Shown piece after piece: positions 1 through 64,000 of a DNA stretch of 64,000 nt; within the stretch, counting starts at the first letter, position 1; each line of letters starts with the position of its first letter. Position numbers and translations under genes: made by a program. A model generated the notes under the pieces. That model saw nothing but the letters and a program-made list of their open reading frames with translations, made no database searches and was not told where the DNA came from. Location of the stretch: positions 1,286,712 to 1,350,711 of the forward strand of contig NZ_NIDE01000017.1 of assembly GCF_002197845.1 (NCBI RefSeq), written 5' to 3'. This DNA is from Fimbriiglobus ruber. Its GTDB lineage: Bacteria; Planctomycetota; Planctomycetia; Gemmatales; Gemmataceae.

Positions 1-897
1 AATATGAGAAAACAAGGAGAAGAGAAATCCATTCTTAACCTGGATTCGTTCATACAAACCACGCCGAACTGCTTCAGTTATCACGACACGAAGAAGCAGG
101 AACTCCGTGAACAATGCCAGCCGGGTCCTCAGCAGCCATCCTCGGTCGAACCTCAACCACGTTCGGGTCGAACCGCTCTTACTCCAGAGGGCGCTGCCAG
201 CACTCGACGGAGGCGTCCCGCCGGACGACCATTTGGCCGGGCAGGATCGCACGTTTTGTAGCGTTTTCGCGTGGACCCCAGTTACATCCCGCATTCAAAC
301 TGGGCGTGTCGGGTTTGAGCGGCGACGGCGGCCGGTTCGACGCGATTTAGGCAGCCGGCGCCAAATGATCTACCAGTCCTCGCACCCCACCTGCGGCGTA
401 ACGAGGTCATTTATGCCGGCGCGTTGGTAGACTAATTTCTTCTGGCTGCCTTAGCTGTAATCTGTATGTATTAGCTGTAATCTGTATGTATTAGACGACG
501 TGTCGGTCGGACGCGCGGTGTACAATCTGGACATCGTACTCGAACTGATGGGTCCGTGCCAGGGGTAACGGGTTCTGTCAGCAAGGCGTCGACGAGGGTC
601 CGGAGTTGTTCCCCAGACGCGGCACACGGGTCGTCGAGGGGTCGGTCCGGGCGGGCGTATCGGCGTCGGAGGGGGCCGCATACGTGGCCAGTAGGAGGGT
701 CCTGGGGATCGAAAGGGGCATACGGCGTTCCTTCGCTCGATGAGTAATAAGTAAACCCATCGAGGGTCGGGGTGCCGTCCTATTTCATGCACAACCGGGG
801 GTGGGCGAGGGGCAGAAAAAGAATCGCGGTTTGTATCCCCCAGCCCGAGGCCCCAAAAGCCCGGCGTTTCACGGCGATCTCGCACGAGTCATTCAGG
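1..897. other. No recognisable gene; contains a 20-bp tandem repeat
   Basis: I see no convincing gene here. The open frames are Arg/Pro-rich and look like frame shadows of GC-rich DNA. The only clear structure is a perfect tandem duplication of 20 bases at 451-470 and 471-490 in an AT-richer patch, followed by the first four bases of a third copy. The downstream part (about 770-897) lies behind the polyketide synthase stop and may hold its 3' untranslated region. A degraded mobile element is possible but nothing shows it. Confidence 0.5.
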
Positions 898-2001
898 CTA
901 TCTCCACAAAACGGCTTCCGCTACCAACCCGGGACCGAAGCCCAGTGCCACGCACGGCCGCGCGGCCCGCGCGGCGCGGAGCCGTTCGAGAATGAACAAA
1001 ACCGTCGGCGACGACATGTTCCCGCACTCGGCGTACACCGCCCGCGACGGCACCAGCGCGGCGGACGGGAGGCCGAGCCCGTCTTCCACCGCCCCGAGGA
1101 TCTTCGGTCCGCCCGGGTGAACAGCCCAACTCCCAATCTGGGACAGCGTTAGCCCGTGCCCGTCGAGCCATCTCTCTATCCACGGCCGCAGGTGGCGGGC
1201 GATCAACACCGGGATCTTGCGAGAAAGCAGCATCTCGAAGCCCTGATCGCCCACGACCCAGGCCATCGCGTCAGCCGAGTCCGGGATGAGACACGACCCG
1301 GTGGCCGCGATCCGCCAGGGAGACTCCACCTGGTCCGCCCGACCGCCGACGACGGCCGCGGCTCCGTCGGCGAAGAGGGCGTTCGCCACAACCTTGTCCG
1401 GCTCGGCCCCGTAGTGGTAGTGGAGGCTGCACAACTCGACGGCACACAACAGAATCCGGGCGGCCGGGTCGGCGGTCGCGAAGGCGTTCGCGACGCGGAG
1501 CCCGTTGATCGCCCCGTGGCAACCCATGAAGCCCACGTGGGTCCGCTCGACCGTCGCCCGCAGACCAAGCTCCCGGATGAGCGCGAAGTCGACCCCCGGG
1601 GATACGAAGCCCGTACACGAGACCGTGACGAGGTGGGTGATCGCGCCGGGGCTGACGCCCGATTCGCCGACCGCGATCTTCGCGGCGCGGACGGCCAGAG
1701 CCGGCGCCTCGGCCGCGTACGCCCGCATCCGCGTGCCGGTCGTCGGACCGAGACCGGGCGTTGATTCCGTAGGAAGAAAGGCCGACTGGGACTCGCGGGT
1801 GGTGTTGAGCAAATCGTCGACGAGCCGGCGGCCGAGAACTTGATGGCGGGTCTTGATGCCGGAGTGCGAATACACGGCCGGGAGCCACGTCGCGGCGGCC
1901 AGGGCCGGACCACCCAGAGCGCGGGCGCAGCCGAGCGCCTCGTCCTGGCGAAGTTGGCCGGGCGGAAGGGCGGTTCCGATGCCGAGCAGGGCAAAGCTCA
2001 T
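898..2001 (-). CDS. Type III polyketide synthase (chalcone/stilbene synthase family)
   Basis: Predicted to condense a starter acyl-CoA with malonyl-CoA units into an alkylpyrone, alkylresorcinol or similar phenolic lipid. The protein is 367 aa, normal for the family. The catalytic triad is visible: Cys129 in VSCTGF, His295 in WAVHPGGPK and Asn328 in CGNMSS; the C-terminal GFGPGL motif is present. The ATG at 2001 is preferred because it overlaps the upstream oxidoreductase stop (ATGA, 1998-2001), and an upstream in-frame extension would only be shadow. It is the last gene of a methyltransferase / FAD oxidoreductase / synthase operon, which suggests a methylated and redox-modified product. The substrate and product cannot be read from the sequence. 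Confidence 0.93.
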   Translation of the reverse strand: MSFALLGIGTALPPGQLRQDEALGCARALGGPALAAATWLPAVYSHSGIKTRHQVLGRRLVDDLLNTTRESQSAFLPTESTPGLGPTTGTRMRAYAAEAPALAVRAAKIAVGESGVSPGAITHLVTVSCTGFVSPGVDFALIRELGLRATVERTHVGFMGCHGAINGLRVANAFATADPAARILLCAVELCSLHYHYGAEPDKVVANALFADGAAAVVGGRADQVESPWRIAATGSCLIPDSADAMAWVVGDQGFEMLLSRKIPVLIARHLRPWIERWLDGHGLTLSQIGSWAVHPGGPKILGAVEDGLGLPSAALVPSRAVYAECGNMSSPTVLFILERLRAARAARPCVALGFGPGLVAEAVLWR

Positions 2002-3185
2002 GAAACGGCTCCCGGAACGCGGATCGGAATTCGGGCGGGCTGGTTCAGCAACCTGACGACCGGACGGGACAGCACGGGCGCGACGGATAACGCGCGGACA
2101 GCCCAACCCGACAGGCGAGGCGACCGCAAAACCCGTGCCACCACCCGGCAGACCGTCTGGCGAGACCGCACCAACCGGGCATGCGTCGCGTCCCATTCAC
2201 CGGCAAGTGCGTCGGTCCACTCAACCACCCCACGCGCGGCGACTGGAGCAACGGCGGCAGCCGAGGCGACCGCCCACGCCATCCCTTCCCCGGTGAACGG
2301 CTCCACGTACCCGGCCGCGTCGCCGACCGCGAACCACCGCTCGCCGGCCACGTCCCGCGCCGTCCGCGTGAGCGCGGGCGTCCCGCGCCATGCTAGCCCT
2401 GCGAGCCCGGGAATGACCGGCAATCCGGCCACTGCGACAATCTCCGCACCTGCGGCTCCCAGTCCTCCGGCGGCCCGGACAAAGACCGGGTCGAACGCAG
2501 CCGCCACGTCCAGTTTCCCACCCTCGACCCGCACCAGCCCGACGTATCCGCCCCGCCCGACGGCCATGTAAATCGTCCCCGGCTCGTAGAAAGCGGGCGC
2601 GGCATCCGCGATGGCTCCGGCTCCGATCCGCGACGCCGGGTCGATGGTCGCACGGTTCCCCGCGCTCGCGGTAAATTGCCCGTTGAGTCCGTCCGCGGCG
2701 ATCACGACTTTCGTCCTGATACGAGCGTTCTCTTCGCCCGCAGTCAGGTCGACTGATCGGAAATCGTTTTCGACCGGCCCCAGGCGGGCGCTCGTTCCCG
2801 GCAAATACTCTGCGCCCTTTGCAATCGCTTCACGAACGAGGGCCGCGTCAAACGCTTCGCGCGAAATCGCGACACCTCCAGGCAACCGGACACCTGCCCG
2901 TCGTCCGCCCGCGGCGAGTTGAACCCGCGACAACGGCACGGCCCCACATCCTACCGCGACGTGTCCCAACTCCAGCCGGGCCAGCGTGTGCAGCGCCGAC
3001 TGATTTAAACAGCAGCCGCACACCTTCCAGCGCGGGAACGTCGCCTTATCGACGAGCAACGTAGCCACGCCCCGTCGAACGAATTCCCGCGCCGCGACCG
3101 CCCCGGCCGGGCCGGCGCCAACCACCACCACGCCCCAGACCCGAACGGCCGCGTCTTTCACAGTGGTCGTCGCGGCGAGGTTCAC
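1998..3185 (-). CDS. FAD-dependent oxidoreductase of the geranylgeranyl reductase/monooxygenase type
   Basis: A flavoprotein of about 395 aa with an N-terminal Rossmann motif GAGPAG (residues 23-28), the family motif FPRWKVCGCCL (50-60), and a C-terminal FAD-binding segment FAVGDAAGYVEPFTGEGM. Such enzymes hydroxylate or reduce lipid or polyketide substrates. I choose the GTG at 3185 as start because it overlaps the methyltransferase TGA as GTGA (3182-3185), matching the ATGA overlap at the other end. An in-frame ATG at 3221 would give 12 more residues inside the upstream gene. Position between a methyltransferase and a type III synthase points to tailoring of the polyketide; the actual reaction is inference. 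Confidence 0.88.
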   Translation of the reverse strand: MNLAATTTVKDAAVRVWGVVVVGAGPAGAVAAREFVRRGVATLLVDKATFPRWKVCGCCLNQSALHTLARLELGHVAVGCGAVPLSRVQLAAGGRRAGVRLPGGVAISREAFDAALVREAIAKGAEYLPGTSARLGPVENDFRSVDLTAGEENARIRTKVVIAADGLNGQFTASAGNRATIDPASRIGAGAIADAAPAFYEPGTIYMAVGRGGYVGLVRVEGGKLDVAAAFDPVFVRAAGGLGAAGAEIVAVAGLPVIPGLAGLAWRGTPALTRTARDVAGERWFAVGDAAGYVEPFTGEGMAWAVASAAAVAPVAARGVVEWTDALAGEWDATHARLVRSRQTVCRVVARVLRSPRLSGWAVRALSVAPVLSRPVVRLLNQPARIPIRVPGAVS

Positions 3186-3901
3186 GACGGCCCCCACGTC
3201 AATAAGAACCGGCAGGGCCACCGGGATTCAATCACCGCGCCGGCCATACCGGCGCGGGTCGCCAGTTCGCGGGCTTCCGGGATCGTCAGCGCGGCTCGCA
3301 CCGAAAGCGGGCCGTCGACGTGAACCACCGGCGACCGCGTCAACGCCCGACTCGCCAGCCACACCATCACGAATCCGGCCCGTGAACGAACAAGATCGTT
3401 GACCAGCACGAGCCGGGCGGCCGCTTTTCGCAGGCGCCCGAGGAGCGTTTCCGCGTCGGCCTGGTCCAGGTGATGAAGGAACAGCGAACACGTGACGGCG
3501 TCAAATCCCGCGGGGAGTGCGTCCGCGACGGCATCATGTCGAAAGAATTCGACAGCATTCCCAGCCTGCACGGCGGCAGTCCGCGCGATGGCTAATGCCG
3601 TCTCACTCACGTCGCAACCGGCGAACGCGAGATTGCAAATACCCGCCCGGGTGGCCCACCCGGCCAGGCGGATCGGAACGTCGCCCGAGCCGGTTGCCAC
3701 GTCCAACACGCGAACCGTCCGGTCCGGGTTCGCACGGGCCAGGGACGCGATGGCGGGCCAGAGGATTTCGGCGCTGCGGCTCCAACGATTGATGCGGGCA
3801 AGGCCACGAAGCGCGTCTTTATGTGCATCCGGATCGAGATCCGGCTGGTCCATAACTTCGGGCTGGCGGTTCCGGTCGCGCAGGGACGAAAGGAGCGGCA
3901 T
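3182..3901 (-). CDS. Class I SAM-dependent methyltransferase of the polyketide cluster
   Basis: A 239-aa protein with the SAM-binding motif I VLDVATGSGDVP (residues 65-76), an acidic CDVSETALAIAR strand-loop and a post-motif FDAVTCSLFLHHL. These mark a Rossmann-fold small-molecule methyltransferase. It is first in a three-gene operon: its TGA overlaps the GTG start of the FAD oxidoreductase. The likely role is O- or C-methylation of the type III polyketide. The start at 3901 is kept because the N-terminal PEVMDQPDLDP stretch looks conserved; an ATG at 3853 is the alternative. It diverges from trmB, so a promoter for each should lie in 3902-4010. Confidence 0.87.
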   Translation of the reverse strand: MPLLSSLRDRNRQPEVMDQPDLDPDAHKDALRGLARINRWSRSAEILWPAIASLARANPDRTVRVLDVATGSGDVPIRLAGWATRAGICNLAFAGCDVSETALAIARTAAVQAGNAVEFFRHDAVADALPAGFDAVTCSLFLHHLDQADAETLLGRLRKAAARLVLVNDLVRSRAGFVMVWLASRALTRSPVVHVDGPLSVRAALTIPEARELATRAGMAGAVIESRWPCRFLLTWGPS

Positions 3902-4010
3902 GTTCGTCCTGAGGGGCGTGACCGGTCGGACGGGCGGGCACGATCATGGTACACTAGTCGGAGGCGATTCCCAAACCGGGGTCGGGTTCACCGGCGGATT
4001 TCCCGAGATC

Positions 4011-4769
4011 ATGAGCCACCTGCCACGCCGGACCGAGCGCGAATTCGGAGTTCCATTCCCGGGCGAGATCCTGCCCGCGGACCAGTGGGCTCAAACCGCC
4101 CTGAAGAAGATGCCGGACGGCCGCCTGAACTGGGCCGAGCTGTTCGGCCGGACCGCGCCCGTCGTCCTCGACCTCGGCTGCGGCAACGGCCGCTTCCTGA
4201 TCGGCAGCGCCGTCGCGCGAAAGACCCACGACCACTTCGGGACCGACGTTCTACCCGTGGTCATTCGCTACGCGCGGAAGCGGGGCAACCAGCGCGGCCT
4301 CGCCAACATGCGGTTCGCTGTTCTCGGCGCGCACGAATTGCTAGAGAGGTACGTCGAGCCCGGCTCCGTGACCGAGATCCACTGCTACCACCCCCAACCC
4401 TACTACGAACCCGGGCAAGTCCACCGCCGCCTCGTTACGCCCACGTTCCTCGCTCTCGTTCACCGCTGCCTCATCCCCGGCGGCCTGTTCGTCGTCCAGA
4501 CAGACAACCCAGGCTACTGGAAATACATCCGGGCCGTCGCGCCGGTGTTCTTCGACTTCCACGAGCGCATCGGCCGCTGGCAGGACGCCCCCAAGGGCCG
4601 CACCCGCCGCGAGATCGTCGCGATGAAAAAGAACCTGCCGGTCTTCCGCGGGTCCGGCACGGCGAAAGTCGGCCTGAGTGAAGACGAGGCCATCAAGCTC
4701 GCCGAATCGCTCCCGTCGCCCATCTTCGACGCCGACCGACGCCTGCGCGACCTGGACGAGATGGGGTAA
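4011..4769 (+). CDS. trmB: tRNA (guanine-N7-)-methyltransferase-like protein
   Basis: A 252-aa protein of the TrmB family, which methylates guanine-46 of tRNA using SAM. Motif I is VVLDLGCGNGRFL (residues 51-63), followed by HFGTDVLPVVIRYA (SAM ribose contact) and NMRFAVLGAHELL. Where canonical TrmB has FPDPWPK.RH.KRR, this protein has HPQPYYEPGQVHRR (127-140), so the signature loop is diverged though its last residues remain. The start is the ATG at 4011, fitting the usual short N-terminus; the longer open frame upstream is antisense to the methyltransferase. A 46-bp-arm hairpin follows the stop at once. The diverged loop makes the exact tRNA specificity less certain. Confidence 0.8.
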   Translation: MSHLPRRTEREFGVPFPGEILPADQWAQTALKKMPDGRLNWAELFGRTAPVVLDLGCGNGRFLIGSAVARKTHDHFGTDVLPVVIRYARKRGNQRGLANMRFAVLGAHELLERYVEPGSVTEIHCYHPQPYYEPGQVHRRLVTPTFLALVHRCLIPGGLFVVQTDNPGYWKYIRAVAPVFFDFHERIGRWQDAPKGRTRREIVAMKKNLPVFRGSGTAKVGLSEDEAIKLAESLPSPIFDADRRLRDLDEMG

Positions 4770-4770
4770 G

Positions 4771-4880
4771 ATTTTTCGCCGCAGATTAACGCCGATCAAC
4801 GCGGATCAGAAAAGATTAAATCTATTGCATTCTCATCTTTTCTGATCCGCGTTGATCGGCGTTAATCTGCGGCGAAAAAT
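4771..4880. repeat. Long perfect inverted repeat (46-bp arms), probable terminator
   Basis: Arms at 4771-4816 and 4835-4880 are perfectly complementary with an 18-nt loop. The repeat starts two bases after the trmB stop. The arm shares its core (TTCGCCGCAGAT, then GCGGATCAGAAAAGA) with the repeat at 37649-37760, so both belong to one dispersed family. It could act as a strong terminator or RNA-stabilising stem between trmB and recN. Confidence 0.9.
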
Positions 4881-4954
4881 TCCGTGCTGTTCGGCTGTTC
4901 TGATCCCAAAAAGCCGACCTTCACCCTACCAGTGAACCTGCGTACCATGCCGGT

Positions 4955-6652
4955 ATGCTCCGCGAACTATCCGTACAGAATCTCGCGCTCATCGAAGACG
5001 TCCGGGTTGAGCTGGCACCGGGATTCTGCGCCTGGACGGGCGAGACCGGGGCCGGGAAGTCGCTCCTCCTCGGTGCGATCGGGCTCCTCCTCGGCGAACG
5101 GGGAACGGCCGAACACATCCGGGCGGGACAAGATGAACTTCGGGTGACCGGCCGATTTGAACTCACGCGACCGGAGCAACGAGTCGTGGCCGGCGACCTG
5201 TTGCAGACCACCCTCCCGGACGACGAACTCGTTTTGACGCGCCGGCTCGGTCGCTCGGGCCGCAGCTCCGCGCTCGTGAACGAACAGCCGGTCTCCGTCG
5301 CCACCCTCCGGCGGCTCGGCGAGATGCTGGTGGACGTCCACGGGCAGCGGGAGAGCTATTCACTGCTTCAGCCCGCTTACCAGCTCGAATTACTCGACGC
5401 CTTCGGCAAACTCACCGACTTGCGGCAGGCTTACGTGACCGCGGCCGACACGGTTCGCGACCTCCGCCGGCGGCACAAGGAACTGACCGAGGCTCGACAG
5501 ACCCGCCTTCGCGAACTCGCCCTCGCCCGCTTCGAGCGGGACGAACTTGACGCGGCCGGGCTCAAGCTCGGCGAGTGGGACGCGATCCAAAAAGAGCGCG
5601 AGAAACTGCTCCACGCCCAATCGCTCTGCGCCTTCACCGGCTCGGTGGCCGACCGACTGTACGACGCCGAGGGGTCGGTCGCGGTCGTCCTCGGCCGACT
5701 CATCAAGGAAGCCGGCAAGTGGGCCGGGCTGGACAAGCGCCTCGCGGACGTGGCGAAGCGGCTCGAAACGCTCAAGCCCGAGGTGCAAGACCTCGCCGAC
5801 ACCTGCCGCGATCTGTCCGAGTCGTTTGAAGCGAATCCTGAGCGATTGGACGAGATCGAATCCCGGCTGCAGGCCATGAAGAAGTTGGAAGCGAAATACG
5901 GCAAATCGATCCCGGACTTGATTACCTATCGTGGTACCCTCGACGCGAAGGAACGCGACCTCCGGCAACAGGAAGACGACCTCGCCGGAATCGACGGGAC
6001 ACTGCGTAAGGCATTCGCCCAGTTGAAAGACGCCGCGGCGGTTCTCGGAAAGGGGCGGGCGAAAGTCGCAAAGAAACTGGCGGCCGAGGCGCAGAAGCAC
6101 CTCGCGGATCTGGGCATGCCGAAGGCCCGGCTCGACGCCCTCATCGAGCCCGTCTCACTCGGCGACGACCCGAATGTCGGCGACGTGCCCGTGGCCGGCA
6201 CCGACCACCTCGAACTGATGCTGACCGCGAACCCCGGCGAGCCCGGCCGGCCGCTCCGAAAGGTGGCGTCAGGGGGCGAGCTTTCGCGGACGATGCTGGC
6301 CCTCAAGACGGTCCTCGCCGCCCACGACCCGGTCCGCACGCTGGTCGTGTTCGACGAGATCGACGCGAACGTCGGCGGCCGGCTCGGCGACGTGCTGGGG
6401 CAGAAGCTGTCCGCCCTCGGCAAATCGCACCAGGTGCTTTGCGTCACGCACCTGCCGCAGGTGGCGAGTTATGCCACCCACCACTGGACGATCCGCAAGC
6501 AGTCGACCGCGAAGCGCACCTCCACGACGATCACCCACCTGACCGACCGGACCGCCCGTGTCGAAGAACTCGCGATGATGCTCCGCGGCGAGGCCCGGTC
6601 GGAGACAACGCTGAAAGAAGCGGCCGAAATGCTGAAGGCCGCCGCGAGCTGA
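4955..6652 (+). CDS. recN: DNA repair ATPase RecN
   Basis: An SMC-like ATPase of 565 aa, the usual RecN length, acting early in recombinational repair of double-strand breaks. It has Walker A GETGAGKS (29-36), two central coiled-coil stretches rich in Leu, Arg, Glu and Lys, the ABC signature ASGGELSRTM, Walker B LVVFDEIDANVGG, and the C-terminal VTHLPQVASYATHH typical of RecN. The ATG at 4955 gives the standard MLRELSVQNLALIED start. It stands alone: the long hairpin separates it from trmB, and unrelated paralogues follow. RecN is commonly SOS-regulated, but I did not identify a LexA box. Confidence 0.96.
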   Translation: MLRELSVQNLALIEDVRVELAPGFCAWTGETGAGKSLLLGAIGLLLGERGTAEHIRAGQDELRVTGRFELTRPEQRVVAGDLLQTTLPDDELVLTRRLGRSGRSSALVNEQPVSVATLRRLGEMLVDVHGQRESYSLLQPAYQLELLDAFGKLTDLRQAYVTAADTVRDLRRRHKELTEARQTRLRELALARFERDELDAAGLKLGEWDAIQKEREKLLHAQSLCAFTGSVADRLYDAEGSVAVVLGRLIKEAGKWAGLDKRLADVAKRLETLKPEVQDLADTCRDLSESFEANPERLDEIESRLQAMKKLEAKYGKSIPDLITYRGTLDAKERDLRQQEDDLAGIDGTLRKAFAQLKDAAAVLGKGRAKVAKKLAAEAQKHLADLGMPKARLDALIEPVSLGDDPNVGDVPVAGTDHLELMLTANPGEPGRPLRKVASGGELSRTMLALKTVLAAHDPVRTLVVFDEIDANVGGRLGDVLGQKLSALGKSHQVLCVTHLPQVASYATHHWTIRKQSTAKRTSTTITHLTDRTARVEELAMMLRGEARSETTLKEAAEMLKAAAS

Positions 6653-6763
6653 GTGCGTCGAGGATGTACTCGGGCTGTCGTTCCGGTGGTTGACCGCCGC
6701 AAGCCTGTCGTCACTAATTGTTGCGACTCGGTGTCGGATTGAATCACCGCTTGGAGGTGCCCG

Positions 6764-7429
6764 ATGACCGAGGAAGAGTGGCTATCCGCGACCGACCCGA
6801 CCTCAATGCTGGACTTCCTGCGAGGAAAGGCCAGCGATCGGAAGCTGCGGCTTCTTGTGGTGGCGTGGGGGTATTACGATTTTCTGAAGATGTTAGATGA
6901 TTCCAGCAGGGAGGCTGTTGTCGTTGCCGAGCGGTACGCCGATGGACTGGCCGATCGGTCCGAACTGATGACCGCCTTCGGGGAAGCGTTATCAGCCTGG
7001 AATGCCATTGAAATTATCCGGGGCGGGCGTCACGGGAAACGTATCAGGTCGGGCGAAACCTATCAGGCCGCGAAACAAGCAGCTGATGTCGCCCGCACGG
7101 CCTGCGACCCAAAATTGTGCGAGGGAAGATCTACCCTTCGCCTCAGTTGGACGCTGAATGGAGCTACTTTGCACATGTTGTGCGGGTACCTCCGCGACAT
7201 CTTCAATCCCTTCCGCCCAACGACCCTGGACCCCTGTTGGCAAACCCCGACTGTCCTCGCTCTCGCCCAGGGCATCTACACCGACCGGGCCTTCGACCGC
7301 CTCCCGATCCTCGCCGACGCCCTCCAAGAGGCCGGCTGTGACAGCCCCGACCTGCTGACCCATTGCCGCGCCGAATCGGTCCACACCCGCGGTTGTTGGG
7401 CGATCGATCTCCTGTTGGATAAGGAGTGA
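6764..7429 (+). CDS. Gemmataceae-type hypothetical protein (MTEEEW family), copy 1
   Basis: A 221-aa cytoplasmic protein of unknown function. It opens with MTEEEWLSATDPTSMLDFL, then SDRKLRL, ERYADGL, a block LRDIFNPFRPTTLDPCW and a C-terminal CRAESVHTRGCWAIDLLL. I recognise this layout as a multi-copy family of Gemmataceae genomes, but no function is known to me. This copy lost the usual Cys-Cys-Arg-Arg block after RKLRL, having WGYYDF in its place, while copy 2 next door keeps it. A good Shine-Dalgarno (GGAGG near 6753) precedes the ATG. Copy 2 starts 3 bases after the stop, so the two are co-translated. Confidence 0.8.
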   Translation: MTEEEWLSATDPTSMLDFLRGKASDRKLRLLVVAWGYYDFLKMLDDSSREAVVVAERYADGLADRSELMTAFGEALSAWNAIEIIRGGRHGKRIRSGETYQAAKQAADVARTACDPKLCEGRSTLRLSWTLNGATLHMLCGYLRDIFNPFRPTTLDPCWQTPTVLALAQGIYTDRAFDRLPILADALQEAGCDSPDLLTHCRAESVHTRGCWAIDLLLDKE

Positions 7430-7432
7430 GCC

Positions 7433-8107
7433 GTGACGGAAGAGGAATGGACGGCGTGCGAAGACCCGACACCGATGCTGGAGTTCTTGGGCAACCAAGA
7501 GGCGGATCGAAAGTTGCGCCTCTTTGCAGTCGCATGTTGCCGCCGGATCGTACCTCTGTTGAGCCGCCCACAGTTCGCCAAAGTAATCGAACTTGCCGAG
7601 CAATATGCGGATGGCGATGTTTCCGCCGATGTGTGCGAGACCGAGAGACAACTCGTATACACATTTTATGGGTCAGCGGGCTTCGGACGGGGAAAGAATG
7701 TGGATCTCGCGGTTTCCTGGACCGCGATGATCGAGTCGCTGGGGTATTCGTCCCGGGCCGCGATCATCGTGTCCGAAAACGCTCGCCGGCTAGGGAAGAT
7801 GTGGGTGTCGGGTCGTCTATTGAATCGAAAGCAGCAACGCGAGCAAAAGCAGCAGGCCGTCCTCCTCCGCGACATCTTTGGCAACCCCTTCCGCCCCATC
7901 ACCCTCGATTCTTCCTGGCTCACTTCCACCGTCACCGCCCTTGCTCGGCAGATGTACGACTCCCGCGACTTCTCCGCGATGCCGATCCTGGTCGACGCGT
8001 TGCAAGACGCGGGTTGCGGAGACGATCAGGTGCTGAGCCACTGCCGGGGGCCGGGGCCGCATGTGAGGGGCTGTTTTGTTGTCGATGCGTGCCTGAATAA
8101 GACGTGA
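7433..8107 (+). CDS. Gemmataceae-type hypothetical protein (MTEEEW family), copy 2
   Basis: A 224-aa paralogue of the preceding gene. It starts with GTG and has an AAGGAG ribosome-binding site (7422-7427) overlapping the end of copy 1. Shared blocks are MTEEEWTACEDPTPMLEFL, ADRKLRLFAVACCRRI, EQYADGD, LLRDIFGNPFRPITLDSSWL and CRGPGPHVRGCFVVDACL. The CCRR block is intact here, so this is the more typical member. There are no membrane segments or signal peptide. Function is unknown; tandem duplication followed by divergence of copy 1 is the simplest reading. Confidence 0.82.
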   Translation: MTEEEWTACEDPTPMLEFLGNQEADRKLRLFAVACCRRIVPLLSRPQFAKVIELAEQYADGDVSADVCETERQLVYTFYGSAGFGRGKNVDLAVSWTAMIESLGYSSRAAIIVSENARRLGKMWVSGRLLNRKQQREQKQQAVLLRDIFGNPFRPITLDSSWLTSTVTALARQMYDSRDFSAMPILVDALQDAGCGDDQVLSHCRGPGPHVRGCFVVDACLNKT

Positions 8108-8212
8108 ACAGGTTGTCTCCCTGACCGCCAAGACGCCTTTCGCTTTTCGTGCCGCTTTGCGAAGATTCCGTTTTCGTTGCAGTACCCCTCGACCGGGGCA
8201 GGGAGTTTGTGC

Positions 8213-9628
8213 ATGCGGCGTGTACCGGGGCGGCCGGTTTACTGGATTTATGCGTTCGTCGCCGTCGGGCTCGCGCTGCGCGCCTTCCACTACTTACGCT
8301 GCCCGTCGCTCTGGCACGACGAAGCCGCGCTCATCATCAACGTCCTCGGGCTGTCGTTCCGCGAAATGCTCGGCCCGCTGCTCCGCGACGAGGCCGCACC
8401 GCCACTGTTCCTCTGGATCGAGCGGGCCGTCGTTCTCACGTTCGGCGACGGGGAGTACGCACTCCGGCTGGTCCCGTTTCTGGCCGGCTGCCTGTCGATG
8501 GTGCTGTTCGCCAGCTTGGCGCGGCGAACGCTGGGGCCGCTCGCGGTGGTACTCGCGGTCGGCCTGTTCGCGGTCGCAGACCGATTGCTCTGGCACGCGA
8601 GTGAAGCAAAGCCGTACTCGATTGACGTTCTGATCGCCGTGGCGGCCGCGTGGTGGTACGTCCGCACCGAAGGTTGGCCGCTATGGAAGCGGTGCGTTCC
8701 CGCGGCAGTTGTCGCCCCGTTCGCCATCTGGGTCGCGTTCCCGACCTGCTTCATCGCGGGCGGCTTGCTCCTTGGGCTTTTGCCCGCGGCAGTCCGCAGC
8801 GGTTGGGGCGGGCGGCTCGCTTACGTTGGGCTCGCGGCGGCGGTCTTCGTACCGTTCGTCGCCCTCGCCATCGGCCCGGCCGCGGCCCAGCGGACGGCCG
8901 ACATGGATTCGTGCTGGACGACTCTTTTCCCGGACTACAGCCGTCCGTGGTTCGTGCCGGTCTGGACGGTCGCGGCTCTCTGCGAGGTCGCGCGGTACTG
9001 CTTCCTGCCGGCCGGGCAGGTGATGATTCTGTTCGCGTTCTTTGGCGGCCGGGCCATGTGGCGGCGGGGCGAACGTGACCGCTTGCGGGTGATCGTCCTG
9101 GCCGTCCCGTTGTTTCTGGCGTTCGTCGCCGCGTTCTTGCACAAATACCCGGTCGGCGGCTCGCGGCTCGAAATCTTTTCCGCGCCGATGTTCTGCATCC
9201 TGGGAGCCGAAGGAGCGCGATGGGGTATTCCCGCTCTCGCCAAACGGTCGCGGTTGCTCGCGGTCGTGGCGATCGTCCTCTTGCTGTGCCCGTTCGTCCA
9301 AACCGCGTACCGGACCGTGTGGCTCGAACACCGGGCCGCATGCGACGAGGCGGCGGCCGTCGTCCTTGCCCACCGGGAAACCGCGGACGCGATTCTGATT
9401 AACCACTGGGAATACGAATATTATTTCCGCGCCCTGCCGCCCGGTGCGTGGCGGACGTGGAACGGGACGTTTACGGCGGACGATACCGCGGCCCCGAGGA
9501 TTTGGGTCGTACACACTAGCGTTCCCGCCGTGCCGGCCTTCCCGTTCCCGCTGCCCGACGGCTGGCGCGTTCGCGAGACGTGGGCCGTCCGCCATACGAA
9601 GGTGTTTCTTCTCGATCGAGGCGAATGA
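8213..9628 (+). CDS. Membrane glycosyltransferase, GT39/ArnT-like (PMT_2 superfamily)
   Basis: A 471-aa multi-spanning inner-membrane protein of the GT-C fold. It likely transfers a sugar from a polyprenyl-phosphate donor to an extracytoplasmic acceptor. Evidence: a first membrane helix, then the GT-C catalytic loop PSLWHDEA (Asp36, Glu37), a second acidic motif RDEAAPPLFLWIE, the YALRLVPFLAG block, the HASEAKPYSIDVL motif of the family, and about ten further hydrophobic segments. The start is taken at the ATG at 8213, preceded by a GGGAG site; a TTG at 8177 would add 12 residues. No neighbour indicates the sugar or the acceptor. Confidence 0.88.
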   Translation: MRRVPGRPVYWIYAFVAVGLALRAFHYLRCPSLWHDEAALIINVLGLSFREMLGPLLRDEAAPPLFLWIERAVVLTFGDGEYALRLVPFLAGCLSMVLFASLARRTLGPLAVVLAVGLFAVADRLLWHASEAKPYSIDVLIAVAAAWWYVRTEGWPLWKRCVPAAVVAPFAIWVAFPTCFIAGGLLLGLLPAAVRSGWGGRLAYVGLAAAVFVPFVALAIGPAAAQRTADMDSCWTTLFPDYSRPWFVPVWTVAALCEVARYCFLPAGQVMILFAFFGGRAMWRRGERDRLRVIVLAVPLFLAFVAAFLHKYPVGGSRLEIFSAPMFCILGAEGARWGIPALAKRSRLLAVVAIVLLLCPFVQTAYRTVWLEHRAACDEAAAVVLAHRETADAILINHWEYEYYFRALPPGAWRTWNGTFTADDTAAPRIWVVHTSVPAVPAFPFPLPDGWRVRETWAVRHTKVFLLDRGE

Positions 9629-9632
9629 AAAA

Positions 9633-9665
9633 GGGACCGGCGAGCCTGGGCAGCCCGCCGGTCCC
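9633..9665 (-). terminator. Rho-independent terminator of the FG-GAP gene
   Basis: A 10-bp GC stem (GGGACCGGCG at 9633-9642 pairing with 9656-9665) is followed on the minus strand by five T (9632-9628). It lies 84 bases beyond the stop of the FG-GAP gene and only a few bases past the glycosyltransferase stop, so it ends the minus-strand transcript in a convergent pair. Confidence 0.85.
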
Positions 9666-9748
9666 GGCGCGGAACGGTCGAATCATTCGAGCCGTTCGCC
9701 AGACCGAGTCTCGCCGCGTGAGCTTCGCGGCACACTCGTTTGTGAGCC

Positions 9749-10948
9749 TTACCCCACGAACAACCCGTCGGTGTAGTCCGGCGGCATGGCCGGGAAGTCG
9801 CGAATTTGCGTGCCCGTCGCCGACAGCACTTTGACCTCCGGCGCGGCCCCCGGGCCGGACGACACGATCAGGTCGAAGTCGCCGTCGCCGTTCAAGTCCT
9901 TCACGGCGACCCGTGCCCCGGTCCGCTCGGAGCTGTCGAAGGCGTAGAAGGTGGAAACCGCCGTGTCGAGGTTGAAGACGCGGATCTCGGCCGCCCCGTT
10001 GCTCTCGGGCGACGTGACGATCTCGACGCGCCCGTCCCCGTTCAGGTCGCCGGCGGCCACGCTGACCCCGCCGGTGAACGACGGGTCGTAGGCGAAGAAG
10101 CTGGTGATCAGGCCGAGATCTTTGCCGCTGAACACCTCGACGTGCGGCCCGCCGCCCGGGCCGGCCCCGGTCACGATGTCGTCGAACCCGTCCCCGTTCA
10201 CGTCCGCGACGGCCACGTTGGCCCCGCCGCGGAAGTTCGGGTCGTAGGCGAAGAACGACTCGGTCGGCGAGGGCGAAGCCGGGCCGGACGCGGCCCCGTC
10301 GGGGAACAGGGCGGCCCCGCTGTACACGTTGATCCGCGGCCCGCCGCCCGTCCCGGCGGCGGTCACGATGTCCGCCCGACCGTCGCCGGTCACGTCCCCG
10401 GCCGCGATGCCGACGCCGCCGGTGAACGTCGGCTCGTACGCGAGGAACGACTTGATTTCTTTCAGCGTGACGCCGTCGTAGACCTCGACCCACGGCTCCG
10501 AGCCCGGGCCGGCCGCCACGATGATGTCTTGAACCCCGTCGCCCGTCACGTCCGCAGTGGCGACCTGGGCGCCGCCGGTGTAGCCGGGGCCGAACGGGTT
10601 GATGATGCCGATCAGGGCGTTCGTCGCCGAGTCGTACACGTTCACCTGGGTCAGCGAACCGGGGCCGGTCGAGACCGCGAACCGCTCCCGAGGTTGGGCG
10701 ACGAGCGGTTCGTCCGTCACGCTCGGGCTGGTGACGGTCGCGGGCGTGGTCGAAGCCGGCGGGACCACGGTCACGGTCGACGGGTCGCCCGGGTAGGTCA
10801 CGACGGGGTTGCCGAGGTCCGCGCTGCCGGTCGCCGGGGCGGTGACCGAGAGGGCGTCGCGAGTTTCTAGGTTTTCGGCCCGGAGGGTAATCCGGGCCGG
10901 GATGTTAAAATGGGCGGGGCGAACGGTCAGAGAGGAACGGCGGACCAT
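9749..10948 (-). CDS. FG-GAP/VCBS repeat protein with planctomycete N-terminal LExR motif
   Basis: A 399-aa protein forming a putative extracellular beta-propeller. At least five calcium-binding motifs of the D.(T/N)GDG type occur at regular spacing (ADVTGDGVQDII, GDVTGDGRADIV, ADVNGDGFDDIV, GDLNGDGRVEIV, KDLNGDGDFDLI), each followed by G.G..P..V or a related strand. The N-terminus contains LENLETRDALS, resembling the LExR..LS motif of many planctomycete surface proteins, and has no classical signal peptide. The ATG at 10948 is chosen because a perfect GGAGGTGATG anti-16S match sits just upstream. A likely role is surface adhesion or matrix, by inference from the fold. Confidence 0.87.
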   Translation of the reverse strand: MVRRSSLTVRPAHFNIPARITLRAENLETRDALSVTAPATGSADLGNPVVTYPGDPSTVTVVPPASTTPATVTSPSVTDEPLVAQPRERFAVSTGPGSLTQVNVYDSATNALIGIINPFGPGYTGGAQVATADVTGDGVQDIIVAAGPGSEPWVEVYDGVTLKEIKSFLAYEPTFTGGVGIAAGDVTGDGRADIVTAAGTGGGPRINVYSGAALFPDGAASGPASPSPTESFFAYDPNFRGGANVAVADVNGDGFDDIVTGAGPGGGPHVEVFSGKDLGLITSFFAYDPSFTGGVSVAAGDLNGDGRVEIVTSPESNGAAEIRVFNLDTAVSTFYAFDSSERTGARVAVKDLNGDGDFDLIVSSGPGAAPEVKVLSATGTQIRDFPAMPPDYTDGLFVG

Positions 10949-11178
10949 CACATCACCTCCGAACACATCCGTGCAGCGGGCGGGCTTGTAGAGCGGGCCC
11001 GTTCGGGGCGTTAAGGATTTAGTACTTGACTTCCACTAATCGAATGATCCACCGGCCCCCCACTTGCGCGAAATTGCGTGAGACCGGGTCGTAAATTTCC
11101 GCCGACTTGCTACCTTACCGAAATCGTTACCGCGCGGGTCGGCGGCCCGGCGGGAGAAAACTCGACTGGAGACGTGTC

Positions 11179-11310
11179 ATGGGTAATCCGGCGGGCGTCA
11201 GGAAAAAGAAGCGGGAAAAGCGGCGTAAGAAGTTGGAAATCCGGCTGGTCGCCAAGGAATTGGCTCACGAAGCCCAGGCCGCGAAGCCGACGACCGAAGC
11301 CGCGAAGTAA
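11179..11310 (+). CDS. Small highly basic protein (43 aa)
   Basis: The open frame MGNPAGVRKKKREKRRKKLE... encodes 43 aa with a Lys/Arg-rich first half and an Ala-rich tail. Nucleic-acid binding is plausible from charge alone. The ATG at 11179 is preferred over frames opening upstream at 11107, whose extra residues look random. The gene ends just before a long inverted repeat that separates it from convergent tsaD. I do not recognise a named family, and a chance open frame cannot be excluded. Confidence 0.55.
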   Translation: MGNPAGVRKKKREKRRKKLEIRLVAKELAHEAQAAKPTTEAAK

Positions 11311-11320
11311 TCAAATCGAT

Positions 11321-11416
11321 TTAGCCGCAGAGGTCACAGAGAACACCGAGAGAAGAATGAGCGAAGGAACTCTTCATCATTCTTCTCTCGGTGTTCTCTG
11401 TGACCTCTGTGGCTAA
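11321..11416. repeat. Long inverted repeat (40-bp arms), bidirectional terminator candidate
   Basis: Arms at 11321-11360 and 11377-11416 pair over 40 bases with a single G-T mismatch (a wobble in RNA) around a 16-nt loop. The arm reads TTAGCCGCAGAGGTCACAGA and onward, a dispersed type different from the 4771 repeat. It fills the gap between two convergent genes and carries T-rich flanks, as expected for a two-way terminator. Confidence 0.88.
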
Positions 11417-11421
11417 TTTTT

Positions 11422-12432
11422 TCACAGAAAGCTCGGCTCCGCGTCTAAATCGGGCGGGGCGAACTCGCCGCGCCGCCATTTCTCGACCGCCAGGGCGGCC
11501 ATCGCCGCGTTGTCGGTACACAAGCTCATCGGCGGGATGAACAACTCGGCCCCTTCCTTCGCACACATCGCGGCCAATCGCTCACGTAGCCGCGTGTTAG
11601 CCGACACGCCGCCGCCCACCGCGAGTCGCTTGAGGCCCGTTTGCCGCATGGCGTGCTTGCACTTGCCGGCCAGCACATCCACCACGGCTTCCTGAAAGCT
11701 CGCCGCCAGGTCAGCTCGCTTTTGCCCCGCGGGCGGCGGCGTGGCCCGACTCACGTCCTGCCCGTGGCAGGCGTATAGCACCGCCGTTTTCAACCCGCTG
11801 AAACTGAACTCCAGCCGCGCGTCGTCGAGGAACGAGCGGGGGAACGCGAAGGCTTTCGGGTTCCCCGTCTTGGCTTCGCGCTCGACCGCCGGGCCGCCCG
11901 GGAATCCGAGTCCCAGGATCGCGCCCACCTTGTCGAACGCCTCCCCGGCCGCGTCGTCCCGCGTGCCGCCGAGGAAGTCCATCGTGACCGGGTCCGTATT
12001 GCGGAATAGTGCGGTGTGTCCGCCGCTTACCACTAAACCGACGCACGGGAAGATGTCCCGACCGGCGGCCAACCGGCAGGCGAAGATGTGCCCGGCGACG
12101 TGGTTCACGCCGATGAGCGGAACGCCGAGCGACAGCGCCAGCATCTTCGCCCCACTCACCCCGACCAGGAGTGCTCCGACCAAGCCCGGCGTGTTGTGGA
12201 CGGCCACGCAGCCGATGTCCGCGAGTCTCACGTTCGCCCGGACCAGGGCTTCGTCAATGACCGGCAGCAGGTTCCGCAGGTGCGCGCGGGCCGCGATCTC
12301 GGGGACCACGCCGCCGAACCGGGAGTGGAGGTCGGTCTGCGAGGCGACCACGTTCGACAACACGGTCAGGTCGTCCGTGAAGACGGCGGCCGCGGTTTCG
12401 TCGCAGGAAGTTTCGATGCCGAGGAAGTACAC
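11422..12432 (-). CDS. tsaD: tRNA N6-adenosine threonylcarbamoyltransferase TsaD
   Basis: TsaD transfers the threonylcarbamoyl group to A37 of tRNAs decoding ANN codons, with TsaB and TsaE. The 336-aa length is typical. Visible motifs are GIETSCDETAAAV at the N-terminus, VVPEIAARAH, the metal-binding HVAGH (HxxxH), VSGGHTALF, DKVGAILGLGFPGGP and the C-terminal VGGGVSANTRLR and DNAAMAAL. The start ATG at 12432 gives the canonical MYFLGIETSCDET. It is the last of a probable operon with the membrane protein 29 bases upstream and the DUF4240 gene; partners tsaB and tsaE are not in the window. Confidence 0.97.
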   Translation of the reverse strand: MYFLGIETSCDETAAAVFTDDLTVLSNVVASQTDLHSRFGGVVPEIAARAHLRNLLPVIDEALVRANVRLADIGCVAVHNTPGLVGALLVGVSGAKMLALSLGVPLIGVNHVAGHIFACRLAAGRDIFPCVGLVVSGGHTALFRNTDPVTMDFLGGTRDDAAGEAFDKVGAILGLGFPGGPAVEREAKTGNPKAFAFPRSFLDDARLEFSFSGLKTAVLYACHGQDVSRATPPPAGQKRADLAASFQEAVVDVLAGKCKHAMRQTGLKRLAVGGGVSANTRLRERLAAMCAKEGAELFIPPMSLCTDNAAMAALAVEKWRRGEFAPPDLDAEPSFL

Positions 12433-12461
12433 GGTGCTTCGCCAAATGAGTACGGGAGGAA

Positions 12462-13091
12462 TTACTGACCGAGGATACCCGGAATCTTCACCAGACCGAA
12501 CGTTTCGAGCTGATACCGGAACTGCAGCTCGCGGACGCCGCGGGGGACGCCAGCCGTGAACCGCACGCGGCGCGGGCCATCGAACTTGGTGTCGATCGGG
12601 ATTACCGGGCTGCCATTTTCGATCAGGACGAGGTCGTGAAGTTCGATCGGGCTGTTGGCGTCCGGCGGGTCGGCCGGAACGAGCCGGAGGTCGTTCAAAT
12701 CCCAGGCGACCGACGTGCCGGTTTGCTGGCGGTCCGGGAAGATCGTCGCCTCGATCTCGTACCAGGTCGGATTTCCCGCCCGCGTGTTCATGGCGGTGTT
12801 CGCGCGATCGACTGCCCCCCGCGGTGTTACGGCCGGGCGTACGGAATGGATATCCACGTCCGCGTTTCGGAGTACCCGGCTCGTCCCGTCGAACAGGCTC
12901 TTAGCTACCATGTTCTTGACCTGCCGGACGGTCCGCCGGACGAGCAACTTGCCGATGTAAACGAGCGCGATGAACGTGGCGGCCGACACCAACACCGCCT
13001 GCCACCATTCGAGGTGGACGAACGCGGCGATCGTGGTGACGACGAAGATGAACACCGCGGCGAGGAACAGGTAAACGATGCGGGCACACAC
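12462..13091 (-). CDS. Membrane-anchored hypothetical protein
   Basis: A 209-aa protein with two N-terminal hydrophobic helices (about residues 4-24 and 30-50), a basic stop-transfer (VRRTVRQVK) and a soluble domain of beta-strand character ending RELQFRYQLETFGLVKIP. The soluble part contains TWYEIEATIFPD and SPIELHDLVLIENG, which I cannot assign to a known family. It sits 27 bases after the DUF4240 gene and 29 before tsaD, all co-directional, so co-transcription is likely. No function is proposed. Confidence 0.75.
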   Translation of the reverse strand: MCARIVYLFLAAVFIFVVTTIAAFVHLEWWQAVLVSAATFIALVYIGKLLVRRTVRQVKNMVAKSLFDGTSRVLRNADVDIHSVRPAVTPRGAVDRANTAMNTRAGNPTWYEIEATIFPDRQQTGTSVAWDLNDLRLVPADPPDANSPIELHDLVLIENGSPVIPIDTKFDGPRRVRFTAGVPRGVRELQFRYQLETFGLVKIPGILGQ

Positions 13092-13118
13092 GCAGGGGCA
13101 CCTCGGGCGGGACGGAAA

Positions 13119-13634
13119 TCAGTCGTCGGCCAGGTAAGCGGCGAAGAGTTTCGGGTAACGCTTCCGCATCTGTTCTTCGTCGTCGAAGTCCCACCCTTTT
13201 TTCAGGGCGGCGTAATCCGGCAATTTCGGGTACGCCGCGCGGAGGGCGTCGACGAAATCTTCGTTCCCCGTTGCGGTACAGTAGGCATCGTAAGCCGGCT
13301 CGCAGTCCGCTTCGACCTCGGCGTCGCCCTTCAGCACCGCGCGGAGCGTTTCGGGGTCTTTCATGGCCGCCTCGAAGACTTTCCGGCCTTGCAGGATGAG
13401 CCAGGAGCGGAAGTATTCGAAGCCGTCGTCCGAGCAGCCGCCGTTAATGAGGTACGCGGCGCCCCAGAGTTTCCACGTCCGCGATTTGACGTGCATGAGG
13501 TGCCACCAGCGGCCGAACGCGAGGATTTCCGCCACCGGCAGTTTCGCGAGTCGGTTCGCGAGCCGTTCAGCCTGCTCCTCGGAGTCGAGCCGGCGGGTGG
13601 CCCGAATGTGCTGCCAGAACTCGTCCTGGGTCAT
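13119..13634 (-). CDS. DUF4240 domain protein
   Basis: A 171-aa cytoplasmic protein. The N-terminus MTQDEFWQHI followed by a helical segment and LAFGRWWHLMHVKSRTWKLW, INGGCSDDGFEYFRSWLI and EAAMKDPETL fits DUF4240, a family of small proteins of unknown function. It probably heads the operon with the membrane protein and tsaD. Between it and the upstream TatD gene lie 450 bases of tandem repeats. Confidence 0.82.
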   Translation of the reverse strand: MTQDEFWQHIRATRRLDSEEQAERLANRLAKLPVAEILAFGRWWHLMHVKSRTWKLWGAAYLINGGCSDDGFEYFRSWLILQGRKVFEAAMKDPETLRAVLKGDAEVEADCEPAYDAYCTATGNEDFVDALRAAYPKLPDYAALKKGWDFDDEEQMRKRYPKLFAAYLADD

Positions 13635-13744
13635 GGTCTACTCGGCGGCAGTGAGTCGCGCGGGCGAGCGTGTCGGACCGAGTGAGGATACGAATCGCGG
13701 TCGGCGACGTGTAACGCGAAAACCTCGTGAGGCGGCAGAGATGC

Positions 13745-13930
13745 TTCGGCCCGACCGCAGGTCTCCCCGCCCGGCGCGCGCCACACGCGCTCGGCGCGGG
13801 TCTCCGACCCCGCCGTTCGGCCCGAGCGCAGGTCTCCCCGCCCGGTGCTCGCCGCACGCTCTCGGCGCGGGTCTCCGACCCCGCCGTTCGGCCCGACCGC
13901 AGGTCTCCCCGCCCCGGCGCTCGCTGCACA
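13745..13930. repeat. 71-bp tandem repeat, about 2.5 copies
   Basis: The unit opens TTCGGCCCGACCGCAGGTCT. Copies start at 13745, 13816 and 13887, giving a 71-bp period; the third copy is partial. The unit is very GC-rich and open in several frames on both strands, which produces false Arg/Pro/Gly-rich open frames. I see no gene in it. Confidence 0.88.
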
Positions 13931-13962
13931 AGACACCGTGCCGAGCGCGTGCGGCTGGAGAC

Positions 13963-14056
13963 TTTTTGCGAAACGAACCCAACCGACCGTCGGGAGCTTT
14001 TTTTGCGAAACGAAGCCAATCGGCCGGCAGACCCATTTTTGCGAAACGAACCCAAT
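13963..14056. repeat. Three short direct repeats (TTTTTGCGAAACGAACCCAA type), 36-37 bp apart
   Basis: Near-identical copies of TTTTTGCGAAACGAACCCAA begin at 13963, 14000 and 14036, with unrelated GC-rich spacers of about 17 bases. The third copy ends shortly before the TatD stop. The regular 36-37-bp period is reminiscent of an array, but there are only three copies and the repeat is not palindromic, so it is not a CRISPR. Confidence 0.85.
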
Positions 14057-14084
14057 TCGCCGCAAGTTATCTGCCAGACTTAAA

Positions 14085-14936
14085 TTAGCTCTTGCTACCG
14101 GCCAAAGACTTCCCGGCTGCGGCCGTTTCCGTGGGCCATTCGACCCAGTTGTTGGCCTGCCGCCAGAACGCGAGCGGGTTGTCGTACACGATCTTCTTGA
14201 TAGTCGATTCCGGGTGGCCGCGGCGTTTCAGCTCCTGGATGAGCTGGGGGATGGCGAGCGGGTCGGAGACGCCCCAGTCGCCGGCCGAGTTGGCCATGAT
14301 GCGGTCGGTGCCGACCATCTCGATGATGTCGGCCGCGCGAGCCGGCGTACACTTGGTCGTAGGGTAGAGGGTCATCCCACACCAGAAGCCGTTATCGAGC
14401 GCGAGCCGGACGGTGTGCTCCTCGACGTGGTCGACGCAGACGCGGGCGGGGTTCACACGGCGGTCGTTCTTGAGCATGTCCACGATCATCCGCGTACCCT
14501 TGTACTTGTCTTCCAGGTGCGGCGTGTGGATGAGGATGAGCTCGTTCGTCTTGACGGCGAGGTCGAGGTGTTCCTGGAAGATCGTTGCCTCGTTGCGCGT
14601 GTTCTTGTTCAGCCCGATCTCGCCGATGCCGAGGACGTTCGGCTTCTTGAGGAATTCGGGGATCATGGCGATAACTTCGCGCGACAGCGAGACGTTTTCC
14701 GCTTCCTTGGCGTTGATGCAGAGCCAGCAGTAGTGCCGGATGTGGAACAGCGCGGCCCGCTTGGGCTCGTAGTCCGTCAGCTGGCGGAAGTAGTCGTGAA
14801 ACCCGGCGGCCGTCCCCCGGTCGAACCCGGCCCAGAACGCCGGCTCGCTGACCGCGGCGCACTGCGAATACGCCATGCGCTGGTAGTCGTCCGTGGTCCG
14901 CGAGATCATGTGGATGTGCGGGTCGATGAAATTCAC
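14085..14936 (-). CDS. TatD-family metal-dependent hydrolase
   Basis: A 283-aa TIM-barrel amidohydrolase-superfamily protein. The N-terminal metal motif is FIDPHIHM (HxH), the central one GIGEIGLNK (the bridging Glu), followed by LILIHTPH and CVDHVEEHT for the other His ligands, and a late catalytic Asp probably in MANSAGDWG. The TatD group includes nucleases and hydrolases of small molecules; this sequence is off the canonical TatD nuclease, so the substrate is open. The ATG at 14936 gives a start directly before the first metal motif, as usual. It is single, with repeats downstream. Confidence 0.85.
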   Translation of the reverse strand: MNFIDPHIHMISRTTDDYQRMAYSQCAAVSEPAFWAGFDRGTAAGFHDYFRQLTDYEPKRAALFHIRHYCWLCINAKEAENVSLSREVIAMIPEFLKKPNVLGIGEIGLNKNTRNEATIFQEHLDLAVKTNELILIHTPHLEDKYKGTRMIVDMLKNDRRVNPARVCVDHVEEHTVRLALDNGFWCGMTLYPTTKCTPARAADIIEMVGTDRIMANSAGDWGVSDPLAIPQLIQELKRRGHPESTIKKIVYDNPLAFWRQANNWVEWPTETAAAGKSLAGSKS

Positions 14937-15204
14937 GGCCGGGTCTCCGAGTAGGTGTGATTTCAGTATACCCGGAAGGCGATAGCCGCGGCGCCAGACG
15001 GGAAGGATGAAGCCCCCTTGGGTAGCTCGAACTTCGTTCTCGCCTCGCGTGTCGCTCGATCGCGAACCGGCGTTAGAATAGACTTGCAGCGCGAGGGAAC
15101 CACTGCGGACGCGATGTAGGGCTGGGGATTGTCCGGCTTATTAATTAGGACAATACTGGTCACGCTAAAAGAAAAAGTAATGTTCCCCTATTTTTGAGGT
15201 TCCG

Positions 15205-15645
15205 ATGGCGGACAAGCGTCAGCAACTGCTGTACAAGGGCGACGTGTGTCACGGTTGCGGAAAGACAGTCGAAGATATCATGGCTCGACACGGCACCGTG
15301 AAGAGGGTCTTCCAGTTCCACCACTCCGACCCCGACGCGAAGGACCCAGAGTACGACAACCTCATCCGGCGGAATCTCTCCACAGAGCAACTCAACGAAC
15401 TCGACAAGTGTGTCCTTCTTTGCAGCTTCTGCCACGACTTGGTGGAGGCGCAAAACATCCGGACTACAGTACGCTTGAAAATCGAACTCGCTGGTCGAAC
15501 CGGCGAGCAGACGTTCAAAGGGCACATAATATGGGATGCCATTGAGAAGCGAATGCGGTTCATCACGAATGAACCGTTTCGCCTGAACCCATACAACGTG
15601 GTGATAGGCGAGGCCCCCCGCAGATGGAATTTGAAAGCGAGTTAA
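15205..15645 (+). CDS. Small HNH-type zinc protein
   Basis: A 146-aa protein whose N-terminal half reads as an HNH/zinc-finger nuclease module: CHGC (Cys15, Cys18), FHH (His39, His40), then LCSFCHDLVE (Cys73, Cys76, His77). The order CxxC, HH, CxxCH is that of HNH endonucleases. The C-terminal half (RRLKIEL-like strands, IWDAIEKRMRFITNEPF) is unassigned. The gene is visibly less GC-rich than its surroundings, suggesting acquisition. Its TAA overlaps the ATG of the next gene, so the two are coupled. A role in defence or mobile-element biology is an inference from fold and context only. Confidence 0.72.
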   Translation: MADKRQQLLYKGDVCHGCGKTVEDIMARHGTVKRVFQFHHSDPDAKDPEYDNLIRRNLSTEQLNELDKCVLLCSFCHDLVEAQNIRTTVRLKIELAGRTGEQTFKGHIIWDAIEKRMRFITNEPFRLNPYNVVIGEAPRRWNLKAS

Positions 15646-15917
15646 TGTACGCCACGCTATTCGGCTATCTACGCGGTTTACGGTCGCATCGCAGGGTGAT
15701 CATCAGTGCATGGCCGAGAGGCCCTGAGGTGTTCCGGGCAGAACTCGTGGAATGCAAGAACATGCGGATTGTCTTCGACCTGGGGTGCCCATTCCTGACG
15801 TGCGAACTCGAAGGCGAGTCGAACATTTGGACACGAAATGGTAGTGCCCTCACTGACTCCGGTGAGGTGTTAGCCGAGGGTTATGAAGTAACCCTCGAAG
15901 GACCTATACCGAAGTGA
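15645..15917 (+). CDS. Hypothetical protein coupled to the HNH gene
   Basis: A 90-aa protein, MYATLFGYLRGLRSHRR..., with alternating beta-like segments (VIISAWPRG, FRAELVECKNMRIVFDL, CELEGESNIWTRNG) and no recognisable motif. I start it at the ATG at 15645, whose A is the last base of the HNH stop (TAATG); an ATG at 15624 would add seven residues and overlap the HNH gene. The same lower GC content as the HNH gene supports a shared origin. Could be an inhibitor or accessory factor for the nuclease, which is speculation. Confidence 0.6.
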   Translation: MYATLFGYLRGLRSHRRVIISAWPRGPEVFRAELVECKNMRIVFDLGCPFLTCELEGESNIWTRNGSALTDSGEVLAEGYEVTLEGPIPK

Positions 15918-15995
15918 CCCCAGCGCGAAAAGAGAAGCCGTAGGTCAGATCGGAAGTTCTCGAAACACTTCCACCGAGAAATTCAACGATCCGAG

Positions 15996-16394
15996 TCACG
16001 TTGCCGGCACGGGTATCGGTGAAGAGTAGAGATAAACCTCGTCCACTGGAAGGCCACCGAACACCTTGCCGTAGAAGCGACTGGCAGTCCGTCCAGGGTA
16101 GCGCCGGTGGACGTCCAACGCCGCCTTCGCCAGTGGGTCGTCCGCCCCGATCAGCTTCACCTGAAAGGGGTCGAAGTGGGGGTCGTGCAACACCCCCGCG
16201 ATCCGGAGAACCTCCCCATATGCCACGTCGAAATTGTCGTCAGTTATTTTGTCCGACGCGACGTAGAGGCTCCCCTCCCCCTCGTCACTCTCCTTGAGCC
16301 AGAACGCGGCCTGGACAGGTACGTACTTCTGAAATTCGTCGAGGAATCTAGCCCCTGCATCGAGCTGATCGATTACCAGTGGACCCTGATCCAT
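15996..16394 (-). CDS. Hypothetical partner of the HEPN protein
   Basis: A 132-aa soluble protein beginning MDQGPLVIDQLDAGARFLDEF. Characteristic blocks are QAAFWLKESDEGEGSLYVASD, LRIAGVLHDPHFDPFQVKLIG and RYPGRTASRFYG. I do not recognise a named domain, but the blocks look like those of a conserved uncharacterised family. The ATG at 16394 lies inside the last 22 bases of the upstream HEPN gene, so the two are translationally coupled. The gene-pair arrangement is that of a toxin-antitoxin or two-component defence module; neither activity is shown. Confidence 0.75.
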   Translation of the reverse strand: MDQGPLVIDQLDAGARFLDEFQKYVPVQAAFWLKESDEGEGSLYVASDKITDDNFDVAYGEVLRIAGVLHDPHFDPFQVKLIGADDPLAKAALDVHRRYPGRTASRFYGKVFGGLPVDEVYLYSSPIPVPAT

Positions 16395-16816
16395 TGCATC
16401 ACCCCGTTCGCATGATCCGTGATCGCGTCGTAGAGCTTTTTGGCCTTCTGGTGCGATGCCGTATTGTAGCGGGCCTTCTCGCTCCAATCTTTCACGACCA
16501 GCCAGTTCTTCCCCAAGGCTGCGTTTGCGACCGCGTCGGCCGCCCGCGCACCCTCCAGATCGGCCATTTTCACCAGATCCAGGATGCTATGCGTCCAACA
16601 CTTCTCCGAGAACTTCTTGTCTCCGAAAATGACCTCCGGTACGGCGGCAACGCGCACCAAAACACAGGCCTTAAGGCCGCACTCAACGGCATACCCGGCG
16701 AGATAGTAGGCGGCCGACCATCGGTGGTCGTCGAGTAGGCATTTCGCGTCCCCCAGCCAACGCTCGGCCAGCTGCTGCCACTCAAGCCGGGTCACCTTGA
16801 CGACCTCCCATGCCAA
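16373..16816 (-). CDS. HEPN domain protein
   Basis: A 147-aa all-helical HEPN-fold protein. Typical blocks are LAERWLGDAKCLLDDHRW, AAYYLAGYAVECGLKACV (the HEPN signature helix), THSILDLVKMA, VVKDWSEKARY and LYDAI...GVMQWIRVHW. An Arg116-x5-His122 arrangement (RYNTASH) could form the Rx4-6H ribonuclease site of active HEPN toxins, though this subfamily often lacks it. It is followed with 22 bases overlap by a small unknown gene rather than the MNT nucleotidyltransferase found in classical HEPN pairs. It may be a toxin, an RNA-binding scaffold or a catalytically dead adaptor. Confidence 0.82.
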   Translation of the reverse strand: MAWEVVKVTRLEWQQLAERWLGDAKCLLDDHRWSAAYYLAGYAVECGLKACVLVRVAAVPEVIFGDKKFSEKCWTHSILDLVKMADLEGARAADAVANAALGKNWLVVKDWSEKARYNTASHQKAKKLYDAITDHANGVMQWIRVHW

Positions 16817-16925
16817 GTCTTCGGCGCTCGACCCAGCTTATGGTAGCAGAGCCGGAGATCGCTGCCTACAAAAGCTGCCCATCCCAACGCCTCAGTTCGG
16901 GCACTGAGCAGCGTGCGGGCGACGG

Positions 16926-17852
16926 CTACGCATCGACCTTGAGCGCGGCCACATCCTGGCGGGGCGGCGCCCCGAACATCCGCCGGTACTCCCGGCTGAA
17001 CTGGGACGGGCTCTCGTACCCGACGCGGAACGCGGCCTCGGCCGCATCCAACCCCTCACCCAGCATCAACCGGCGGGCCTCCTGGAGTCGTAGCCGCTTC
17101 TGGTACTGGAGTGGGCTCATCGCCGTACCGCCCTTGAAATGAAGGTGGAACGCCGACGGGCTCATCCGCACGTGCTTCGCGAGCGAGTCGATCCGGAGCG
17201 GGTCGGCGAAGTGGTCCTTCAGCCACCGGATGGCCCGCGCGATTCGGTGGGCCGGGGCGCCGGCCGCGGCGATCTGGCGCAGCCGTGCCCCGTGCGGGCC
17301 GGTCAACACCCGGTAGGTGATCTCGCGGAGCGCGAGCGGCGCCAGCGGCACGATGTCCGCCGGGGAGTCGAGGAGGGACACGAGGCGGCCGACGGCGTCG
17401 AGGAGCGGCGGCTCGACGGGGCAGACCGCGAGCCCGCGCGTCGGCGACCCGAGTGGCGGCGCGGTCAAGCCGTCGGCCAGGAGTTCGCCGACGGCCGCCA
17501 GGTCGAGCGAGATGCTAACGACCAGGCACGGGCGGTCCGGCGTCGCCTCGACCACCCGGGAGGTGACCGGGAGATCGACCGACACGAGGAGCGAATGCGC
17601 CGGGTCATAGTGATAAACTTCGTCCGCGAGAAGGACTTCCTTCGCGCCCTGCGCGACGATGCACAACGACGGCTCGTACACGACAGCCGCGTGGTCCGAG
17701 GGCGCCGAGGACCGATACAGCCGGAGCGCGGGCACGGCCGTGCCGAACGTGCCGTCCGCGGCCGTCTGCCGCTCGATTGCGGACGCGAGTTTCGCCAGTT
17801 CGGTTGTTGCCACGTCGACTTTTCCCTTTTGGTCGGCCCGCTCGCCTCTCAC
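16926..17852 (-). CDS. AraC-family transcriptional regulator (YqhC-like)
   Basis: A 308-aa regulator. The N-terminal half (EPSLCIVAQGAKEVLL, YDPAHSLLVSVDLPV) matches the AraC_N/YqhC sensor type, and the C-terminus has two helix-turn-helix units (IDSLAKHVRMSPSAFHLHFK and AAEAAFRVGYESPSQFSREY). It is transcribed away from an alcohol dehydrogenase/cupin/aldo-keto reductase operon across a 171-bp gap. This mirrors E. coli yqhC beside yqhD-dkgA, which responds to reactive aldehydes. So it probably activates that operon on electrophile stress, by analogy. GTG at 17813 is an alternative start. Confidence 0.9.
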   Translation of the reverse strand: MRGERADQKGKVDVATTELAKLASAIERQTAADGTFGTAVPALRLYRSSAPSDHAAVVYEPSLCIVAQGAKEVLLADEVYHYDPAHSLLVSVDLPVTSRVVEATPDRPCLVVSISLDLAAVGELLADGLTAPPLGSPTRGLAVCPVEPPLLDAVGRLVSLLDSPADIVPLAPLALREITYRVLTGPHGARLRQIAAAGAPAHRIARAIRWLKDHFADPLRIDSLAKHVRMSPSAFHLHFKGGTAMSPLQYQKRLRLQEARRLMLGEGLDAAEAAFRVGYESPSQFSREYRRMFGAPPRQDVAALKVDA

Positions 17853-18023
17853 CAGTGTACCCGCGGTGGGGGATCACGGTCACGGTCCTACCCCCGGGTC
17901 GTGGAGGATTAGGCAAGAGTTCGGGACGATCGAGTTACCCGTCCCACGCGGACGCCGCCTACTATCTCTTCGTCGGGCGATGACGGTGGACCAAACCGCC
18001 CCACACACGAAAGGAATGGAACC

Positions 18024-19079
18024 ATGACGACGAAAGCCTACGCCGCCCAGACCGCCAAGAGCCCGCTCGCCGCCCACGGGATCAAGCGCCGCGAGCCGCG
18101 GCCGACCGACGTGCAGATCGAAATTCTGTTTTGCGGGGTGTGCCACTCGGACCTGCACCAGGCCCGCGACGAGTGGCACGACTTCGCTCCCACCGCCTAC
18201 CCGTGCGTGCCGGGGCACGAAATCGCCGGCCGGGTCACGAAGGTCGGAAAGGACGTCAAGAAGTTTAAGGTCGGCGACCTCGCCGCGGTCGGCTGCATGG
18301 TCGACTCGTGCCGCACCTGCCCGAGCTGCACGCGGGGGCTGGAACAGTATTGCCAGAACTTCGCGACGTTCACGTACAACAGCCCCGACAAGCTCTCGGG
18401 CGGCGTGACCTTCGGTGGGTATTCGGAGGCGATCGTCGTCGACGAGGCGTTCACCCTCAAAATCTCCGAGAAGGCCAACCTCGCCGCGACCGCCCCGCTG
18501 CTCTGCGCCGGCATCACCACGTACTCGCCGCTCCGCCACTGGAAGGTGGGGCCGGGCCAGAAAGTCGGGATCGTCGGCCTCGGCGGGCTCGGGCACATGG
18601 GGGTGAAGTTCGCCCGCGCCTTCGGAGCCCACGTAGTTCTCTTCACCACGTCGCCGTCGAAGATCGAGGACGGCAAGCGACTCGGGGCGCACGAGGTCGT
18701 GGTGTCGAAGAACGCCAGCGAGATGAAAGCCCAGGCCGGCAGCTTCGACTTCCTCCTCGACTGCGTCTCGGCCGAACACGACATCAACGCCTACCTCCAG
18801 CTCCTGAAACTCGACGGGACGCTCTGCCTCGTCGGGGCGCCCGAGAAGCCGCTGCCGGTCGCCGCGTTCAACCTCATCATGCCCCGGAAACAGTTCGCCG
18901 GGTCCGGCATCGGCGGGATCGCCGAGACCCAGGAAATGCTCGACTTCTGTGCCGAACGAGGGATCGGGAGCGACGTGGAAGTGATCCCCATCCAGCGGAT
19001 CAACGAGGCTTACGACCGCTTGTTGAAGGGGGATGTCAAATACCGCTTCGTGATCGACATGGCCTCGCTCAAGTCGTGA
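18024..19079 (+). CDS. Zinc-dependent NAD(P) alcohol dehydrogenase (YahK/cinnamyl-alcohol type)
   Basis: A 351-aa medium-chain dehydrogenase, predicted to reduce aldehydes to alcohols with NADPH. Catalytic zinc ligands lie in FCGVCHSDLH and PGHEIAG, the structural zinc site in the Cys cluster CRTCPSCTRGLEQYC, and the dinucleotide fold in GIVGLGGLGHMGVKFA. It is the first gene of a three-gene operon with a cupin and an aldo-keto reductase, divergent from the AraC regulator. Together these suggest aldehyde detoxification; the physiological substrate is not visible. Confidence 0.93.
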   Translation: MTTKAYAAQTAKSPLAAHGIKRREPRPTDVQIEILFCGVCHSDLHQARDEWHDFAPTAYPCVPGHEIAGRVTKVGKDVKKFKVGDLAAVGCMVDSCRTCPSCTRGLEQYCQNFATFTYNSPDKLSGGVTFGGYSEAIVVDEAFTLKISEKANLAATAPLLCAGITTYSPLRHWKVGPGQKVGIVGLGGLGHMGVKFARAFGAHVVLFTTSPSKIEDGKRLGAHEVVVSKNASEMKAQAGSFDFLLDCVSAEHDINAYLQLLKLDGTLCLVGAPEKPLPVAAFNLIMPRKQFAGSGIGGIAETQEMLDFCAERGIGSDVEVIPIQRINEAYDRLLKGDVKYRFVIDMASLKS

Positions 19080-19184
19080 CGGGAGATAGTGTGAGGCGTA
19101 CAACCGGCGACCCGACCGCGGTCGCCGAAGACACCGGGGCGCCCGGTGCGGAGTTGCAAGGGCTCAAGTGAAGGAGTTCAGACG

Positions 19185-22612
<3,428 letters not shown>

Positions 22613-23096
22613 ACAGAAGCAACAGAGCGAGTTCCGGCATTCAACGAGCCAGTCCGAGCCTACACCGGCAATGAGGTTTTAGTCGCGTTATTGCCGGTGC
22701 GATACTCCACCTTGCCCTCAAAATCGGTTTGAGGGCGAATGATGACCATCTCAATTGCTCTTTCAAATTGCTAAGCAGATCCAGGTCATGGCTTTAAGGC
22801 GGTCAGGCGTGAGAAGAATGACTACCCACGACCTTGAAATGACAATTTCTTGCGGGATAAGATAAAGAGAGGGAAAGCCCTACAATCGGAATAGAAGTTC
22901 TTCGCCAAATCTCAATCAGAGTCGTTCCAGTCGGATGCTTCGCACCGGGCGTTAGGATTCGATCTCTGACAGAACAGTCCAGTCGAGTAGTGTCCGATTT
23001 TTCCTGACTTTTCGCCCGCGCGGTCCGAAAAATGGTCTACATTCCCATCAGTTCACGAGGCACCGGCCTCCTGCTTTAGGCGGGGGATAATTCACT
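22613..23096. other. Gene-free spacer with two hairpins
   Basis: No gene seen. Two stem-loops follow the htpG stop: 22663-22699 (10-bp arms) and 22714-22736 (arms GCCCTCAAA / TTTGAGGGC, 5-nt loop). They could end the htpG transcript, although neither has a clear T-run. The rest, to 23096, is AT-richer than the genes and probably includes the promoter of the small membrane-protein gene. Confidence 0.5.
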
Positions 23097-23432
23097 ATGA
23101 CGAGCATCTTGTTGTCGGTCGTGTTCGTAAGTGCGGTTTCCGTCGTCGCGATGGTCATGCTGCATATGATCGCCAGCCGAGTCGGCGTACTGCAGCCTGC
23201 CACAGTCGATCCGTTCCAAGTTCCCGGCACCTCGGATCCCACTGCGGATACGATGGTCACGAACTCCGAACTGATCAAAACGGTGATTGTGCAAAGCAGT
23301 GACTGGAAGGCCACGACTTTGCACAACCTGAGCCAGGTCGAAGACCTGCTCGACTCACTGGAAATGCACGGGATTGCGGACCGCGAAGTCGTCGCCCTTG
23401 GAAACTCAACGTTCATCGTTCGCTGGAAGTAA
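23097..23432 (+). CDS. Small single-span membrane protein
   Basis: A 111-aa protein with one N-terminal hydrophobic helix (about residues 4-27, ILLSVVFVSAVSVVAMVML) and a soluble domain (DWKATTLHNLSQVEDLLDSLE, GIADREVVALGNSTFIVRWK). It is followed at once by a strong terminator, and its reading frame has credible codon use, so it is probably real. I recognise no family. Position between htpG and convergent rtcB gives no clue. Confidence 0.65.
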   Translation: MTSILLSVVFVSAVSVVAMVMLHMIASRVGVLQPATVDPFQVPGTSDPTADTMVTNSELIKTVIVQSSDWKATTLHNLSQVEDLLDSLEMHGIADREVVALGNSTFIVRWK

Positions 23433-23462
23433 GCAAAAAGCCCACACTTTAAGAAACACACA

Positions 23463-23510
23463 AGCGGCCGTGGCGGTGAAAATAACACCGCCGCGGCCGC
23501 TGTTCTTTTT
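23463..23510 (+). terminator. Strong intrinsic terminator
   Basis: A 16-bp stem (23463-23478 with 23486-23501, one G-T wobble) and a 7-nt A/T loop are followed by TTCTTTTT at 23503-23510. It ends the small membrane-protein gene. Because rtcB converges from the other side, it may serve both directions. Confidence 0.9.
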
Positions 23511-23563
23511 CCCGAGCAGTATCCTTCTCAATCGCGCCCGCCCGTTCGCGCATCCCGCCCACC

Positions 23564-25027
23564 TCAGCCCTTGATCACGCCGATCGGCCGCATCCGCGCG
23601 ACTTTCCGCGACAGATTCGCCTCGTGGACGACGTCCACCACGTCGTCCACGTTCTTGTACGCCCGGGGCTGTTCTTCCGCGAGTCCCAGCCGGCTCGACG
23701 CCATCGCGATGACGCCCCGGGATTCGAGTTCCTTGTCGATGCGCCGGCCGGCCGCGTCTTTCACGGCGGCGGTCCGGCTCATCGCGCGGCCGGCCCCGTG
23801 GCAGGTGGTGCCGAAGGTCTTTTCCATGCTCCCCGGTGCGCCCACCAGTACCCAACTCGCCCGACCCATGTCGCCCGGGATGATGACGGGTTGACCGACC
23901 GCCCGGAACGCGGCCGGCACTTCCGGGTGCCCGGCCGGGAACGCACGGGTCGCCCCCTTGCGGTGGACCCAGACCTTCTTTTTCTTCCCGTCGACCGTGT
24001 GCTCTTCGAGTTTGGCGATGTTGTGAGCCACGTCGTACAGGAGTTCCATCCCCAGGTCTTCCCACGACCGCCCGAACACGTCGGCGAACACCTCGCGGGC
24101 CTGGTGCATGAGCAACTGCCGGTTGGTGAACCCGAAGTTGGCGGCGGCCCGCATGGCCGCGATGTACTTCCGCCCTTCCGCCGAGTCGACCGGCGCGCAC
24201 GCGAGCTGACGGTCCGGGAGGTTGATCCCGTACTTGCCGGGCACGTTCCGGAACGCGGCGAGCGCGTCGTCGCACACCTGATACCCGAGCCCGCGCGACC
24301 CCGAATGGATCATGACGCAGACCTGGTTCAGTTCGAGCCCGAAGACGGCCGCCACGTCCGCGTCGAGGACCGCGTCCACGACCTGGACTTCCAGGAAGTG
24401 GTTCCCGCTGCCGAGCGTCCCGCACTGTTCGGCCCCGCGCTTGACGGCGTGGTCGGAGACCTCGTCCGGGTCGCCGCCGTCGATGCGGCCGTCGGCTTCC
24501 GTGTGGGCGAGATCCCGGGGCACGCCCAGGTCGCGGTCGACGACGAACCGCGGACCCTCGCCCATGAGCCGGCGGGTTTCCTTCGGGTCGAACTTGTACT
24601 TGCCGCTCTTCCCGACCCCGCTCGGGATCGCGTGGAAGAGCGACTTGACGAGTTCGCGCACGTGCGGCTTCACGTCGTCCAGAAACAAGTTCGTTTTCAG
24701 GAGGCGGACGCCGCAGTTGATGTCGTACCCGACGCCGCCGGGGGAGATCACGCCGCCGTCCGCTGGGTCGGTCGCGCAAACGCCGCCGATGCAGAAGCCG
24801 TACCCCCAGTGGATGTCCGGCATGGCCAGACTCGCCCCCTGGATGCCGGGCAACGTGGCGACGTTCGCGACCTGGTCCGGCGCCTGGTCGTTGCGAATCG
24901 CCTCGATCAGTTTCTCGTTCGCGAAGATCAACCCGTCCACGCGCATGTCCGCCCGATACGACTTCGGGATGCGGTAGCAGCAGGAACTGACCTTTTCGAG
25001 CGGGCCGGTAAACGAACCCTTACCCAT
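23564..25027 (-). CDS. rtcB: RNA-splicing ligase RtcB
   Basis: A 487-aa 3'-phosphate/2',3'-cyclic phosphate to 5'-OH RNA ligase, GTP- and Mn2+-dependent, used in RNA repair. Family blocks include MPDIHWGYGFCIGGV, SPGGVGYDINCGVRL (metal Asp and Cys), GTLGSGNHFLEVQ, IHSGSRGLG, VAHNIAK, VHRKGATRAF, and the guanylation-site CHGAGRAMSR. The gene for its activator archease lies upstream on the same strand, but 383 bp of repeat DNA separate the two. E. coli-type rtcR control is not seen. Start at the ATG at 25027. Confidence 0.96.
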   Translation of the reverse strand: MGKGSFTGPLEKVSSCCYRIPKSYRADMRVDGLIFANEKLIEAIRNDQAPDQVANVATLPGIQGASLAMPDIHWGYGFCIGGVCATDPADGGVISPGGVGYDINCGVRLLKTNLFLDDVKPHVRELVKSLFHAIPSGVGKSGKYKFDPKETRRLMGEGPRFVVDRDLGVPRDLAHTEADGRIDGGDPDEVSDHAVKRGAEQCGTLGSGNHFLEVQVVDAVLDADVAAVFGLELNQVCVMIHSGSRGLGYQVCDDALAAFRNVPGKYGINLPDRQLACAPVDSAEGRKYIAAMRAAANFGFTNRQLLMHQAREVFADVFGRSWEDLGMELLYDVAHNIAKLEEHTVDGKKKKVWVHRKGATRAFPAGHPEVPAAFRAVGQPVIIPGDMGRASWVLVGAPGSMEKTFGTTCHGAGRAMSRTAAVKDAAGRRIDKELESRGVIAMASSRLGLAEEQPRAYKNVDDVVDVVHEANLSRKVARMRPIGVIKG

Positions 25028-25081
25028 AACTCACCCTAAGAGTCAAAGACCGGAGCAAAGAATGGCCGCAAAAAAGCACAA

Positions 25082-25385
25082 AAATTTGGAGTGCGGCGCT
25101 TTACCTACCGCTGTCACTATTGACAAATGGATTGTTCGTGATCCTTGCCGCAATTGCTGATAATACAAGCGGATGCGTCGAGAGTGTGGCGACTGGATTG
25201 GCATACGGTTTCGATCTGTCGGATGGGGCTTCGGCCCGTTCCGATCACCCATCCCTTCTGGATTCTGCTGAGATTTCCGCCGGTTAGGCGGTCCTGGGCT
25301 TTGTCAATAGTGACAGCGGTAGGCGCTTTACCGCCGCTTTGCTTTTAAAAACCAAAGCGGCGGTAAAGCGCCGCACTCCAAATTT
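25082..25385. repeat. Palindromic repeat split by the MITE-like insertion
   Basis: Removing the insertion (25104-25323) and one target copy leaves a perfect palindrome. Its left arm is 25082-25103 plus 25331-25341, its right arm 25353-25385 (33 bp), with an 11-nt centre. It belongs to the class of long intergenic palindromes in this window. Just upstream, about 25056-25085, is a sequence close to one arm of the repeat at 47121-47257 (AAGAATGGCCGCAAAAAAGC). Confidence 0.85.
25104..25323. mobile_element. MITE-like element, 220 bp, 24-bp perfect terminal inverted repeats
   Basis: Terminal inverted repeats at 25104-25127 and 25300-25323 are perfect over 24 bases (CCTACCGCTGTCACTATTG at the left end). 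The element is flanked by a 7-bp direct repeat, CGCTTTA, at 25097-25103 and 25324-25330, as left by transposition. The interior has no credible open frame, so it must be moved in trans. Excising it with one target copy restores a perfect palindrome, which proves insertion. I cannot name the IS family that supplies the transposase. Confidence 0.88.
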
Positions 25386-25410
25386 GCGCAAATCCGCGGC
25401 GAAAATTTCT

Positions 25411-25821
25411 TCAAATGTCCACGATGACTTCGGCCAACCACCCGTCCGGCGTCTGCTCGACTTTCAGTTCGTGGTACGTGATCGCCTTCACCTCGTGGCT
25501 GAGTACGTGCCGCGCCGGATCGAGTGGTTCGCCCCGAACAGTCGCCGTAAGGCCGTCGTCGCGCACGCGAACCTCGAACCTGGAGAACAGCAGGTGTCCG
25601 GAGTCGAACCGGTATAGCAGTTCGCGCAGGAAATCGAACAGCAAGTATTCCCGATCCGTGCCGGTCAATTCGACCGTCTGCTCGACCGCCGGCTGGACGG
25701 ACGACGCCTCCTCCACGATCGCGGAAAAGAGGCATTCGGCCATTTCCGCGAACAGGGTATCCAGGTCCGTGGCGTGGGCACGAAGTCCCAGATCGGCGGT
25801 GTGTTCAAAGAGTTCGTGCAT
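25411..25821 (-). CDS. Archease (RtcB activator)
   Basis: A 136-aa protein starting MHELFEHTADLGLRAHATDL, the archease signature (EHTAD with the metal-binding Asp), and ending PDGWLAEVIVDI. Further blocks are LLFDFLRELLYRFDS and YHELKVEQ. Archease speeds RtcB turnover and guanylation. The true start is within a larger open frame that continues antisense to the next gene; the ATG at 25821 gives the standard length, with in-frame ATGs at 25830 and 25833 as alternatives. It lies upstream of rtcB on the same strand, as in many genomes. Confidence 0.9.
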   Translation of the reverse strand: MHELFEHTADLGLRAHATDLDTLFAEMAECLFSAIVEEASSVQPAVEQTVELTGTDREYLLFDFLRELLYRFDSGHLLFSRFEVRVRDDGLTATVRGEPLDPARHVLSHEVKAITYHELKVEQTPDGWLAEVIVDI

Positions 25822-26027
25822 GCCGCCCATCATAGCCCGCGGGACGCCATCCTGTGGTGAAACGACACCGATTCGCCGTTGCGGGTTCAGAGGCAAGTAC
25901 GAGGTGATGGAACCGGCAAAAACAGTGACGTGCTGACTCGCGAAACCGACGGCGGGAAATGAACCGGCGTTGAGCGGGCGGACGGGCAAACGCCGCGTCC
26001 GCCCCGCGCGGAACTGGATCTGTCGGA

Positions 26028-27050
26028 CTACGCGGCCTGGCTCAGAGCGACCGGTGGGTTTTCGGGTGCGGGCGTGATCGTGATGCGGACGAAGGGGCCG
26101 TCCGGTGTACTGGTCAGACGCACGGGGAGGTCGTAACGGAGACCGCGGTGCGTAAACGGCATGACGCCGACCTGGGAGACTTCTTCGGCGCGGAGCGGCA
26201 GTCCGGCGACGACGCGGATGCGCGTGCAGATCGGTATCAGCCAGCGACTGTGAACGGGATCGTGTTCGGTCCGCTCGCCGCGCCGGTTGAACCAGACGCG
26301 CACGAAGTCGGCGGACGGCTCCAGGTCGACCGCTTCGGCCCCGGTGTTGATCGCTTCGGTGATCAGCAGGTTGAGGAATCGCACGCCGGGCGCGGCCGCG
26401 TCGATCGGGTCGGCCGGTGACGGAGCCAGCGCGAGCGGGTACGCCGCCCGAGCCGGACTCTCGAACGTCAGGGGGGGGAAGTCGTCGAACTCGAGGGCGC
26501 CGTAATTCCGTTCGACGGCCGATCGGATCGTTCTCTCCGGGGCACAAAACGGCACGATGTCGCGGTTCAAAACCAAGGTTAACATTTGCGTGGCCTCCTG
26601 GGTGTTCATCTCGGAGAGTGCGACGACGAGCGCTCGACCGACCAACGCGAGGGGCAGCACGTTGCGGTACAAGGCCAGAGAGTGCGGCACCAAATCCAGG
26701 AGAGAGCGGGGGACTAGCACCGACTCGACTTTGACGCGCATGCTGCGCGGCGGCATCAGTTGCAACATCGCTTCCGGGTACGCGACGAACATTTCCGCCC
26801 GGAAGGTGAGCCGCGCCCGGACTAACGAGCCGACCCGTTCCAGATCCTGGGTCATCTTGGGGCGGCGGGGGTCGTCGGCCGGTGCCGCGGCGAGTTCGTC
26901 GGCGAGGCGAATGTATCTCGCCCATGCGAGATTGGGAGAGGCACCACTTTCCTCTAACCAATCCGCGAACACGAGCCGGGGGACCGGGTCGGGCGGATTA
27001 GCGAGGATGCGGCGCATGAACGCATCCGCGGTCGGGTCGCTGTGGGGCAT
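26028..27050 (-). CDS. TIGR02996 domain fused to a GspE-like, ATPase-less domain
   Basis: A 340-aa protein of three parts. Residues 1-45 (ILANPPDPVPRLVFADWLEE) are the TIGR02996 companion domain typical of Gemmata. Residues about 110-185 (VPRSLLDLVPHSLALYRNVLPL...) match the MshEN/T2SSE N-terminal domain. Residues about 220-335 (LLITEAINTGAEAVDLEPS, VVAGL) resemble the N-lobe of type II secretion ATPases. The Walker A, Asp-box and Walker B that should follow are absent, so no ATPase is expected. It might be a regulatory or c-di-GMP-binding relic; MshEN domains can bind that messenger. The ATG at 27050 gives a clean TIGR02996 start. Confidence 0.8.
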   Translation of the reverse strand: MPHSDPTADAFMRRILANPPDPVPRLVFADWLEESGASPNLAWARYIRLADELAAAPADDPRRPKMTQDLERVGSLVRARLTFRAEMFVAYPEAMLQLMPPRSMRVKVESVLVPRSLLDLVPHSLALYRNVLPLALVGRALVVALSEMNTQEATQMLTLVLNRDIVPFCAPERTIRSAVERNYGALEFDDFPPLTFESPARAAYPLALAPSPADPIDAAAPGVRFLNLLITEAINTGAEAVDLEPSADFVRVWFNRRGERTEHDPVHSRWLIPICTRIRVVAGLPLRAEEVSQVGVMPFTHRGLRYDLPVRLTSTPDGPFVRITITPAPENPPVALSQAA

Positions 27051-27273
27051 CGGGCAAATCCCAGGTGTCACAACTCGATTCGCGCCTCGGCGCCTTGCGG
27101 TGCGCCGGTTCGTTCTCCTAACGGGGGTCGTGCGCGTCGGAAATGCCGCGCAACTGACGCTGTTTATTTTACCCATTCTGCGCGATTTGAATACACATCA
27201 ACCAAAGTTTCATCAAACTCGCACGGATTACTTGCCTGGGCAAGCGGCGTAGGGTGCGTAGATTTAGCAAAAT

Positions 27274-27519
27274 TTACGCCGCTTCATCAAACCGTCGGAG
27301 TTTCGGCGCAAAGTCTTGTGCCGGAATGTCGGTGGCGCGAAAAAGGAAAGGTACGGGGACGGAGTTGCCCGGTCCCGGCGTTTCGTCAATGGGAGGAGCT
27401 GGAGAGATGGGAACCCCGGCATCTTGCTCCGGGTCGAGCGGCACGGACCAACGGTTGTTGAGTTCGTCCAGTTCGTTCTGATCCGGGAAGTCGGACCCGT
27501 AGGGGATGTGCGTGTTCAT
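27274..27519 (-). CDS. Small acidic Pro-rich hypothetical protein
   Basis: An 81-aa protein, MNTHIPYGSDFPDQNELDEL..., rich in Asp, Glu and Pro with no membrane segment or known motif. A purine-rich CGGAGA just upstream supports the ATG at 27519. It lies in a 540-bp space otherwise empty of genes, between fabH and the TIGR02996 gene, so it may be real, but homology is unknown. Confidence 0.5.
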   Translation of the reverse strand: MNTHIPYGSDFPDQNELDELNNRWSVPLDPEQDAGVPISPAPPIDETPGPGNSVPVPFLFRATDIPAQDFAPKLRRFDEAA

Positions 27520-27759
27520 GATCCGTCTCCGTTCCTGGAGGAGTCCGGGAAGATTGATACTCCAAGAAATGAAATAACGCGATACGCGAGAAACGCAAGA
27601 CAATTTTCCGACACAAAAACGAAGGGCAGACTCCTAACTTCAATCTGACTGGGTAAAAACGCCGGCCGCGCGGCCCGGGGCCATCGAATAAAAGCGACGA
27701 GCAATCGTCCGGAAGAATCTCGCTCGCTCTGCCCGGCACGGCGCCTTCGCCGCTCAACA

Positions 27760-28779
27760 TCACCACCGCATGACGGCCGTTCCCCACGCGAGACCGGCCC
27801 CGAACCCGCTGAGGACAGCGAGCTGGCTTTCCCGTAAACGTCCCTCCGCGAGTGCCTCGTCCAGGGCGATGGGGATCGAACCGGCCGACGTGTTTCCGTA
27901 CTTTTCCAGGTTGTTGAACACCTTCGACCGCGGAATGTGCAGCACGTCGATGGCCGCGTTGATGATCCGGATGTTCGCCTGGTGCGCGACGTACAGATCG
28001 ATGTCACCCGGGGTTAGTTTCGCGGCCCCGAGGGTGTCCTGGATCGTGTCGCAGAGGATGTCGACGGCCCAGCGAAAGACGGCCCGGCCGTCCATGAACA
28101 TGAAGTGTTTGCCTTGGGCGAGGTGCTCCGGCGCCGGTGGGAGTCGGCTGCCGCCGGCCTCGCGCTGGAGCAACGGCCCGCCCGACCCGTCGGCCCCCAT
28201 GCTGTACGCGAGAATGCCCTGGTCCGGGCGGCCGCGCTCGATGATGACGGCCCCGGCCCCGTCGCCGAATAGCGGGTAGGTCTTGATGTCGTCGGGATTG
28301 AGAACCCGGCTGTTCGTGTCCCCACCAATGACGAGGGCGCGGTCGCTCGCGCCGCTGACAACGTAAGCAGCGGCCGTAATCAGGGCGTACATGAACCCCG
28401 CACAGGCGGCTTCGACCTCGATTGCCGGGCCGACCAACCCGAGCCGGTGTTGAACCAGACAGGCGGTGGATGGAAACGACATGTCGGGCGTGAACGTACC
28501 CAGGACGAGCAGGTCGCAGTCCTTGGCCGTCAGACCCGTTTTCGCGAAGCAGTCGTTCGCCGCCTCGACGCACAGGTCGGACGTCGCCTGATGAGGCAGC
28601 GCGTGCCGCCGTTCGAGAATCCCGGTCCGCTTAACGATCCAGTCGGAATCGAACCCGAGGCGGGCGTGGAGGTGATCGTTGCTAACGACGGCATCGGGAA
28701 CATATTTCCCGGACCCGATCACCCGGACCCCCATCAGGGACCGGCACTTCGGCCGCGGCAAAGGACGTTCGCTGGTCAT
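27760..28779 (-). CDS. fabH: 3-oxoacyl-ACP synthase III (KAS III, FabH)
   Basis: A 339-aa thiolase-fold condensing enzyme that starts fatty acid synthesis from acetyl-CoA (or another acyl-CoA) and malonyl-ACP. The catalytic triad is Cys126 in EAACAGF, His266 in VAHQANIRI and Asn296 in GNTSAGSIP. The C-terminal SGFGAGLAWG loop is normal. The 15 N-terminal residues before MGVRVIGSGKYVP are longer than usual; the ATG at residue 16 is an alternative start. No other fab gene is adjacent. A TATAAT on the minus strand at 28852-28847 may be its -10 element. Confidence 0.94.
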   Translation of the reverse strand: MTSERPLPRPKCRSLMGVRVIGSGKYVPDAVVSNDHLHARLGFDSDWIVKRTGILERRHALPHQATSDLCVEAANDCFAKTGLTAKDCDLLVLGTFTPDMSFPSTACLVQHRLGLVGPAIEVEAACAGFMYALITAAAYVVSGASDRALVIGGDTNSRVLNPDDIKTYPLFGDGAGAVIIERGRPDQGILAYSMGADGSGGPLLQREAGGSRLPPAPEHLAQGKHFMFMDGRAVFRWAVDILCDTIQDTLGAAKLTPGDIDLYVAHQANIRIINAAIDVLHIPRSKVFNNLEKYGNTSAGSIPIALDEALAEGRLRESQLAVLSGFGAGLAWGTAVMRW

Positions 28780-28846
28780 CGGAGCAGTATTCTCGGTCGG
28801 TCTGGGGGCCGGGGTGCCGCGGTCAGGCGGCCGCGGCAGGATGAGT

Positions 28847-28880
28847 ATTATAAGAAGACGCCCCCGGAATTCCGGGGGGC
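28847..28880 (-). promoter_or_regulatory. Possible fabH promoter and adjacent GC palindrome
   Basis: The minus strand reads TATAAT at 28852-28847, about 70 bases before the fabH start. Just upstream a GC-rich stem (CGCCCCCGGAA / TTCCGGGGGGCG, about 28859-28881, one extra G) lies between the upstream secreted-protein gene and fabH. The stem could terminate the first gene while the -10 restarts transcription. There is no good -35 element. Confidence 0.4.
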
Positions 28881-28918
28881 GGAAACGAGAAATGCCATCT
28901 TATCCGGCACCCGCCGAT

Positions 28919-30286
28919 CTACTCGGCCCGTGCTTCGGCGCCGCTTTCCAGAAAAGCCAGCTGCGCATCGACAACCAGAGCTGTCGCGTCGACCCGCAGT
29001 AAGCCGTTGGTCGGCGTGAGGTGGACCCCGCCGGTGAGAAAGCGCGCACGAAACGCCCGTTCAAAATGCTCGGCGGATTCTTCGGTGAACTGCAACCCGC
29101 GGGCGAACGCCAGCCCGTCGACCGCGGCCGCTCGGTACTTATTGAAGCGCGCGAGGTCGGGAACCTGACGGGTCAATTTGGCCGCCGCTACGAGGGCCGC
29201 CGCGCACGTCGCACTCTCGACCCCGGGCTCGAGGCTCGCCTGGGCCGGCGCTTGCCCGGCTTTAAACCCACCCGCCCAGGCCGCCACCCGCGCGTCGGCT
29301 CGGGTGTGCTGACAGGCACACAGCCAGTCGGCCATTTCAAACGCGGCGTCACGGGACGCCGCGTCTTTGCCATTCGCGAAGTAAAACTCGACGCAGCCAT
29401 GGATTAACGTGGCCGCGAGTGCGGCCGTCGGCTGGGCTCGGAAGGTGGACCGGTAGTAGACGGTGGCCCGCATCGCTGCGTCCCGTTTCCACGCCTCCGG
29501 CTTCGCGCGATGACTCACCGCAATGGCTCGCAGCGCGAGTCCGGGGTACGTACACGCACCTTCCGGATCAGTCTTTCCGGGGTCGTCGGTCGGGGTATCG
29601 GTGTGGTTGATCGCCCCGTTCGGGCAGCACTGTTTGCGGAGGAACGCGCACAGCGATTCGGCTTCCGCGTGGAGTTTTGCGTCCGGGATCTGGTACGCGG
29701 CCAGGGCCAGGACCGCGGCCAACCCGACGCGGTTACACCGATCGGACGGGGCTTCCGGTACGCGGCACGTCGGGTCGGACGGGTCGGGTTTGGTCAGGGT
29801 GAGCAGAACCATCACGGCCTGCGTCGCCCGCGCGGAGAGTTCCTGTTCGCCGGTAAACCGGGCCGCTTCTGCCAGGGCGAGGGCCGCCAGTGCCTGGCGG
29901 AAATCATTGTCACCAGCCAGCGGCATTCGCAGGGCCGGGTTCAACCCGTAGAGAAAGCGGCCGTTGGCCTGATTCATTCGATACAGCCAAGCCGCCCCGG
30001 CCCGCATCGAGTAAACGGCCTGCACGGTTTCCGGCGGGAATGTGGACAGGTCGTGGAATCTCGCGATCGGGGCCGCGGCCGTTTCCGCGACGCTCGCGGA
30101 AGGGACACTCGTCCCGGCCGCCGGGCTGACGGGCGGGGTCGGCCGCGGCAGGGCACCGGTCACGGAGGGCGGTAACGCGCGGGGTTCTTCCGGCACCGGG
30201 GGGACTTGCCCCCGGGCGAAGGCTGCGAACGACAATCCACCCAGAGTGGCGACCGAAACGGCAAATAGTTTGCGTGTAAGACGCAT
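28919..30286 (-). CDS. Secreted alpha/alpha-toroid-like protein
   Basis: A 455-aa exported protein. A signal peptide (MRLTRKLFAVSVATLGGLSFAAFARG) precedes a Pro/Ala-rich linker (about residues 30-75) and then helical repeats such as FRQALAALALAEAARFTGEQ, VGLAAVLALAAYQIPD and GLALRAIAVSHRAKPEAW. Their spacing resembles the alpha/alpha toroids of terpene cyclase-like or six-hairpin glycosidase-like proteins, a common planctomycete type. Cys pairs (CCPNGAIN, CACQHTRAD) suggest disulfides. No catalytic motif is clear, so the activity is not assigned. Confidence 0.75.
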   Translation of the reverse strand: MRLTRKLFAVSVATLGGLSFAAFARGQVPPVPEEPRALPPSVTGALPRPTPPVSPAAGTSVPSASVAETAAAPIARFHDLSTFPPETVQAVYSMRAGAAWLYRMNQANGRFLYGLNPALRMPLAGDNDFRQALAALALAEAARFTGEQELSARATQAVMVLLTLTKPDPSDPTCRVPEAPSDRCNRVGLAAVLALAAYQIPDAKLHAEAESLCAFLRKQCCPNGAINHTDTPTDDPGKTDPEGACTYPGLALRAIAVSHRAKPEAWKRDAAMRATVYYRSTFRAQPTAALAATLIHGCVEFYFANGKDAASRDAAFEMADWLCACQHTRADARVAAWAGGFKAGQAPAQASLEPGVESATCAAALVAAAKLTRQVPDLARFNKYRAAAVDGLAFARGLQFTEESAEHFERAFRARFLTGGVHLTPTNGLLRVDATALVVDAQLAFLESGAEARAE

Positions 30287-30545
30287 GCCCGAGCCTCCTT
30301 GCCCGCGGACCGCGATGACTTTCGCGCAGTTAAAAGTAATTTGGGCAGTTTTGCAAGACGAAGTTGAGACAGGCGTTCGGCGGAGCTGAGATCATGTGCC
30401 GGGTGTGAATTCGTCAGAATGATGAGGCTGGCAAAGGCACGTTACGATCGTGATCGGCACCAATCCCGGCGCGCAAAACGGAACCGCGTGCGACGGGCAG
30501 TTTGGCCCGGCACACGCGGCGACGACTTCCGCCCGCGGGCAGAAT

Positions 30546-30854
30546 TTAGCCGACGATTTCCTTCACCCGAACCCGGACGTACGGCTGGGTGTGGCCGCGG
30601 AGCCGCTTGGACGCTTTGCGGCGGCGGAACTTCTGGGTGATGGTCTTTGTCCTGGGGAAGTCCACGACTTCCGCCACGATCTTGGCGCCGGCGACGAGCG
30701 GCTGTCCGATCGTGACCGCCCCGTCCTTGGAGACGAGGAGAACCTTAGTCAGTTCGAGAGTGGCGCCGACCTCGATTTCCCGGTGGTCGATGACAATCAG
30801 GGCACCGGCTTCGGCTCGGTACTGGCGGCTGCCGTCTTCAAAAATCGCGTACAT
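30546..30854 (-). CDS. rplU: 50S ribosomal protein bL21
   Basis: The 102-aa large-subunit protein bL21. It starts MYAIFEDGSRQYR, has the conserved VLLVSKDG block, then KFRRRKASKRLRGHTQPYVRV..., the rRNA-binding tail. The ATG at 30854 is preceded by GTGGAG, and a longer frame from 30866 lacks that. In most bacteria rpmA (bL27) follows immediately; here the next 259 bases hold no ribosomal gene and the following gene is unrelated. Confidence 0.95.
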   Translation of the reverse strand: MYAIFEDGSRQYRAEAGALIVIDHREIEVGATLELTKVLLVSKDGAVTIGQPLVAGAKIVAEVVDFPRTKTITQKFRRRKASKRLRGHTQPYVRVRVKEIVG

Positions 30855-30976
30855 GATCGACTCCACTTTGCGTGAAGCAAGTAATATAGCGGCCCTCGGA
30901 AGGTTGACCAGCGGCGAACAGAGAAAAACTGTGCCGCCACCGGTGCCTGGTCATGTGGACGGTTTTTGTGGGGTGA

Positions 30977-31265
30977 CGTCTTGGGGCTCGGCCCCAAACC
31001 CCGCCGGAGGGGTTGGACCCCTCCGGACCTCCTCACTTGCTCCCGACCCGCGGACTCATCCCAGAGCGGATGAGTCCGCGGGTCGCTCACAGGGGTCTGG
31101 GTTGATTGCGGCAGGAAGACAACGACTCTTCGTTGATTCTAGAAATGGTCCCGCGAGCGATCCGTGGGGCGATCCGCTTTGGGATCGCCCCACGGATCGG
31201 GAGCCGAAGGGAGGTCCGGAGGGGTCCAACCCCTCCGGCGGGGTTTGGGGCCGAGCCCCAAGACG
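30977..31265. repeat. Nested inverted-repeat element (56-bp terminal arms)
   Basis: Outer arms at 30977-31032 and 31210-31265 are 56-bp perfect inverted repeats. Inside lie two further stem-loops: 31045-31061 with 31068-31084 (17 bp, 6-nt loop) and 31158-31175 with 31182-31199 (18 bp, 6-nt loop). All open frames here are Pro/Gly-rich shadows. No transposase gene and no flanking target duplication are visible, so it may be a mobile cassette relic or a folding RNA. Confidence 0.85.
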
Positions 31266-31478
31266 CCCTCCCTGGAATCCCCAGCCACACGACTGCCGAC
31301 GACCGCTTCGATCGCTGGACAGAGGGCGAGTCCCTCGGGAAAAACTGCCGTCGTGGTTCGACGCCTCTCGACGCGAGGCCACTCAACTCCGCATTGACCC
31401 CACCGCGGCCCGAGGTTATGGGTCGCCGAAAAGGATCGGTGCGAACCGGTCGGGGCTCTGGGCTATGGGGGGTGCGCG

Positions 31479-32393
31479 GTGGCACGCTTATTCGCGCTGG
31501 CCGCGGGGCTCGCGGTCATGTCGGGGGTGACCGGGTGCGCGTCGACGTGGGACACGATCACGAGTAAATCGTTCCGCGAAAGCCTGAAGGACAAGCCGTA
31601 CGGCACGATGTTCGGCAAACCGCCGGACCCGCTGGAAACCCTCCGGAATAGTCCGGAAGGGGAGGCCCGCGCCAAGGCGATGAAACTGATCAAGGAGCCG
31701 GCGGCCGAGAAACACTCTGCCGAGGAGCAGGACGAGGTGATGCAGATCCTGACCTCGGCGGCGACGACCGATCCGAGCCCGTGGGTGCGGATCGCGGCGA
31801 TCGACGCGCTCGGTCGGTTCCACGACCCGCGGGCGGCCGACGTTCTCAAACAGGCGTATTTTAACGCGCCTGGCCGCCTGCCGGGCAACCTGGCCAAGCC
31901 CGAGGCCGAAAAGAGCCCGATTGTGCAAGCCGGCGCCCGCGAGCCCGGTCTCCTTGGGGACCGGCTCGGGCTAGGCGGCCCGCAGGGATTCACGGCCGAC
32001 CAGGTGGCGACCGTCCGGGGCCGCGCGATCGATTCGATGGCCAAGACCGGCGGCCCGAAGTCGCTCGAATTCCTGGCGGGGATCGCGATCGGCAAAGACC
32101 ACTTCATGAACGACGACGTCAACACCCAGGAATTCGTCCGCCAGCGCGCGGTCGACGGGATATCCCAAATGCGCACGAAAGAAGCGGTGGTCGTCCTGGC
32201 CAAGGTTCTGGCGGCGGAGAAGGACAAGGACATCACACTTACTGCGAAAGCCCACGAGGGCCTGGTTCAGTTGACGGGGAAGAATCTGCCCGCGGATCCG
32301 GAGAAATGGAACGGGGTCGTCCAGGCGGAATTTGAAATCGTCCCCGAGCCGAACGCCATCCAAAGAGCCATTGGGTTTACGACCCAGAAGTAA
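31479..32393 (+). CDS. HEAT-repeat lipoprotein
   Basis: A 304-aa protein starting at GTG with a GGGGGTG site upstream. The N-terminus has a lipoprotein signal with lipobox GVTGC, so it is anchored to a membrane. The rest is helical: PSPWVRIAAIDALGRFHDPRAADVLKQAY, GRAIDSMAKTGG and QRAVDGISQMRTKEAVVVLAKVL are HEAT-like repeats, which usually mediate protein contacts. A terminator hairpin follows. Partner and function are unknown. Confidence 0.83.
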   Translation: MARLFALAAGLAVMSGVTGCASTWDTITSKSFRESLKDKPYGTMFGKPPDPLETLRNSPEGEARAKAMKLIKEPAAEKHSAEEQDEVMQILTSAATTDPSPWVRIAAIDALGRFHDPRAADVLKQAYFNAPGRLPGNLAKPEAEKSPIVQAGAREPGLLGDRLGLGGPQGFTADQVATVRGRAIDSMAKTGGPKSLEFLAGIAIGKDHFMNDDVNTQEFVRQRAVDGISQMRTKEAVVVLAKVLAAEKDKDITLTAKAHEGLVQLTGKNLPADPEKWNGVVQAEFEIVPEPNAIQRAIGFTTQK

Positions 32394-32409
32394 CGGCAGT
32401 CGATCGAGT

Positions 32410-32434
32410 CAAGACCCGTCGCCGACGGGTCTTG
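32410..32434 (+). terminator. Hairpin terminator after the HEAT lipoprotein gene
   Basis: Arms CAAGACCCGTC (32410-32420) and GACGGGTCTTG (32424-32434) form an 11-bp stem with a 3-nt loop, followed by GCATTTCTT. It lies 17 bases after the stop codon. Confidence 0.75.
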
Positions 32435-32586
32435 GCATTTCTTGCTCGACCCGGTCACAATTCCAACACTCGGCTGGGTATACACGCCTCCTTGCCGCCC
32501 CCCGTGCCAGGGTCGTATGTCTTGCCGTGCCCGACCCAGCGGCTTCACGCCGGTGCGGGGCCACTCGTCGAACAGAGGCGCCGCCC

Positions 32587-33294
32587 GTGCAGTACATCAA
32601 GCCGTACACGTATTTCGTCAAGAAGCCCGGCGGCATGACCAACCTGATGTGGGGGTCGCTCGCACTGTTCAGCACGTCGTTCATCCCGCTCATCGGCCAA
32701 CTCGTGCTGCTCGGGTACCAGTCGGAAATCGTCGACGATCTCGAGAACGACCCGGATATCGCTGACTACCCGGACTTCGACACCAGCAGGTTCGTCCCGT
32801 ACCTGACCCGGAGTGTCTGGCCGCTGGTGGCACAGTTGATCGTTGGCGTAGTTTTGTTGGGCCTGATTTTTATTTCTTTCGTGGTGGGAGTGGGAGCCTG
32901 GTTTCTGACAAAAGAACCCCTGGTCGGAGTGCTCGTGGGTCTCGTGCTGGTGTGCCCGCTGACGATTTTCGGGACGATGTTGTCCTGGCCGATGATGTTA
33001 CACGCTCAGTTGAGCCAGCAGTTCCAGTTCGGTTTGTCCCTGCGGTTCACCAACGAGTTCGTCCGCAAAGTCGGCGGTCAGATGTTCGTTACGGTGATCG
33101 TCCACATCGTGATCGCCATGGCGATCACGATGGTCGGGATGTTGTTTTTCTGCGTCGGCATGTACCCCGCGACCGTAATCGGGCTTATGGCACAAGAACA
33201 TTACATGGTTCAGCTCTACCGCCTTTACCTCGACCAGGGTGGCGAACCCATTGGCGGGCCGGCCGAGACACTGATGCAAGACGAAGAGTATTGA
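32587..33294 (+). CDS. DUF4013 multi-span membrane protein
   Basis: A 235-aa integral membrane protein starting at GTG (VQYIKPYTYFVKKPGGMTNL). The block IPLIGQLVLLGYQSEIVDDLE matches the start of DUF4013. Four to five hydrophobic segments follow, including VAQLIVGVVLLGLIFISFVV and VIVHIVIAMAITMVGMLFF. An AGAGG site precedes the GTG. DUF4013 proteins have no established function. It is single, in a gap between the HEAT lipoprotein and the DUF1549 gene. Confidence 0.8.
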   Translation: MQYIKPYTYFVKKPGGMTNLMWGSLALFSTSFIPLIGQLVLLGYQSEIVDDLENDPDIADYPDFDTSRFVPYLTRSVWPLVAQLIVGVVLLGLIFISFVVGVGAWFLTKEPLVGVLVGLVLVCPLTIFGTMLSWPMMLHAQLSQQFQFGLSLRFTNEFVRKVGGQMFVTVIVHIVIAMAITMVGMLFFCVGMYPATVIGLMAQEHYMVQLYRLYLDQGGEPIGGPAETLMQDEEY

Positions 33295-33510
33295 GTTTTC
33301 CCTACCGATCGAGCGCCCAACAGCAGGTTCACCACGTCACCCGCGTGCCCAAAATCGGTGACGTGCGGCACGAGCGATTTCTTGATTTCGCTTGCGACGG
33401 GCTCGTCCGTCGAATAAGTTTTAAAGGTGTCGGAACTCCTGCCTCGTTGGCTATCCCGCCAGAATTCGCTTCGCAGTCGGTCGGCTTCTCCCTGTGCCCG
33501 CGAGACGCGC

Positions 33511-35721
33511 ATGTTCCGCTTCGCGCTGATCTGTCTTCCGCTGTTCGTCGCCGCGCCCGTCCGTGGTGCGGAGGCGGCCGCCCCGTCGTTCCTGAATGAA
33601 GTCGTGCCCGTGCTGACGAAGCAGGGGTGCAGCCAGGGGTCTTGTCACGGGAAAGGGGCGGGACAGAACGGGTTCCGGCTCTCCCTCCGCGGGTACGCGC
33701 CGGACCAGGATTTCCGCTGGCTCACCCGCGAGTTCGACGGCCGGCGACTCGACGCCGCTGATCCTTCACGGAGCCTGCTCCTCCTCAAGGCGACCGGGCA
33801 GGTGCCGCACGAGGGCGGCCGACTCTTCGGCACGGGCGACCGCGAATTTCAAACGCTCCTCGCGTGGCTCTCCGCTGGCGCGCCGGGGCCGAATGCGGCC
33901 GACGCGAAGATCACGAAGCTCGAAGTCACGCCCGGCGACAAGGTCATGGCCGTCGGCCAGACCGAGCAGCTTACCGCGTGGGCCACGTTCTCGGACGGCT
34001 CGCGGCGGGATGTCACCTGGCTGACGAAGTTCGAGACCAACGACGCGGCCGTCGCGGGCGTCTCCTTCACGGGGCAGGTTAAGGCGAAGCGGAACGGTGC
34101 GACCGCGATTCGCGCGGCGTTCCTGACCGAAGTGGCGGTCGCCACGTTCGCCGTTCCGTTCGAGAAGTCGGTCGACCCGAAGCTGTTCGTAGCGAAGAAT
34201 AACTTCGTCGACGAACACGTGTTTGCCAAGCTCCGCGACTTGCGAATCGAGCCGTCCGACCTGTCGCCGGACGAAGAGTTCATCCGCCGGGCGTTCCTCG
34301 ACACCACCGGAACATTGCCGACCGCCGACGAGGTCCGGGCGTTTACCGCGGATACGGCCGCGGACAAGCGCGCGAAGCTGATCGACGCCCTGCTCGCCCG
34401 CCCCGAGTTCGTGGATTACTGGACCCTGTTCCTCGGCGACCTGTTCCAGAACCGCAAGGAGCGGGACCACGACGTTCGCGGCGTCAAAGGCGTCCGCCAG
34501 TTTCACGAATGGCTCCGCAAGCAAGTGGCCGTTAACCGGCCGTGGGACGAGCTGGCGCGGGACGTGTTGACCGCGACCGGGAAGAACACGGTCAGCCCGG
34601 CCGTCGGGTATTACATCGTGATCGTCGGCGAACACAACGAGACGGAGAAATCGGAGGTGGCCGAGTCGGTCGCCCAGGCGTTCCTCGGCACCCGTATCGG
34701 CTGCGCCCGCTGCCACAACCACCCGCTCGAAAAGTACACGCAGGACGACTTCTACCACTTCGCCGCGTATTTCAGCCGCGTGAAGTTAGAGCGGAAGGAA
34801 TCCAAGCAGGGGCCGACAACCCTCATGGTCGCCCACCGCGACCCGAACCAGGCCAAGAACCCGGTTGGCGTGAACCAGCCGCGGACCGGCCAGTTTATGA
34901 AGCCGCAGCCGCTCGACCGCTCGGTTGCGGACGTGAAGCCGACCGACGACCCGCGGGCGAAGCTGGCCGGTTGGATGACCGACCCCAAGAACGAGTTCTT
35001 CGCCGGGGCGATGGTGAACCGCGTGTGGCGACATTTACTCGGCGTTGGTCTGGTCGAGCCGGTGGACGACCTCCGGGCGACCAACCCACCCACGAATCCC
35101 GCCCTCTGGGCCGCATTGAAGCAGGAATTCGTCGGCCACAAGTACGACCTGAAGCACCTGATCCGCGTGATCCTGAACTCCCGGGCCTATCAGCTCACGT
35201 CGGCGACGAAGCCGGGCAACGAGACCGACAGCCGCTTCTACTCCCACTACTACGCCCGCCGGTTGCCGGCGGAAGTGCTGCTCGACGCCCTCACCTCGGC
35301 CACCGGGGTGGGCGAGAAGTTCGACGGCTACCCCGAAGGCGTCCGCGCAGTCCAGATCCCCGATCCGCACGCCTATTCGCAATTCCTGAAGATGTTCGGC
35401 AGTTCCGAGCGCGTGACCAGCTGTGCCTGCGAGCGGAACGGCGAGGTGACGCTGCCGCAATTGCTGAATCTACAAAACGGCGACCGTCTTCTGGCGAAGC
35501 TGCGCGACGGCAGCGGAGCCCTGGCGAAGTTGCTGAAAGACGCGAAGTCCGACGACGCACTGACCGAAGAATTGTTCCTGCGCACTCTGTCTCGCCGGCC
35601 GACCGCCGACGAACAAGCGGCTGTCAAGCGGGCGGTCGCGGCCGGCGATCCGCGCGATGAGGTTTACCGCGACTTGTTCTGGGCGCTGTTGAACGCGAAG
35701 AGCTTTGCGTTCAATCACTGA
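33511..35721 (+). CDS. Secreted DUF1549/DUF1553 protein with Ig-like and cytochrome-type motifs
   Basis: A 736-aa exported protein of the planctomycete family that pairs with DUF1501 proteins. After the signal peptide (MFRFALICLPLFVAAPVRGA) comes CSQGSCHG (Cys40, Cys45), a cytochrome-like motif that is CxxxxCH rather than CxxCH. A bacterial Ig-like segment lies around residues 130-220. DUF1549 carries DLSPDEEFIRRAFLDTTG and a second motif CARCHNHPLEKYTQDDFY (Cys401, Cys404, His405). DUF1553 follows, with VNRVWRHLLGVGLVEPVDD and YYARRLPAEVLLDALTSATG. Start is the ATG at 33511. Role unknown; redox or polysaccharide handling is often proposed. Confidence 0.92.
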   Translation: MFRFALICLPLFVAAPVRGAEAAAPSFLNEVVPVLTKQGCSQGSCHGKGAGQNGFRLSLRGYAPDQDFRWLTREFDGRRLDAADPSRSLLLLKATGQVPHEGGRLFGTGDREFQTLLAWLSAGAPGPNAADAKITKLEVTPGDKVMAVGQTEQLTAWATFSDGSRRDVTWLTKFETNDAAVAGVSFTGQVKAKRNGATAIRAAFLTEVAVATFAVPFEKSVDPKLFVAKNNFVDEHVFAKLRDLRIEPSDLSPDEEFIRRAFLDTTGTLPTADEVRAFTADTAADKRAKLIDALLARPEFVDYWTLFLGDLFQNRKERDHDVRGVKGVRQFHEWLRKQVAVNRPWDELARDVLTATGKNTVSPAVGYYIVIVGEHNETEKSEVAESVAQAFLGTRIGCARCHNHPLEKYTQDDFYHFAAYFSRVKLERKESKQGPTTLMVAHRDPNQAKNPVGVNQPRTGQFMKPQPLDRSVADVKPTDDPRAKLAGWMTDPKNEFFAGAMVNRVWRHLLGVGLVEPVDDLRATNPPTNPALWAALKQEFVGHKYDLKHLIRVILNSRAYQLTSATKPGNETDSRFYSHYYARRLPAEVLLDALTSATGVGEKFDGYPEGVRAVQIPDPHAYSQFLKMFGSSERVTSCACERNGEVTLPQLLNLQNGDRLLAKLRDGSGALAKLLKDAKSDDALTEELFLRTLSRRPTADEQAAVKRAVAAGDPRDEVYRDLFWALLNAKSFAFNH

Positions 35722-35785
35722 AAAAGCTGAGTCCTACGTTGCCGTCCATTTATAGTTTCACGGGGGAAAATAGGTTCCGTGTTTT

Positions 35786-35959
35786 AGCCTGAAAGGCTGG
35801 TGGTTCTCAGCCCAGGGCAACGCCCTGGGTCGCACAATCGCCAGAGTTTTCAGCCTGAAGGGCTGATGCAAACGTGATCGCGGGGAATCGGAAATGTATA
35901 CCCGGCGGGAAGTTTCCCAGGGCGTTGCCCTGGGCTGAGAACCACCAGCCTTTCAGGCT
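35786..35959. repeat. Long perfect inverted repeat (44-bp arms)
   Basis: Arms at 35786-35829 and 35916-35959 are perfect complements around an 86-nt centre, itself containing another AGCCTGAAGGGCTGATG-like copy (about 35851-35870). The arm contains short internal palindromes (CAGGGCAACGCCCTG). It lies between the DUF1549 gene and the convergent antitoxin-like gene, suggesting a bidirectional terminator or repeat-element origin. Confidence 0.88.
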
Positions 35960-35967
35960 GAAAACGC

Positions 35968-36222
35968 CTACGCAAGCGGCTCCCGTTCTTCGTACCAGCC
36001 TTGGTCGCCGCGCACGAATGTCGGGTCGTTAATTGAGCCCACAATCCGCTCGAAGAATCCGGGCGGCCAGCCGAGTTCTTCCGGCGTGGGCTTGCGGTCG
36101 TCGCCGTTGGTCGCCGTCTTGGGACGTACCACGATGTCGTATTCGCCGGCCGCGCCGACCGGAATGTCCAGGTGCAACACGCCGTCCGGCCCAGCGGTGG
36201 CCGATAGGGAAATCACGCTCAC
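35968..36222 (-). CDS. Small antitoxin-like hypothetical protein (orphan)
   Basis: An 84-aa protein, MSVISLSATAGPDGVLHLDIPVGAAGEYDIVV... The opening strand pair (LSATAGPDGVLHLDIPV) and the acidic C-terminus (YEEREPLA) resemble small planctomycete proteins that sit beside PIN-domain (VapC) toxins and act as antitoxins. Here no PIN gene is adjacent, so it would be an orphan. The frame is short and the assignment is by resemblance only. It diverges from the DUF1501 gene, whose start is 74 bases away. Confidence 0.65.
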   Translation of the reverse strand: MSVISLSATAGPDGVLHLDIPVGAAGEYDIVVRPKTATNGDDRKPTPEELGWPPGFFERIVGSINDPTFVRGDQGWYEEREPLA

Positions 36223-36296
36223 GGAAAAGCCCTCCGACTGTGGCTCGGTTTCGGTTAGGATATTGTAACGACACGCCCACCCTGCCGGGGTTCCCT

Positions 36297-37646
36297 ATGC
36301 TCGACGTTTCTTTGTCTCGTTCCTCCTCCCGCCGGTGTGATGGCGCCTCTCGCCGGGACTTCCTGCGCGTCGGCGGGCTGGGGGCGTTGTCACTGCCCGC
36401 GCTGCTGCAATTTGAAGCCGCAGCCCAGGCGCGGGCGAAAGACGGGACTTCGCTCGCCGCCCGCAAGGGGGCGCGGGCGAAGTCGGTGATCCTGGTTTAC
36501 CTCGGCGGCGGGTTGTCCCATCACGACAGCTTCGACATGAAGCCGGAAGCCCCGGACGAAATCCGCGGGAAGTACAAGCCGCTCCCGTCCGTGGTCCCGG
36601 GCCTACAAGTTTCCGAGAAGTTGCCACAGATGGCGAAGGTGATGGACAAGCTCACCCTCGTCCGGTCCGGCGCGCACAATAACGACCACCACGAGACGGC
36701 CACCAACTGGGTGCTGTCCGGCCGCTTCGGGACGCCGTTCGGCGACTACCCGGCGATCGGGGCCGTCGCGGCCCACGAGTTCGGCTTCGAGTCGACCCTG
36801 CCTCCCTATGTAGCCGTGCCGCGGAACCCGTCGTTCACCTGGGAACTCGGCAAAAGCGCGTTCCTCGGCGGCCGGTACGAGTCGTTCAAGGCGGGCGATC
36901 CGAACCAGAAGGACTACAAGGTTCAGGATCTCAGCGCGGCCGAGCCGATGTCGGCCCGCAAGGTCGAGCGGCGTGAGTCGCTGCTGAAAGCGGTCGACGG
37001 ACTCGCCGCCAAGGTTCACGGCAACGACCAGATCGCCACCTACGACGAGTTCCACCAGCGCGCGGCGGCCATGATCCTCTCCACGGAAGCGCGGAAGGCG
37101 TTCGCCGTAGACGAGGAAGACCCGAAACTCCGTGACCGCTACGGCCGTAACACCTTCGGCCAGTCCGCTCTCTTGGCCCGCCGGCTGGTCGAAGCGGGCG
37201 TCCGTTTCGTGACCGTCAACTACGGCGGCTGGGACCACCACGGCAAGATCTTCGAGGGGTTGGACAAGAAACTCCCCGAGTTCGACCAGGGCGTGTCCGC
37301 ACTGCTCACGGACATGCACGACCGCGGCGCGGACAAGGACACGCTGGTCGTCGTCATGGGCGAGTTCGGCCGCACCCCGAAAATCAACAAGGACGCCGGC
37401 CGCGACCACTGGGGGCAAGCCGCGTCGCTCCTCTTCTGGGGAGCAGGCGTCAAGCCGGGCTTCGTCCTCGGGAAGACCGACAAGCAAGGTGCGTACACCA
37501 CGCAACGGCCCGTCTCGCCGGCCGACGTGGCGTTCACGATCTACGACGCGCTCGGCATCGACCCCCGCCAAATGCTCCGCACGCCCGACGGCCGACCGAT
37601 CGAAATCCTCGACCAGGGCGAAGCTGTACGCGAGATATTCGTTTAA
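36297..37646 (+). CDS. DUF1501 protein with Tat signal
   Basis: A 449-aa protein related to sulfatases/alkaline phosphatases. The N-terminus has a twin-arginine signal SRRDFLRVGG (Arg19, Arg20), so it is exported folded. Core motifs are VYLGGGLSHHDSFDMKP, NDHHETATNWVLSG and the C-terminal GEFGRTPKINKDAGRDHWG, typical of DUF1501. The ATG at 36297 is internal to a longer open frame, and the preceding segment is antisense to the antitoxin-like gene. It lies 575 bases after the DUF1549/DUF1553 gene, the usual genomic partner. Confidence 0.93.
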   Translation: MLDVSLSRSSSRRCDGASRRDFLRVGGLGALSLPALLQFEAAAQARAKDGTSLAARKGARAKSVILVYLGGGLSHHDSFDMKPEAPDEIRGKYKPLPSVVPGLQVSEKLPQMAKVMDKLTLVRSGAHNNDHHETATNWVLSGRFGTPFGDYPAIGAVAAHEFGFESTLPPYVAVPRNPSFTWELGKSAFLGGRYESFKAGDPNQKDYKVQDLSAAEPMSARKVERRESLLKAVDGLAAKVHGNDQIATYDEFHQRAAAMILSTEARKAFAVDEEDPKLRDRYGRNTFGQSALLARRLVEAGVRFVTVNYGGWDHHGKIFEGLDKKLPEFDQGVSALLTDMHDRGADKDTLVVVMGEFGRTPKINKDAGRDHWGQAASLLFWGAGVKPGFVLGKTDKQGAYTTQRPVSPADVAFTIYDALGIDPRQMLRTPDGRPIEILDQGEAVREIFV

Positions 37647-37648
37647 AT

Positions 37649-37760
37649 TTTCGCCGCAGATACACGCGGATAAACGCGGATCAGAAAAGAGATTTGAAAA
37701 CAGGATTCTTGTTTGATCTCTTTTCTGATCCGCGTTTATCCGCGTGTATCTGCGGCGAAA
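37649..37760. repeat. Long perfect inverted repeat (45-bp arms)
   Basis: Arms at 37649-37693 and 37716-37760 are perfect, with a 22-nt loop. It belongs to the same family as the repeat at 4771-4880 (TTTCGCCGCAGAT..., GCGGATCAGAAAAGA). It begins three bases after the DUF1501 stop and ends 18 bases before the next co-directional gene, so it may attenuate read-through. Confidence 0.9.
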
Positions 37761-37778
37761 TAGATCGAGATTTCTTCC

Positions 37779-38591
37779 ATGTACCGCGCTCTGCTCATGA
37801 GTCTCGTTGTCGCGTTGCCACTTCTCGCGGTTGACCCGCCCAAGAAGGCCGATCCCAAGGACTCGCCGCGCGTCCTTTACCCGATCCCGCTCGCGGCGGC
37901 CCCGGGGCAGAAGACCAAGATCATACTTCGCGGGTTCAAACTCGACACCGTGACTGAGGTCAAGGCGGGCGACGACAAGGTAAAGGTCAAACTCGTCGGC
38001 AAGCCGAAGCCGGCTGGTGGGCCGACGAACTTCCCCGCGGAACGGATCGGCGACAGCGAGTGTGAAATCGAACTCGACGTGCCGAAGGACTTCCCGGCCG
38101 GGCACCTCGAATTGACCGCGGTCAGCTCGGGCGGATCGTCTCCGTACGGGTTCGTGACCGACGCCTTAACCGCGGCTAGCCGGGGCAGGTCGTCCGCACC
38201 GTACAAGTTCGTGATCGACGCCGGCCCGCGCACGGTCGAGAAGGAGCCGAACGACTCGTTCGCGAAGGCCCAGGAAATCACCGTCCCCACGACCGTGGAT
38301 GCCGCGATCGGGCAAGTGCGGGACGTGGACGTGTTCCGGTTCGTGGGCAAAGCCGGCGATAAGGTTCGGTTTGAAGTGCAAGCGAGCCGGCTGGGTTCTC
38401 CGGTCGACGCCCTCATCACGCTGTACGACGCCGACCGCCGGATCATCGACGCCTGCGACGACGTGGACGGCGACCCGGACCCAATCCTGACCGTCACCCT
38501 CCCGAAAAACGGCGTGTACTACCTGAGCGTGATCGAGGCCCACGATTTCGGCGGCGGTCAATTCCCTTATCGATTGCACGTCACCAAGTAG
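37779..38591 (+). CDS. Secreted protein with PPC (pre-peptidase C-terminal) domain
   Basis: A 270-aa exported protein. The signal peptide MYRALLMSLVVALPLLAVDP has no lipobox. A first beta domain (PGQKTKIILRGFKL, ELDVPKDFPAGHLELTAV) is followed by a PPC-type domain at about 155-268, with EKEPNDSFAKAQEI, DVDVFRFVGKAGDKVRFEVQA and the C-terminal YYLSVIEAHDFGG. The EPNDS...DVD.F.F pattern is diagnostic. PPC domains are export or stability modules of secreted enzymes. Here no enzyme domain is attached. It overlaps the convergent Rieske gene by 11 bases. Confidence 0.85.
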   Translation: MYRALLMSLVVALPLLAVDPPKKADPKDSPRVLYPIPLAAAPGQKTKIILRGFKLDTVTEVKAGDDKVKVKLVGKPKPAGGPTNFPAERIGDSECEIELDVPKDFPAGHLELTAVSSGGSSPYGFVTDALTAASRGRSSAPYKFVIDAGPRTVEKEPNDSFAKAQEITVPTTVDAAIGQVRDVDVFRFVGKAGDKVRFEVQASRLGSPVDALITLYDADRRIIDACDDVDGDPDPILTVTLPKNGVYYLSVIEAHDFGGGQFPYRLHVTK

Positions 38592-39690
38592 TCCGCTCTT
38601 CGCGCAACGCCCGCGCGAGCATCTGGTGGAAGTGATACCCGCCGTTCTCGCGTTTGACGCTGAACCGGCCGGTAGTGTAGGCCCGGCTCGCGAGCCCACG
38701 CTGCACGTCTTCGCAAATGGCCATGTCTTCCTTCTGCACCTGATCCGCGACCGCGATGCTGTTCTGGATGAAATCGGCTGGCGTACTCGGGGCGAAATAG
38801 TAATCGAACACGACGCGGCAGCGGTCGGGCGCGAGCGGCACGACGAGGTTCGTGTCCATCACTCCCGCGTACAAGTTAACCATCAGGTTCGGGTACACCC
38901 ACCAGTACGCGGCGCGATCACCCGTGCGGGTCTGCCCCTCTGCCCCGGTGGCCGGCGTAATCGGAGCGGTTTGCAGGCTGGTCCGGGCGTAGGTAGTCGT
39001 CGTGTACTCCTGATAATTCAGCACGTTCGCCAGGCCGGGGTGGACGGTGTTTACGTGGTAGCCGCCGTCCAGGTAGTTGTCGACGTAGGTCTTCCAGTTG
39101 CATGCGACCTCGTACTCGACCCGCGTGGCGAACGGCAGATTGCCGAATGATCCGTTCGAGGCCGCCCACTCGGGTAACGATGCGAGAAACGCTTCCAACG
39201 GCTCCCGCGGCGGATCGAGGTGGACCCACACGTATGGCCCCCATTCGGCCACAGCCCCGACCGGGATGAGTCCATTGTCTTCCTTGCGGAAGTCGCAAAC
39301 GCCGTCGAACTCCGGCGTCCCGCGGAGCCGACCCGTCAGGTCGTAGGTCCACCCGTGGTATCGGCAGCGGAGTTTGCTCACAGTCCCACACGGGGCGGTT
39401 ACGAGGGACGTGGCCCGGTGCCGGCAGACGTTGAAGAAGCCGCGGAGAACGCCATCGTCCCCGCGCACGACCAACACCGGTTCGCCGGCGACCTCCGCCG
39501 TGACATACGCCCCCGGCTCTCGCAGCTGATCCGCCCGACCCGCGACCTGCCACGACCGCGAGAAGACCGTTTCCCGTTCCGCGGCGAACATGCGCGGGTC
39601 GGTGTACCACGACGCCGGGATCGTGCTGGCGCGGTCCAGCGGAAGCGTGGGGTCGAAGGCGGTCAACAAATCGCGGATGTCGGCTGGCAT
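38581..39690 (-). CDS. Rieske-type ring-hydroxylating/choline-monooxygenase-like oxygenase
   Basis: A 369-aa terminal oxygenase alpha subunit. The Rieske cluster is CRH (Cys89, His91) and CRYH (Cys109, His112). The mononuclear iron site is in NYLDGGYHVNTVHPG (His212, His217) with a late acidic ligand near Glu321/Asp322 (KEDMAIC). The layout is closest to the choline/carnitine/glycine-betaine monooxygenase branch, which attacks quaternary ammonium compounds, but aromatic substrates remain possible. Its ATG overlaps the TAA of the ceramidase-like gene (TAATG, 39688-39692). A reductase partner is not visible. Confidence 0.9.
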   Translation of the reverse strand: MPADIRDLLTAFDPTLPLDRASTIPASWYTDPRMFAAERETVFSRSWQVAGRADQLREPGAYVTAEVAGEPVLVVRGDDGVLRGFFNVCRHRATSLVTAPCGTVSKLRCRYHGWTYDLTGRLRGTPEFDGVCDFRKEDNGLIPVGAVAEWGPYVWVHLDPPREPLEAFLASLPEWAASNGSFGNLPFATRVEYEVACNWKTYVDNYLDGGYHVNTVHPGLANVLNYQEYTTTTYARTSLQTAPITPATGAEGQTRTGDRAAYWWVYPNLMVNLYAGVMDTNLVVPLAPDRCRVVFDYYFAPSTPADFIQNSIAVADQVQKEDMAICEDVQRGLASRAYTTGRFSVKRENGGYHFHQMLARALREERTTW

Positions 39691-40481
39691 TACGGCTTTC
39701 CCGGTGGGGGAATGGACGGATTGAGCGGCATTCCTTCGATCCGGTAAAAGTATTCGGTCAGGGCGTAGGTCGTGATCGCGCCGAACGTGTGCCAGAGCCA
39801 GTGAGTGCCCATTGGCAACGTGTCGAATTCGGTGCCGTCGATGAGCCGGCAGAACCACGCGATCGCGAAACTCGCCAGCGCCCCGGCGACCCAGCTGCCG
39901 TACCGGAAACGGGTCCGAACGAGGACCGCACTCAAGGGCACGAGGATCAGGATCGCCTGGGATGCGTAGGACAAGTTGACCCGCCAGTTCGGGTTCGGGA
40001 ACGGAATCGCCCGGAAGACCACCCCATTCATCAGCACGAGTGCCCCCAGCAGTCCGACCGTCACCAGGGCGACCGGCCGCCACCCGCTCGCCCGGACGAG
40101 TCGCAGGGCGAGGTAGACGGCGGCGGCCAACCCCAGTAGCAGTATCGGGATCAGGTCCAGCAGGAAGTACACGGTGCGGGTCCGGAGGGCGTGGTACAGC
40201 GTACCGCCGATGCCGCCCGCGAGGAGGATCGGCAGGCAACAGGTGATGAACGGGTATTGCCGGTACCGCCCGCGAATCCGCCACGCCCAAAAAGCGACGA
40301 TCAGGATGAAGAAGCTGGCCGTCACGGCGTTATACGGCTCGGCGACCGACACCGTCTGCGGGTCGGCCGGTGTTTCCTTGTAGCGCGGCCCCCGATCCGG
40401 GAGACGTTCTTCCCGGGGGGCCAACGTCTGCGGCGGAGGGGCGGTCGTCGGTTCGCCGGGAGGGGTCGATTCTTCTGGCAT
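39690..40481 (-). CDS. Ceramidase-like CREST-family membrane hydrolase
   Basis: A 263-aa integral membrane protein with seven hydrophobic segments and a Pro-rich cytoplasmic N-terminus. It shows the alkaline ceramidase/CREST pattern: AEPYNAVTAS (Glu48, Asn51), GGTLYHALRTR (His97), LLDLIPI (Asp109) and THWLWHTFG (His227, His231). In known members the three His and the Asp bind the catalytic zinc, so amide hydrolysis of a lipid is predicted. The family Ser before His97 is not clearly present. I prefer the ATG at 40481; GTG at 40505 would add eight residues. Coupled to the downstream Rieske gene. Confidence 0.82.
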   Translation of the reverse strand: MPEESTPPGEPTTAPPPQTLAPREERLPDRGPRYKETPADPQTVSVAEPYNAVTASFFILIVAFWAWRIRGRYRQYPFITCCLPILLAGGIGGTLYHALRTRTVYFLLDLIPILLLGLAAAVYLALRLVRASGWRPVALVTVGLLGALVLMNGVVFRAIPFPNPNWRVNLSYASQAILILVPLSAVLVRTRFRYGSWVAGALASFAIAWFCRLIDGTEFDTLPMGTHWLWHTFGAITTYALTEYFYRIEGMPLNPSIPPPGKP

Positions 40482-40880
40482 CGGGGCTCTTCGTTCGGGG
40501 TTCACAACGGCCGATCTTGCCGTATTTTAGGGCGCGGGGCGGGTCGCATTTTCGGGCCGGTTTGGCGCCGCAAAAATTTCTTTTTGGGGCGCTTGACACC
40601 CCCGAAAAAGCTCACTAAGAAGCGCCTACCTTAAACCACCCGTCTCCGAACGGGGGCCACTTTCGGGTCGGCCCCGGGCGACTCGCGCGGGTGGCGTTGA
40701 ATCGACAGAATCACGGATTCCGCGTTGCCCCACGGCCCGCGAAGGAATACACGATTCGCACACGACGTCCGGCCCGGCCGAGTCCACCGGTCCGCGACGT
40801 TGGAACTGGAGTTTTTGCCGGCGGGAACCGATAGCTTTGGGGAAAAAACCGCCGGCGTCCCCGTACCCTGAGGAACCGAG

Positions 40881-41204
40881 ATGACCGCTCGACGCCTGTT
40901 TGCCCTCGCGGCCCCCTTGGTGGCCGACGACCGCCTTCCGTGGGACGAGCAACTCCCCCCGGAACCCGTCCTGGCCGCCGCCGAGGACGAAGACCTCGAA
41001 GAAGACGACGACGACGATGACGACGACGACGATGACGACGACCTCGAAGACGATTTCGAGGACGACGACTTGGACGACGACCTTGAGGACGATGAACTCG
41101 ACGACCTCGACGACGACCTCGACGACGACGAATTCGACGACCTCGACGACGACGAGGATGATGACGACGAAGAGGAAGAGGAAGAAGCCGAGGACGAAGC
41201 CTAA
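40881..41204 (+). CDS. Hyperacidic low-complexity protein
   Basis: A 107-aa protein. Residues 1-34 are ordinary (MTARRLFALAAPLVADDRLP...); from about 35 on it is almost only Asp and Glu with regular Leu or Phe (LEDDFEDDDLDDDLEDDELDD), including a run of 13 Asp. It has no signal peptide or domain. Other frames of the same DNA are Thr- or Ser-rich, so the Asp frame is the one with a GAGG site and an ATG. It could be a charge mimic, metal or histone-like protein decoy; no function is known. A perfect 58-bp palindrome follows. Confidence 0.6.
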   Translation: MTARRLFALAAPLVADDRLPWDEQLPPEPVLAAAEDEDLEEDDDDDDDDDDDDDLEDDFEDDDLDDDLEDDELDDLDDDLDDDEFDDLDDDEDDDDEEEEEEAEDEA

Positions 41205-41227
41205 GAACTGAGCGGCGTGAGTTCAAC

Positions 41228-41285
41228 GTCGTGCGGAAAAAGAAACGGGGCGCCGGCCGGCGCCCCGTTTCTTTTTCCGCACGAC
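41228..41285. terminator. 58-bp perfect palindrome, probable terminator
   Basis: Positions 41228-41256 and 41257-41285 are exact reverse complements with no spacer; the centre is GGCGCCGGCCGGCGCC. The arms contain GGAAAAAGAAACGGGG, so both strands end the stem with a T-rich run. It begins 24 bases after the hyperacidic gene stop and should terminate transcription in both directions. Confidence 0.85.
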
Positions 41286-41429
41286 CGTTAGATTCCCCAC
41301 GGGGATCAAATTCCGTTCACTTTCTGCCCGCCGACCGAATTGCTCGGGCCGGAAGGCCATGTATAATCTGGTAAGAGAGCCGACGATACGATGTTTGCCG
41401 GCACCCGCTCCTTCCTTCTGGGGATTGCG

Positions 41430-41864
41430 ATGCCGAATCCCAGTAAGCGCCCGAACCCCTCTCCCGACCCCTCCCACGGCTCGCCCGTTCTGGCCCGCCT
41501 GGCAGAGCGCCCGCAAGTCGATTTTGAATTGGATTTTTACGAAGCCCTGCTCCTGCGGATCGCAGACTTCGCCGACGTTCTGAGAGCCCAGGCCAGTAAC
41601 TTGACGGCCAAGGGGTTGCTCAAGGAAGGGCTCAAAGTCGACCAGAAACTCGTCCAACTCCGCCCCGAGGATCCGACCGCGCATTACAATCTCGCCTGCC
41701 GGTACGCGCTGCTCAAACAACCCGACCTCGCGCTCAACACGCTCCGCCGGGCGGTGGAACTCGGGTACCGCGATTTCCGGTTCATGATCCAGGACCAGGA
41801 TCTCGATTCGGTCCGCAAAGACCCGCGGTTCCGCGCGATCCTGCGCGAGTACGGCAGCCGGTGA
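41430..41864 (+). CDS. TPR-repeat protein
   Basis: A 144-aa cytoplasmic protein. After a Pro-rich N-terminus (MPNPSKRPNPSPDPSHGSP) comes a helical part with one or two TPR-like repeats (KLVQLRPEDPTAHYNLACRYALLKQPDLALNTL), then a C-terminal DLDSVRKDPRFRAILREYG typical of planctomycete TPR proteins. The ATG at 41430 follows GGGGATT; an ATG at 41391 is possible. It precedes the ABC ATPase gene by 28 bases, same strand. It may be a partner, but such TPR proteins are widespread. Confidence 0.75.
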   Translation: MPNPSKRPNPSPDPSHGSPVLARLAERPQVDFELDFYEALLLRIADFADVLRAQASNLTAKGLLKEGLKVDQKLVQLRPEDPTAHYNLACRYALLKQPDLALNTLRRAVELGYRDFRFMIQDQDLDSVRKDPRFRAILREYGSR

Positions 41865-41892
41865 TCGCCAACGTGTCCCGAACGGAGTCCCC

Positions 41893-42573
41893 ATGTCGGA
41901 CCCAATGATTGTGGCGTCCGACGTGGGGAAGGCGTACGGCACCGGACCGGGCGCCGTCGTCGCGCTGGCCGGCGTGACCCTGTCCGTCGCCCCGGGCGAG
42001 CGGGTCGCGATCCTCGGCAAGTCCGGCTCCGGCAAGTCGACGCTGATGAACCTGCTCGGCGGTCTCGACTCGCCGACGACCGGCTCCTTGGCCGTCGCCG
42101 GGCGAAATTTGGCGGGACTTTCCCGACGTCAGCTGGCCGACTACCGGCTCACCCAGGTCGGGTTCATCTTCCAATCGTTTCACCTGATCCCGTCCAAATC
42201 CAGCCTCGAAAACGTCGAACTCCCGCTCGTCCTGGCCGGGAAGCCCGCTCGCGACCGGCGGACTTCCGCCCGCGAGTTGCTCGCCCGGGTCGGCATGGAC
42301 CACCGGGCCGACCACTACCCGACCCAGCTCTCCGGGGGCGAGCGCCAGCGGGTTGCGGTGGCCCGTGCTTTGGTCAACCACCCCGCGATTCTGCTCGCCG
42401 ACGAACCGACCGGGAACCTCGATTCCGCGACCGCGGACGCCGTGATGGAGTTGCTCTCCGCCCGCGTCCGCGAAACCGGCGTCACCCTGGTCCTCGTCAC
42501 CCACGACGAAGACCTGGCGGCCCGGACCGTCGACCGCGTGGTCCGCATGCGGGACGGCCGGGTCGTGGAGTGA
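41893..42573 (+). CDS. ABC transporter ATP-binding protein (LolD/MacB type)
   Basis: A 226-aa nucleotide-binding subunit: Walker A GKSGSGKST, Q-loop FIFQSFHLIP, signature LSGGERQRVAVA, Walker B ILLADEPTGN and His-switch VLVTHDED. The subfamily is that of LolD, FtsE and MacB, which power export or lipoprotein release through FtsX-type permeases. No permease gene is adjacent; the neighbours are a TPR protein and a convergent HEAT membrane protein. The partner must be encoded elsewhere. Confidence 0.9.
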   Translation: MSDPMIVASDVGKAYGTGPGAVVALAGVTLSVAPGERVAILGKSGSGKSTLMNLLGGLDSPTTGSLAVAGRNLAGLSRRQLADYRLTQVGFIFQSFHLIPSKSSLENVELPLVLAGKPARDRRTSARELLARVGMDHRADHYPTQLSGGERQRVAVARALVNHPAILLADEPTGNLDSATADAVMELLSARVRETGVTLVLVTHDEDLAARTVDRVVRMRDGRVVE

Positions 42574-42593
42574 CGCCGGGGTTGTTAGTTGAA

Positions 42594-44669
42594 TTACCGT
42601 TTTTCCCGGTTCTGAATCTCTTCGATTGCCCTCTTGGCCCGGTCCCGTACGTCGCGGTCGGGATCCTGCAAATACGGCTGCAGCACCGCGATTGTTTCCT
42701 GCGTGCCCCAGTGGCTCAACGCGTCGAAGGCGTTCTGGCGAACGTCGCGATTCGGGTTATTCAGGAACGGCTCGACGAGTCGCAACACGTCCGCCCGGCG
42801 CGGGTGTTTGCGCTCGGTGTCTCGGGCCAACAGTTCGACACCTTTTTCCCGGGCTTCCGGCTCGGGTTTGGTTATCAATTCCAGCCCGACGTCGTACCCG
42901 CGCATGTTACGCTCCTGGTAAATCGCCTCGCGCTTCCCGTTCGGTGCGGGTACCACCCGGTACGCGAGTCGGGGCACCCTCTCGCGGATCATGTCGGGTC
43001 CGAGTTCGGCTTTTATCTCGTCCTGGTAAATCTCGCGGATCACGTCCAAGGCCCGATCCTGAATGGTGCGGTCCCGGTCGGTCAGGAACGGCTCCAGCGT
43101 GCGGACCGCGTCGGCCGGATCATTCCATCGTCCGACGACCTCGACCGCCCGGACGCGGATCTCGCGGTTCGGGGATTTGAGGAGTTCTTCCGCCCGGCGG
43201 AGGACGGCCGCCCGTTGCGGGGACTGCCGAACGGGGGTGCCCCGGCGGCTCTGCCCGATCAATTCGTCCAACCCCTTGATCTGGTTCTCCGGCTCGGGCC
43301 GCCCGGCCAGCGCCAGGCCGTTGTCGACGGCCCACGAGTTGGCGACAGCGGCCTGCCGCTCCCGCACCTCGGGCGATTGGAGAAACGGCACCGCGCCGTA
43401 CCCGATCAGACTGAAGCCGATCAGCAGCACGCCGGTCACCGGATAAAGTCCCGGCCACCGGTTGAAAAAGAGCAGGCGGCCGGGGGACATCGGGTCGGCC
43501 TTGAGCCAGCCGTACCGGCCGATGAGGAGCATGAACGCACCGTACATCAGGGCGACGGACGCCAGGAAGCAGAACCCCAGGGCCCCGAACGCCAGCGTGA
43601 CGGACAGGGAGAACAGACCGCGGGCGGCCGCCGCGATCACGTTGACGACCAGGATGACGAGTACCGAGATCGGGTGAATTGGTCCGGTCGACGGGGGGAC
43701 CGGCGGGTACTTGTCCCGCCACCGGTCCAGATCCCAGGCGTCGTCCGGGTCTCCGAACGTGCCGACCGCCCGGGGCGAGTCCGATAGCCTCTGGCGCTGC
43801 TCGTTCCGGATCGCCTTCCCGACGCCCGTGCCGACCACCCCGCCGACCCCGCCGAGCAGGGCGGCCCGTGTTAACGAGCCGTCGTCCTCGTGCAGCAGCG
43901 CCGACGGGTTCGGGCCGGACCGTGCGACCCGTTGTAGACCGGCCCCCATCGGCGAGCCGAGGGCCGCCAGCGCGTCCCAGAGGCGTTCGAGCGGCTTGCT
44001 CGCCCGAGTTTCAAAGCCCATCAACCGAACGGGGACGCGGACGACCTCGGCCGCGCGGGCCGCGACCAGCAGGTACAACGCGGCCGACTTGAACTCGATG
44101 CCCGGCCCGCGAATCTCGAGGAGGGGTTCGCCGTCCCGCGAAACGAACCGAATGCTCAGAACCTCGTCCAGGGTCATCCGGCCGGAGTTACCGTCCGGAG
44201 TGCTCTCGATGAAATACATCCCCCCGACCTGGATCTCCTCGACGTCGTCGAGGGCGACCCGCTTCTTGATCAGTCCGTACCAGCTCGTCTTCACGATCTG
44301 CCCACGCTCGTCGTCGAAGACGTACCGGGAGCGGAAGTGGCGGCCGAGGTAAAGGGTCGGGAGGAGGATCATGACCGTCGCCGGGATGCCTGCGACCACC
44401 CGACCGAGTTGACCGCCGGCCGCAGTCACTACGCCGGCCCCAATGATCCCGACGACGAACACGATTCCGACAATCATCCATGCCAGGATGGCCAGGTTCC
44501 AGGTCGTACTGGTCCCGAATTCCAACCGGTCCCGGTCGTCAACGAGCACGGCGTTGAAGCCGTCCCCGTCGCCGACCTCCGTTGGGACTTTGCCGAGTTG
44601 TCGCGGTGAGATGATCGCAGTATAGGCCCGGGGTTCGTTCTCCCGGCGCGAGCGTTTTGGGCGAGCCAT
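42594..44669 (-). CDS. Membrane protein with C-terminal HEAT repeats
   Basis: A 691-aa protein. Two membrane helices near residues 57-105 (WNLAILAWMIVGIVFVVGII...) precede a soluble segment resembling a PH-like fold (RHFRSRYVFDDERGQIVKTSW, LEIRGPGIEF). Three to four more helices follow around 340-440 (ISVLVILVVNVIAAAARGLF, PVTGVLLIGFSLIGYG). The last 250 residues are HEAT repeats (SPNREIRVRAVEVVGRWND, NPNRDVRQNAFDALSHWGT, DPDRDVRDRAKRAIEEI). It is a likely envelope scaffold; no enzymatic motif is visible. It is single and convergent with the ABC gene. Confidence 0.82.
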   Translation of the reverse strand: MARPKRSRRENEPRAYTAIISPRQLGKVPTEVGDGDGFNAVLVDDRDRLEFGTSTTWNLAILAWMIVGIVFVVGIIGAGVVTAAGGQLGRVVAGIPATVMILLPTLYLGRHFRSRYVFDDERGQIVKTSWYGLIKKRVALDDVEEIQVGGMYFIESTPDGNSGRMTLDEVLSIRFVSRDGEPLLEIRGPGIEFKSAALYLLVAARAAEVVRVPVRLMGFETRASKPLERLWDALAALGSPMGAGLQRVARSGPNPSALLHEDDGSLTRAALLGGVGGVVGTGVGKAIRNEQRQRLSDSPRAVGTFGDPDDAWDLDRWRDKYPPVPPSTGPIHPISVLVILVVNVIAAAARGLFSLSVTLAFGALGFCFLASVALMYGAFMLLIGRYGWLKADPMSPGRLLFFNRWPGLYPVTGVLLIGFSLIGYGAVPFLQSPEVRERQAAVANSWAVDNGLALAGRPEPENQIKGLDELIGQSRRGTPVRQSPQRAAVLRRAEELLKSPNREIRVRAVEVVGRWNDPADAVRTLEPFLTDRDRTIQDRALDVIREIYQDEIKAELGPDMIRERVPRLAYRVVPAPNGKREAIYQERNMRGYDVGLELITKPEPEAREKGVELLARDTERKHPRRADVLRLVEPFLNNPNRDVRQNAFDALSHWGTQETIAVLQPYLQDPDRDVRDRAKRAIEEIQNREKR

Positions 44670-44868
44670 CAGATACCTTGGGAGAGGTTGATAGTACGGG
44701 AAAGTAATTTAGGTGATTTGAAGGTCTTTTGCCAGTTGTTTTTACCCGAGCAGTCGACGACACAGGTTTTGATCCGAAAGACGTGGCCGAGTCGGTTCCG
44801 GTTCGGCTAGAAATCTCGTACCACCACCGCGTGTGGTCACGCGCTCACTCCTACCGAGAAGCAACACC

Positions 44869-45225
44869 ATGTCGAAACCCATTGACTGGCTTTATTTCCG
44901 GAAGTCGTGTACGACTTGCAAGAAAGCCAAAGGGTTCCTTGAGCAAGAAGGTGCGGCGGACGCGAAGGAAACCGTCGACGCGAACAAAACCAAGATCGGT
45001 CCCGCGGCAGCTTTGGCCCTGCTCGCCGGCGTCACCAAGGTCGTCGCGGCGAAAGGGAAAAAAGTCGAGGTGTTCGATCTGAAGGGCGGCATCCCCGACG
45101 AGGCAGCGCTCCTCGCCCGCATCATCGGCCCCACGGGCAACCTCCGCGCGCCGACCGCCCGGGTGGGGAAGACGATGGTCGTCGGATTTAACGAGGAAGC
45201 CTACCAGCAAGAAGGGCTGGTGTGA
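44869..45225 (+). CDS. ArsC-like/thioredoxin-fold protein
   Basis: A 118-aa protein with thioredoxin-fold opening IDWLYFRKSCTTCKKAKGFLE; the CTTC motif (Cys14, Cys17) marks the redox site. The C-terminal block RAPTARVGKTMVVGFNEEAY supplies the expected cis-Pro-like segment. It resembles ArsC/Spx-like or glutaredoxin-like small proteins, but canonical arsenate reductases have CX5R, not seen here. The ATG at 44869 yields the proper length; a longer frame from 44833 adds 12 residues. A thiol-disulfide exchange role is the safe reading. Confidence 0.78.
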   Translation: MSKPIDWLYFRKSCTTCKKAKGFLEQEGAADAKETVDANKTKIGPAAALALLAGVTKVVAAKGKKVEVFDLKGGIPDEAALLARIIGPTGNLRAPTARVGKTMVVGFNEEAYQQEGLV

Positions 45226-45278
45226 CCCGTGCGAGCCGTTCACCGGCGGGTACTCGCACGGGTCTGCCGCTCAAGTTG

Positions 45279-46253
45279 TTACACGATCTGAACGATTTCC
45301 GCGGCCGGAGCCTTGGTGATGGTCGTGTCCGCGATGAACAGGCTGCCGGCTTCCGGGCACTGCTCGCGCATGTCGGCCGGCATGCCTTCGGTCGCCGTCG
45401 TCAGAATCAGTTTGACCGAGCCGTCCCGTGTCACGAGCAGCGGGCAGGTCACGCGGGGGGAGCCGGGCGTCGTCCACTCTTCCACGAGTTCGCCCGTATC
45501 CAGGCGGTATCGCACCGCGCGGCCGGCGGGGGCGAGGGCCGGGTTATAAAACGCGATGATCGCCGTGCCGTCACCGCAGCCACACATGCCGTCCGGGAAG
45601 TCCGACCGCCCGCGGAGGTCGACGGCGATCCCGTCTTCCGTCAGCGTTCGTTTGTCGACGTCGAGCCGGTATTTGGTCACAACCTTTCGCGGCGTATCAA
45701 TGTCGTAAAGCACGAGTCCGCGGTCGTCGCGGGCGAAGACTTTTCCGTTCGAGCAGACATGCCCGCCGGCCAGCACCGTGAGCTTCCCGTCGTCCACCGT
45801 ATAAAGGTACAACTCGGCGATCGTGTTCTCGAACTTCGTGTCCTTCGTCCCGAACACAACGGCCCGGCCGCCGGGGACGATCTCGCCGTCGTTGATGATC
45901 GTGCGCGGGTTGGCGTCCGGGATCGTCGCGAGCGGGTCCGACCACGTCCCGGCGGACAGGTCGCACGTTCGCAGGTCTTTCCCGAGACCGACGAGAACGG
46001 TGTTTGGTCGAGCGCACGGGAGCATAAAGCCGGGGCGGGCGGGGGCGGTCAGGTAGAAGCGGTCGTCCTCGTCGTCCGTGAAGCGGACGTGGATGTCGCC
46101 CGTCGTCGCGTCGGCGGCTGTCTGGATGTTCACCCACGCGACCGCCCCGTCACCGTCAACGACGACCTCACGCGGGCCTTCGAGCAGGAAGCGGTCCTCT
46201 TCACGTTCGGGCGAGTACCACACGCTGGCTTCGGTCGTCGGGGTGGCGGCCAT
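45279..46253 (-). CDS. SMP-30/gluconolactonase-like beta-propeller
   Basis: A 324-aa cytoplasmic protein of the SMP-30 family, predicted lactonase using a divalent metal. Family blocks are LLEGPREVVVDGDG, TIINDGEIVPGGRAVVFGTKD, GHVCSNGKVFARDDRGLVLYD and RSDFPDGMCGCGDGTAI, containing the Asn and Asp metal ligands. It diverges from an SDR gene 75 bases away. Paired sugar dehydrogenase and lactonase genes suggest oxidation of an aldose to the lactone and then to the acid; the sugar is unknown. Confidence 0.85.
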   Translation of the reverse strand: MAATPTTEASVWYSPEREEDRFLLEGPREVVVDGDGAVAWVNIQTAADATTGDIHVRFTDDEDDRFYLTAPARPGFMLPCARPNTVLVGLGKDLRTCDLSAGTWSDPLATIPDANPRTIINDGEIVPGGRAVVFGTKDTKFENTIAELYLYTVDDGKLTVLAGGHVCSNGKVFARDDRGLVLYDIDTPRKVVTKYRLDVDKRTLTEDGIAVDLRGRSDFPDGMCGCGDGTAIIAFYNPALAPAGRAVRYRLDTGELVEEWTTPGSPRVTCPLLVTRDGSVKLILTTATEGMPADMREQCPEAGSLFIADTTITKAPAAEIVQIV

Positions 46254-46328
46254 GTTTTCCCTGTTTGGCGGGGGAATAGTGGGTCTGTTGGTGGTATCCT
46301 ACCGGCGAACCGACCGGAGGGCGAATTG

Positions 46329-47123
46329 ATGCCGTTGCGTGGGAAGAAGGCTCTCGTGACCGGGAGCAGCCAGGGGATCGGGCTCGCAGTGGCGCGGGCG
46401 TATGCGGCAGCCGGTGCGGACGTGGTTCTCACGTCCGAGCGGCCGCTGGAAGACTGCCCGGAGGTCCGCGCGGTCCTGGCCGACTACCCGGCCGCGGTCT
46501 ACGCCCAGGCGGACTTAACGCAAGACGGCGCGGCAGAGGAACTGGTCAACCTGGCATGGGATACGCTCGGCGGCCTCGACGTGCTGGTGAATAACGTGGG
46601 CACGTTCCGCGAGCCAGCATTTCTCGACCTGACCCGCCGGCACTTCGACTTCATCTTTCAATTAAACGTGTGGGCCGCAATCGCGGTCACGCAAGCGGTC
46701 GTTCGCCGGGCGTCCGCCGCCGGGCGGGGGGGCCGAATCCTCTTTTCCACGTCGCTAAACGCGACGCGGTCCGAGCCGGCCCACACGCTCTATGACGCGA
46801 GCAAAGGGGCGGTCAACGCTCTGACCCGCCAACTCGCGATCGAGCTGGCGCCACTCGGCTTCACGACCGCCGCCGTCGCGCCCGGGTTGGTGGAAACGCC
46901 ACTCACCGACTTCGGTCTGAAGTCCGACCCACTGGCCCGCAAAGCGGTCGAAGACCAGATCCCGATCCGCCGGATCGCGACGCCGGAAGAGATCGCCGGG
47001 TGGTACGTCTTCCTCGGTTCCGATGCGGCGCGGTACGCCACGGGAATTATCATCCCTGTCGACGGTGGACTCGACGCTCAGCAAATGGCCGTGCGGCCGA
47101 TTACGGCAAGGGAACGGCACTAA
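46329..47123 (+). CDS. Short-chain dehydrogenase/reductase
   Basis: A 264-aa NAD(P)-dependent oxidoreductase. The cofactor motif is TGSSQGIG (11-18); NNVG follows, then Ser in FSTSLNATR and the catalytic YDASK (Tyr155, Lys159). The C-terminus ends in DGGLDAQQM. The start at 46329 gives the classical length, while the open frame extends far upstream as a shadow of the SMP-30 gene. Divergent from SMP-30 across a short intergenic gap, it probably shares a control region and pathway, for example sugar oxidation. Confidence 0.9.
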   Translation: MPLRGKKALVTGSSQGIGLAVARAYAAAGADVVLTSERPLEDCPEVRAVLADYPAAVYAQADLTQDGAAEELVNLAWDTLGGLDVLVNNVGTFREPAFLDLTRRHFDFIFQLNVWAAIAVTQAVVRRASAAGRGGRILFSTSLNATRSEPAHTLYDASKGAVNALTRQLAIELAPLGFTTAAVAPGLVETPLTDFGLKSDPLARKAVEDQIPIRRIATPEEIAGWYVFLGSDAARYATGIIIPVDGGLDAQQMAVRPITARERH

Positions 47124-47257
47124 AGCCAAGAATGGCCACAAAAAGGCACAAAAAAAGCGCAAAAATAAAACAGACCGACGATAAGCAGAGCCGACCACGC
47201 TTTTGTTTTGTCTGGATTTTTTATTTTTGTGCCTTTTTGTGGCCATTCTTGGCTTTA
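47121..47257. repeat. Inverted repeat with 34-bp perfect arms
   Basis: Arms at 47121-47154 and 47224-47257 are exact complements around a 69-nt centre. The first arm begins with the SDR stop codon TAA. The second arm ends 11 bases before the rarD stop on the other strand, so a two-way terminator is likely. The arm sequence (AAGCCAAGAATGGCCACAAA) also occurs as a half-copy near 25056. Confidence 0.88.
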
Positions 47258-47267
47258 TCACCGCTTG

Positions 47268-48224
47268 CTACTGGCTCGCCACCAACTCCCCGACCGGCTC
47301 GTCTTCCTCGACTTCGACCGGTTTGTCGCCGTGTTTCGCCCGGGCTCGCCACACGGCGTCCGCTACGAAGATCGCCACGGCCGCCCACACGCAGCCCATC
47401 GCGATCATGCGGTCGGGCTGGATCTCCTCGCCGATCACGAAGACGGCCACGAGGAGTTGCATCGTCGGCGAGACGAACTGAATGAAGCTGTTCGCCAGTA
47501 GCGGCATCCGGCGGATCGAGACCGTGAACGCGAGGAGCGGCACGAGCGTCACCACGCCCGAGAACATGAGCAAGCTGTTCAGCCGCCAGTCTGGGCCGAA
47601 CGCCCCGCCGCCGTGTGTTTCGTTCCCGAGCAGGTAAGCCGCGGACGGCACGAACATCAGCAAGGTTTCGACCGCCAGCCCGGTGAAACTGTCTACCTGC
47701 ACCTGCTTGCGGACGAGGCCGTAGAGCCCGAACGAGACCGTCAGTGCGACGGCGAGCCACGCGACCGAGCCGGCCGCGATGAAGGGAACGGCCACGCCGA
47801 GGGCGACCAGCGCGAGCGCCGGGTAATGGGCCGGACGGAGCTTTTCGCCGAGGAACACGGTCGCGAGGAAGGCGTTGACCAGGGGCATCATGTAATACCC
47901 GAGGCTGGCCTCGGCGACCCGCGAGGTCACGGTAGCGTAGATGTATAGCAGCCAGTTGGTGGCCAGGAACGCGGCACTGAGCAAGAGCGCCAGCACGAGG
48001 CGGCGCGAGCGAAGGACGCGGATCAGTTCCGACCAGCCGCCCAGAAGGGTGGTCAACACGACGAGCAGGCCGATGGTCCAGACGATGCGGTGCGCGAGGA
48101 TTTCGCCGGCGGAAACCTGTTTCACTTCCCGGAAATAAAGCGGGACCAGCCCCCACCAGACGTAGGCGACCAGTCCGAACAGGATCCCGCTTCTTAACGA
48201 ACCCTCTGTAGGCTGCGCCACCAC
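47268..48224 (-). CDS. rarD: EamA-family transporter RarD
   Basis: A 318-aa inner-membrane protein with ten predicted helices. The N-terminal ILFGLVAYVWWGLVPLYF and SAGEILAHRIVWTI, with LLYIYATVTSRVAEASLGYYM, are RarD hallmarks. RarD is a putative drug/metabolite exporter (chloramphenicol-sensitive protein in Pseudomonas). It starts at GTG at 48224 (two successive GTG codons). The C-terminal tail is acidic (VEVEEDEPVGE). Confidence 0.92.
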   Translation of the reverse strand: MVAQPTEGSLRSGILFGLVAYVWWGLVPLYFREVKQVSAGEILAHRIVWTIGLLVVLTTLLGGWSELIRVLRSRRLVLALLLSAAFLATNWLLYIYATVTSRVAEASLGYYMMPLVNAFLATVFLGEKLRPAHYPALALVALGVAVPFIAAGSVAWLAVALTVSFGLYGLVRKQVQVDSFTGLAVETLLMFVPSAAYLLGNETHGGGAFGPDWRLNSLLMFSGVVTLVPLLAFTVSIRRMPLLANSFIQFVSPTMQLLVAVFVIGEEIQPDRMIAMGCVWAAVAIFVADAVWRARAKHGDKPVEVEEDEPVGELVASQ

Positions 48225-48770
48225 AATACTCCGGCTAGATGATCGAAACCCGGCGGCCCTGACTCTAACGAGTACCGCCTGCCGGGATCGCGCTTACGAG
48301 TGCGCGGGGTATACCGAACCGCACGCACAGGAGCGACACCAGTCAGCCCACGCGGTTCGCGCGAGTTTCACACCGCGGTTTTTTTATTCCCAGGCGAACA
48401 GTGAGACCGTTCGTCGTCCCCGATCGGATCTTTCCGGCGAACGGGGCACCGACTGCCGCCCGACTCGATGGACTCAATCCCGGACGGCCGTTCTCTTGTC
48501 GCGTTCAGCGAAAATGTTCGGGGACGCCAAATCCCATTCGCTCCCGTCCCGAAAAAAAGCTGTACATCGAACCAGCAACAGGCGAATTGCAACTCCTTGC
48601 CACCCAACAGAAAGCATTTGCAGCTACCAACGTACAGCGGTTCGTCTCCGTAACCAGTTCGTAACAGCCGCACGAAGTTTTGCGGCAGGTTTAGAAACTT
48701 TTGTAGCCTATTCTCGTTATTATGCTGTGTTGTTTGGTGGCGTTTCGGTGGTGTTAGGGAGGTTCGTGCC
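48225..48770. other. Gene-free spacer upstream of the LRR gene
   Basis: No supported gene. Open frames on both strands are low-quality and partly overlap the leucine-rich-repeat gene. The last 100 bases are AT-richer (CTCGTTATTATGCTG near 48712) and hold the ribosome-binding site GGAGG of the LRR gene at about 48758, so its promoter is likely here. The first part should contain the rarD promoter. Confidence 0.45.
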
Positions 48771-49448
48771 GTGTATCGTTCGACGACTCTGTTGGCGGTC
48801 GCCTGTTTAGTCGTGTTCCCGGCTGTCGCGGCGGCCCAAAAAGACGGATTGGACCTCATGACGCGGGCCACAATGGTGAAAATCGGCGCCACCGCCGAGG
48901 TGGATAAAACGCTGGACAAAGAAGCGCGGCTGGCGGTCAAGATGCCGACCGCCACGAACGCCGATCTCCTTGCATTGTGTAAGCTTCAGGAAGTCGGGGC
49001 GATCACCATCGATGACGCGACGAAGTGTACCGAGAAGGGGTTCGAGGCGCTGAAAGAACTGCCGGACCTGCAACGGCTCGTCCTCAGTCGGTCGATAGTC
49101 GGAGATAAAGAGGGGGCTGTCATCGGCTCGATCCGCACGCTCCAGGTCGTTTACCTCGGCGAGTCCAGGATTTCCGACGCCGGCCTGGCCGGGTTCGCGA
49201 AGAACAAGAACCTCCAGGCGCTCGACCTCTTAAACACGAAGGTCACGGACAAGGGGCTCGCCCACCTTGCTCACATGACCAAACTCGAAGACCTGAATCT
49301 GGCCGGCACCCGCGTCTCCGACGCGGGGATCACGCATTTGAAAGGAATGACCGGGCTCAAGCTCCTCCGCCTGAACAATTCCAACGTCACCCGGGCCGGC
49401 GTGACCGAACTCGAGCAGGCGCTGCCGAAGGCGACCGTGCGCTGGTAA
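48771..49448 (+). CDS. Secreted leucine-rich-repeat protein
   Basis: A 225-aa protein starting at GTG, with a signal peptide MYRSTTLLAVACLVVFPAVAAAQ and then LRRs: LQVVYLGESRISDAGLAGF, LQALDLLNTKVTDKGLAHLAH, LEDLNLAGTRVSDAGITHLK and LKLLRLNNSNVTRAGV. The repeat form L..L.L..T.vsD.GL is typical of planctomycetes. It probably binds a protein or glycan outside the cytoplasm. The GGAGG site at about 48758 supports the start. Confidence 0.85.
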   Translation: MYRSTTLLAVACLVVFPAVAAAQKDGLDLMTRATMVKIGATAEVDKTLDKEARLAVKMPTATNADLLALCKLQEVGAITIDDATKCTEKGFEALKELPDLQRLVLSRSIVGDKEGAVIGSIRTLQVVYLGESRISDAGLAGFAKNKNLQALDLLNTKVTDKGLAHLAHMTKLEDLNLAGTRVSDAGITHLKGMTGLKLLRLNNSNVTRAGVTELEQALPKATVRW

Positions 49449-49545
49449 GTGTTCTCGTCGTCCGCCGTTCCCGCCTGTAAGTCAGTGGGTGCGCGGCCGG
49501 TGGTACCGGCTACCCACTCGCTCACGGACTACGAGGAACGGCATC

Positions 49546-50580
49546 ATGGAATACAGGCAACTGGGTCGTTCGGGATTTAAGGTGCCGGTGTTGAGTTTCG
49601 GCACCGGCACCTTCGGTGGCGGCAACGAGTTCTTCAAGGCGTGGGGCACCACCGACGCCCAGGGCGCGACCCACCTGGTCGACATCTGCCTCGACGCCGG
49701 CCTGACAATGTTCGACTCGGCCGACATCTACTCGAACGGGCTGGCCGAAGAAGTTCTCGGGGCGGCGATCAAGGGTCGCCGCGACAAGGTTCTCATCTCA
49801 ACCAAGGCGACGTTCCGTTTCGGCGACGGCCCCAACAACGTCGGCTCGTCCCGCTTCCATCTGATCCAAGCCTGCGAAGGCAGCCTCAAGCGGCTCGGCA
49901 CCGATTACATCGACCTCTACCAGATGCACGGGTTCGACGCGACCACCCCGGTCGAGGAGACCCTGTCCGCACTCGACGATTTGGTGCGGGCCGGGAAGAT
50001 CCGGTACATCGGCTGCTCGAATTTCTCCGGCTGGCACCTGATGAAGTCGCTGGCCGTGTCCGAGCGGTACGGCTGGGCGCGGCACATCGCACACCAGGCG
50101 TATTACTCGCTGATCGGCCGGGAATACGAGTGGGAATTGATGCCGCTCGGGATCGACCAGGGCGTGGGCGCGGTGGTCTGGAGCCCGCTCGGGTGGGGCC
50201 GGCTAACGGGCAAGATCCGTCGCGGCACCCCGATCCCCGCCACCAGCCGGTTGAACAGCAAAGTTGTTACCGATATCGGCCCGCCGGTCGCGGACGAGTA
50301 TGTTTACAAAGTGGTCGACGCGCTGGACGCGGTCGCCGCGGAGACCGGTAAATCGGTCCCCCAAATCGCCCTCAACTGGCTACTGCAACGCCCGACAGTG
50401 GCGACGCTCATCATCGGGGCGCGGAACGAGGAACAGCTCAAGCAAAACCTCGGAGCCGTCGGCTGGAACCTGACGCCGGCCCAGGTCGCCACGCTCGACG
50501 AGGCGAGCAAGGTCACACTCGCGTACCCGTACTGGCACCAGCGCGGCTTCGGCGAGCGGAACCCGCCGCCGGTCGGGTAA
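49546..50580 (+). CDS. Aldo/keto reductase, second copy
   Basis: A 344-aa NADPH-dependent oxidoreductase. The tetrad is Asp/Tyr in [11 protein letters not shown], Lys in LISTKATF and His in [21 protein letters not shown] is the cofactor-phosphate loop. The start at [19 protein letters not shown] (ATG 49546) is standard, preceded by GAGG; upstream residues in the frame are noise. Not closely similar to the reductase at 19616 and not in an operon with other enzymes. A terminator-like hairpin follows. Confidence 0.92.
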
Positions 50581-50593
50581 TCAAGGTGCCCGA

Positions 50594-50618
50594 CGAGCCC
50601 GGCAATAGCCCGGGCTCG
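50594..50618 (+). terminator. GC hairpin after the aldo/keto reductase
   Basis: A 9-bp stem, CGAGCCCGG (50594-50602) with CCGGGCTCG (50610-50618), and a 7-nt loop, 14 bases past the stop. There is no T-run, so termination strength is uncertain. The next gene is convergent. Confidence 0.6.
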
Positions 50619-50640
50619 CCCGCTGTTCGCGAGGATTGTG

Positions 50641-51456
50641 TTACTTCTCGAAAAGCTTGTCATAAAAGACCGGGTCGAAGTATCGCTCGTTGTCCGGTGG
50701 TTTTTTGGGATAAATCCGGTCCTTGAGTGCTTCGCATTCTGGACCGGTACCAATGAGGTACAGTTCGGTATCTTCGGTGTTGTGGACCCATCGTAACCCG
50801 ATCTCTTCGGCTTCACGCGTATATCCTTCTGGCACACGCTTCCCGTTTACCGTCCGAACAAGGATGTTACGTTTCCCACCCTGGCCACATATCGCCTTCG
50901 GGTAGCGAACGACGGCGAGACCGCTCTTGTCGACCGGGACGGGGTAAAACCGCTGACGAGCAACGGCGACGTTATCGTCTACCTCGAACCGGACGCGGAG
51001 CATCCCGCGGTAGCCCTCGGGAACGATCAGGACGAATGTCGGGCTGGGGTGGGGCTTGAGTTCGACGATATGATCGATTCGTCCCGCGGCGGTCGGTTCG
51101 CCACGTTTCGGTAGCCGCTCAAAATCCTTCGGATTGTACTGGATCGGTTGGTCCGCTTGGACGAACCCGTCGTAGTACGTGTTCACGTTGAGCCACCGCT
51201 CCTGGCAGACCCAGAGTGTGGCGATACCGTCGGCGTCCGTGGCGCCCTTCGGTTGCTTCGGGGGCGCGAGATCCATGAACTTCAAGAGGTGCCCCTCGAC
51301 CTCGACGCCTGCAACAGGTCGTTTCGTTTCGGCGTCCCGAACGAGAAGTTGCACCGGCCGGTATTCGTTGAATATCTGGCAACCGGCAAGAAAAGGCAGT
51401 AAAGCCGAAGCAATCGCGAACACGGCTCGAGCGGGCTGAAGAGTCGCGTGACGCAC
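50641..51456 (-). CDS. Hypothetical lipoprotein
   Basis: A 271-aa exported protein with lipobox FLAGC near residue 25 (MRHATLQPARAVFAIASALLPFLAGC), so it is lipid-anchored. The start is the GTG at 51456; the longer open frame adds 33 residues that look non-coding. An early segment (LLVRDAETKRPVAGVEVEGH, GATDADGIATLWV) resembles carboxypeptidase-regulatory/SpaA-like beta domains seen in planctomycete lipoproteins. The rest is unassigned. Confidence 0.72.
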   Translation of the reverse strand: MRHATLQPARAVFAIASALLPFLAGCQIFNEYRPVQLLVRDAETKRPVAGVEVEGHLLKFMDLAPPKQPKGATDADGIATLWVCQERWLNVNTYYDGFVQADQPIQYNPKDFERLPKRGEPTAAGRIDHIVELKPHPSPTFVLIVPEGYRGMLRVRFEVDDNVAVARQRFYPVPVDKSGLAVVRYPKAICGQGGKRNILVRTVNGKRVPEGYTREAEEIGLRWVHNTEDTELYLIGTGPECEALKDRIYPKKPPDNERYFDPVFYDKLFEK

Positions 51457-51607
51457 GTCGGCTCCAGTTGCGGGCCGCTCGGGAGCGGGTCGAGGTATTC
51501 CGAACCAGAAGGAAAGGCTCGCGATACCGGACCGAGAATCGCCCGACAAGATCAAACGAAAGAGAGGGCGCAGTGCGGGAACCGAAAGCCGCGCAATTAC
51601 GGTACGC

Positions 51608-51650
51608 CCGCGACGAGTAAAACGCTCCCGGGGCGTTTTACTCGTCGCGG
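51608..51650. terminator. Hairpin with 18-bp stem downstream of the small lipoprotein gene
   Basis: Arms 51608-51625 and 51633-51650 are perfect (CCGCGACGAGTAAAACGC), with a 7-nt loop TCCCGGG. It lies nine bases after the small lipoprotein stop. No T-run follows, but the stem is long and stable. Confidence 0.75.
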
Positions 51651-51658
51651 ACGAACGC

Positions 51659-51814
51659 CTACTTCTTCCCCTGGAACAATGTCGCCGGCGGCCCGGAGTT
51701 CGGCTTGGCCTTCAGTTCGGTCACGGGGTTCGCGGGAACTTCGGCCGACTTGTTCCCGCCGCCACACCCGACCGCCGCGAACACCGCGGCGGCCGCCCAC
51801 GTTCGCCAGGTCAT
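51659..51814 (-). CDS. Small lipoprotein (51 aa) following the DUF1559 gene
   Basis: A short open frame reads MTWRTWAAAAVFAAVGCGGG and ends TLFQGKK. It has a complete lipoprotein signal, with hydrophobic core AAAAVFAAV and lipobox AVGC (Cys17), then a Ser/Pro/Lys-rich tail. It begins 12 bases after the DUF1559 stop, in the same direction, so it is co-transcribed. Tiny lipoprotein genes at this position are a common planctomycete arrangement. Too short for usual gene thresholds, but signal and context support it. Confidence 0.72.
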   Translation of the reverse strand: MTWRTWAAAAVFAAVGCGGGNKSAEVPANPVTELKAKPNSGPPATLFQGKK

Positions 51815-51826
51815 GTCGGTCTCCGG

Positions 51827-52981
51827 TTACGGCATGAGGGAGTTGGAACCCGCGACCACCTGGCCGTCTTTCGTCCCCGCCAGCGCTTGCAAGAGGAACC
51901 AGTCGGACGACGGGACTGACGGGTAAGTCGGCCCCGTCGTCACCTCGGAGATGTTGTTCGAGTTACCGGGGGTCAACCCCCGGACCGACCCGTCGGCGAA
52001 GCAGAACAGGATCACCCCGGGGTGTTGGCTGCTGAACTGCCGGTACGCGGGGTATCCGGTGGCCGCCGGCAGAGAGTCCTGGCCGGTTTGCGGAAGTCCC
52101 CAGCGGGTGGTCATGACGTTGGTTCCCATCCACGGGTAAATGAACGACGGGCCGCCCCCGCTCTTCTGCCACCCGCCGAGCGATTCGCCGAACATCAGCG
52201 TGTTACTCGTTCCGTCCGGGATACCCGCAACGAGCTTTGTCGACGACCGGTTGGTGAACACCCCCGCGTAATTCTGGAGCGAGATGCCGTACGGCGCCCC
52301 CGTCCCGGTGTCGGTGCCAGCCGCGAACGTCCCGGCCACGCCGAAGTAGTTGGTGGGGCCGAAGGACAACCCGCTCGGGATGGTCGACACCGGCGAGTAG
52401 TAATCGTCGCTGGCGAAGAACATGTACGGCCCGAGATACCCGCCCCCGGCGCCGGAGCTGGTCTTGGGGTCGCTGGCAGCCGACGTCGCGGCGTTGTAGT
52501 AGTGGTTGCGTAACGCGACCCCGCTGGTCGGCGGGGCGTCTCCCGGGCCCGACGGGCACTGGAACACGCGCACCTTGTACTGGGCGGCGACCAGGTTCTG
52601 GCTGACGTTGAACCACCGCCGCTCGTACGCGGTGTTGGCGTCTTCGGACAGGATCTGCCCGAAGAGGGCACTCTGCTCCAGGTACGGGAGCAGGAAATAC
52701 AGCACGCCCATGTAGGAGTAATAAATTCCGTCGGCGTAGCCGTTCGACTCGTTGGACACTTTCGGCCCCAGGTAGCCCGGGGGCAGGGAACCGGTCACGC
52801 TCTCGTAACCGTGGGCGGCCAACCCGATCTGCTTGAGGTTGTTCGAGCACTTCATGCGCGACGCCGCCTCGCGGACCTTCTGGACGGCCGGAAGGAGCAA
52901 CCCGATGAGGATAGCGATAATCGCAATGACTACCAACAGTTCGATCAATGTAAACGCTAACCGACGGGGCCGAATACTCAT
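51827..52981 (-). CDS. DUF1559 pilin-like prepilin-cleavage protein
   Basis: A 384-aa protein of the planctomycete-expanded DUF1559 (SBP_bac_10-type) family. The N-terminus [20 protein letters not shown] is a type IV pilin-like prepilin signal with the helix, then [19 protein letters not shown] and [14 protein letters not shown]. The C-terminal motifs are [18 protein letters not shown]. It probably forms surface pseudopili or a matrix component. The ATG at 52981 follows GGAGAG. The small lipoprotein is directly downstream. Confidence 0.93.
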
Positions 52982-53272
52982 GGACACTCTCCGAAGTACA
53001 GTAACCGACAATCGGAAATTAAAATGGAAGCCGTCAGGTGGCCCGTGCGGACACCTTCATCTGAGAGAGCTGACAAACGAGAGAGGCTGGCCTAATTCGC
53101 GATTTCTACTATTGTCGCCCGGCAAAGTAGAAACAAGCGGAAAATCGCCACTTCGACCGATTTCTACGCGTATTTCGCCCCCGAACTTCCCCTTTCGCGC
53201 CCCCGCCGCCGCGGGTATAACAACACAGGTTCCCGTAGCCATTTGTCCACCGCCGACCGAGAGCCGCTCCCG

Positions 53273-56200
53273 ATGGCCGACCGCAAGTTCGCGCACCTGC
53301 ACCTGCACACCCACTACAGCCTGCTCGACGGGGCCAACCGCATCCCCGAGCTGGTCGCCCGGACCAAGGCCCAGGGGATGACGGCGTGCGCGATCACCGA
53401 CCACGGCAACCTGTACGGGGCGATCGAGTTCTACCGCGCGTGTACCGACCCGAAGGTGAACATCAACCCGGTCATCGGGTACGAGGCGTACCTCGCCCCC
53501 GGCGACCGGCGGGACAAGAAGGCCGGCCGCCAGGGCGAGGCGTACAGCCACCTCACCCTGCTGGCCAAGAACCTGACCGGGTTCAAGAACCTCATCAAGC
53601 TCTCCTCGATCGCGTTCCTCGAAGGGTTCTACTACCACCCGCGGATCGACCGCGAGATCCTGGCCGCCCACAGCGAGGGGCTGATCTGCCTCAGCGGGTG
53701 CCTGGCCGGGGAGTTCAACCAGTACATCCTCAAGAACAAACCCGACGAGGCCCTGAAGCTGGCCCAGTGGTTCGCCAAGCTGTTCAAGAAAGACTTCTAC
53801 ATCGAGATCCAGAACAACGGCATCGACCTGCAGGACCACTGCACGCCGGTGGCCGTCGAGATCTCGAACAAGGTCGGCGTCCCGCTCGTGGCCACGGCCG
53901 ACGCCCACTACCTCTGCGCGGACGACGCCGAGGCCCACGACGTCCTCTTCTGCATCAACACCGGCAAGAAGCGCGACCCCCGCAAAAAACAATACCCCGA
54001 GGGCCGGCTGCCGAACCCGTACTACGTCCGGTCCCCGGGCGACATGTACGACCTGTTCCCGGACTTCCACGACGCCGTCGCCCGCAGCCAGGAGATCGCC
54101 GACCAGGTCGACATCAAGATCGACTTCAAGGCCCGCCACTTTCCGGTCTTCAAACAGCCGGCCGGCCTGACCCCGGAAGAATACCTCCGCAAACTCTGCG
54201 ACCAGGGCGTCCACGAGCGGTACGGCGACAAGGTGCGGCAGGAGGTGTGGGACCGACTCGCCCACGAACTCGGCATCATCAACCGGATGGGCTTCGCGAG
54301 CTACTTCCTCATCGTCTGGGACTTCGTCCGCTTCGCCCGCGAGAACGGCATCCCGGCCAGCGCCCGGGGCTCCGGCTGTGGGGCGGTCGTGAGCTACGTT
54401 CTGTACCTCAGCCACGTCGACCCGCTCGACTACGACCTCCTGTTCGAGCGGTTCCTCGACCCGAATCGGTCCGAGGCGCCCGATATCGACATCGACTTCT
54501 GCCAGGAGCGGCGGGAGCTGGTGATCCAGTACGTGAAGCAGAAATACGGGGCGGACAGCGTCGCCCAGATCGGGACGTTCGGGACGCTGGCCGCCAAGGC
54601 CGCGCTCAAGGACGTCGGCCGGGTGCTCGACATCCCGCTCGAAAAGGTCAACTACCTCAGCAAGCTCGTACCCATGAAGGGAGCGATCTCGCTTAGCCTG
54701 GACGACGCGCTCGACAAGCAGCAGTCCCCGGACTTCCGCCGGGAGTACGACAGCGACCCGGTCGTCAAGCAATGGGTCGACATCGCCCGCAAGCTCGAAG
54801 GGATGAACCGCGGCGTCGGGACGCACGCGGCCGGCGTGGTCATCGCGAACGGCCCGATCACCGACTACGTCCCGGTCCAGCGGGCCACCCGCAAGGGCGA
54901 CGACGGCGAGAAATCGAACGGCGAAACGACCGTCACGACGCAGTGGGAAATGGGCATCATCGAGAAGGTCGGCCTTCTCAAGATGGACTTCCTCGGTCTC
55001 CGCACCCTCACGCTGATCGACAACGCGCTCAAGCTCATCAAGAAGACCCGCGGCCGCGACATCGACGTCCAGAAACTTCCGCTCGACGATAAGCCGACCT
55101 ACGAATTGCTCCAGCGGGGCGACGCCAAGGGCGTGTTCCAGTTCGAGTCGGACGGCATCCGCGACCTCCTGCGGCGGATGAAGCCGGACAACATCCGGGA
55201 CATCGTCGCCTGTACCGCCCTCTACCGTCCCGGCCCGCTCGAAGGCGGGATGGTGGACGAGTACATCGAGTGCAAGCACGGCCGCAAGAAGCCGTTTTAC
55301 CCGCACCCGGTCATGGAAGAGGTGCTGACCGAAACGTACGGCGTGATGGTGTACCAGGAACAGGTGATGCGGATCTTGAACAAGATGGGCGGCATCGAGC
55401 TGTCCAGCGCGTACGCCTGTATCAAGGCCATCAGCAAGAAGAACGAAAGCATCATCAACGCCCGGAAGGTCGACTTCGTCAAGGGCGCGCAAGAGCGCGG
55501 GATGAGTGAGAAGACGGCAACGGAAATTTTTGAACTGATCGTGAAGTTCGGCGGGTACGGGTTCAACAAGTCGCACAGCGCGGCGTACGCCCACATTTCG
55601 TACCACACCGCATACCTCAAGCAGTATTACCCGGCCGAGTTCATGGCCGCCCTCCTGTCGTCCGAGATCGACGACGGCAACAAGCGGGACATGCTCGTCG
55701 ACCACATCGCAGACGCCCGCCGGATGGGCGTCGAGGTACTGCCGCCGAACGCCAACAAGGGCCAACCGGACTTCGACGTGGTCGAGGGCAAGATCGTCTT
55801 CGGCCTGACCGCCATCAAGGGGCTGGGCCGCGGGGCGTCCGAGGAAATCGTCCGCGCCCGCGAGGTTGGCGGGCCGTTCAAGGATATGTTCGACTTTTGC
55901 GAACGGGTCGACACGCGGACGGTTAGCAAGGCGGCGATGGAAAAGATGATCAAGGCCGGGGCGATGGACTGCCTGGCGTTCAACCGCCGGGCGTCCATGC
56001 TCCTCGCCCTCCCGCGGGCTGCACAGGCGGCCGAAGACAAGGCGGCCGACCGCAAGCGCGGGCAGAAGAGCTTCATGGACATGCTCTGGGACGGCGACGG
56101 CGACGAGACCGGGAGTAACGGCCACGCCAACGGCGTACACACCAACGGCCACGCAGCCGCGGCGGGGGCGGGCGAGGGGCTGCCAGACGTGCCCGAGTGG

Positions 56201-56863
56201 CCGGAGCTGGACAAGCTGAAGTTCGAGAAGGAAGCGCTCGACTTTTACGTCTCCAGCCACCCACTCGCCCAGTTCGACGAACAACTCCGCCGCTTCCGCA
56301 CGCACTCGGCCGCCGAGATCCAGAAAGTCAACGAGGGGACGGAAGTGCGGATCGGCGGGATGATCACCGAGCTGATTCCGAAGGTGGCGAGCAAGGGCCG
56401 CAACGCCGGCAAAAAGTGGGCGATCATCAAGGTCGAGGACTTCACCGGACAGATGAAGTGCATCCTCTGGTCCGACCACTTCTCGCGGTTCAAGGACGAC
56501 TTGGCGGCCGACGCGATTCTGCTTTTCGAGGGCAAAGTCGAGTTCCGCGAGGGGTCCGGCGATGTGATCGTCGAGAAGGTGATGACGCTCGACCAGGCGA
56601 AAAAAGACCTCACCCGCGGCCTGGTACTCCGCGTCCCATACACCGAGGACGAGGACATCATCCGCCGGTTGGACGGGGTGGCGTCGGTTCTCAAGCGGTA
56701 TCGTGGACCGTGCCAGGTTTTCCTGAGCGTTCGCGACCCGGCCGGCCGGGCCGCCCATTTCAAGCTCAACTCCGAATTCTTCGTCGACCCGACGGTGATC
56801 AAGGTCGACGAAATCGAGCTGCTACTTGGACCCGGCTCCGTGCTGTTCACCGGGCGGTCTTGA
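53273..56863 (+). CDS. dnaE: DNA polymerase III alpha subunit
   Basis: The 1196-aa replicative polymerase. It starts with the PHP domain (FAHLHLHTHYSLLDGANRI, DHGNLYGAIEFY), followed by the polymerase core (ARGSGCGAVVSYV, APDIDIDFCQERR with the catalytic Asp pair), finger and tail regions (YQEQVMRILNKMGG, NKSHSAAYAHISY), a helix-hairpin-helix region (FDFCERVDTRTVSKAAMEK) and a C-terminal OB fold (EGTEVRIGGMITEL). The ATG at 53273 is taken; a TTG at 53243 would add 10 residues. A long antisense open frame on the minus strand is a shadow. Confidence 0.98.
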   Translation: MADRKFAHLHLHTHYSLLDGANRIPELVARTKAQGMTACAITDHGNLYGAIEFYRACTDPKVNINPVIGYEAYLAPGDRRDKKAGRQGEAYSHLTLLAKNLTGFKNLIKLSSIAFLEGFYYHPRIDREILAAHSEGLICLSGCLAGEFNQYILKNKPDEALKLAQWFAKLFKKDFYIEIQNNGIDLQDHCTPVAVEISNKVGVPLVATADAHYLCADDAEAHDVLFCINTGKKRDPRKKQYPEGRLPNPYYVRSPGDMYDLFPDFHDAVARSQEIADQVDIKIDFKARHFPVFKQPAGLTPEEYLRKLCDQGVHERYGDKVRQEVWDRLAHELGIINRMGFASYFLIVWDFVRFARENGIPASARGSGCGAVVSYVLYLSHVDPLDYDLLFERFLDPNRSEAPDIDIDFCQERRELVIQYVKQKYGADSVAQIGTFGTLAAKAALKDVGRVLDIPLEKVNYLSKLVPMKGAISLSLDDALDKQQSPDFRREYDSDPVVKQWVDIARKLEGMNRGVGTHAAGVVIANGPITDYVPVQRATRKGDDGEKSNGETTVTTQWEMGIIEKVGLLKMDFLGLRTLTLIDNALKLIKKTRGRDIDVQKLPLDDKPTYELLQRGDAKGVFQFESDGIRDLLRRMKPDNIRDIVACTALYRPGPLEGGMVDEYIECKHGRKKPFYPHPVMEEVLTETYGVMVYQEQVMRILNKMGGIELSSAYACIKAISKKNESIINARKVDFVKGAQERGMSEKTATEIFELIVKFGGYGFNKSHSAAYAHISYHTAYLKQYYPAEFMAALLSSEIDDGNKRDMLVDHIADARRMGVEVLPPNANKGQPDFDVVEGKIVFGLTAIKGLGRGASEEIVRAREVGGPFKDMFDFCERVDTRTVSKAAMEKMIKAGAMDCLAFNRRASMLLALPRAAQAAEDKAADRKRGQKSFMDMLWDGDGDETGSNGHANGVHTNGHAAAAGAGEGLPDVPEWPELDKLKFEKEALDFYVSSHPLAQFDEQLRRFRTHSAAEIQKVNEGTEVRIGGMITELIPKVASKGRNAGKKWAIIKVEDFTGQMKCILWSDHFSRFKDDLAADAILLFEGKVEFREGSGDVIVEKVMTLDQAKKDLTRGLVLRVPYTEDEDIIRRLDGVASVLKRYRGPCQVFLSVRDPAGRAAHFKLNSEFFVDPTVIKVDEIELLLGPGSVLFTGRS

Positions 56864-56877
56864 AGCCGTTCATTGCA

Positions 56878-57768
56878 TCAGTCCACCACCCGCCGGACGA
56901 TCCCGCCGTACGCGTCGATCCGGCGGTCGCGGAAGAACGGCCAGTTCCGCCGCACGTCCTCCATCAGCTTGCGGCTACAGGACACGATCACGATCTCCTC
57001 TCGGTCGTGGCTCGCCTTCTTGAGCATCCGGCCGAACGGGTCGGACACGAACGACCCACCCCAGAATTCCAGACCGCCCTTCGGGTCGCCGTCCGGCGGC
57101 GGCTCGTACCCGATCCGGTTCGCGGCTGCCACGAACGTGCCGTTCGCGATCGAGTGGGCGCGCATGCTCGTTTCCCAGGCCGAACTCTGGGCCTCGCCGT
57201 ACTCGGCTTTCTCCTTCGGGTGCCAGCCGATCGCCGTCGGGTAGAAGATCACTTCGGCGCCCTGGAGGGCCGTCAGCCGGGCCGCCTCCGGATACCACTG
57301 GTCCCAGCAAACCAACGTGCCGACCTTGCCCCGCTTGGTGTCGAAGACCTTCCAGCCCAGATCGCCAGGGGTGAAGTAATACTTCTCGTAGTAGAGCGGG
57401 TCGTCCGGGATGTGCATCTTGCGGTAGAGGCCGAGTAGCGTGCCGTCAGTGTCGTAAACGGTGGCCGTGTTGTGGTAGACGCCCGGCATCCGCTTCTCGA
57501 AGATCGACCCGACCACGACTACCCCGGCCTTCTTCGCCGCGGCCGCGAGCCGGTCGGACGACGGGCCGGGGATCGGCTCGGCCATGTCGAACGTCGCGGT
57601 GTCTTCCTTCTGGCAAAAGTACGGCCCAAGAAACAGCTCCGGCAGACAGACGATCTGCGCGCCCTGTTTGGCCGCCTCCGCGATTGCGGCTTCGGCCTTG
57701 GCCAGGTTCGACGCGGCGTCCGGCGCGCAGCGCATTTGGATTAAGGCGACGGTGAACGTGTCCGACAT
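56878..57768 (-). CDS. aguB: N-carbamoylputrescine amidase-like nitrilase
   Basis: A 296-aa C-N hydrolase. The catalytic triad is Glu44 in LPELFLGPYF, Lys117 in LYRKMHIPDD and Cys154 in LVCWDQWYPEAAR. The segment around PELFLGPYFCQ and HIPDDPLYYEKYYF matches the AguB subgroup, which converts N-carbamoylputrescine to putrescine in arginine-derived polyamine synthesis. The partner agmatine deiminase (aguA) is not adjacent. It converges on dnaE with 14 bases between and diverges from acs. Confidence 0.9.
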   Translation of the reverse strand: MSDTFTVALIQMRCAPDAASNLAKAEAAIAEAAKQGAQIVCLPELFLGPYFCQKEDTATFDMAEPIPGPSSDRLAAAAKKAGVVVVGSIFEKRMPGVYHNTATVYDTDGTLLGLYRKMHIPDDPLYYEKYYFTPGDLGWKVFDTKRGKVGTLVCWDQWYPEAARLTALQGAEVIFYPTAIGWHPKEKAEYGEAQSSAWETSMRAHSIANGTFVAAANRIGYEPPPDGDPKGGLEFWGGSFVSDPFGRMLKKASHDREEIVIVSCSRKLMEDVRRNWPFFRDRRIDAYGGIVRRVVD

Positions 57769-57921
57769 CAGTTTCTCCAGGCGATCCGTGGTCCACGGTT
57801 GCTCATCGGGCCGCGCGTATCTACTCTTTATCCCTAATCTTCCGTCTCTGTTGTAGTGCGTCCGCGGCCCGCCGCACACGCGAGACGCGCCGGCCGCTCC
57901 CACCGTACCGTCAGGTGCTTC

Positions 57922-59880
57922 ATGTCCGCTTCTAATCAAAATATTACCAGCGTCCTGAAGGAAACCCGCGTATTCCCGCCGGCGGCCGCGTTCGCCTCGG
58001 CCGCCCACGTCCCGAGCCCGGCCGAGGCCGACCGCCTGCGGGCCTGGGCCGAATCCGACCCGGACGCCTTCTGGGCCGAGCAGGCCAAAATGCTCGACTG
58101 GTTCAAGCCGTGGACGCAAGTTCTCGACTGGTCGAACGCGCCGCACGCCAAATGGTTTGTCGGCGCGCAGCTGAATGTCGCCCACAACTGCCTTGACCGG
58201 CACCTGACGAATGGCCGCGCCGACAAGCCGGCCATCATCTGGGAAGGCGAGCCCGGCGACACGCGGACGCTGACCTACAAGCAGCTCCACGCCGAGGTCA
58301 GCCGGTTCGCGAACGCCCTCAAGGGCATGGGCGTCGGCAAGGGCGACCGGGTCACGATCTACATGCCGATGGTGCCCGAGGCGGCCATCGCGATGCTCGC
58401 CTGCGCCCGGATCGGGGCGACGCACTCGGTCGTCTTCGGCGGCTTCAGCGCGGACGCCGTGGCCGACCGGAACAACGACGCCAAGTCGAAAGTCATCATC
58501 ACCGCCGACGGCGGCTACCGCCGGGGCAAGGTCGTCCCGCTCAAGGCCAACGTCGACGCCGCACTGGAGAAGTCGCCGAGCGTCGAAAAGTGCGTCGTAC
58601 TCAACCGGTGCAACAGCCCGGTCACGATGAAGCCGGGCCGGGACATCTGGTGGCACGACGCGGTCCTGTCCGCGGACGCGGACTGCCCGGCCGAACCGCT
58701 CGACAGTGAACACCCGTTGTTCATCCTCTACACGTCCGGGAGTACCGGCAAACCGAAGGGCGTGTTACACACGACTGGCGGCTACCTGCTCGGGGCGGCG
58801 CTCACGCACAAGTGGGTGTTCGACATCAAGGAGAACGACGTCTACTGGTGTACGGCCGACGTCGGGTGGGTGACGGGGCACAGCTACATCGTCTACGGCC
58901 CGCTGGCGAACGGCGCGACGACGGTGATGTTCGAGGGAGCTCCGAACCATCCGAAGGAAGACCGCTTCTGGGAGATCATCGAGAAGTACAAGGTCAGCGT
59001 ATTCTACACGGCCCCGACGGCGATCCGGGCGTTCATCAAGTGGGGTGACCAGTGGCCGAAGGGCCACGACCTGTCGTCCCTCCGACTGCTCGGCAGCGTG
59101 GGCGAACCGATCAACCCCGAGGCGTGGATGTGGTACCACGAGGTGATCGGCGGCGGCCGGTGCCCGATCGTGGACACGTGGTGGCAGACGGAGACGGGGG
59201 CGATCATGATCGCTCCACTCCCGGGCGCCACCCCGACGAAGCCCGGCAGCGCGACCAAGCCGCTCCCCGGCATCAGTGCCGAGGTGGTGGACAAGCAGGG
59301 GAATCCGGTCCCGGCGAACGCGGGCGGTTTCCTGGTAGTTAAGCAGCCGTGGCCGAGCATGATGCGGACCATTTACGGCGACGACGAGCGATATAAGGCG
59401 ACGTACTGGAGCAACTACCCCGGCATCTACTTCACGGCCGACGGCGCCCGCCGGGACGACGACGGGTACATCTGGGTGATGGGCCGGGTGGACGACGTGC
59501 TGAACGTGTCCGGCCACCGGCTCAGCACGATGGAGGTGGAGAGCGCTCTGGTGAATCACCCGAAGGTGGCCGAGTCGGCCGTCGTGGGCCGCCCGGACGA
59601 CCTGAAGGGCGAGGCGATCTGCTGCTTCGTGACGCTCAAGCAGGGCCACGCCCCGACCGACGAGCTGAAGGCCGAACTCAAGGCGCACGTGGCGAAGGAG
59701 ATCGGCGCCCTGGCCCGCCCGGACGACATCCGGTTTTCGGAGACCCTGCCCAAGACGCGGTCCGGCAAGATCATGCGCCGCCTCCTCCGCGACATCGCGG
59801 CCGGCAAGCAGAGTACCCAGGACACGACGACCCTGGAAGACTACGGCGTACTGGCGAAGCTGCGGGAGGACGAGGAGTAA
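57922..59880 (+). CDS. acs: Acetyl-CoA synthetase
   Basis: A 652-aa AMP-forming acetate:CoA ligase. Motifs are [15 protein letters not shown] (P-loop), [13 protein letters not shown] (acetate/AMP pocket), [31 protein letters not shown] (hinge) and the C-terminal [13 protein letters not shown] with the Lys that is acetylated for control. It scavenges acetate into central metabolism. The ATG at 57922 gives the usual N-terminus. A stem (about 59910-59936) follows but has no T-run. Confidence 0.97.
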
Positions 59881-60174
59881 CGAGGGAGGCTGAGAAGGAA
59901 GCGGAAGGGCCGCGAGGGATATGATATCTCTCGCGGACAACGGCGGATTTATATAGCAGAAAGAATTATTTTGTCTAAAAATATATTCGTGTCGCTTGTC
60001 GCGTTAGTTGTCGGAAAGATAGTGGCCTCAAGGAACTGCGGCAGCACTTGCGAGTCAGAGCGATAGGATTGGTGGCTGGTCACTCGGAGTGTGACAGGAA
60101 ACTCCTGCGTCTAATGAGTTACGGAATCCTCAGAAGTGCTTAAACCTGTGTGTAGTAGAAGCAAGGAGCAAGTT
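59881..60174. other. AT-rich spacer before the channel gene
   Basis: A palindrome-like stem at 59910-59936 (CCGCGAG... CTCGCGG) lies just after acs. Beyond about 59940 base composition falls sharply in GC (for example TTATTTTGTCTAAAAATATA), marking the left edge of an island that includes the channel gene. The ribosome-binding site AAGGAG is at 60163-60168. No gene seen. Confidence 0.5.
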
Positions 60175-60804
60175 GTGCATGTGTGCGTTCCATGGCTCGG
60201 CTGGCTTCTCTCTCCTACAAGGAAGATCATCGATCGGATCAAACAGGGCGATCGTGAGCATCGCGGCAAGACACTTCGCAAATGGAGCCTATATTTCTTT
60301 TGGTTCGAGGCTGGGAGCAGTGTCTTGCTGGCGATTTTGCTGGCAGAAGCTCCATCCAATAATGCGACTATGTTTAGTATGATTGCTATTGCTTATGCTT
60401 GGTCTAGAATAAACGAAATTGCATACGCCTTTTACACTGATTCGCTTACTTCATCGAAGCAGTCGGATCTCACTAGCAGTGAAAGAATCCGAATGGCAAT
60501 GCGAAGTTACTTTGGGCTAGCATTCAACTTTGCCTTGTTGTACTATTTTATTCCTGTAACTGGATTGTTTAAAGATAGCCTTGGTAGCTTTTTTGAGGCC
60601 TTCTACTTCAGCGGTGTTACATTGGCTACGCTTGGCTATGGGGATGTCCTGCCAAAACATTGGCTCTGCCGACTACTGTCTCTCTATGAAGTGTTTGCAG
60701 GCATCCTACTTGTAGCAGTTGCCATTGCAACATACATCGGCGGGAGTGGCGAAAGTGATGCATCAGTCGCCGAGTCAGTGGCTGCACCTGATCCTCACCG
60801 CTGA
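60175..60804 (+). CDS. Potassium-channel-like protein (AT-rich island)
   Basis: A 209-aa membrane protein. The pore loop FSGVTLATLGYGD holds the K+ selectivity filter (Thr152-Asp157). There are about four hydrophobic segments (38-57, 67-87, 111-130, 167-190), with the pore between the third and last, as in small Ion_trans_2 channels. The gene is much more AT-rich than its neighbours and uses A/T-ending codons, so it is likely recently acquired. I start at the GTG at 60175, six bases after AAGGAG; a GTG at 60136 is possible. There is no attached RCK or cyclic-nucleotide domain. Confidence 0.85.
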   Translation: MHVCVPWLGWLLSPTRKIIDRIKQGDREHRGKTLRKWSLYFFWFEAGSSVLLAILLAEAPSNNATMFSMIAIAYAWSRINEIAYAFYTDSLTSSKQSDLTSSERIRMAMRSYFGLAFNFALLYYFIPVTGLFKDSLGSFFEAFYFSGVTLATLGYGDVLPKHWLCRLLSLYEVFAGILLVAVAIATYIGGSGESDASVAESVAAPDPHR

Positions 60805-60988
60805 CATGGCTTCGGACAGGCAGACAACGTATCTCCTGGCATTAGCCATGAGAGCGGGGCCTTGAAAACCTACCACGCCGATGGCGTCTGCGGACTGGGG
60901 CCCAGCGTTCGGTCTAACCGGCTCGCGTTGAGCGAAATCGCTGAACCGATTCCTCTCAACGCTTCGTTCGGCAAGCGGAGATGGACGG

Positions 60989-61546
60989 ATGTCCCTTCGG
61001 AAGGTGGGTTGGGAACTCGCCCACCGTGCAACTCGCGCTGAACAGCGAGGCCGTGTGGCGAACGTAGTCGAGTTGCAGGATCTGGTAAAGGCATTCACAG
61101 GACTCTACCCGGTGTGGCTGGTCGAACTGCTGGCGGAAGTGCCCCTGTGCGGCCTCCGACTGGGGTGGACGAAACGCCCGCCCCGGGATCCGGGCGACAT
61201 CTCCTGGGCTGTCTGGTCAGGGCCGCGCGAGGCACAGGTGGAGTCGCTCCGGACGGACTGGCCCGGGCGGTTCGTTCTGCCGCTCGGGTATATTAACGTG
61301 GCGGGAGACGGCAGCTACTGCGGCAATCCGTACTTCGTGCTGGCCGATGGGAACCCCGACCCGGCCCTGTACCAGATCTACCATGACGGGGGCCAGACCG
61401 GTGAGGGTTTGGTGGCCACCCGGCGGTTCGTCGCGCCCTCTCTCAGTGCGTTCTTCCGCACCGCTCTGGTGCGGGTGCCGCCAGAACTGGCGTGGGACGA
61501 CGAAGACGCCGAACCCGATTCTGCATCGGACCGGCTGGACATGTAA
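60989..61546 (+). CDS. SMI1/KNR4 (SUKH)-like protein
   Basis: A 185-aa protein. The stretch ELQDLVKAFTGLYPVWLVEL, the loop GYINVAGDGSYCGNPYF (a Gly/Asp turn) and the C-terminal RFVAPSLSAFFRTALV fit the SUKH fold. SUKH proteins often act as immunity proteins to toxins or as protein-interaction domains. The N-terminal 20 residues may be too long; GTG at about 61056 is another start. It sits in a string of accessory genes; no cognate toxin was recognised. Confidence 0.6.
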   Translation: MSLRKVGWELAHRATRAEQRGRVANVVELQDLVKAFTGLYPVWLVELLAEVPLCGLRLGWTKRPPRDPGDISWAVWSGPREAQVESLRTDWPGRFVLPLGYINVAGDGSYCGNPYFVLADGNPDPALYQIYHDGGQTGEGLVATRRFVAPSLSAFFRTALVRVPPELAWDDEDAEPDSASDRLDM

Positions 61547-61625
61547 GCTTTTCGAGACGCATAGCTTTCCTCGCGCCGCGGGCAGGTGAGCGGTGGCGTT
61601 CGACATATGAAACAGAGGGCGCAGC

Positions 61626-62462
61626 ATGGCTGTCGATTGGGTTCTCAACCTCCCGTGCCGACCTAAGGAGACGCTGGGCGATGGCGACTTCCTCGCCGGC
61701 ACCGATACTCTGCTCGCCTGCCTGAAGGCCGGTAACCGGGCGGCCGTCATCGCCGACATGGCCCGGCAGCAGGGCAACACACCGGAGGGCACGTCGATCG
61801 TTGTCCGGGTCGCCCGCGCGGACGGCCAGGTCGAGGACCAACCCGTCAGGTACGACGACCTCGTCGCCCAGTCCCAGCGCCTCGACCCGCTCGCCCCGGC
61901 CTGCGAGGGATGCCCCGCCAACGTCCCGGGCCGCCCGTTCGGTTGCGTCGGGGTAGTCAACTACCCCATTCCCCGGGCGGTCGAAGAGTGGTTGGCCGGG
62001 CGGTTCCAGCCGAGTACCGCCGTCGGCGGCAAGCTGTTTTTGGCCGCTATCCGCGACTTCAGCTACACCGGCCAACCGATCCGGCAGTTCCGGGCGGGAG
62101 GGCTGTTCGAGTCCGACCAGCCGATCAAGAAGAAACTCAAGGGCGGCTTCTTCTCGTCCGAGTCGGTCACGACCGACCAGCTATTCCAGGCGCTGTTTTG
62201 CGTCGGCGAGCCGCTCGATCCCGGCCACTGCCTCGGGGTGCTGCTGTGGCTGGGGTGTATCCGGCTCGACGGGACCGCCGTTGAGACTCCGGAGCAGGCG
62301 GCGATCGTCACCCAGCTCGTTAGGACCGACGAGCGGCGACAGCGGACTGAGTTAGTCACCGGCGCGGATCTCCCAGTCGAGGGCGTGTCGCAGTTCGAGT
62401 CGTTCCTCTCCGCTCTGTATCGCTCATGGTTGCTTGATGTGACGTTGTGGGTATCGGCGTGA
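61626..62462 (+). CDS. Hypothetical protein with CxxCPAN...PFGC motif
   Basis: A 278-aa soluble protein. The most striking motif is CEGCPANVPGRPFGCVGVVN (Cys93, Cys96, Cys107), suggesting metal or redox binding. The N-terminus (VDWVLNLPCRPKETLGDGDFL) and the block FQALFCVGEPLDPGHCLGVLLWLG are also distinctive. I recall such proteins as a conserved Gemmataceae-type family, without a known role. It follows the SUKH-like gene by 79 bases in the same direction. Confidence 0.7.
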   Translation: MAVDWVLNLPCRPKETLGDGDFLAGTDTLLACLKAGNRAAVIADMARQQGNTPEGTSIVVRVARADGQVEDQPVRYDDLVAQSQRLDPLAPACEGCPANVPGRPFGCVGVVNYPIPRAVEEWLAGRFQPSTAVGGKLFLAAIRDFSYTGQPIRQFRAGGLFESDQPIKKKLKGGFFSSESVTTDQLFQALFCVGEPLDPGHCLGVLLWLGCIRLDGTAVETPEQAAIVTQLVRTDERRQRTELVTGADLPVEGVSQFESFLSALYRSWLLDVTLWVSA

Positions 62463-62590
62463 TACAGCAAGGCAGTCCAAACCAAGCGCGGCAACAGACG
62501 GCGGGCATGATTCGTTTCAGGGACTTTAAGCTCACCGGTGCCTCCCGCTGATATTGAGCTATTTCTTTCGGCGACGGAGGGCGTTCGGCG

Positions 62591-63214
62591 GTGCATGACC
62601 TGGCGGCGATCCTGGGTGTCATCCTCGATGGCTACATCTTACCCGTGGACGGATTCCACGACGTCGTTCACTGGGCGCGCGTGCTGGAGAACGGGCTTCG
62701 GATCGCTGAGGTCAACGGGGCGGATCGGGAAGTCGTTACGCTGTTCGCCCTGTTCCACGACTCGCGGCGGGTGAACGAGGACCAGGATGACGGCCACGGC
62801 TTGTGGGGCGGCGAACTCGCCCGCTCGTTGCGCGGCAAACTGGTCCCCCTCGACGACGACCACTTCGACCTGCTGTTTGAGGCGTGCCGGCTGCACACCG
62901 AAGGGTACGCGGTCGGCGACCGGACGCTATTGGCGTGTTGGGACGCAGACCGGCTAATGATTTGCCGCAGCGTCATCCTTCGTCATCCTTGTCTCCGCAT
63001 GTCCGCCAGAAACGCGATTTTGGGCGCAAAAAATACCAAAAAATCCCCACCGTCCGCCCAGAGCGACGACGGCCCGGACGCGGGAAATCACCGCCGTTCT
63101 GCCTCTCCTTCAACCGCTGAGGTTAGTCTGTATTGGAGACGACCGCGTTCCGCGGGTACTGTTCCGGAGGGGCTGCGATGGCCGAGGGAGAGCGGGGCCG
63201 CCCGACCAAACTGA
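62591..63214 (+). CDS. HD-domain phosphohydrolase-like protein, C-terminally truncated
   Basis: A 207-aa open frame. The first 122 residues fit an HD-type fold: GFHDVVHWARV (His23, His27), LFALFHDSRR (His56-Asp57), LHTEGYAVGD and CWDADRL (Asp118, Asp120). Proteins of this type normally continue DLGRVG...P..L. Here the homology stops after DADRL at about 62956, and the remainder (MICRSVILRHPCL..., Ser/Pro/Arg-rich) looks like read-through of unrelated DNA into the next gene. So it is probably a 3'-truncated gene, active or not. Confidence 0.6.
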   Translation: MHDLAAILGVILDGYILPVDGFHDVVHWARVLENGLRIAEVNGADREVVTLFALFHDSRRVNEDQDDGHGLWGGELARSLRGKLVPLDDDHFDLLFEACRLHTEGYAVGDRTLLACWDADRLMICRSVILRHPCLRMSARNAILGAKNTKKSPPSAQSDDGPDAGNHRRSASPSTAEVSLYWRRPRSAGTVPEGLRWPRESGAARPN

Positions 63215-63969
63215 CGCCGTTGATCAAGAAAATCGTTCTGATGGCGCTGGAGGGCGGCGCGACCCGGAAGACGGCCGCCGAGATGGCCAAGGTGAGCCCG
63301 CGCACCTTCCAGCTCTGGCTCCGCCTCGGACTGTCGCCGGACGCGGACCCGGAATATCGCGAATTCCGGACGGACGTCCTGCGGGCCGAGGCGGAAGCGG
63401 TCCTGAGTTGCGTCGATCTCATCCGGAAGGCCGGGAAGAAGGACTGGCGGGCGGCCGCCTGGTGGCTCGAACGACACTGCCCGGAATACGCCAAAACCAA
63501 GACGTTCGAGCCGACCGAAGAGGAGGTATTTGAAGAGGAGGAAGAATTCAAAGAGTGGGCGCGTCACCCAATCCAGGCGGAACCGTTGGCGCCCCCGCCG
63601 ACCGCGTCTGCCGATTCGCCCGACCCGGTCCGAGTCCCCGTCCCGGCAACACCAGCGGTTCCAGCCACTCCTATTAACACGATCACGGAACCGTGTGCCT
63701 CTGCCTGCGAGACGCCAGCTCCATGCGCCGCTAAGCCGACCCCGGTCGCTAACTCCAGCACTGCGAACAGGGGCAATCCCCGGCCGGCAGCCATTCCCGC
63801 GAATACCGGGCGGCCGAGCGATCACAGCGCCAAACCGAAGCGACCCTCCCCTGCCTCTGCACCCGTGAACTCGCCGTCCAAACCAAAACCCAAACGTGGC
63901 TCGGGTCCGATAGAAACCGGCAGCCATCGACCGTCCCGGTCCCAACGCAGGCCGCTCTGCCGCGCGTAA
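63178..63969 (+). CDS. Terminase-small-subunit-like protein with Pro-rich tail
   Basis: A 263-aa protein. The N-terminal 120 residues (LTPLIKKIVLMALEGGATRK, AAEMAKVSPRTFQLWLRLGL, EYREFRTDVLRAEAEAV, KDWRAAAWWLERHCPEYA) have the helix-turn-helix-like layout of phage terminase small subunits (TerS). The rest is an unusual tail rich in Pro, Ala, Ser and Lys. The ATG at 63178 has a GGAGGGG site at about 63165. No large terminase subunit or other phage gene lies in the window, so it is an orphan or the edge of a prophage remnant. Confidence 0.7.
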   Translation: MAEGERGRPTKLTPLIKKIVLMALEGGATRKTAAEMAKVSPRTFQLWLRLGLSPDADPEYREFRTDVLRAEAEAVLSCVDLIRKAGKKDWRAAAWWLERHCPEYAKTKTFEPTEEEVFEEEEEFKEWARHPIQAEPLAPPPTASADSPDPVRVPVPATPAVPATPINTITEPCASACETPAPCAAKPTPVANSSTANRGNPRPAAIPANTGRPSDHSAKPKRPSPASAPVNSPSKPKPKRGSGPIETGSHRPSRSQRRPLCRA

Positions 63970-64000
63970 GTGAGCCGGTCGCACGAATCAGGTGGGCTTG

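What the first reader, a model, noticed from the sequence alone, without database searches (positions are those of the whole stretch)
38581..40481. Translationally coupled ceramidase-like hydrolase and Rieske oxygenase
A CREST/alkaline-ceramidase-type membrane protein (Glu48, His97, Asp109, His227, His231) overlaps by TAATG the start of a Rieske oxygenase with an intact iron site. I know of no described pathway joining these two. A lipid amidase releasing an amine that a monooxygenase of the choline/carnitine branch then oxidises would be a new lipid catabolism or remodelling route.
Basis: partly seen in the sequence, partly recalled or inferred. Interest (0 to 1): 0.65.

Follow-up and report, generated by a model that had tools for sequence, protein, structure and literature searches.

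The report
Bacterial ceramidase-like protein beside Rieske oxygenase
Two enzyme genes really do overlap in this planctomycete genome, a zinc-site membrane hydrolase of the ceramidase fold and an oxygenase of the choline/carnitine type, but relatives show that they are usually apart or separated by sugar-acid genes, so a joint lipid pathway is possible but not indicated.

Summary
Confirmed: a 263-aa membrane protein, CER (40481-39690, minus), overlaps by one base (TAATG) a 369-aa Rieske oxygenase, RIE (39690-38581). CER is a CREST/alkaline-ceramidase-fold protein: its AlphaFold2 model matches human ACER3 best (Z 17.9), and E48, H97, D109, H227, H231 are invariant in 48 aligned sequences. One deviation: the CREST serine is Gly in 44 of 48. 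RIE keeps all iron and cluster ligands and the tyrosine marking quaternary-ammonium oxygenases.

The joint pathway is weakly supported. Of 95 family genomes, 33 have both genes, 6 only CER, 25 only RIE (by genus p 0.50). Direct adjacency is in 1 of the 33; in 10 others they lie 1-3.5 kb apart with uronate-catabolism genes between, a pair which here sits on another contig. RIE was found in 0 of 25 CER-bearing Bacteroidota genomes tested. No serine palmitoyltransferase passes cut-off in this genome, so own-made ceramide is an unlikely substrate.

Boldest reading left: turnover of trimethylornithine lipid, a major lipid of the probable host, Fimbriiglobus ruber.

The parts
39690..40481 (-). CER: seven-helix CREST/alkaline-ceramidase-fold membrane protein, 263 aa; E48, H97, R100, D109, H227, H231 invariant in 48 aligned sequences; CREST serine position is Gly93
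38581..39690 (-). RIE: Rieske non-heme iron oxygenase alpha subunit, 369 aa; [2Fe-2S] ligands C89 H91 C109 H112; iron ligands H212 H217 D322; Y206 aligns with CntA Y203; D208 in place of the bridging Glu205 of CntA
39688..39692 (-). TAATG: stop of CER and start of RIE share one base
47271..48293 (-). RarD-type EamA transporter (stop-to-stop frame), homologue of the gene that follows RIE in several other Gemmataceae; here about 7 kb from the pair

Best explanation
The two genes encode two real but functionally separate enzymes that share a transcript because of local genome history. CER is a membrane-embedded, zinc-dependent CREST hydrolase: three histidines hold zinc, Asp109 activates water, and it most likely cuts an amide or ester bond of a membrane lipid other than ceramide. 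RIE is a soluble Rieske monooxygenase of the quaternary-ammonium (choline/carnitine) type, fed by a reductase encoded elsewhere. In ancestral Gemmataceae they stood in a looser cluster CER - UxaE-like - D-mannonate oxidoreductase - RIE - RarD; in this genome the middle pair sits elsewhere, leaving CER and RIE abutting with a one-base overlap. Shown: fold prediction, conserved sites, gene orders. Inferred: zinc binding and hydrolase activity, substrates, the electron donor, transcription as one unit, and the direction of the rearrangement.
For: CER model pLDDT 89.5, seven long helices. ACER3 is the best structural match (VIA-align Z 17.9 over 215 residues; AdipoR1 and SIDT2 14.2; best listed row outside known CREST proteins 11.9) and the only PDB sequence found by the family profile at E <= 10 (E 0.0017). 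RIE's closest PDB sequence is carnitine monooxygenase (3.8e-46) and Tyr206 aligns with its Y203. Between CER and RIE lie a UxaE-like gene plus oxidoreductase in 9 genomes and the oxidoreductase alone in 1; one such oxidoreductase passes the D-mannonate oxidoreductase model (342 > 281 bits) and one UxaE-like protein matches solved UxaE (6.5e-27). The window's genome keeps that pair at C1:20451-22527. Each gene occurs without the other. CER's downstream neighbour varies: UxaE-like, CysK, PheS or RIE. No serine palmitoyltransferase passes its cut-off in the own genome.
Against: Physical linkage within 5 kb in 11 of the 33 genomes with both genes, in three genera, looks far above chance for multi-megabase genomes (not computed), so shared function or regulation is not excluded. 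Per genome, co-occurrence in the family is significant (p 1e-4) before phylogeny is allowed for. The one-base overlap itself suggests co-expression. The trees leave the window's two genes unresolved within the family, so the direction of the rearrangement is not proven; in the CER tree G092 falls among the g6 rows rather than with its own genus g37, a hint of exchange between lineages.
Confidence: 0.62

Rival explanations
1. A two-step lipid route: CER cuts an amide in a membrane lipid and RIE oxidises the amine set free.
For: Overlapping genes; cluster linkage in 11 genomes; CER has an amidase-type metal site and RIE a quaternary-ammonium marker residue. The probable host, Fimbriiglobus ruber, has trimethylornithine lipids, N-acylated quaternary-ammonium aminolipids, as major membrane lipids (PMC7828035, passages).
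Against: 25 of 58 RIE genomes in the family lack CER and 6 of 39 CER genomes lack RIE; 0 of 25 CER-bearing Bacteroidota genomes tested have RIE at E <= 1e-30; Limnoglobus roseus, also reported to have trimethylornithine lipid, carries CER (L003, the same contig as G051) but no RIE match at E <= 1e-60; uronate-type genes intervene in relatives. The primary amine from ceramide would not be a quaternary-ammonium substrate (established chemistry).
Confidence: 0.1
2. The whole cluster CER - UxaE-like - mannonate oxidoreductase - RIE - RarD serves one sugar-acid pathway in which RIE, for instance, removes an O-methyl group and CER frees the sugar acid from a lipid.
For: UxaE-like, oxidoreductase, RIE and RarD stand together without CER in G018 and, with a weaker RarD match, in G071; UxaE-like, oxidoreductase and RIE in G087. 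CER and UxaE-like co-occur strongly (27 both, 12 CER only, 4 UxaE only, 52 neither; by genus p 0.037).
Against: 29 of 58 RIE genomes have no UxaE-like match; no identified partner recurs beside RIE outside Gemmataceae (limits in Tried and rejected); RIE carries the quaternary-ammonium marker tyrosine; the oxidoreductase and epimerase already make an ordinary uronate route by themselves (established pathway).
Confidence: 0.12
3. RIE is a plain choline- or betaine-type osmolyte or nitrogen-source enzyme and CER a plain membrane lipid hydrolase or sensor; the overlap has no regulatory meaning.
For: RIE scores best against glycine betaine monooxygenase GbcA in NCBIfam (153.9 bits); RIE has no identified recurring partner elsewhere in the phylum; CER stands next to translation or unrelated genes in Bacteroidota.
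Against: GbcA cut-off (670 bits) is far from met; does not explain the repeated linkage in three genera.
Confidence: 0.16

Closest known systems
Alkaline ceramidase 3 (ACER3, PDB 6G7O), CREST superfamily
   Same: Seven-helix fold, three His plus Asp of the zinc site, Glu48 in the place of the Glu of the EFWN motif
   Different: Identity about 14-16% over the structural alignments; CREST serine is Gly in 44 of 48 members; the own genome shows no ceramide-synthesis enzyme over cut-off
Bacterial CREST hypothetical groups 1 and 2 (PMC3146951, passages)
   Same: Bacterial CREST proteins near alkaline ceramidases, function untested
   Different: Their bacterial members are mainly Proteobacteria; this family was found mainly in Bacteroidota and Gemmataceae; whether it falls in one of the two groups was not tested
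Carnitine monooxygenase CntA/YeaW (PDB 6Y9C) and group V Rieske oxygenases
   Same: Domain order, all iron and cluster ligands, marker tyrosine of group Va (PMC7948474 abstract and passages)
   Different: 32% identity to YeaW; Asp208 and one extra residue in the bridging loop; no CntB-type reductase among the neighbouring frames examined
Bacterial choline-monooxygenase-like proteins (PMC6157903, passages)
   Same: Two-domain Rieske oxygenase of the choline/carnitine type; the DNYLDGGYH motif resembles plant choline monooxygenase (recalled, not from a call)
   Different: Not characterised; assignment to the cd08883 subfamily could not be tested here
UxaE tagaturonate/fructuronate epimerase and D-mannonate oxidoreductase
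   Same: Families of the two genes found between CER and RIE in other Gemmataceae
   Different: In this genome they are on another contig; the UxaE-like protein matches no NCBIfam model at E <= 0.001

Membership tests
CREST superfamily (for CER) | Seven-transmembrane CREST fold | tested here: met
   AlphaFold2 pLDDT 89.5; ACER3 Z 17.9, AdipoR and SID-1-family rows 12-14, listed rows outside CREST at most 11.9; Foldseek's own E for ACER3 is only 1.6e-3
CREST superfamily (for CER) | Three histidines and one aspartate of the metal site | tested here: met
   H97, D109, H227, H231 invariant in 48 of 48
CREST superfamily (for CER) | Serine of SxxxH | tested here: not met
   Gly93 in CER; 44 of 48 Gly, 3 Ser, 1 Asp. 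TMEM8c also lacks it and is counted in the superfamily (PMC3146951 passage); CER is therefore filed as a variant
Alkaline ceramidase (for CER) | Pfam PF05875 gathering score | tested here: not met
   15 bits against 32.5; the relative L027 reaches 32.8
Alkaline ceramidase (for CER) | Hydrolysis of ceramide | not testable with these tools
   Indirect only: no serine palmitoyltransferase over cut-off in the own genome; 1 of 39 CER genomes tested passes NF047600, a model whose name points to Bacteroidetes, so weak for Gemmataceae
Rieske non-heme iron oxygenase alpha subunit (for RIE) | CxH...CxxH cluster ligands and two-His-one-carboxylate iron site | tested here: met
   C89 H91 C109 H112; H212 H217 D322
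Group Va quaternary-ammonium Rieske oxygenases (for RIE) | Aromatic residue at CntA position 203 | tested here: met
   Tyr206 by alignment with CntA and YeaW; criterion from PMC7948474 passages. The alignment has a one-residue gap next to it
Group Va quaternary-ammonium Rieske oxygenases (for RIE) | Activity on choline, carnitine or benzalkonium | not testable with these tools
   No assay; the fold model is too poor to inspect the pocket
Glycine betaine monooxygenase GbcA (for RIE) | NCBIfam NF058607 cut-off | tested here: not met
   153.9 bits against 670

The most novel reading that the evidence does not exclude
CER and RIE recycle trimethylornithine lipid: CER cuts the N-acyl amide of the lipid (or of its lyso form), and RIE oxidises the freed N-delta-trimethylornithine, a 2-amino homologue of gamma-butyrobetaine (a ligand of CntA, PMC7948474 passage), releasing trimethylamine. 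This would be a breakdown route for a planctomycete membrane lipid; one literature search (10 of 273 listed) and the passages seen of two papers on such lipids showed no described one.
Probability: 0.06. Interest if true: 0.75.

Novelty: new variant of a known kind. Interest (0 to 1): 0.33.

Why it matters
Bacterial CREST proteins related to alkaline ceramidases have no assigned substrate in the passages read, and the authors of PMC3146951 state that gene neighbourhoods gave them no substantial clue. This family adds a Bacteroidota/Gemmataceae branch whose members keep the zinc site but mostly have glycine for the CREST serine, a residue whose change to alanine costs ACER3 about 600-fold activity (PMC9436119, abstract and passages). 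It is a natural test of what that serine does. If the trimethylornithine-lipid reading were right, it would give a breakdown enzyme for a characteristic planctomycete lipid.

Tried and rejected
Rejected: CER as a classical ceramidase of endogenous ceramide (no serine palmitoyltransferase over cut-off in the own genome; all 39 genomes have weaker matches to that model, at E <= 1e-60, which were not sorted further). Rejected: RIE as GbcA. Looked for and not found: a recurring RIE partner outside Gemmataceae (39 RIE loci, frames within 4.5 kb, components in 3 or more loci, the first 25 shown). Two loose components do reach outside the family, one in 9 loci (2 of them outside) and one in 5 (3 of them outside), at 0.7-4.3 kb and in mixed orientation; they were not identified. 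Frames overlapping RIE by more than 30 bases were left out there.

Uninformative: GH3 (PF03321, the OlsH-type domain) is in 92 of 95 family genomes and does not discriminate. The RIE AlphaFold2 model from 6 sequences (pLDDT 46) was not used. Plasmid searches gave only distant Rieske proteins (381 records, all under 60% identity) and two Persicobacter CER relatives. Some CER relatives also match DUF6962 (11 of 48, best 9.9e-6) and 7TMR-DISM_7TM (7 of 48, best 0.0019); these were not followed.

Literature: CREST/bacterial ceramidase (12 of 105 listed), planctomycete sphingolipids (12 of 23), ceramidase/Rieske/planctomycete (12 of 59), Bacteroidetes ceramidase (12 of 671; the top row, on Tenacibaculum maritimum, names a ceramidase and was not opened), choline-monooxygenase-like enzymes (6 of 6), ornithine-lipid amidases (10 of 273). 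In the rows listed nothing describes this gene pair, judged by title and start of abstract.

Limits of counts: alignment A1 holds CER and 47 of the 79 loci. In one search two CER entries (G003, G054) are short matches near contig ends and one RIE entry (G044) is split; they were counted as present. Thresholds were E <= 1e-5 for CER and E <= 1e-60 for RIE and UxaE-like. The trees used 30 of the 39 family CER genomes and 32 of the 58 RIE genomes, each with 2 outgroup rows.
Full report
What is there. On the minus strand, CER (40481-39690, 263 aa) ends in TAA whose last A starts the ATG of RIE (39690-38581, 369 aa). RIE's 3' end overlaps by 11 bases the convergent frame 37779-38591, which carries a PPC domain. 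Other neighbours scanned are a PSCyt2/PSD1 protein, a DUF1501 protein, a weak TPR match, an ABC ATPase, a HEAT-repeat protein and an ArsC-like protein; none is a Rieske-type reductase (7 frames).

CER is a CREST-fold protein. Its own Pfam Ceramidase score is sub-threshold (15 of 32.5 bits), but 46 of the 48 aligned sequences match that model at E <= 0.1, best 2.4e-9. A profile of the 48 found one PDB sequence at E <= 10, human ACER3 (E 0.0017), with the EPYN motif on EFWN, GGTLYH on GSWCFH and Asp109 on the Asp of LLDELP. The AlphaFold2 model (mean pLDDT 89.5, pTM 0.84) matches ACER3 best: Foldseek E 1.6e-3, with no match at or below 0.001; VIA-align Z 17.9, rmsd 4.2 over 215 residues, then AdipoR and SID-1-family rows at about 12-14, and listed rows outside known CREST proteins at 11.9 at most (Myomaker, a TMEM8c protein by recall, is itself CREST). 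E48, H97, R100, D109, H227 and H231 are invariant in 48 of 48. H97, H227, H231 and D109 correspond to ACER3 His81, His217, His221 and Asp92, whose alanine mutants had no detected activity (PMC9436119, passages).

One departure. CREST is described by three His, one Asp and one Ser (PMC3146951, passages). At the Ser position CER has Gly93; across the alignment 44 of 48 have Gly, 3 Ser, 1 Asp. In ACER3, S77A leaves about 0.17% activity; in Per1p the equivalent change did not affect activity. CER is therefore probably an active but modified CREST hydrolase; activity is not shown.

RIE. The closest solved sequences are carnitine monooxygenase CntA (3.8e-46), then ring-hydroxylating dioxygenases. 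RIE keeps C89/H91/C109/H112 and H212/H217/D322. Tyr206 aligns with CntA Tyr203, the residue that binds the quaternary ammonium and marks group Va (PMC7948474, abstract and passages). The bridging Glu205 of CntA is replaced by Asp208 in a loop one residue longer, invariant in 6 Gemmataceae rows. It is not GbcA by NCBIfam (153.9 of 670 bits).

Is the pair conserved? In 95 family genomes CER has matches in 39 and RIE in 58; 33 have both, 6 CER only, 25 RIE only, 31 neither (p 1e-4 by genome; by genus 11, 4, 14, 10, p 0.50). Of the 33, 11 have them within 5 kb on one contig, 4 are on one contig but 186-818 kb apart (G009, G010, G011, G053), and 18 are on different contigs, some from fragmented assemblies. 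Only the window's genome has nothing between them. The two other genomes of its genus (86-87% complete) match neither at those thresholds. In the other ten linked genomes a UxaE-like gene and an SDR lie between in nine, the SDR alone in one. One such SDR passes NCBIfam D-mannonate oxidoreductase (342 > 281 bits); one UxaE-like protein matches Pfam UxaE (6.4e-55) and solved UxaE structures, though no NCBIfam model. RIE is followed by a RarD-type transporter in several. In the window's genome the UxaE-SDR pair is on contig C1 and a RarD homologue is at window 47271-48293. In the five linked loci inspected, RIE's likely ATG lies 75-165 bases after the SDR stop, so the tight overlap was seen only in this genome.

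Wider distribution. In 393 phylum genomes (at least 90% complete asked for) CER is in 10, nine of them in this family, and RIE in 40, ten of them in this family. In 39 RIE loci no identified partner recurs beyond close relatives (limits under Tried and rejected). CER is common in Bacteroidota: 58 of the 79 loci by record title. There a PheS frame recurs in 38 loci and lies directly downstream on the same strand within 100 bases in 21 of 58 by a strict gap rule. RIE was found in 0 of 25 of these genomes tested, at E <= 1e-30; the tool warns that an empty answer alone shows nothing, and the positive control is that the same query matches 40 of 393 phylum genomes. In three Gemmataceae loci CysK follows CER instead (one of them named).

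Substrate. The own genome's two proteins found with E. coli Kbl at E <= 1e-30 score best as Kbl (612 > 493 bits) and BioF (326 of 426, on the matched stretch only). Serine palmitoyltransferase NF047600 is over cut-off in 1 of 39 CER genomes tested. Ceramide is therefore unlikely to be the native substrate, within the limits of those models. That lipid has both an N-acyl amide and a quaternary ammonium, which is why it is the boldest reading left. Limnoglobus roseus, with the same lipid reported, has CER (L003; G051 is the same contig by length and position) but no RIE match, against an obligate pairing.

Verdict. Real genes, correct fold and sites, but the one-pathway claim rests on an adjacency seen once. 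The most interesting part is the glycine-variant CREST family itself.

Noticed in passing
L019 (JAIXLE010000059.1): A contig titled Bacteroidales bacterium carries a CER 55-59% identical to the window's and has the same length (163820) as contig C42 of G035, which is placed in the window's own family; the title is probably a misassignment.
   Followed up: partly
L046, L049, L063 (Cytophagales relatives): These three CER relatives keep the canonical CREST serine (SxxxH), unlike the other 45 sequences aligned; they would be good controls for the serine's role.
   Followed up: no
window 40881-41204: A plus-strand frame upstream of CER whose latter two thirds are nearly all Asp and Glu; gene status unclear.
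   Followed up: no
L009:4228-5310 and equivalents: A YaeI-like metallophosphoesterase (175.9 of 188 bits) lies divergently upstream of CER in many Gemmataceae loci, also in loci without RIE; none was found beside CER in the window's genome (L179).
   Followed up: partly
window 38581-38591: The 3' end of RIE overlaps by 11 bases the convergent PPC-domain gene 37779-38591.
   Followed up: no
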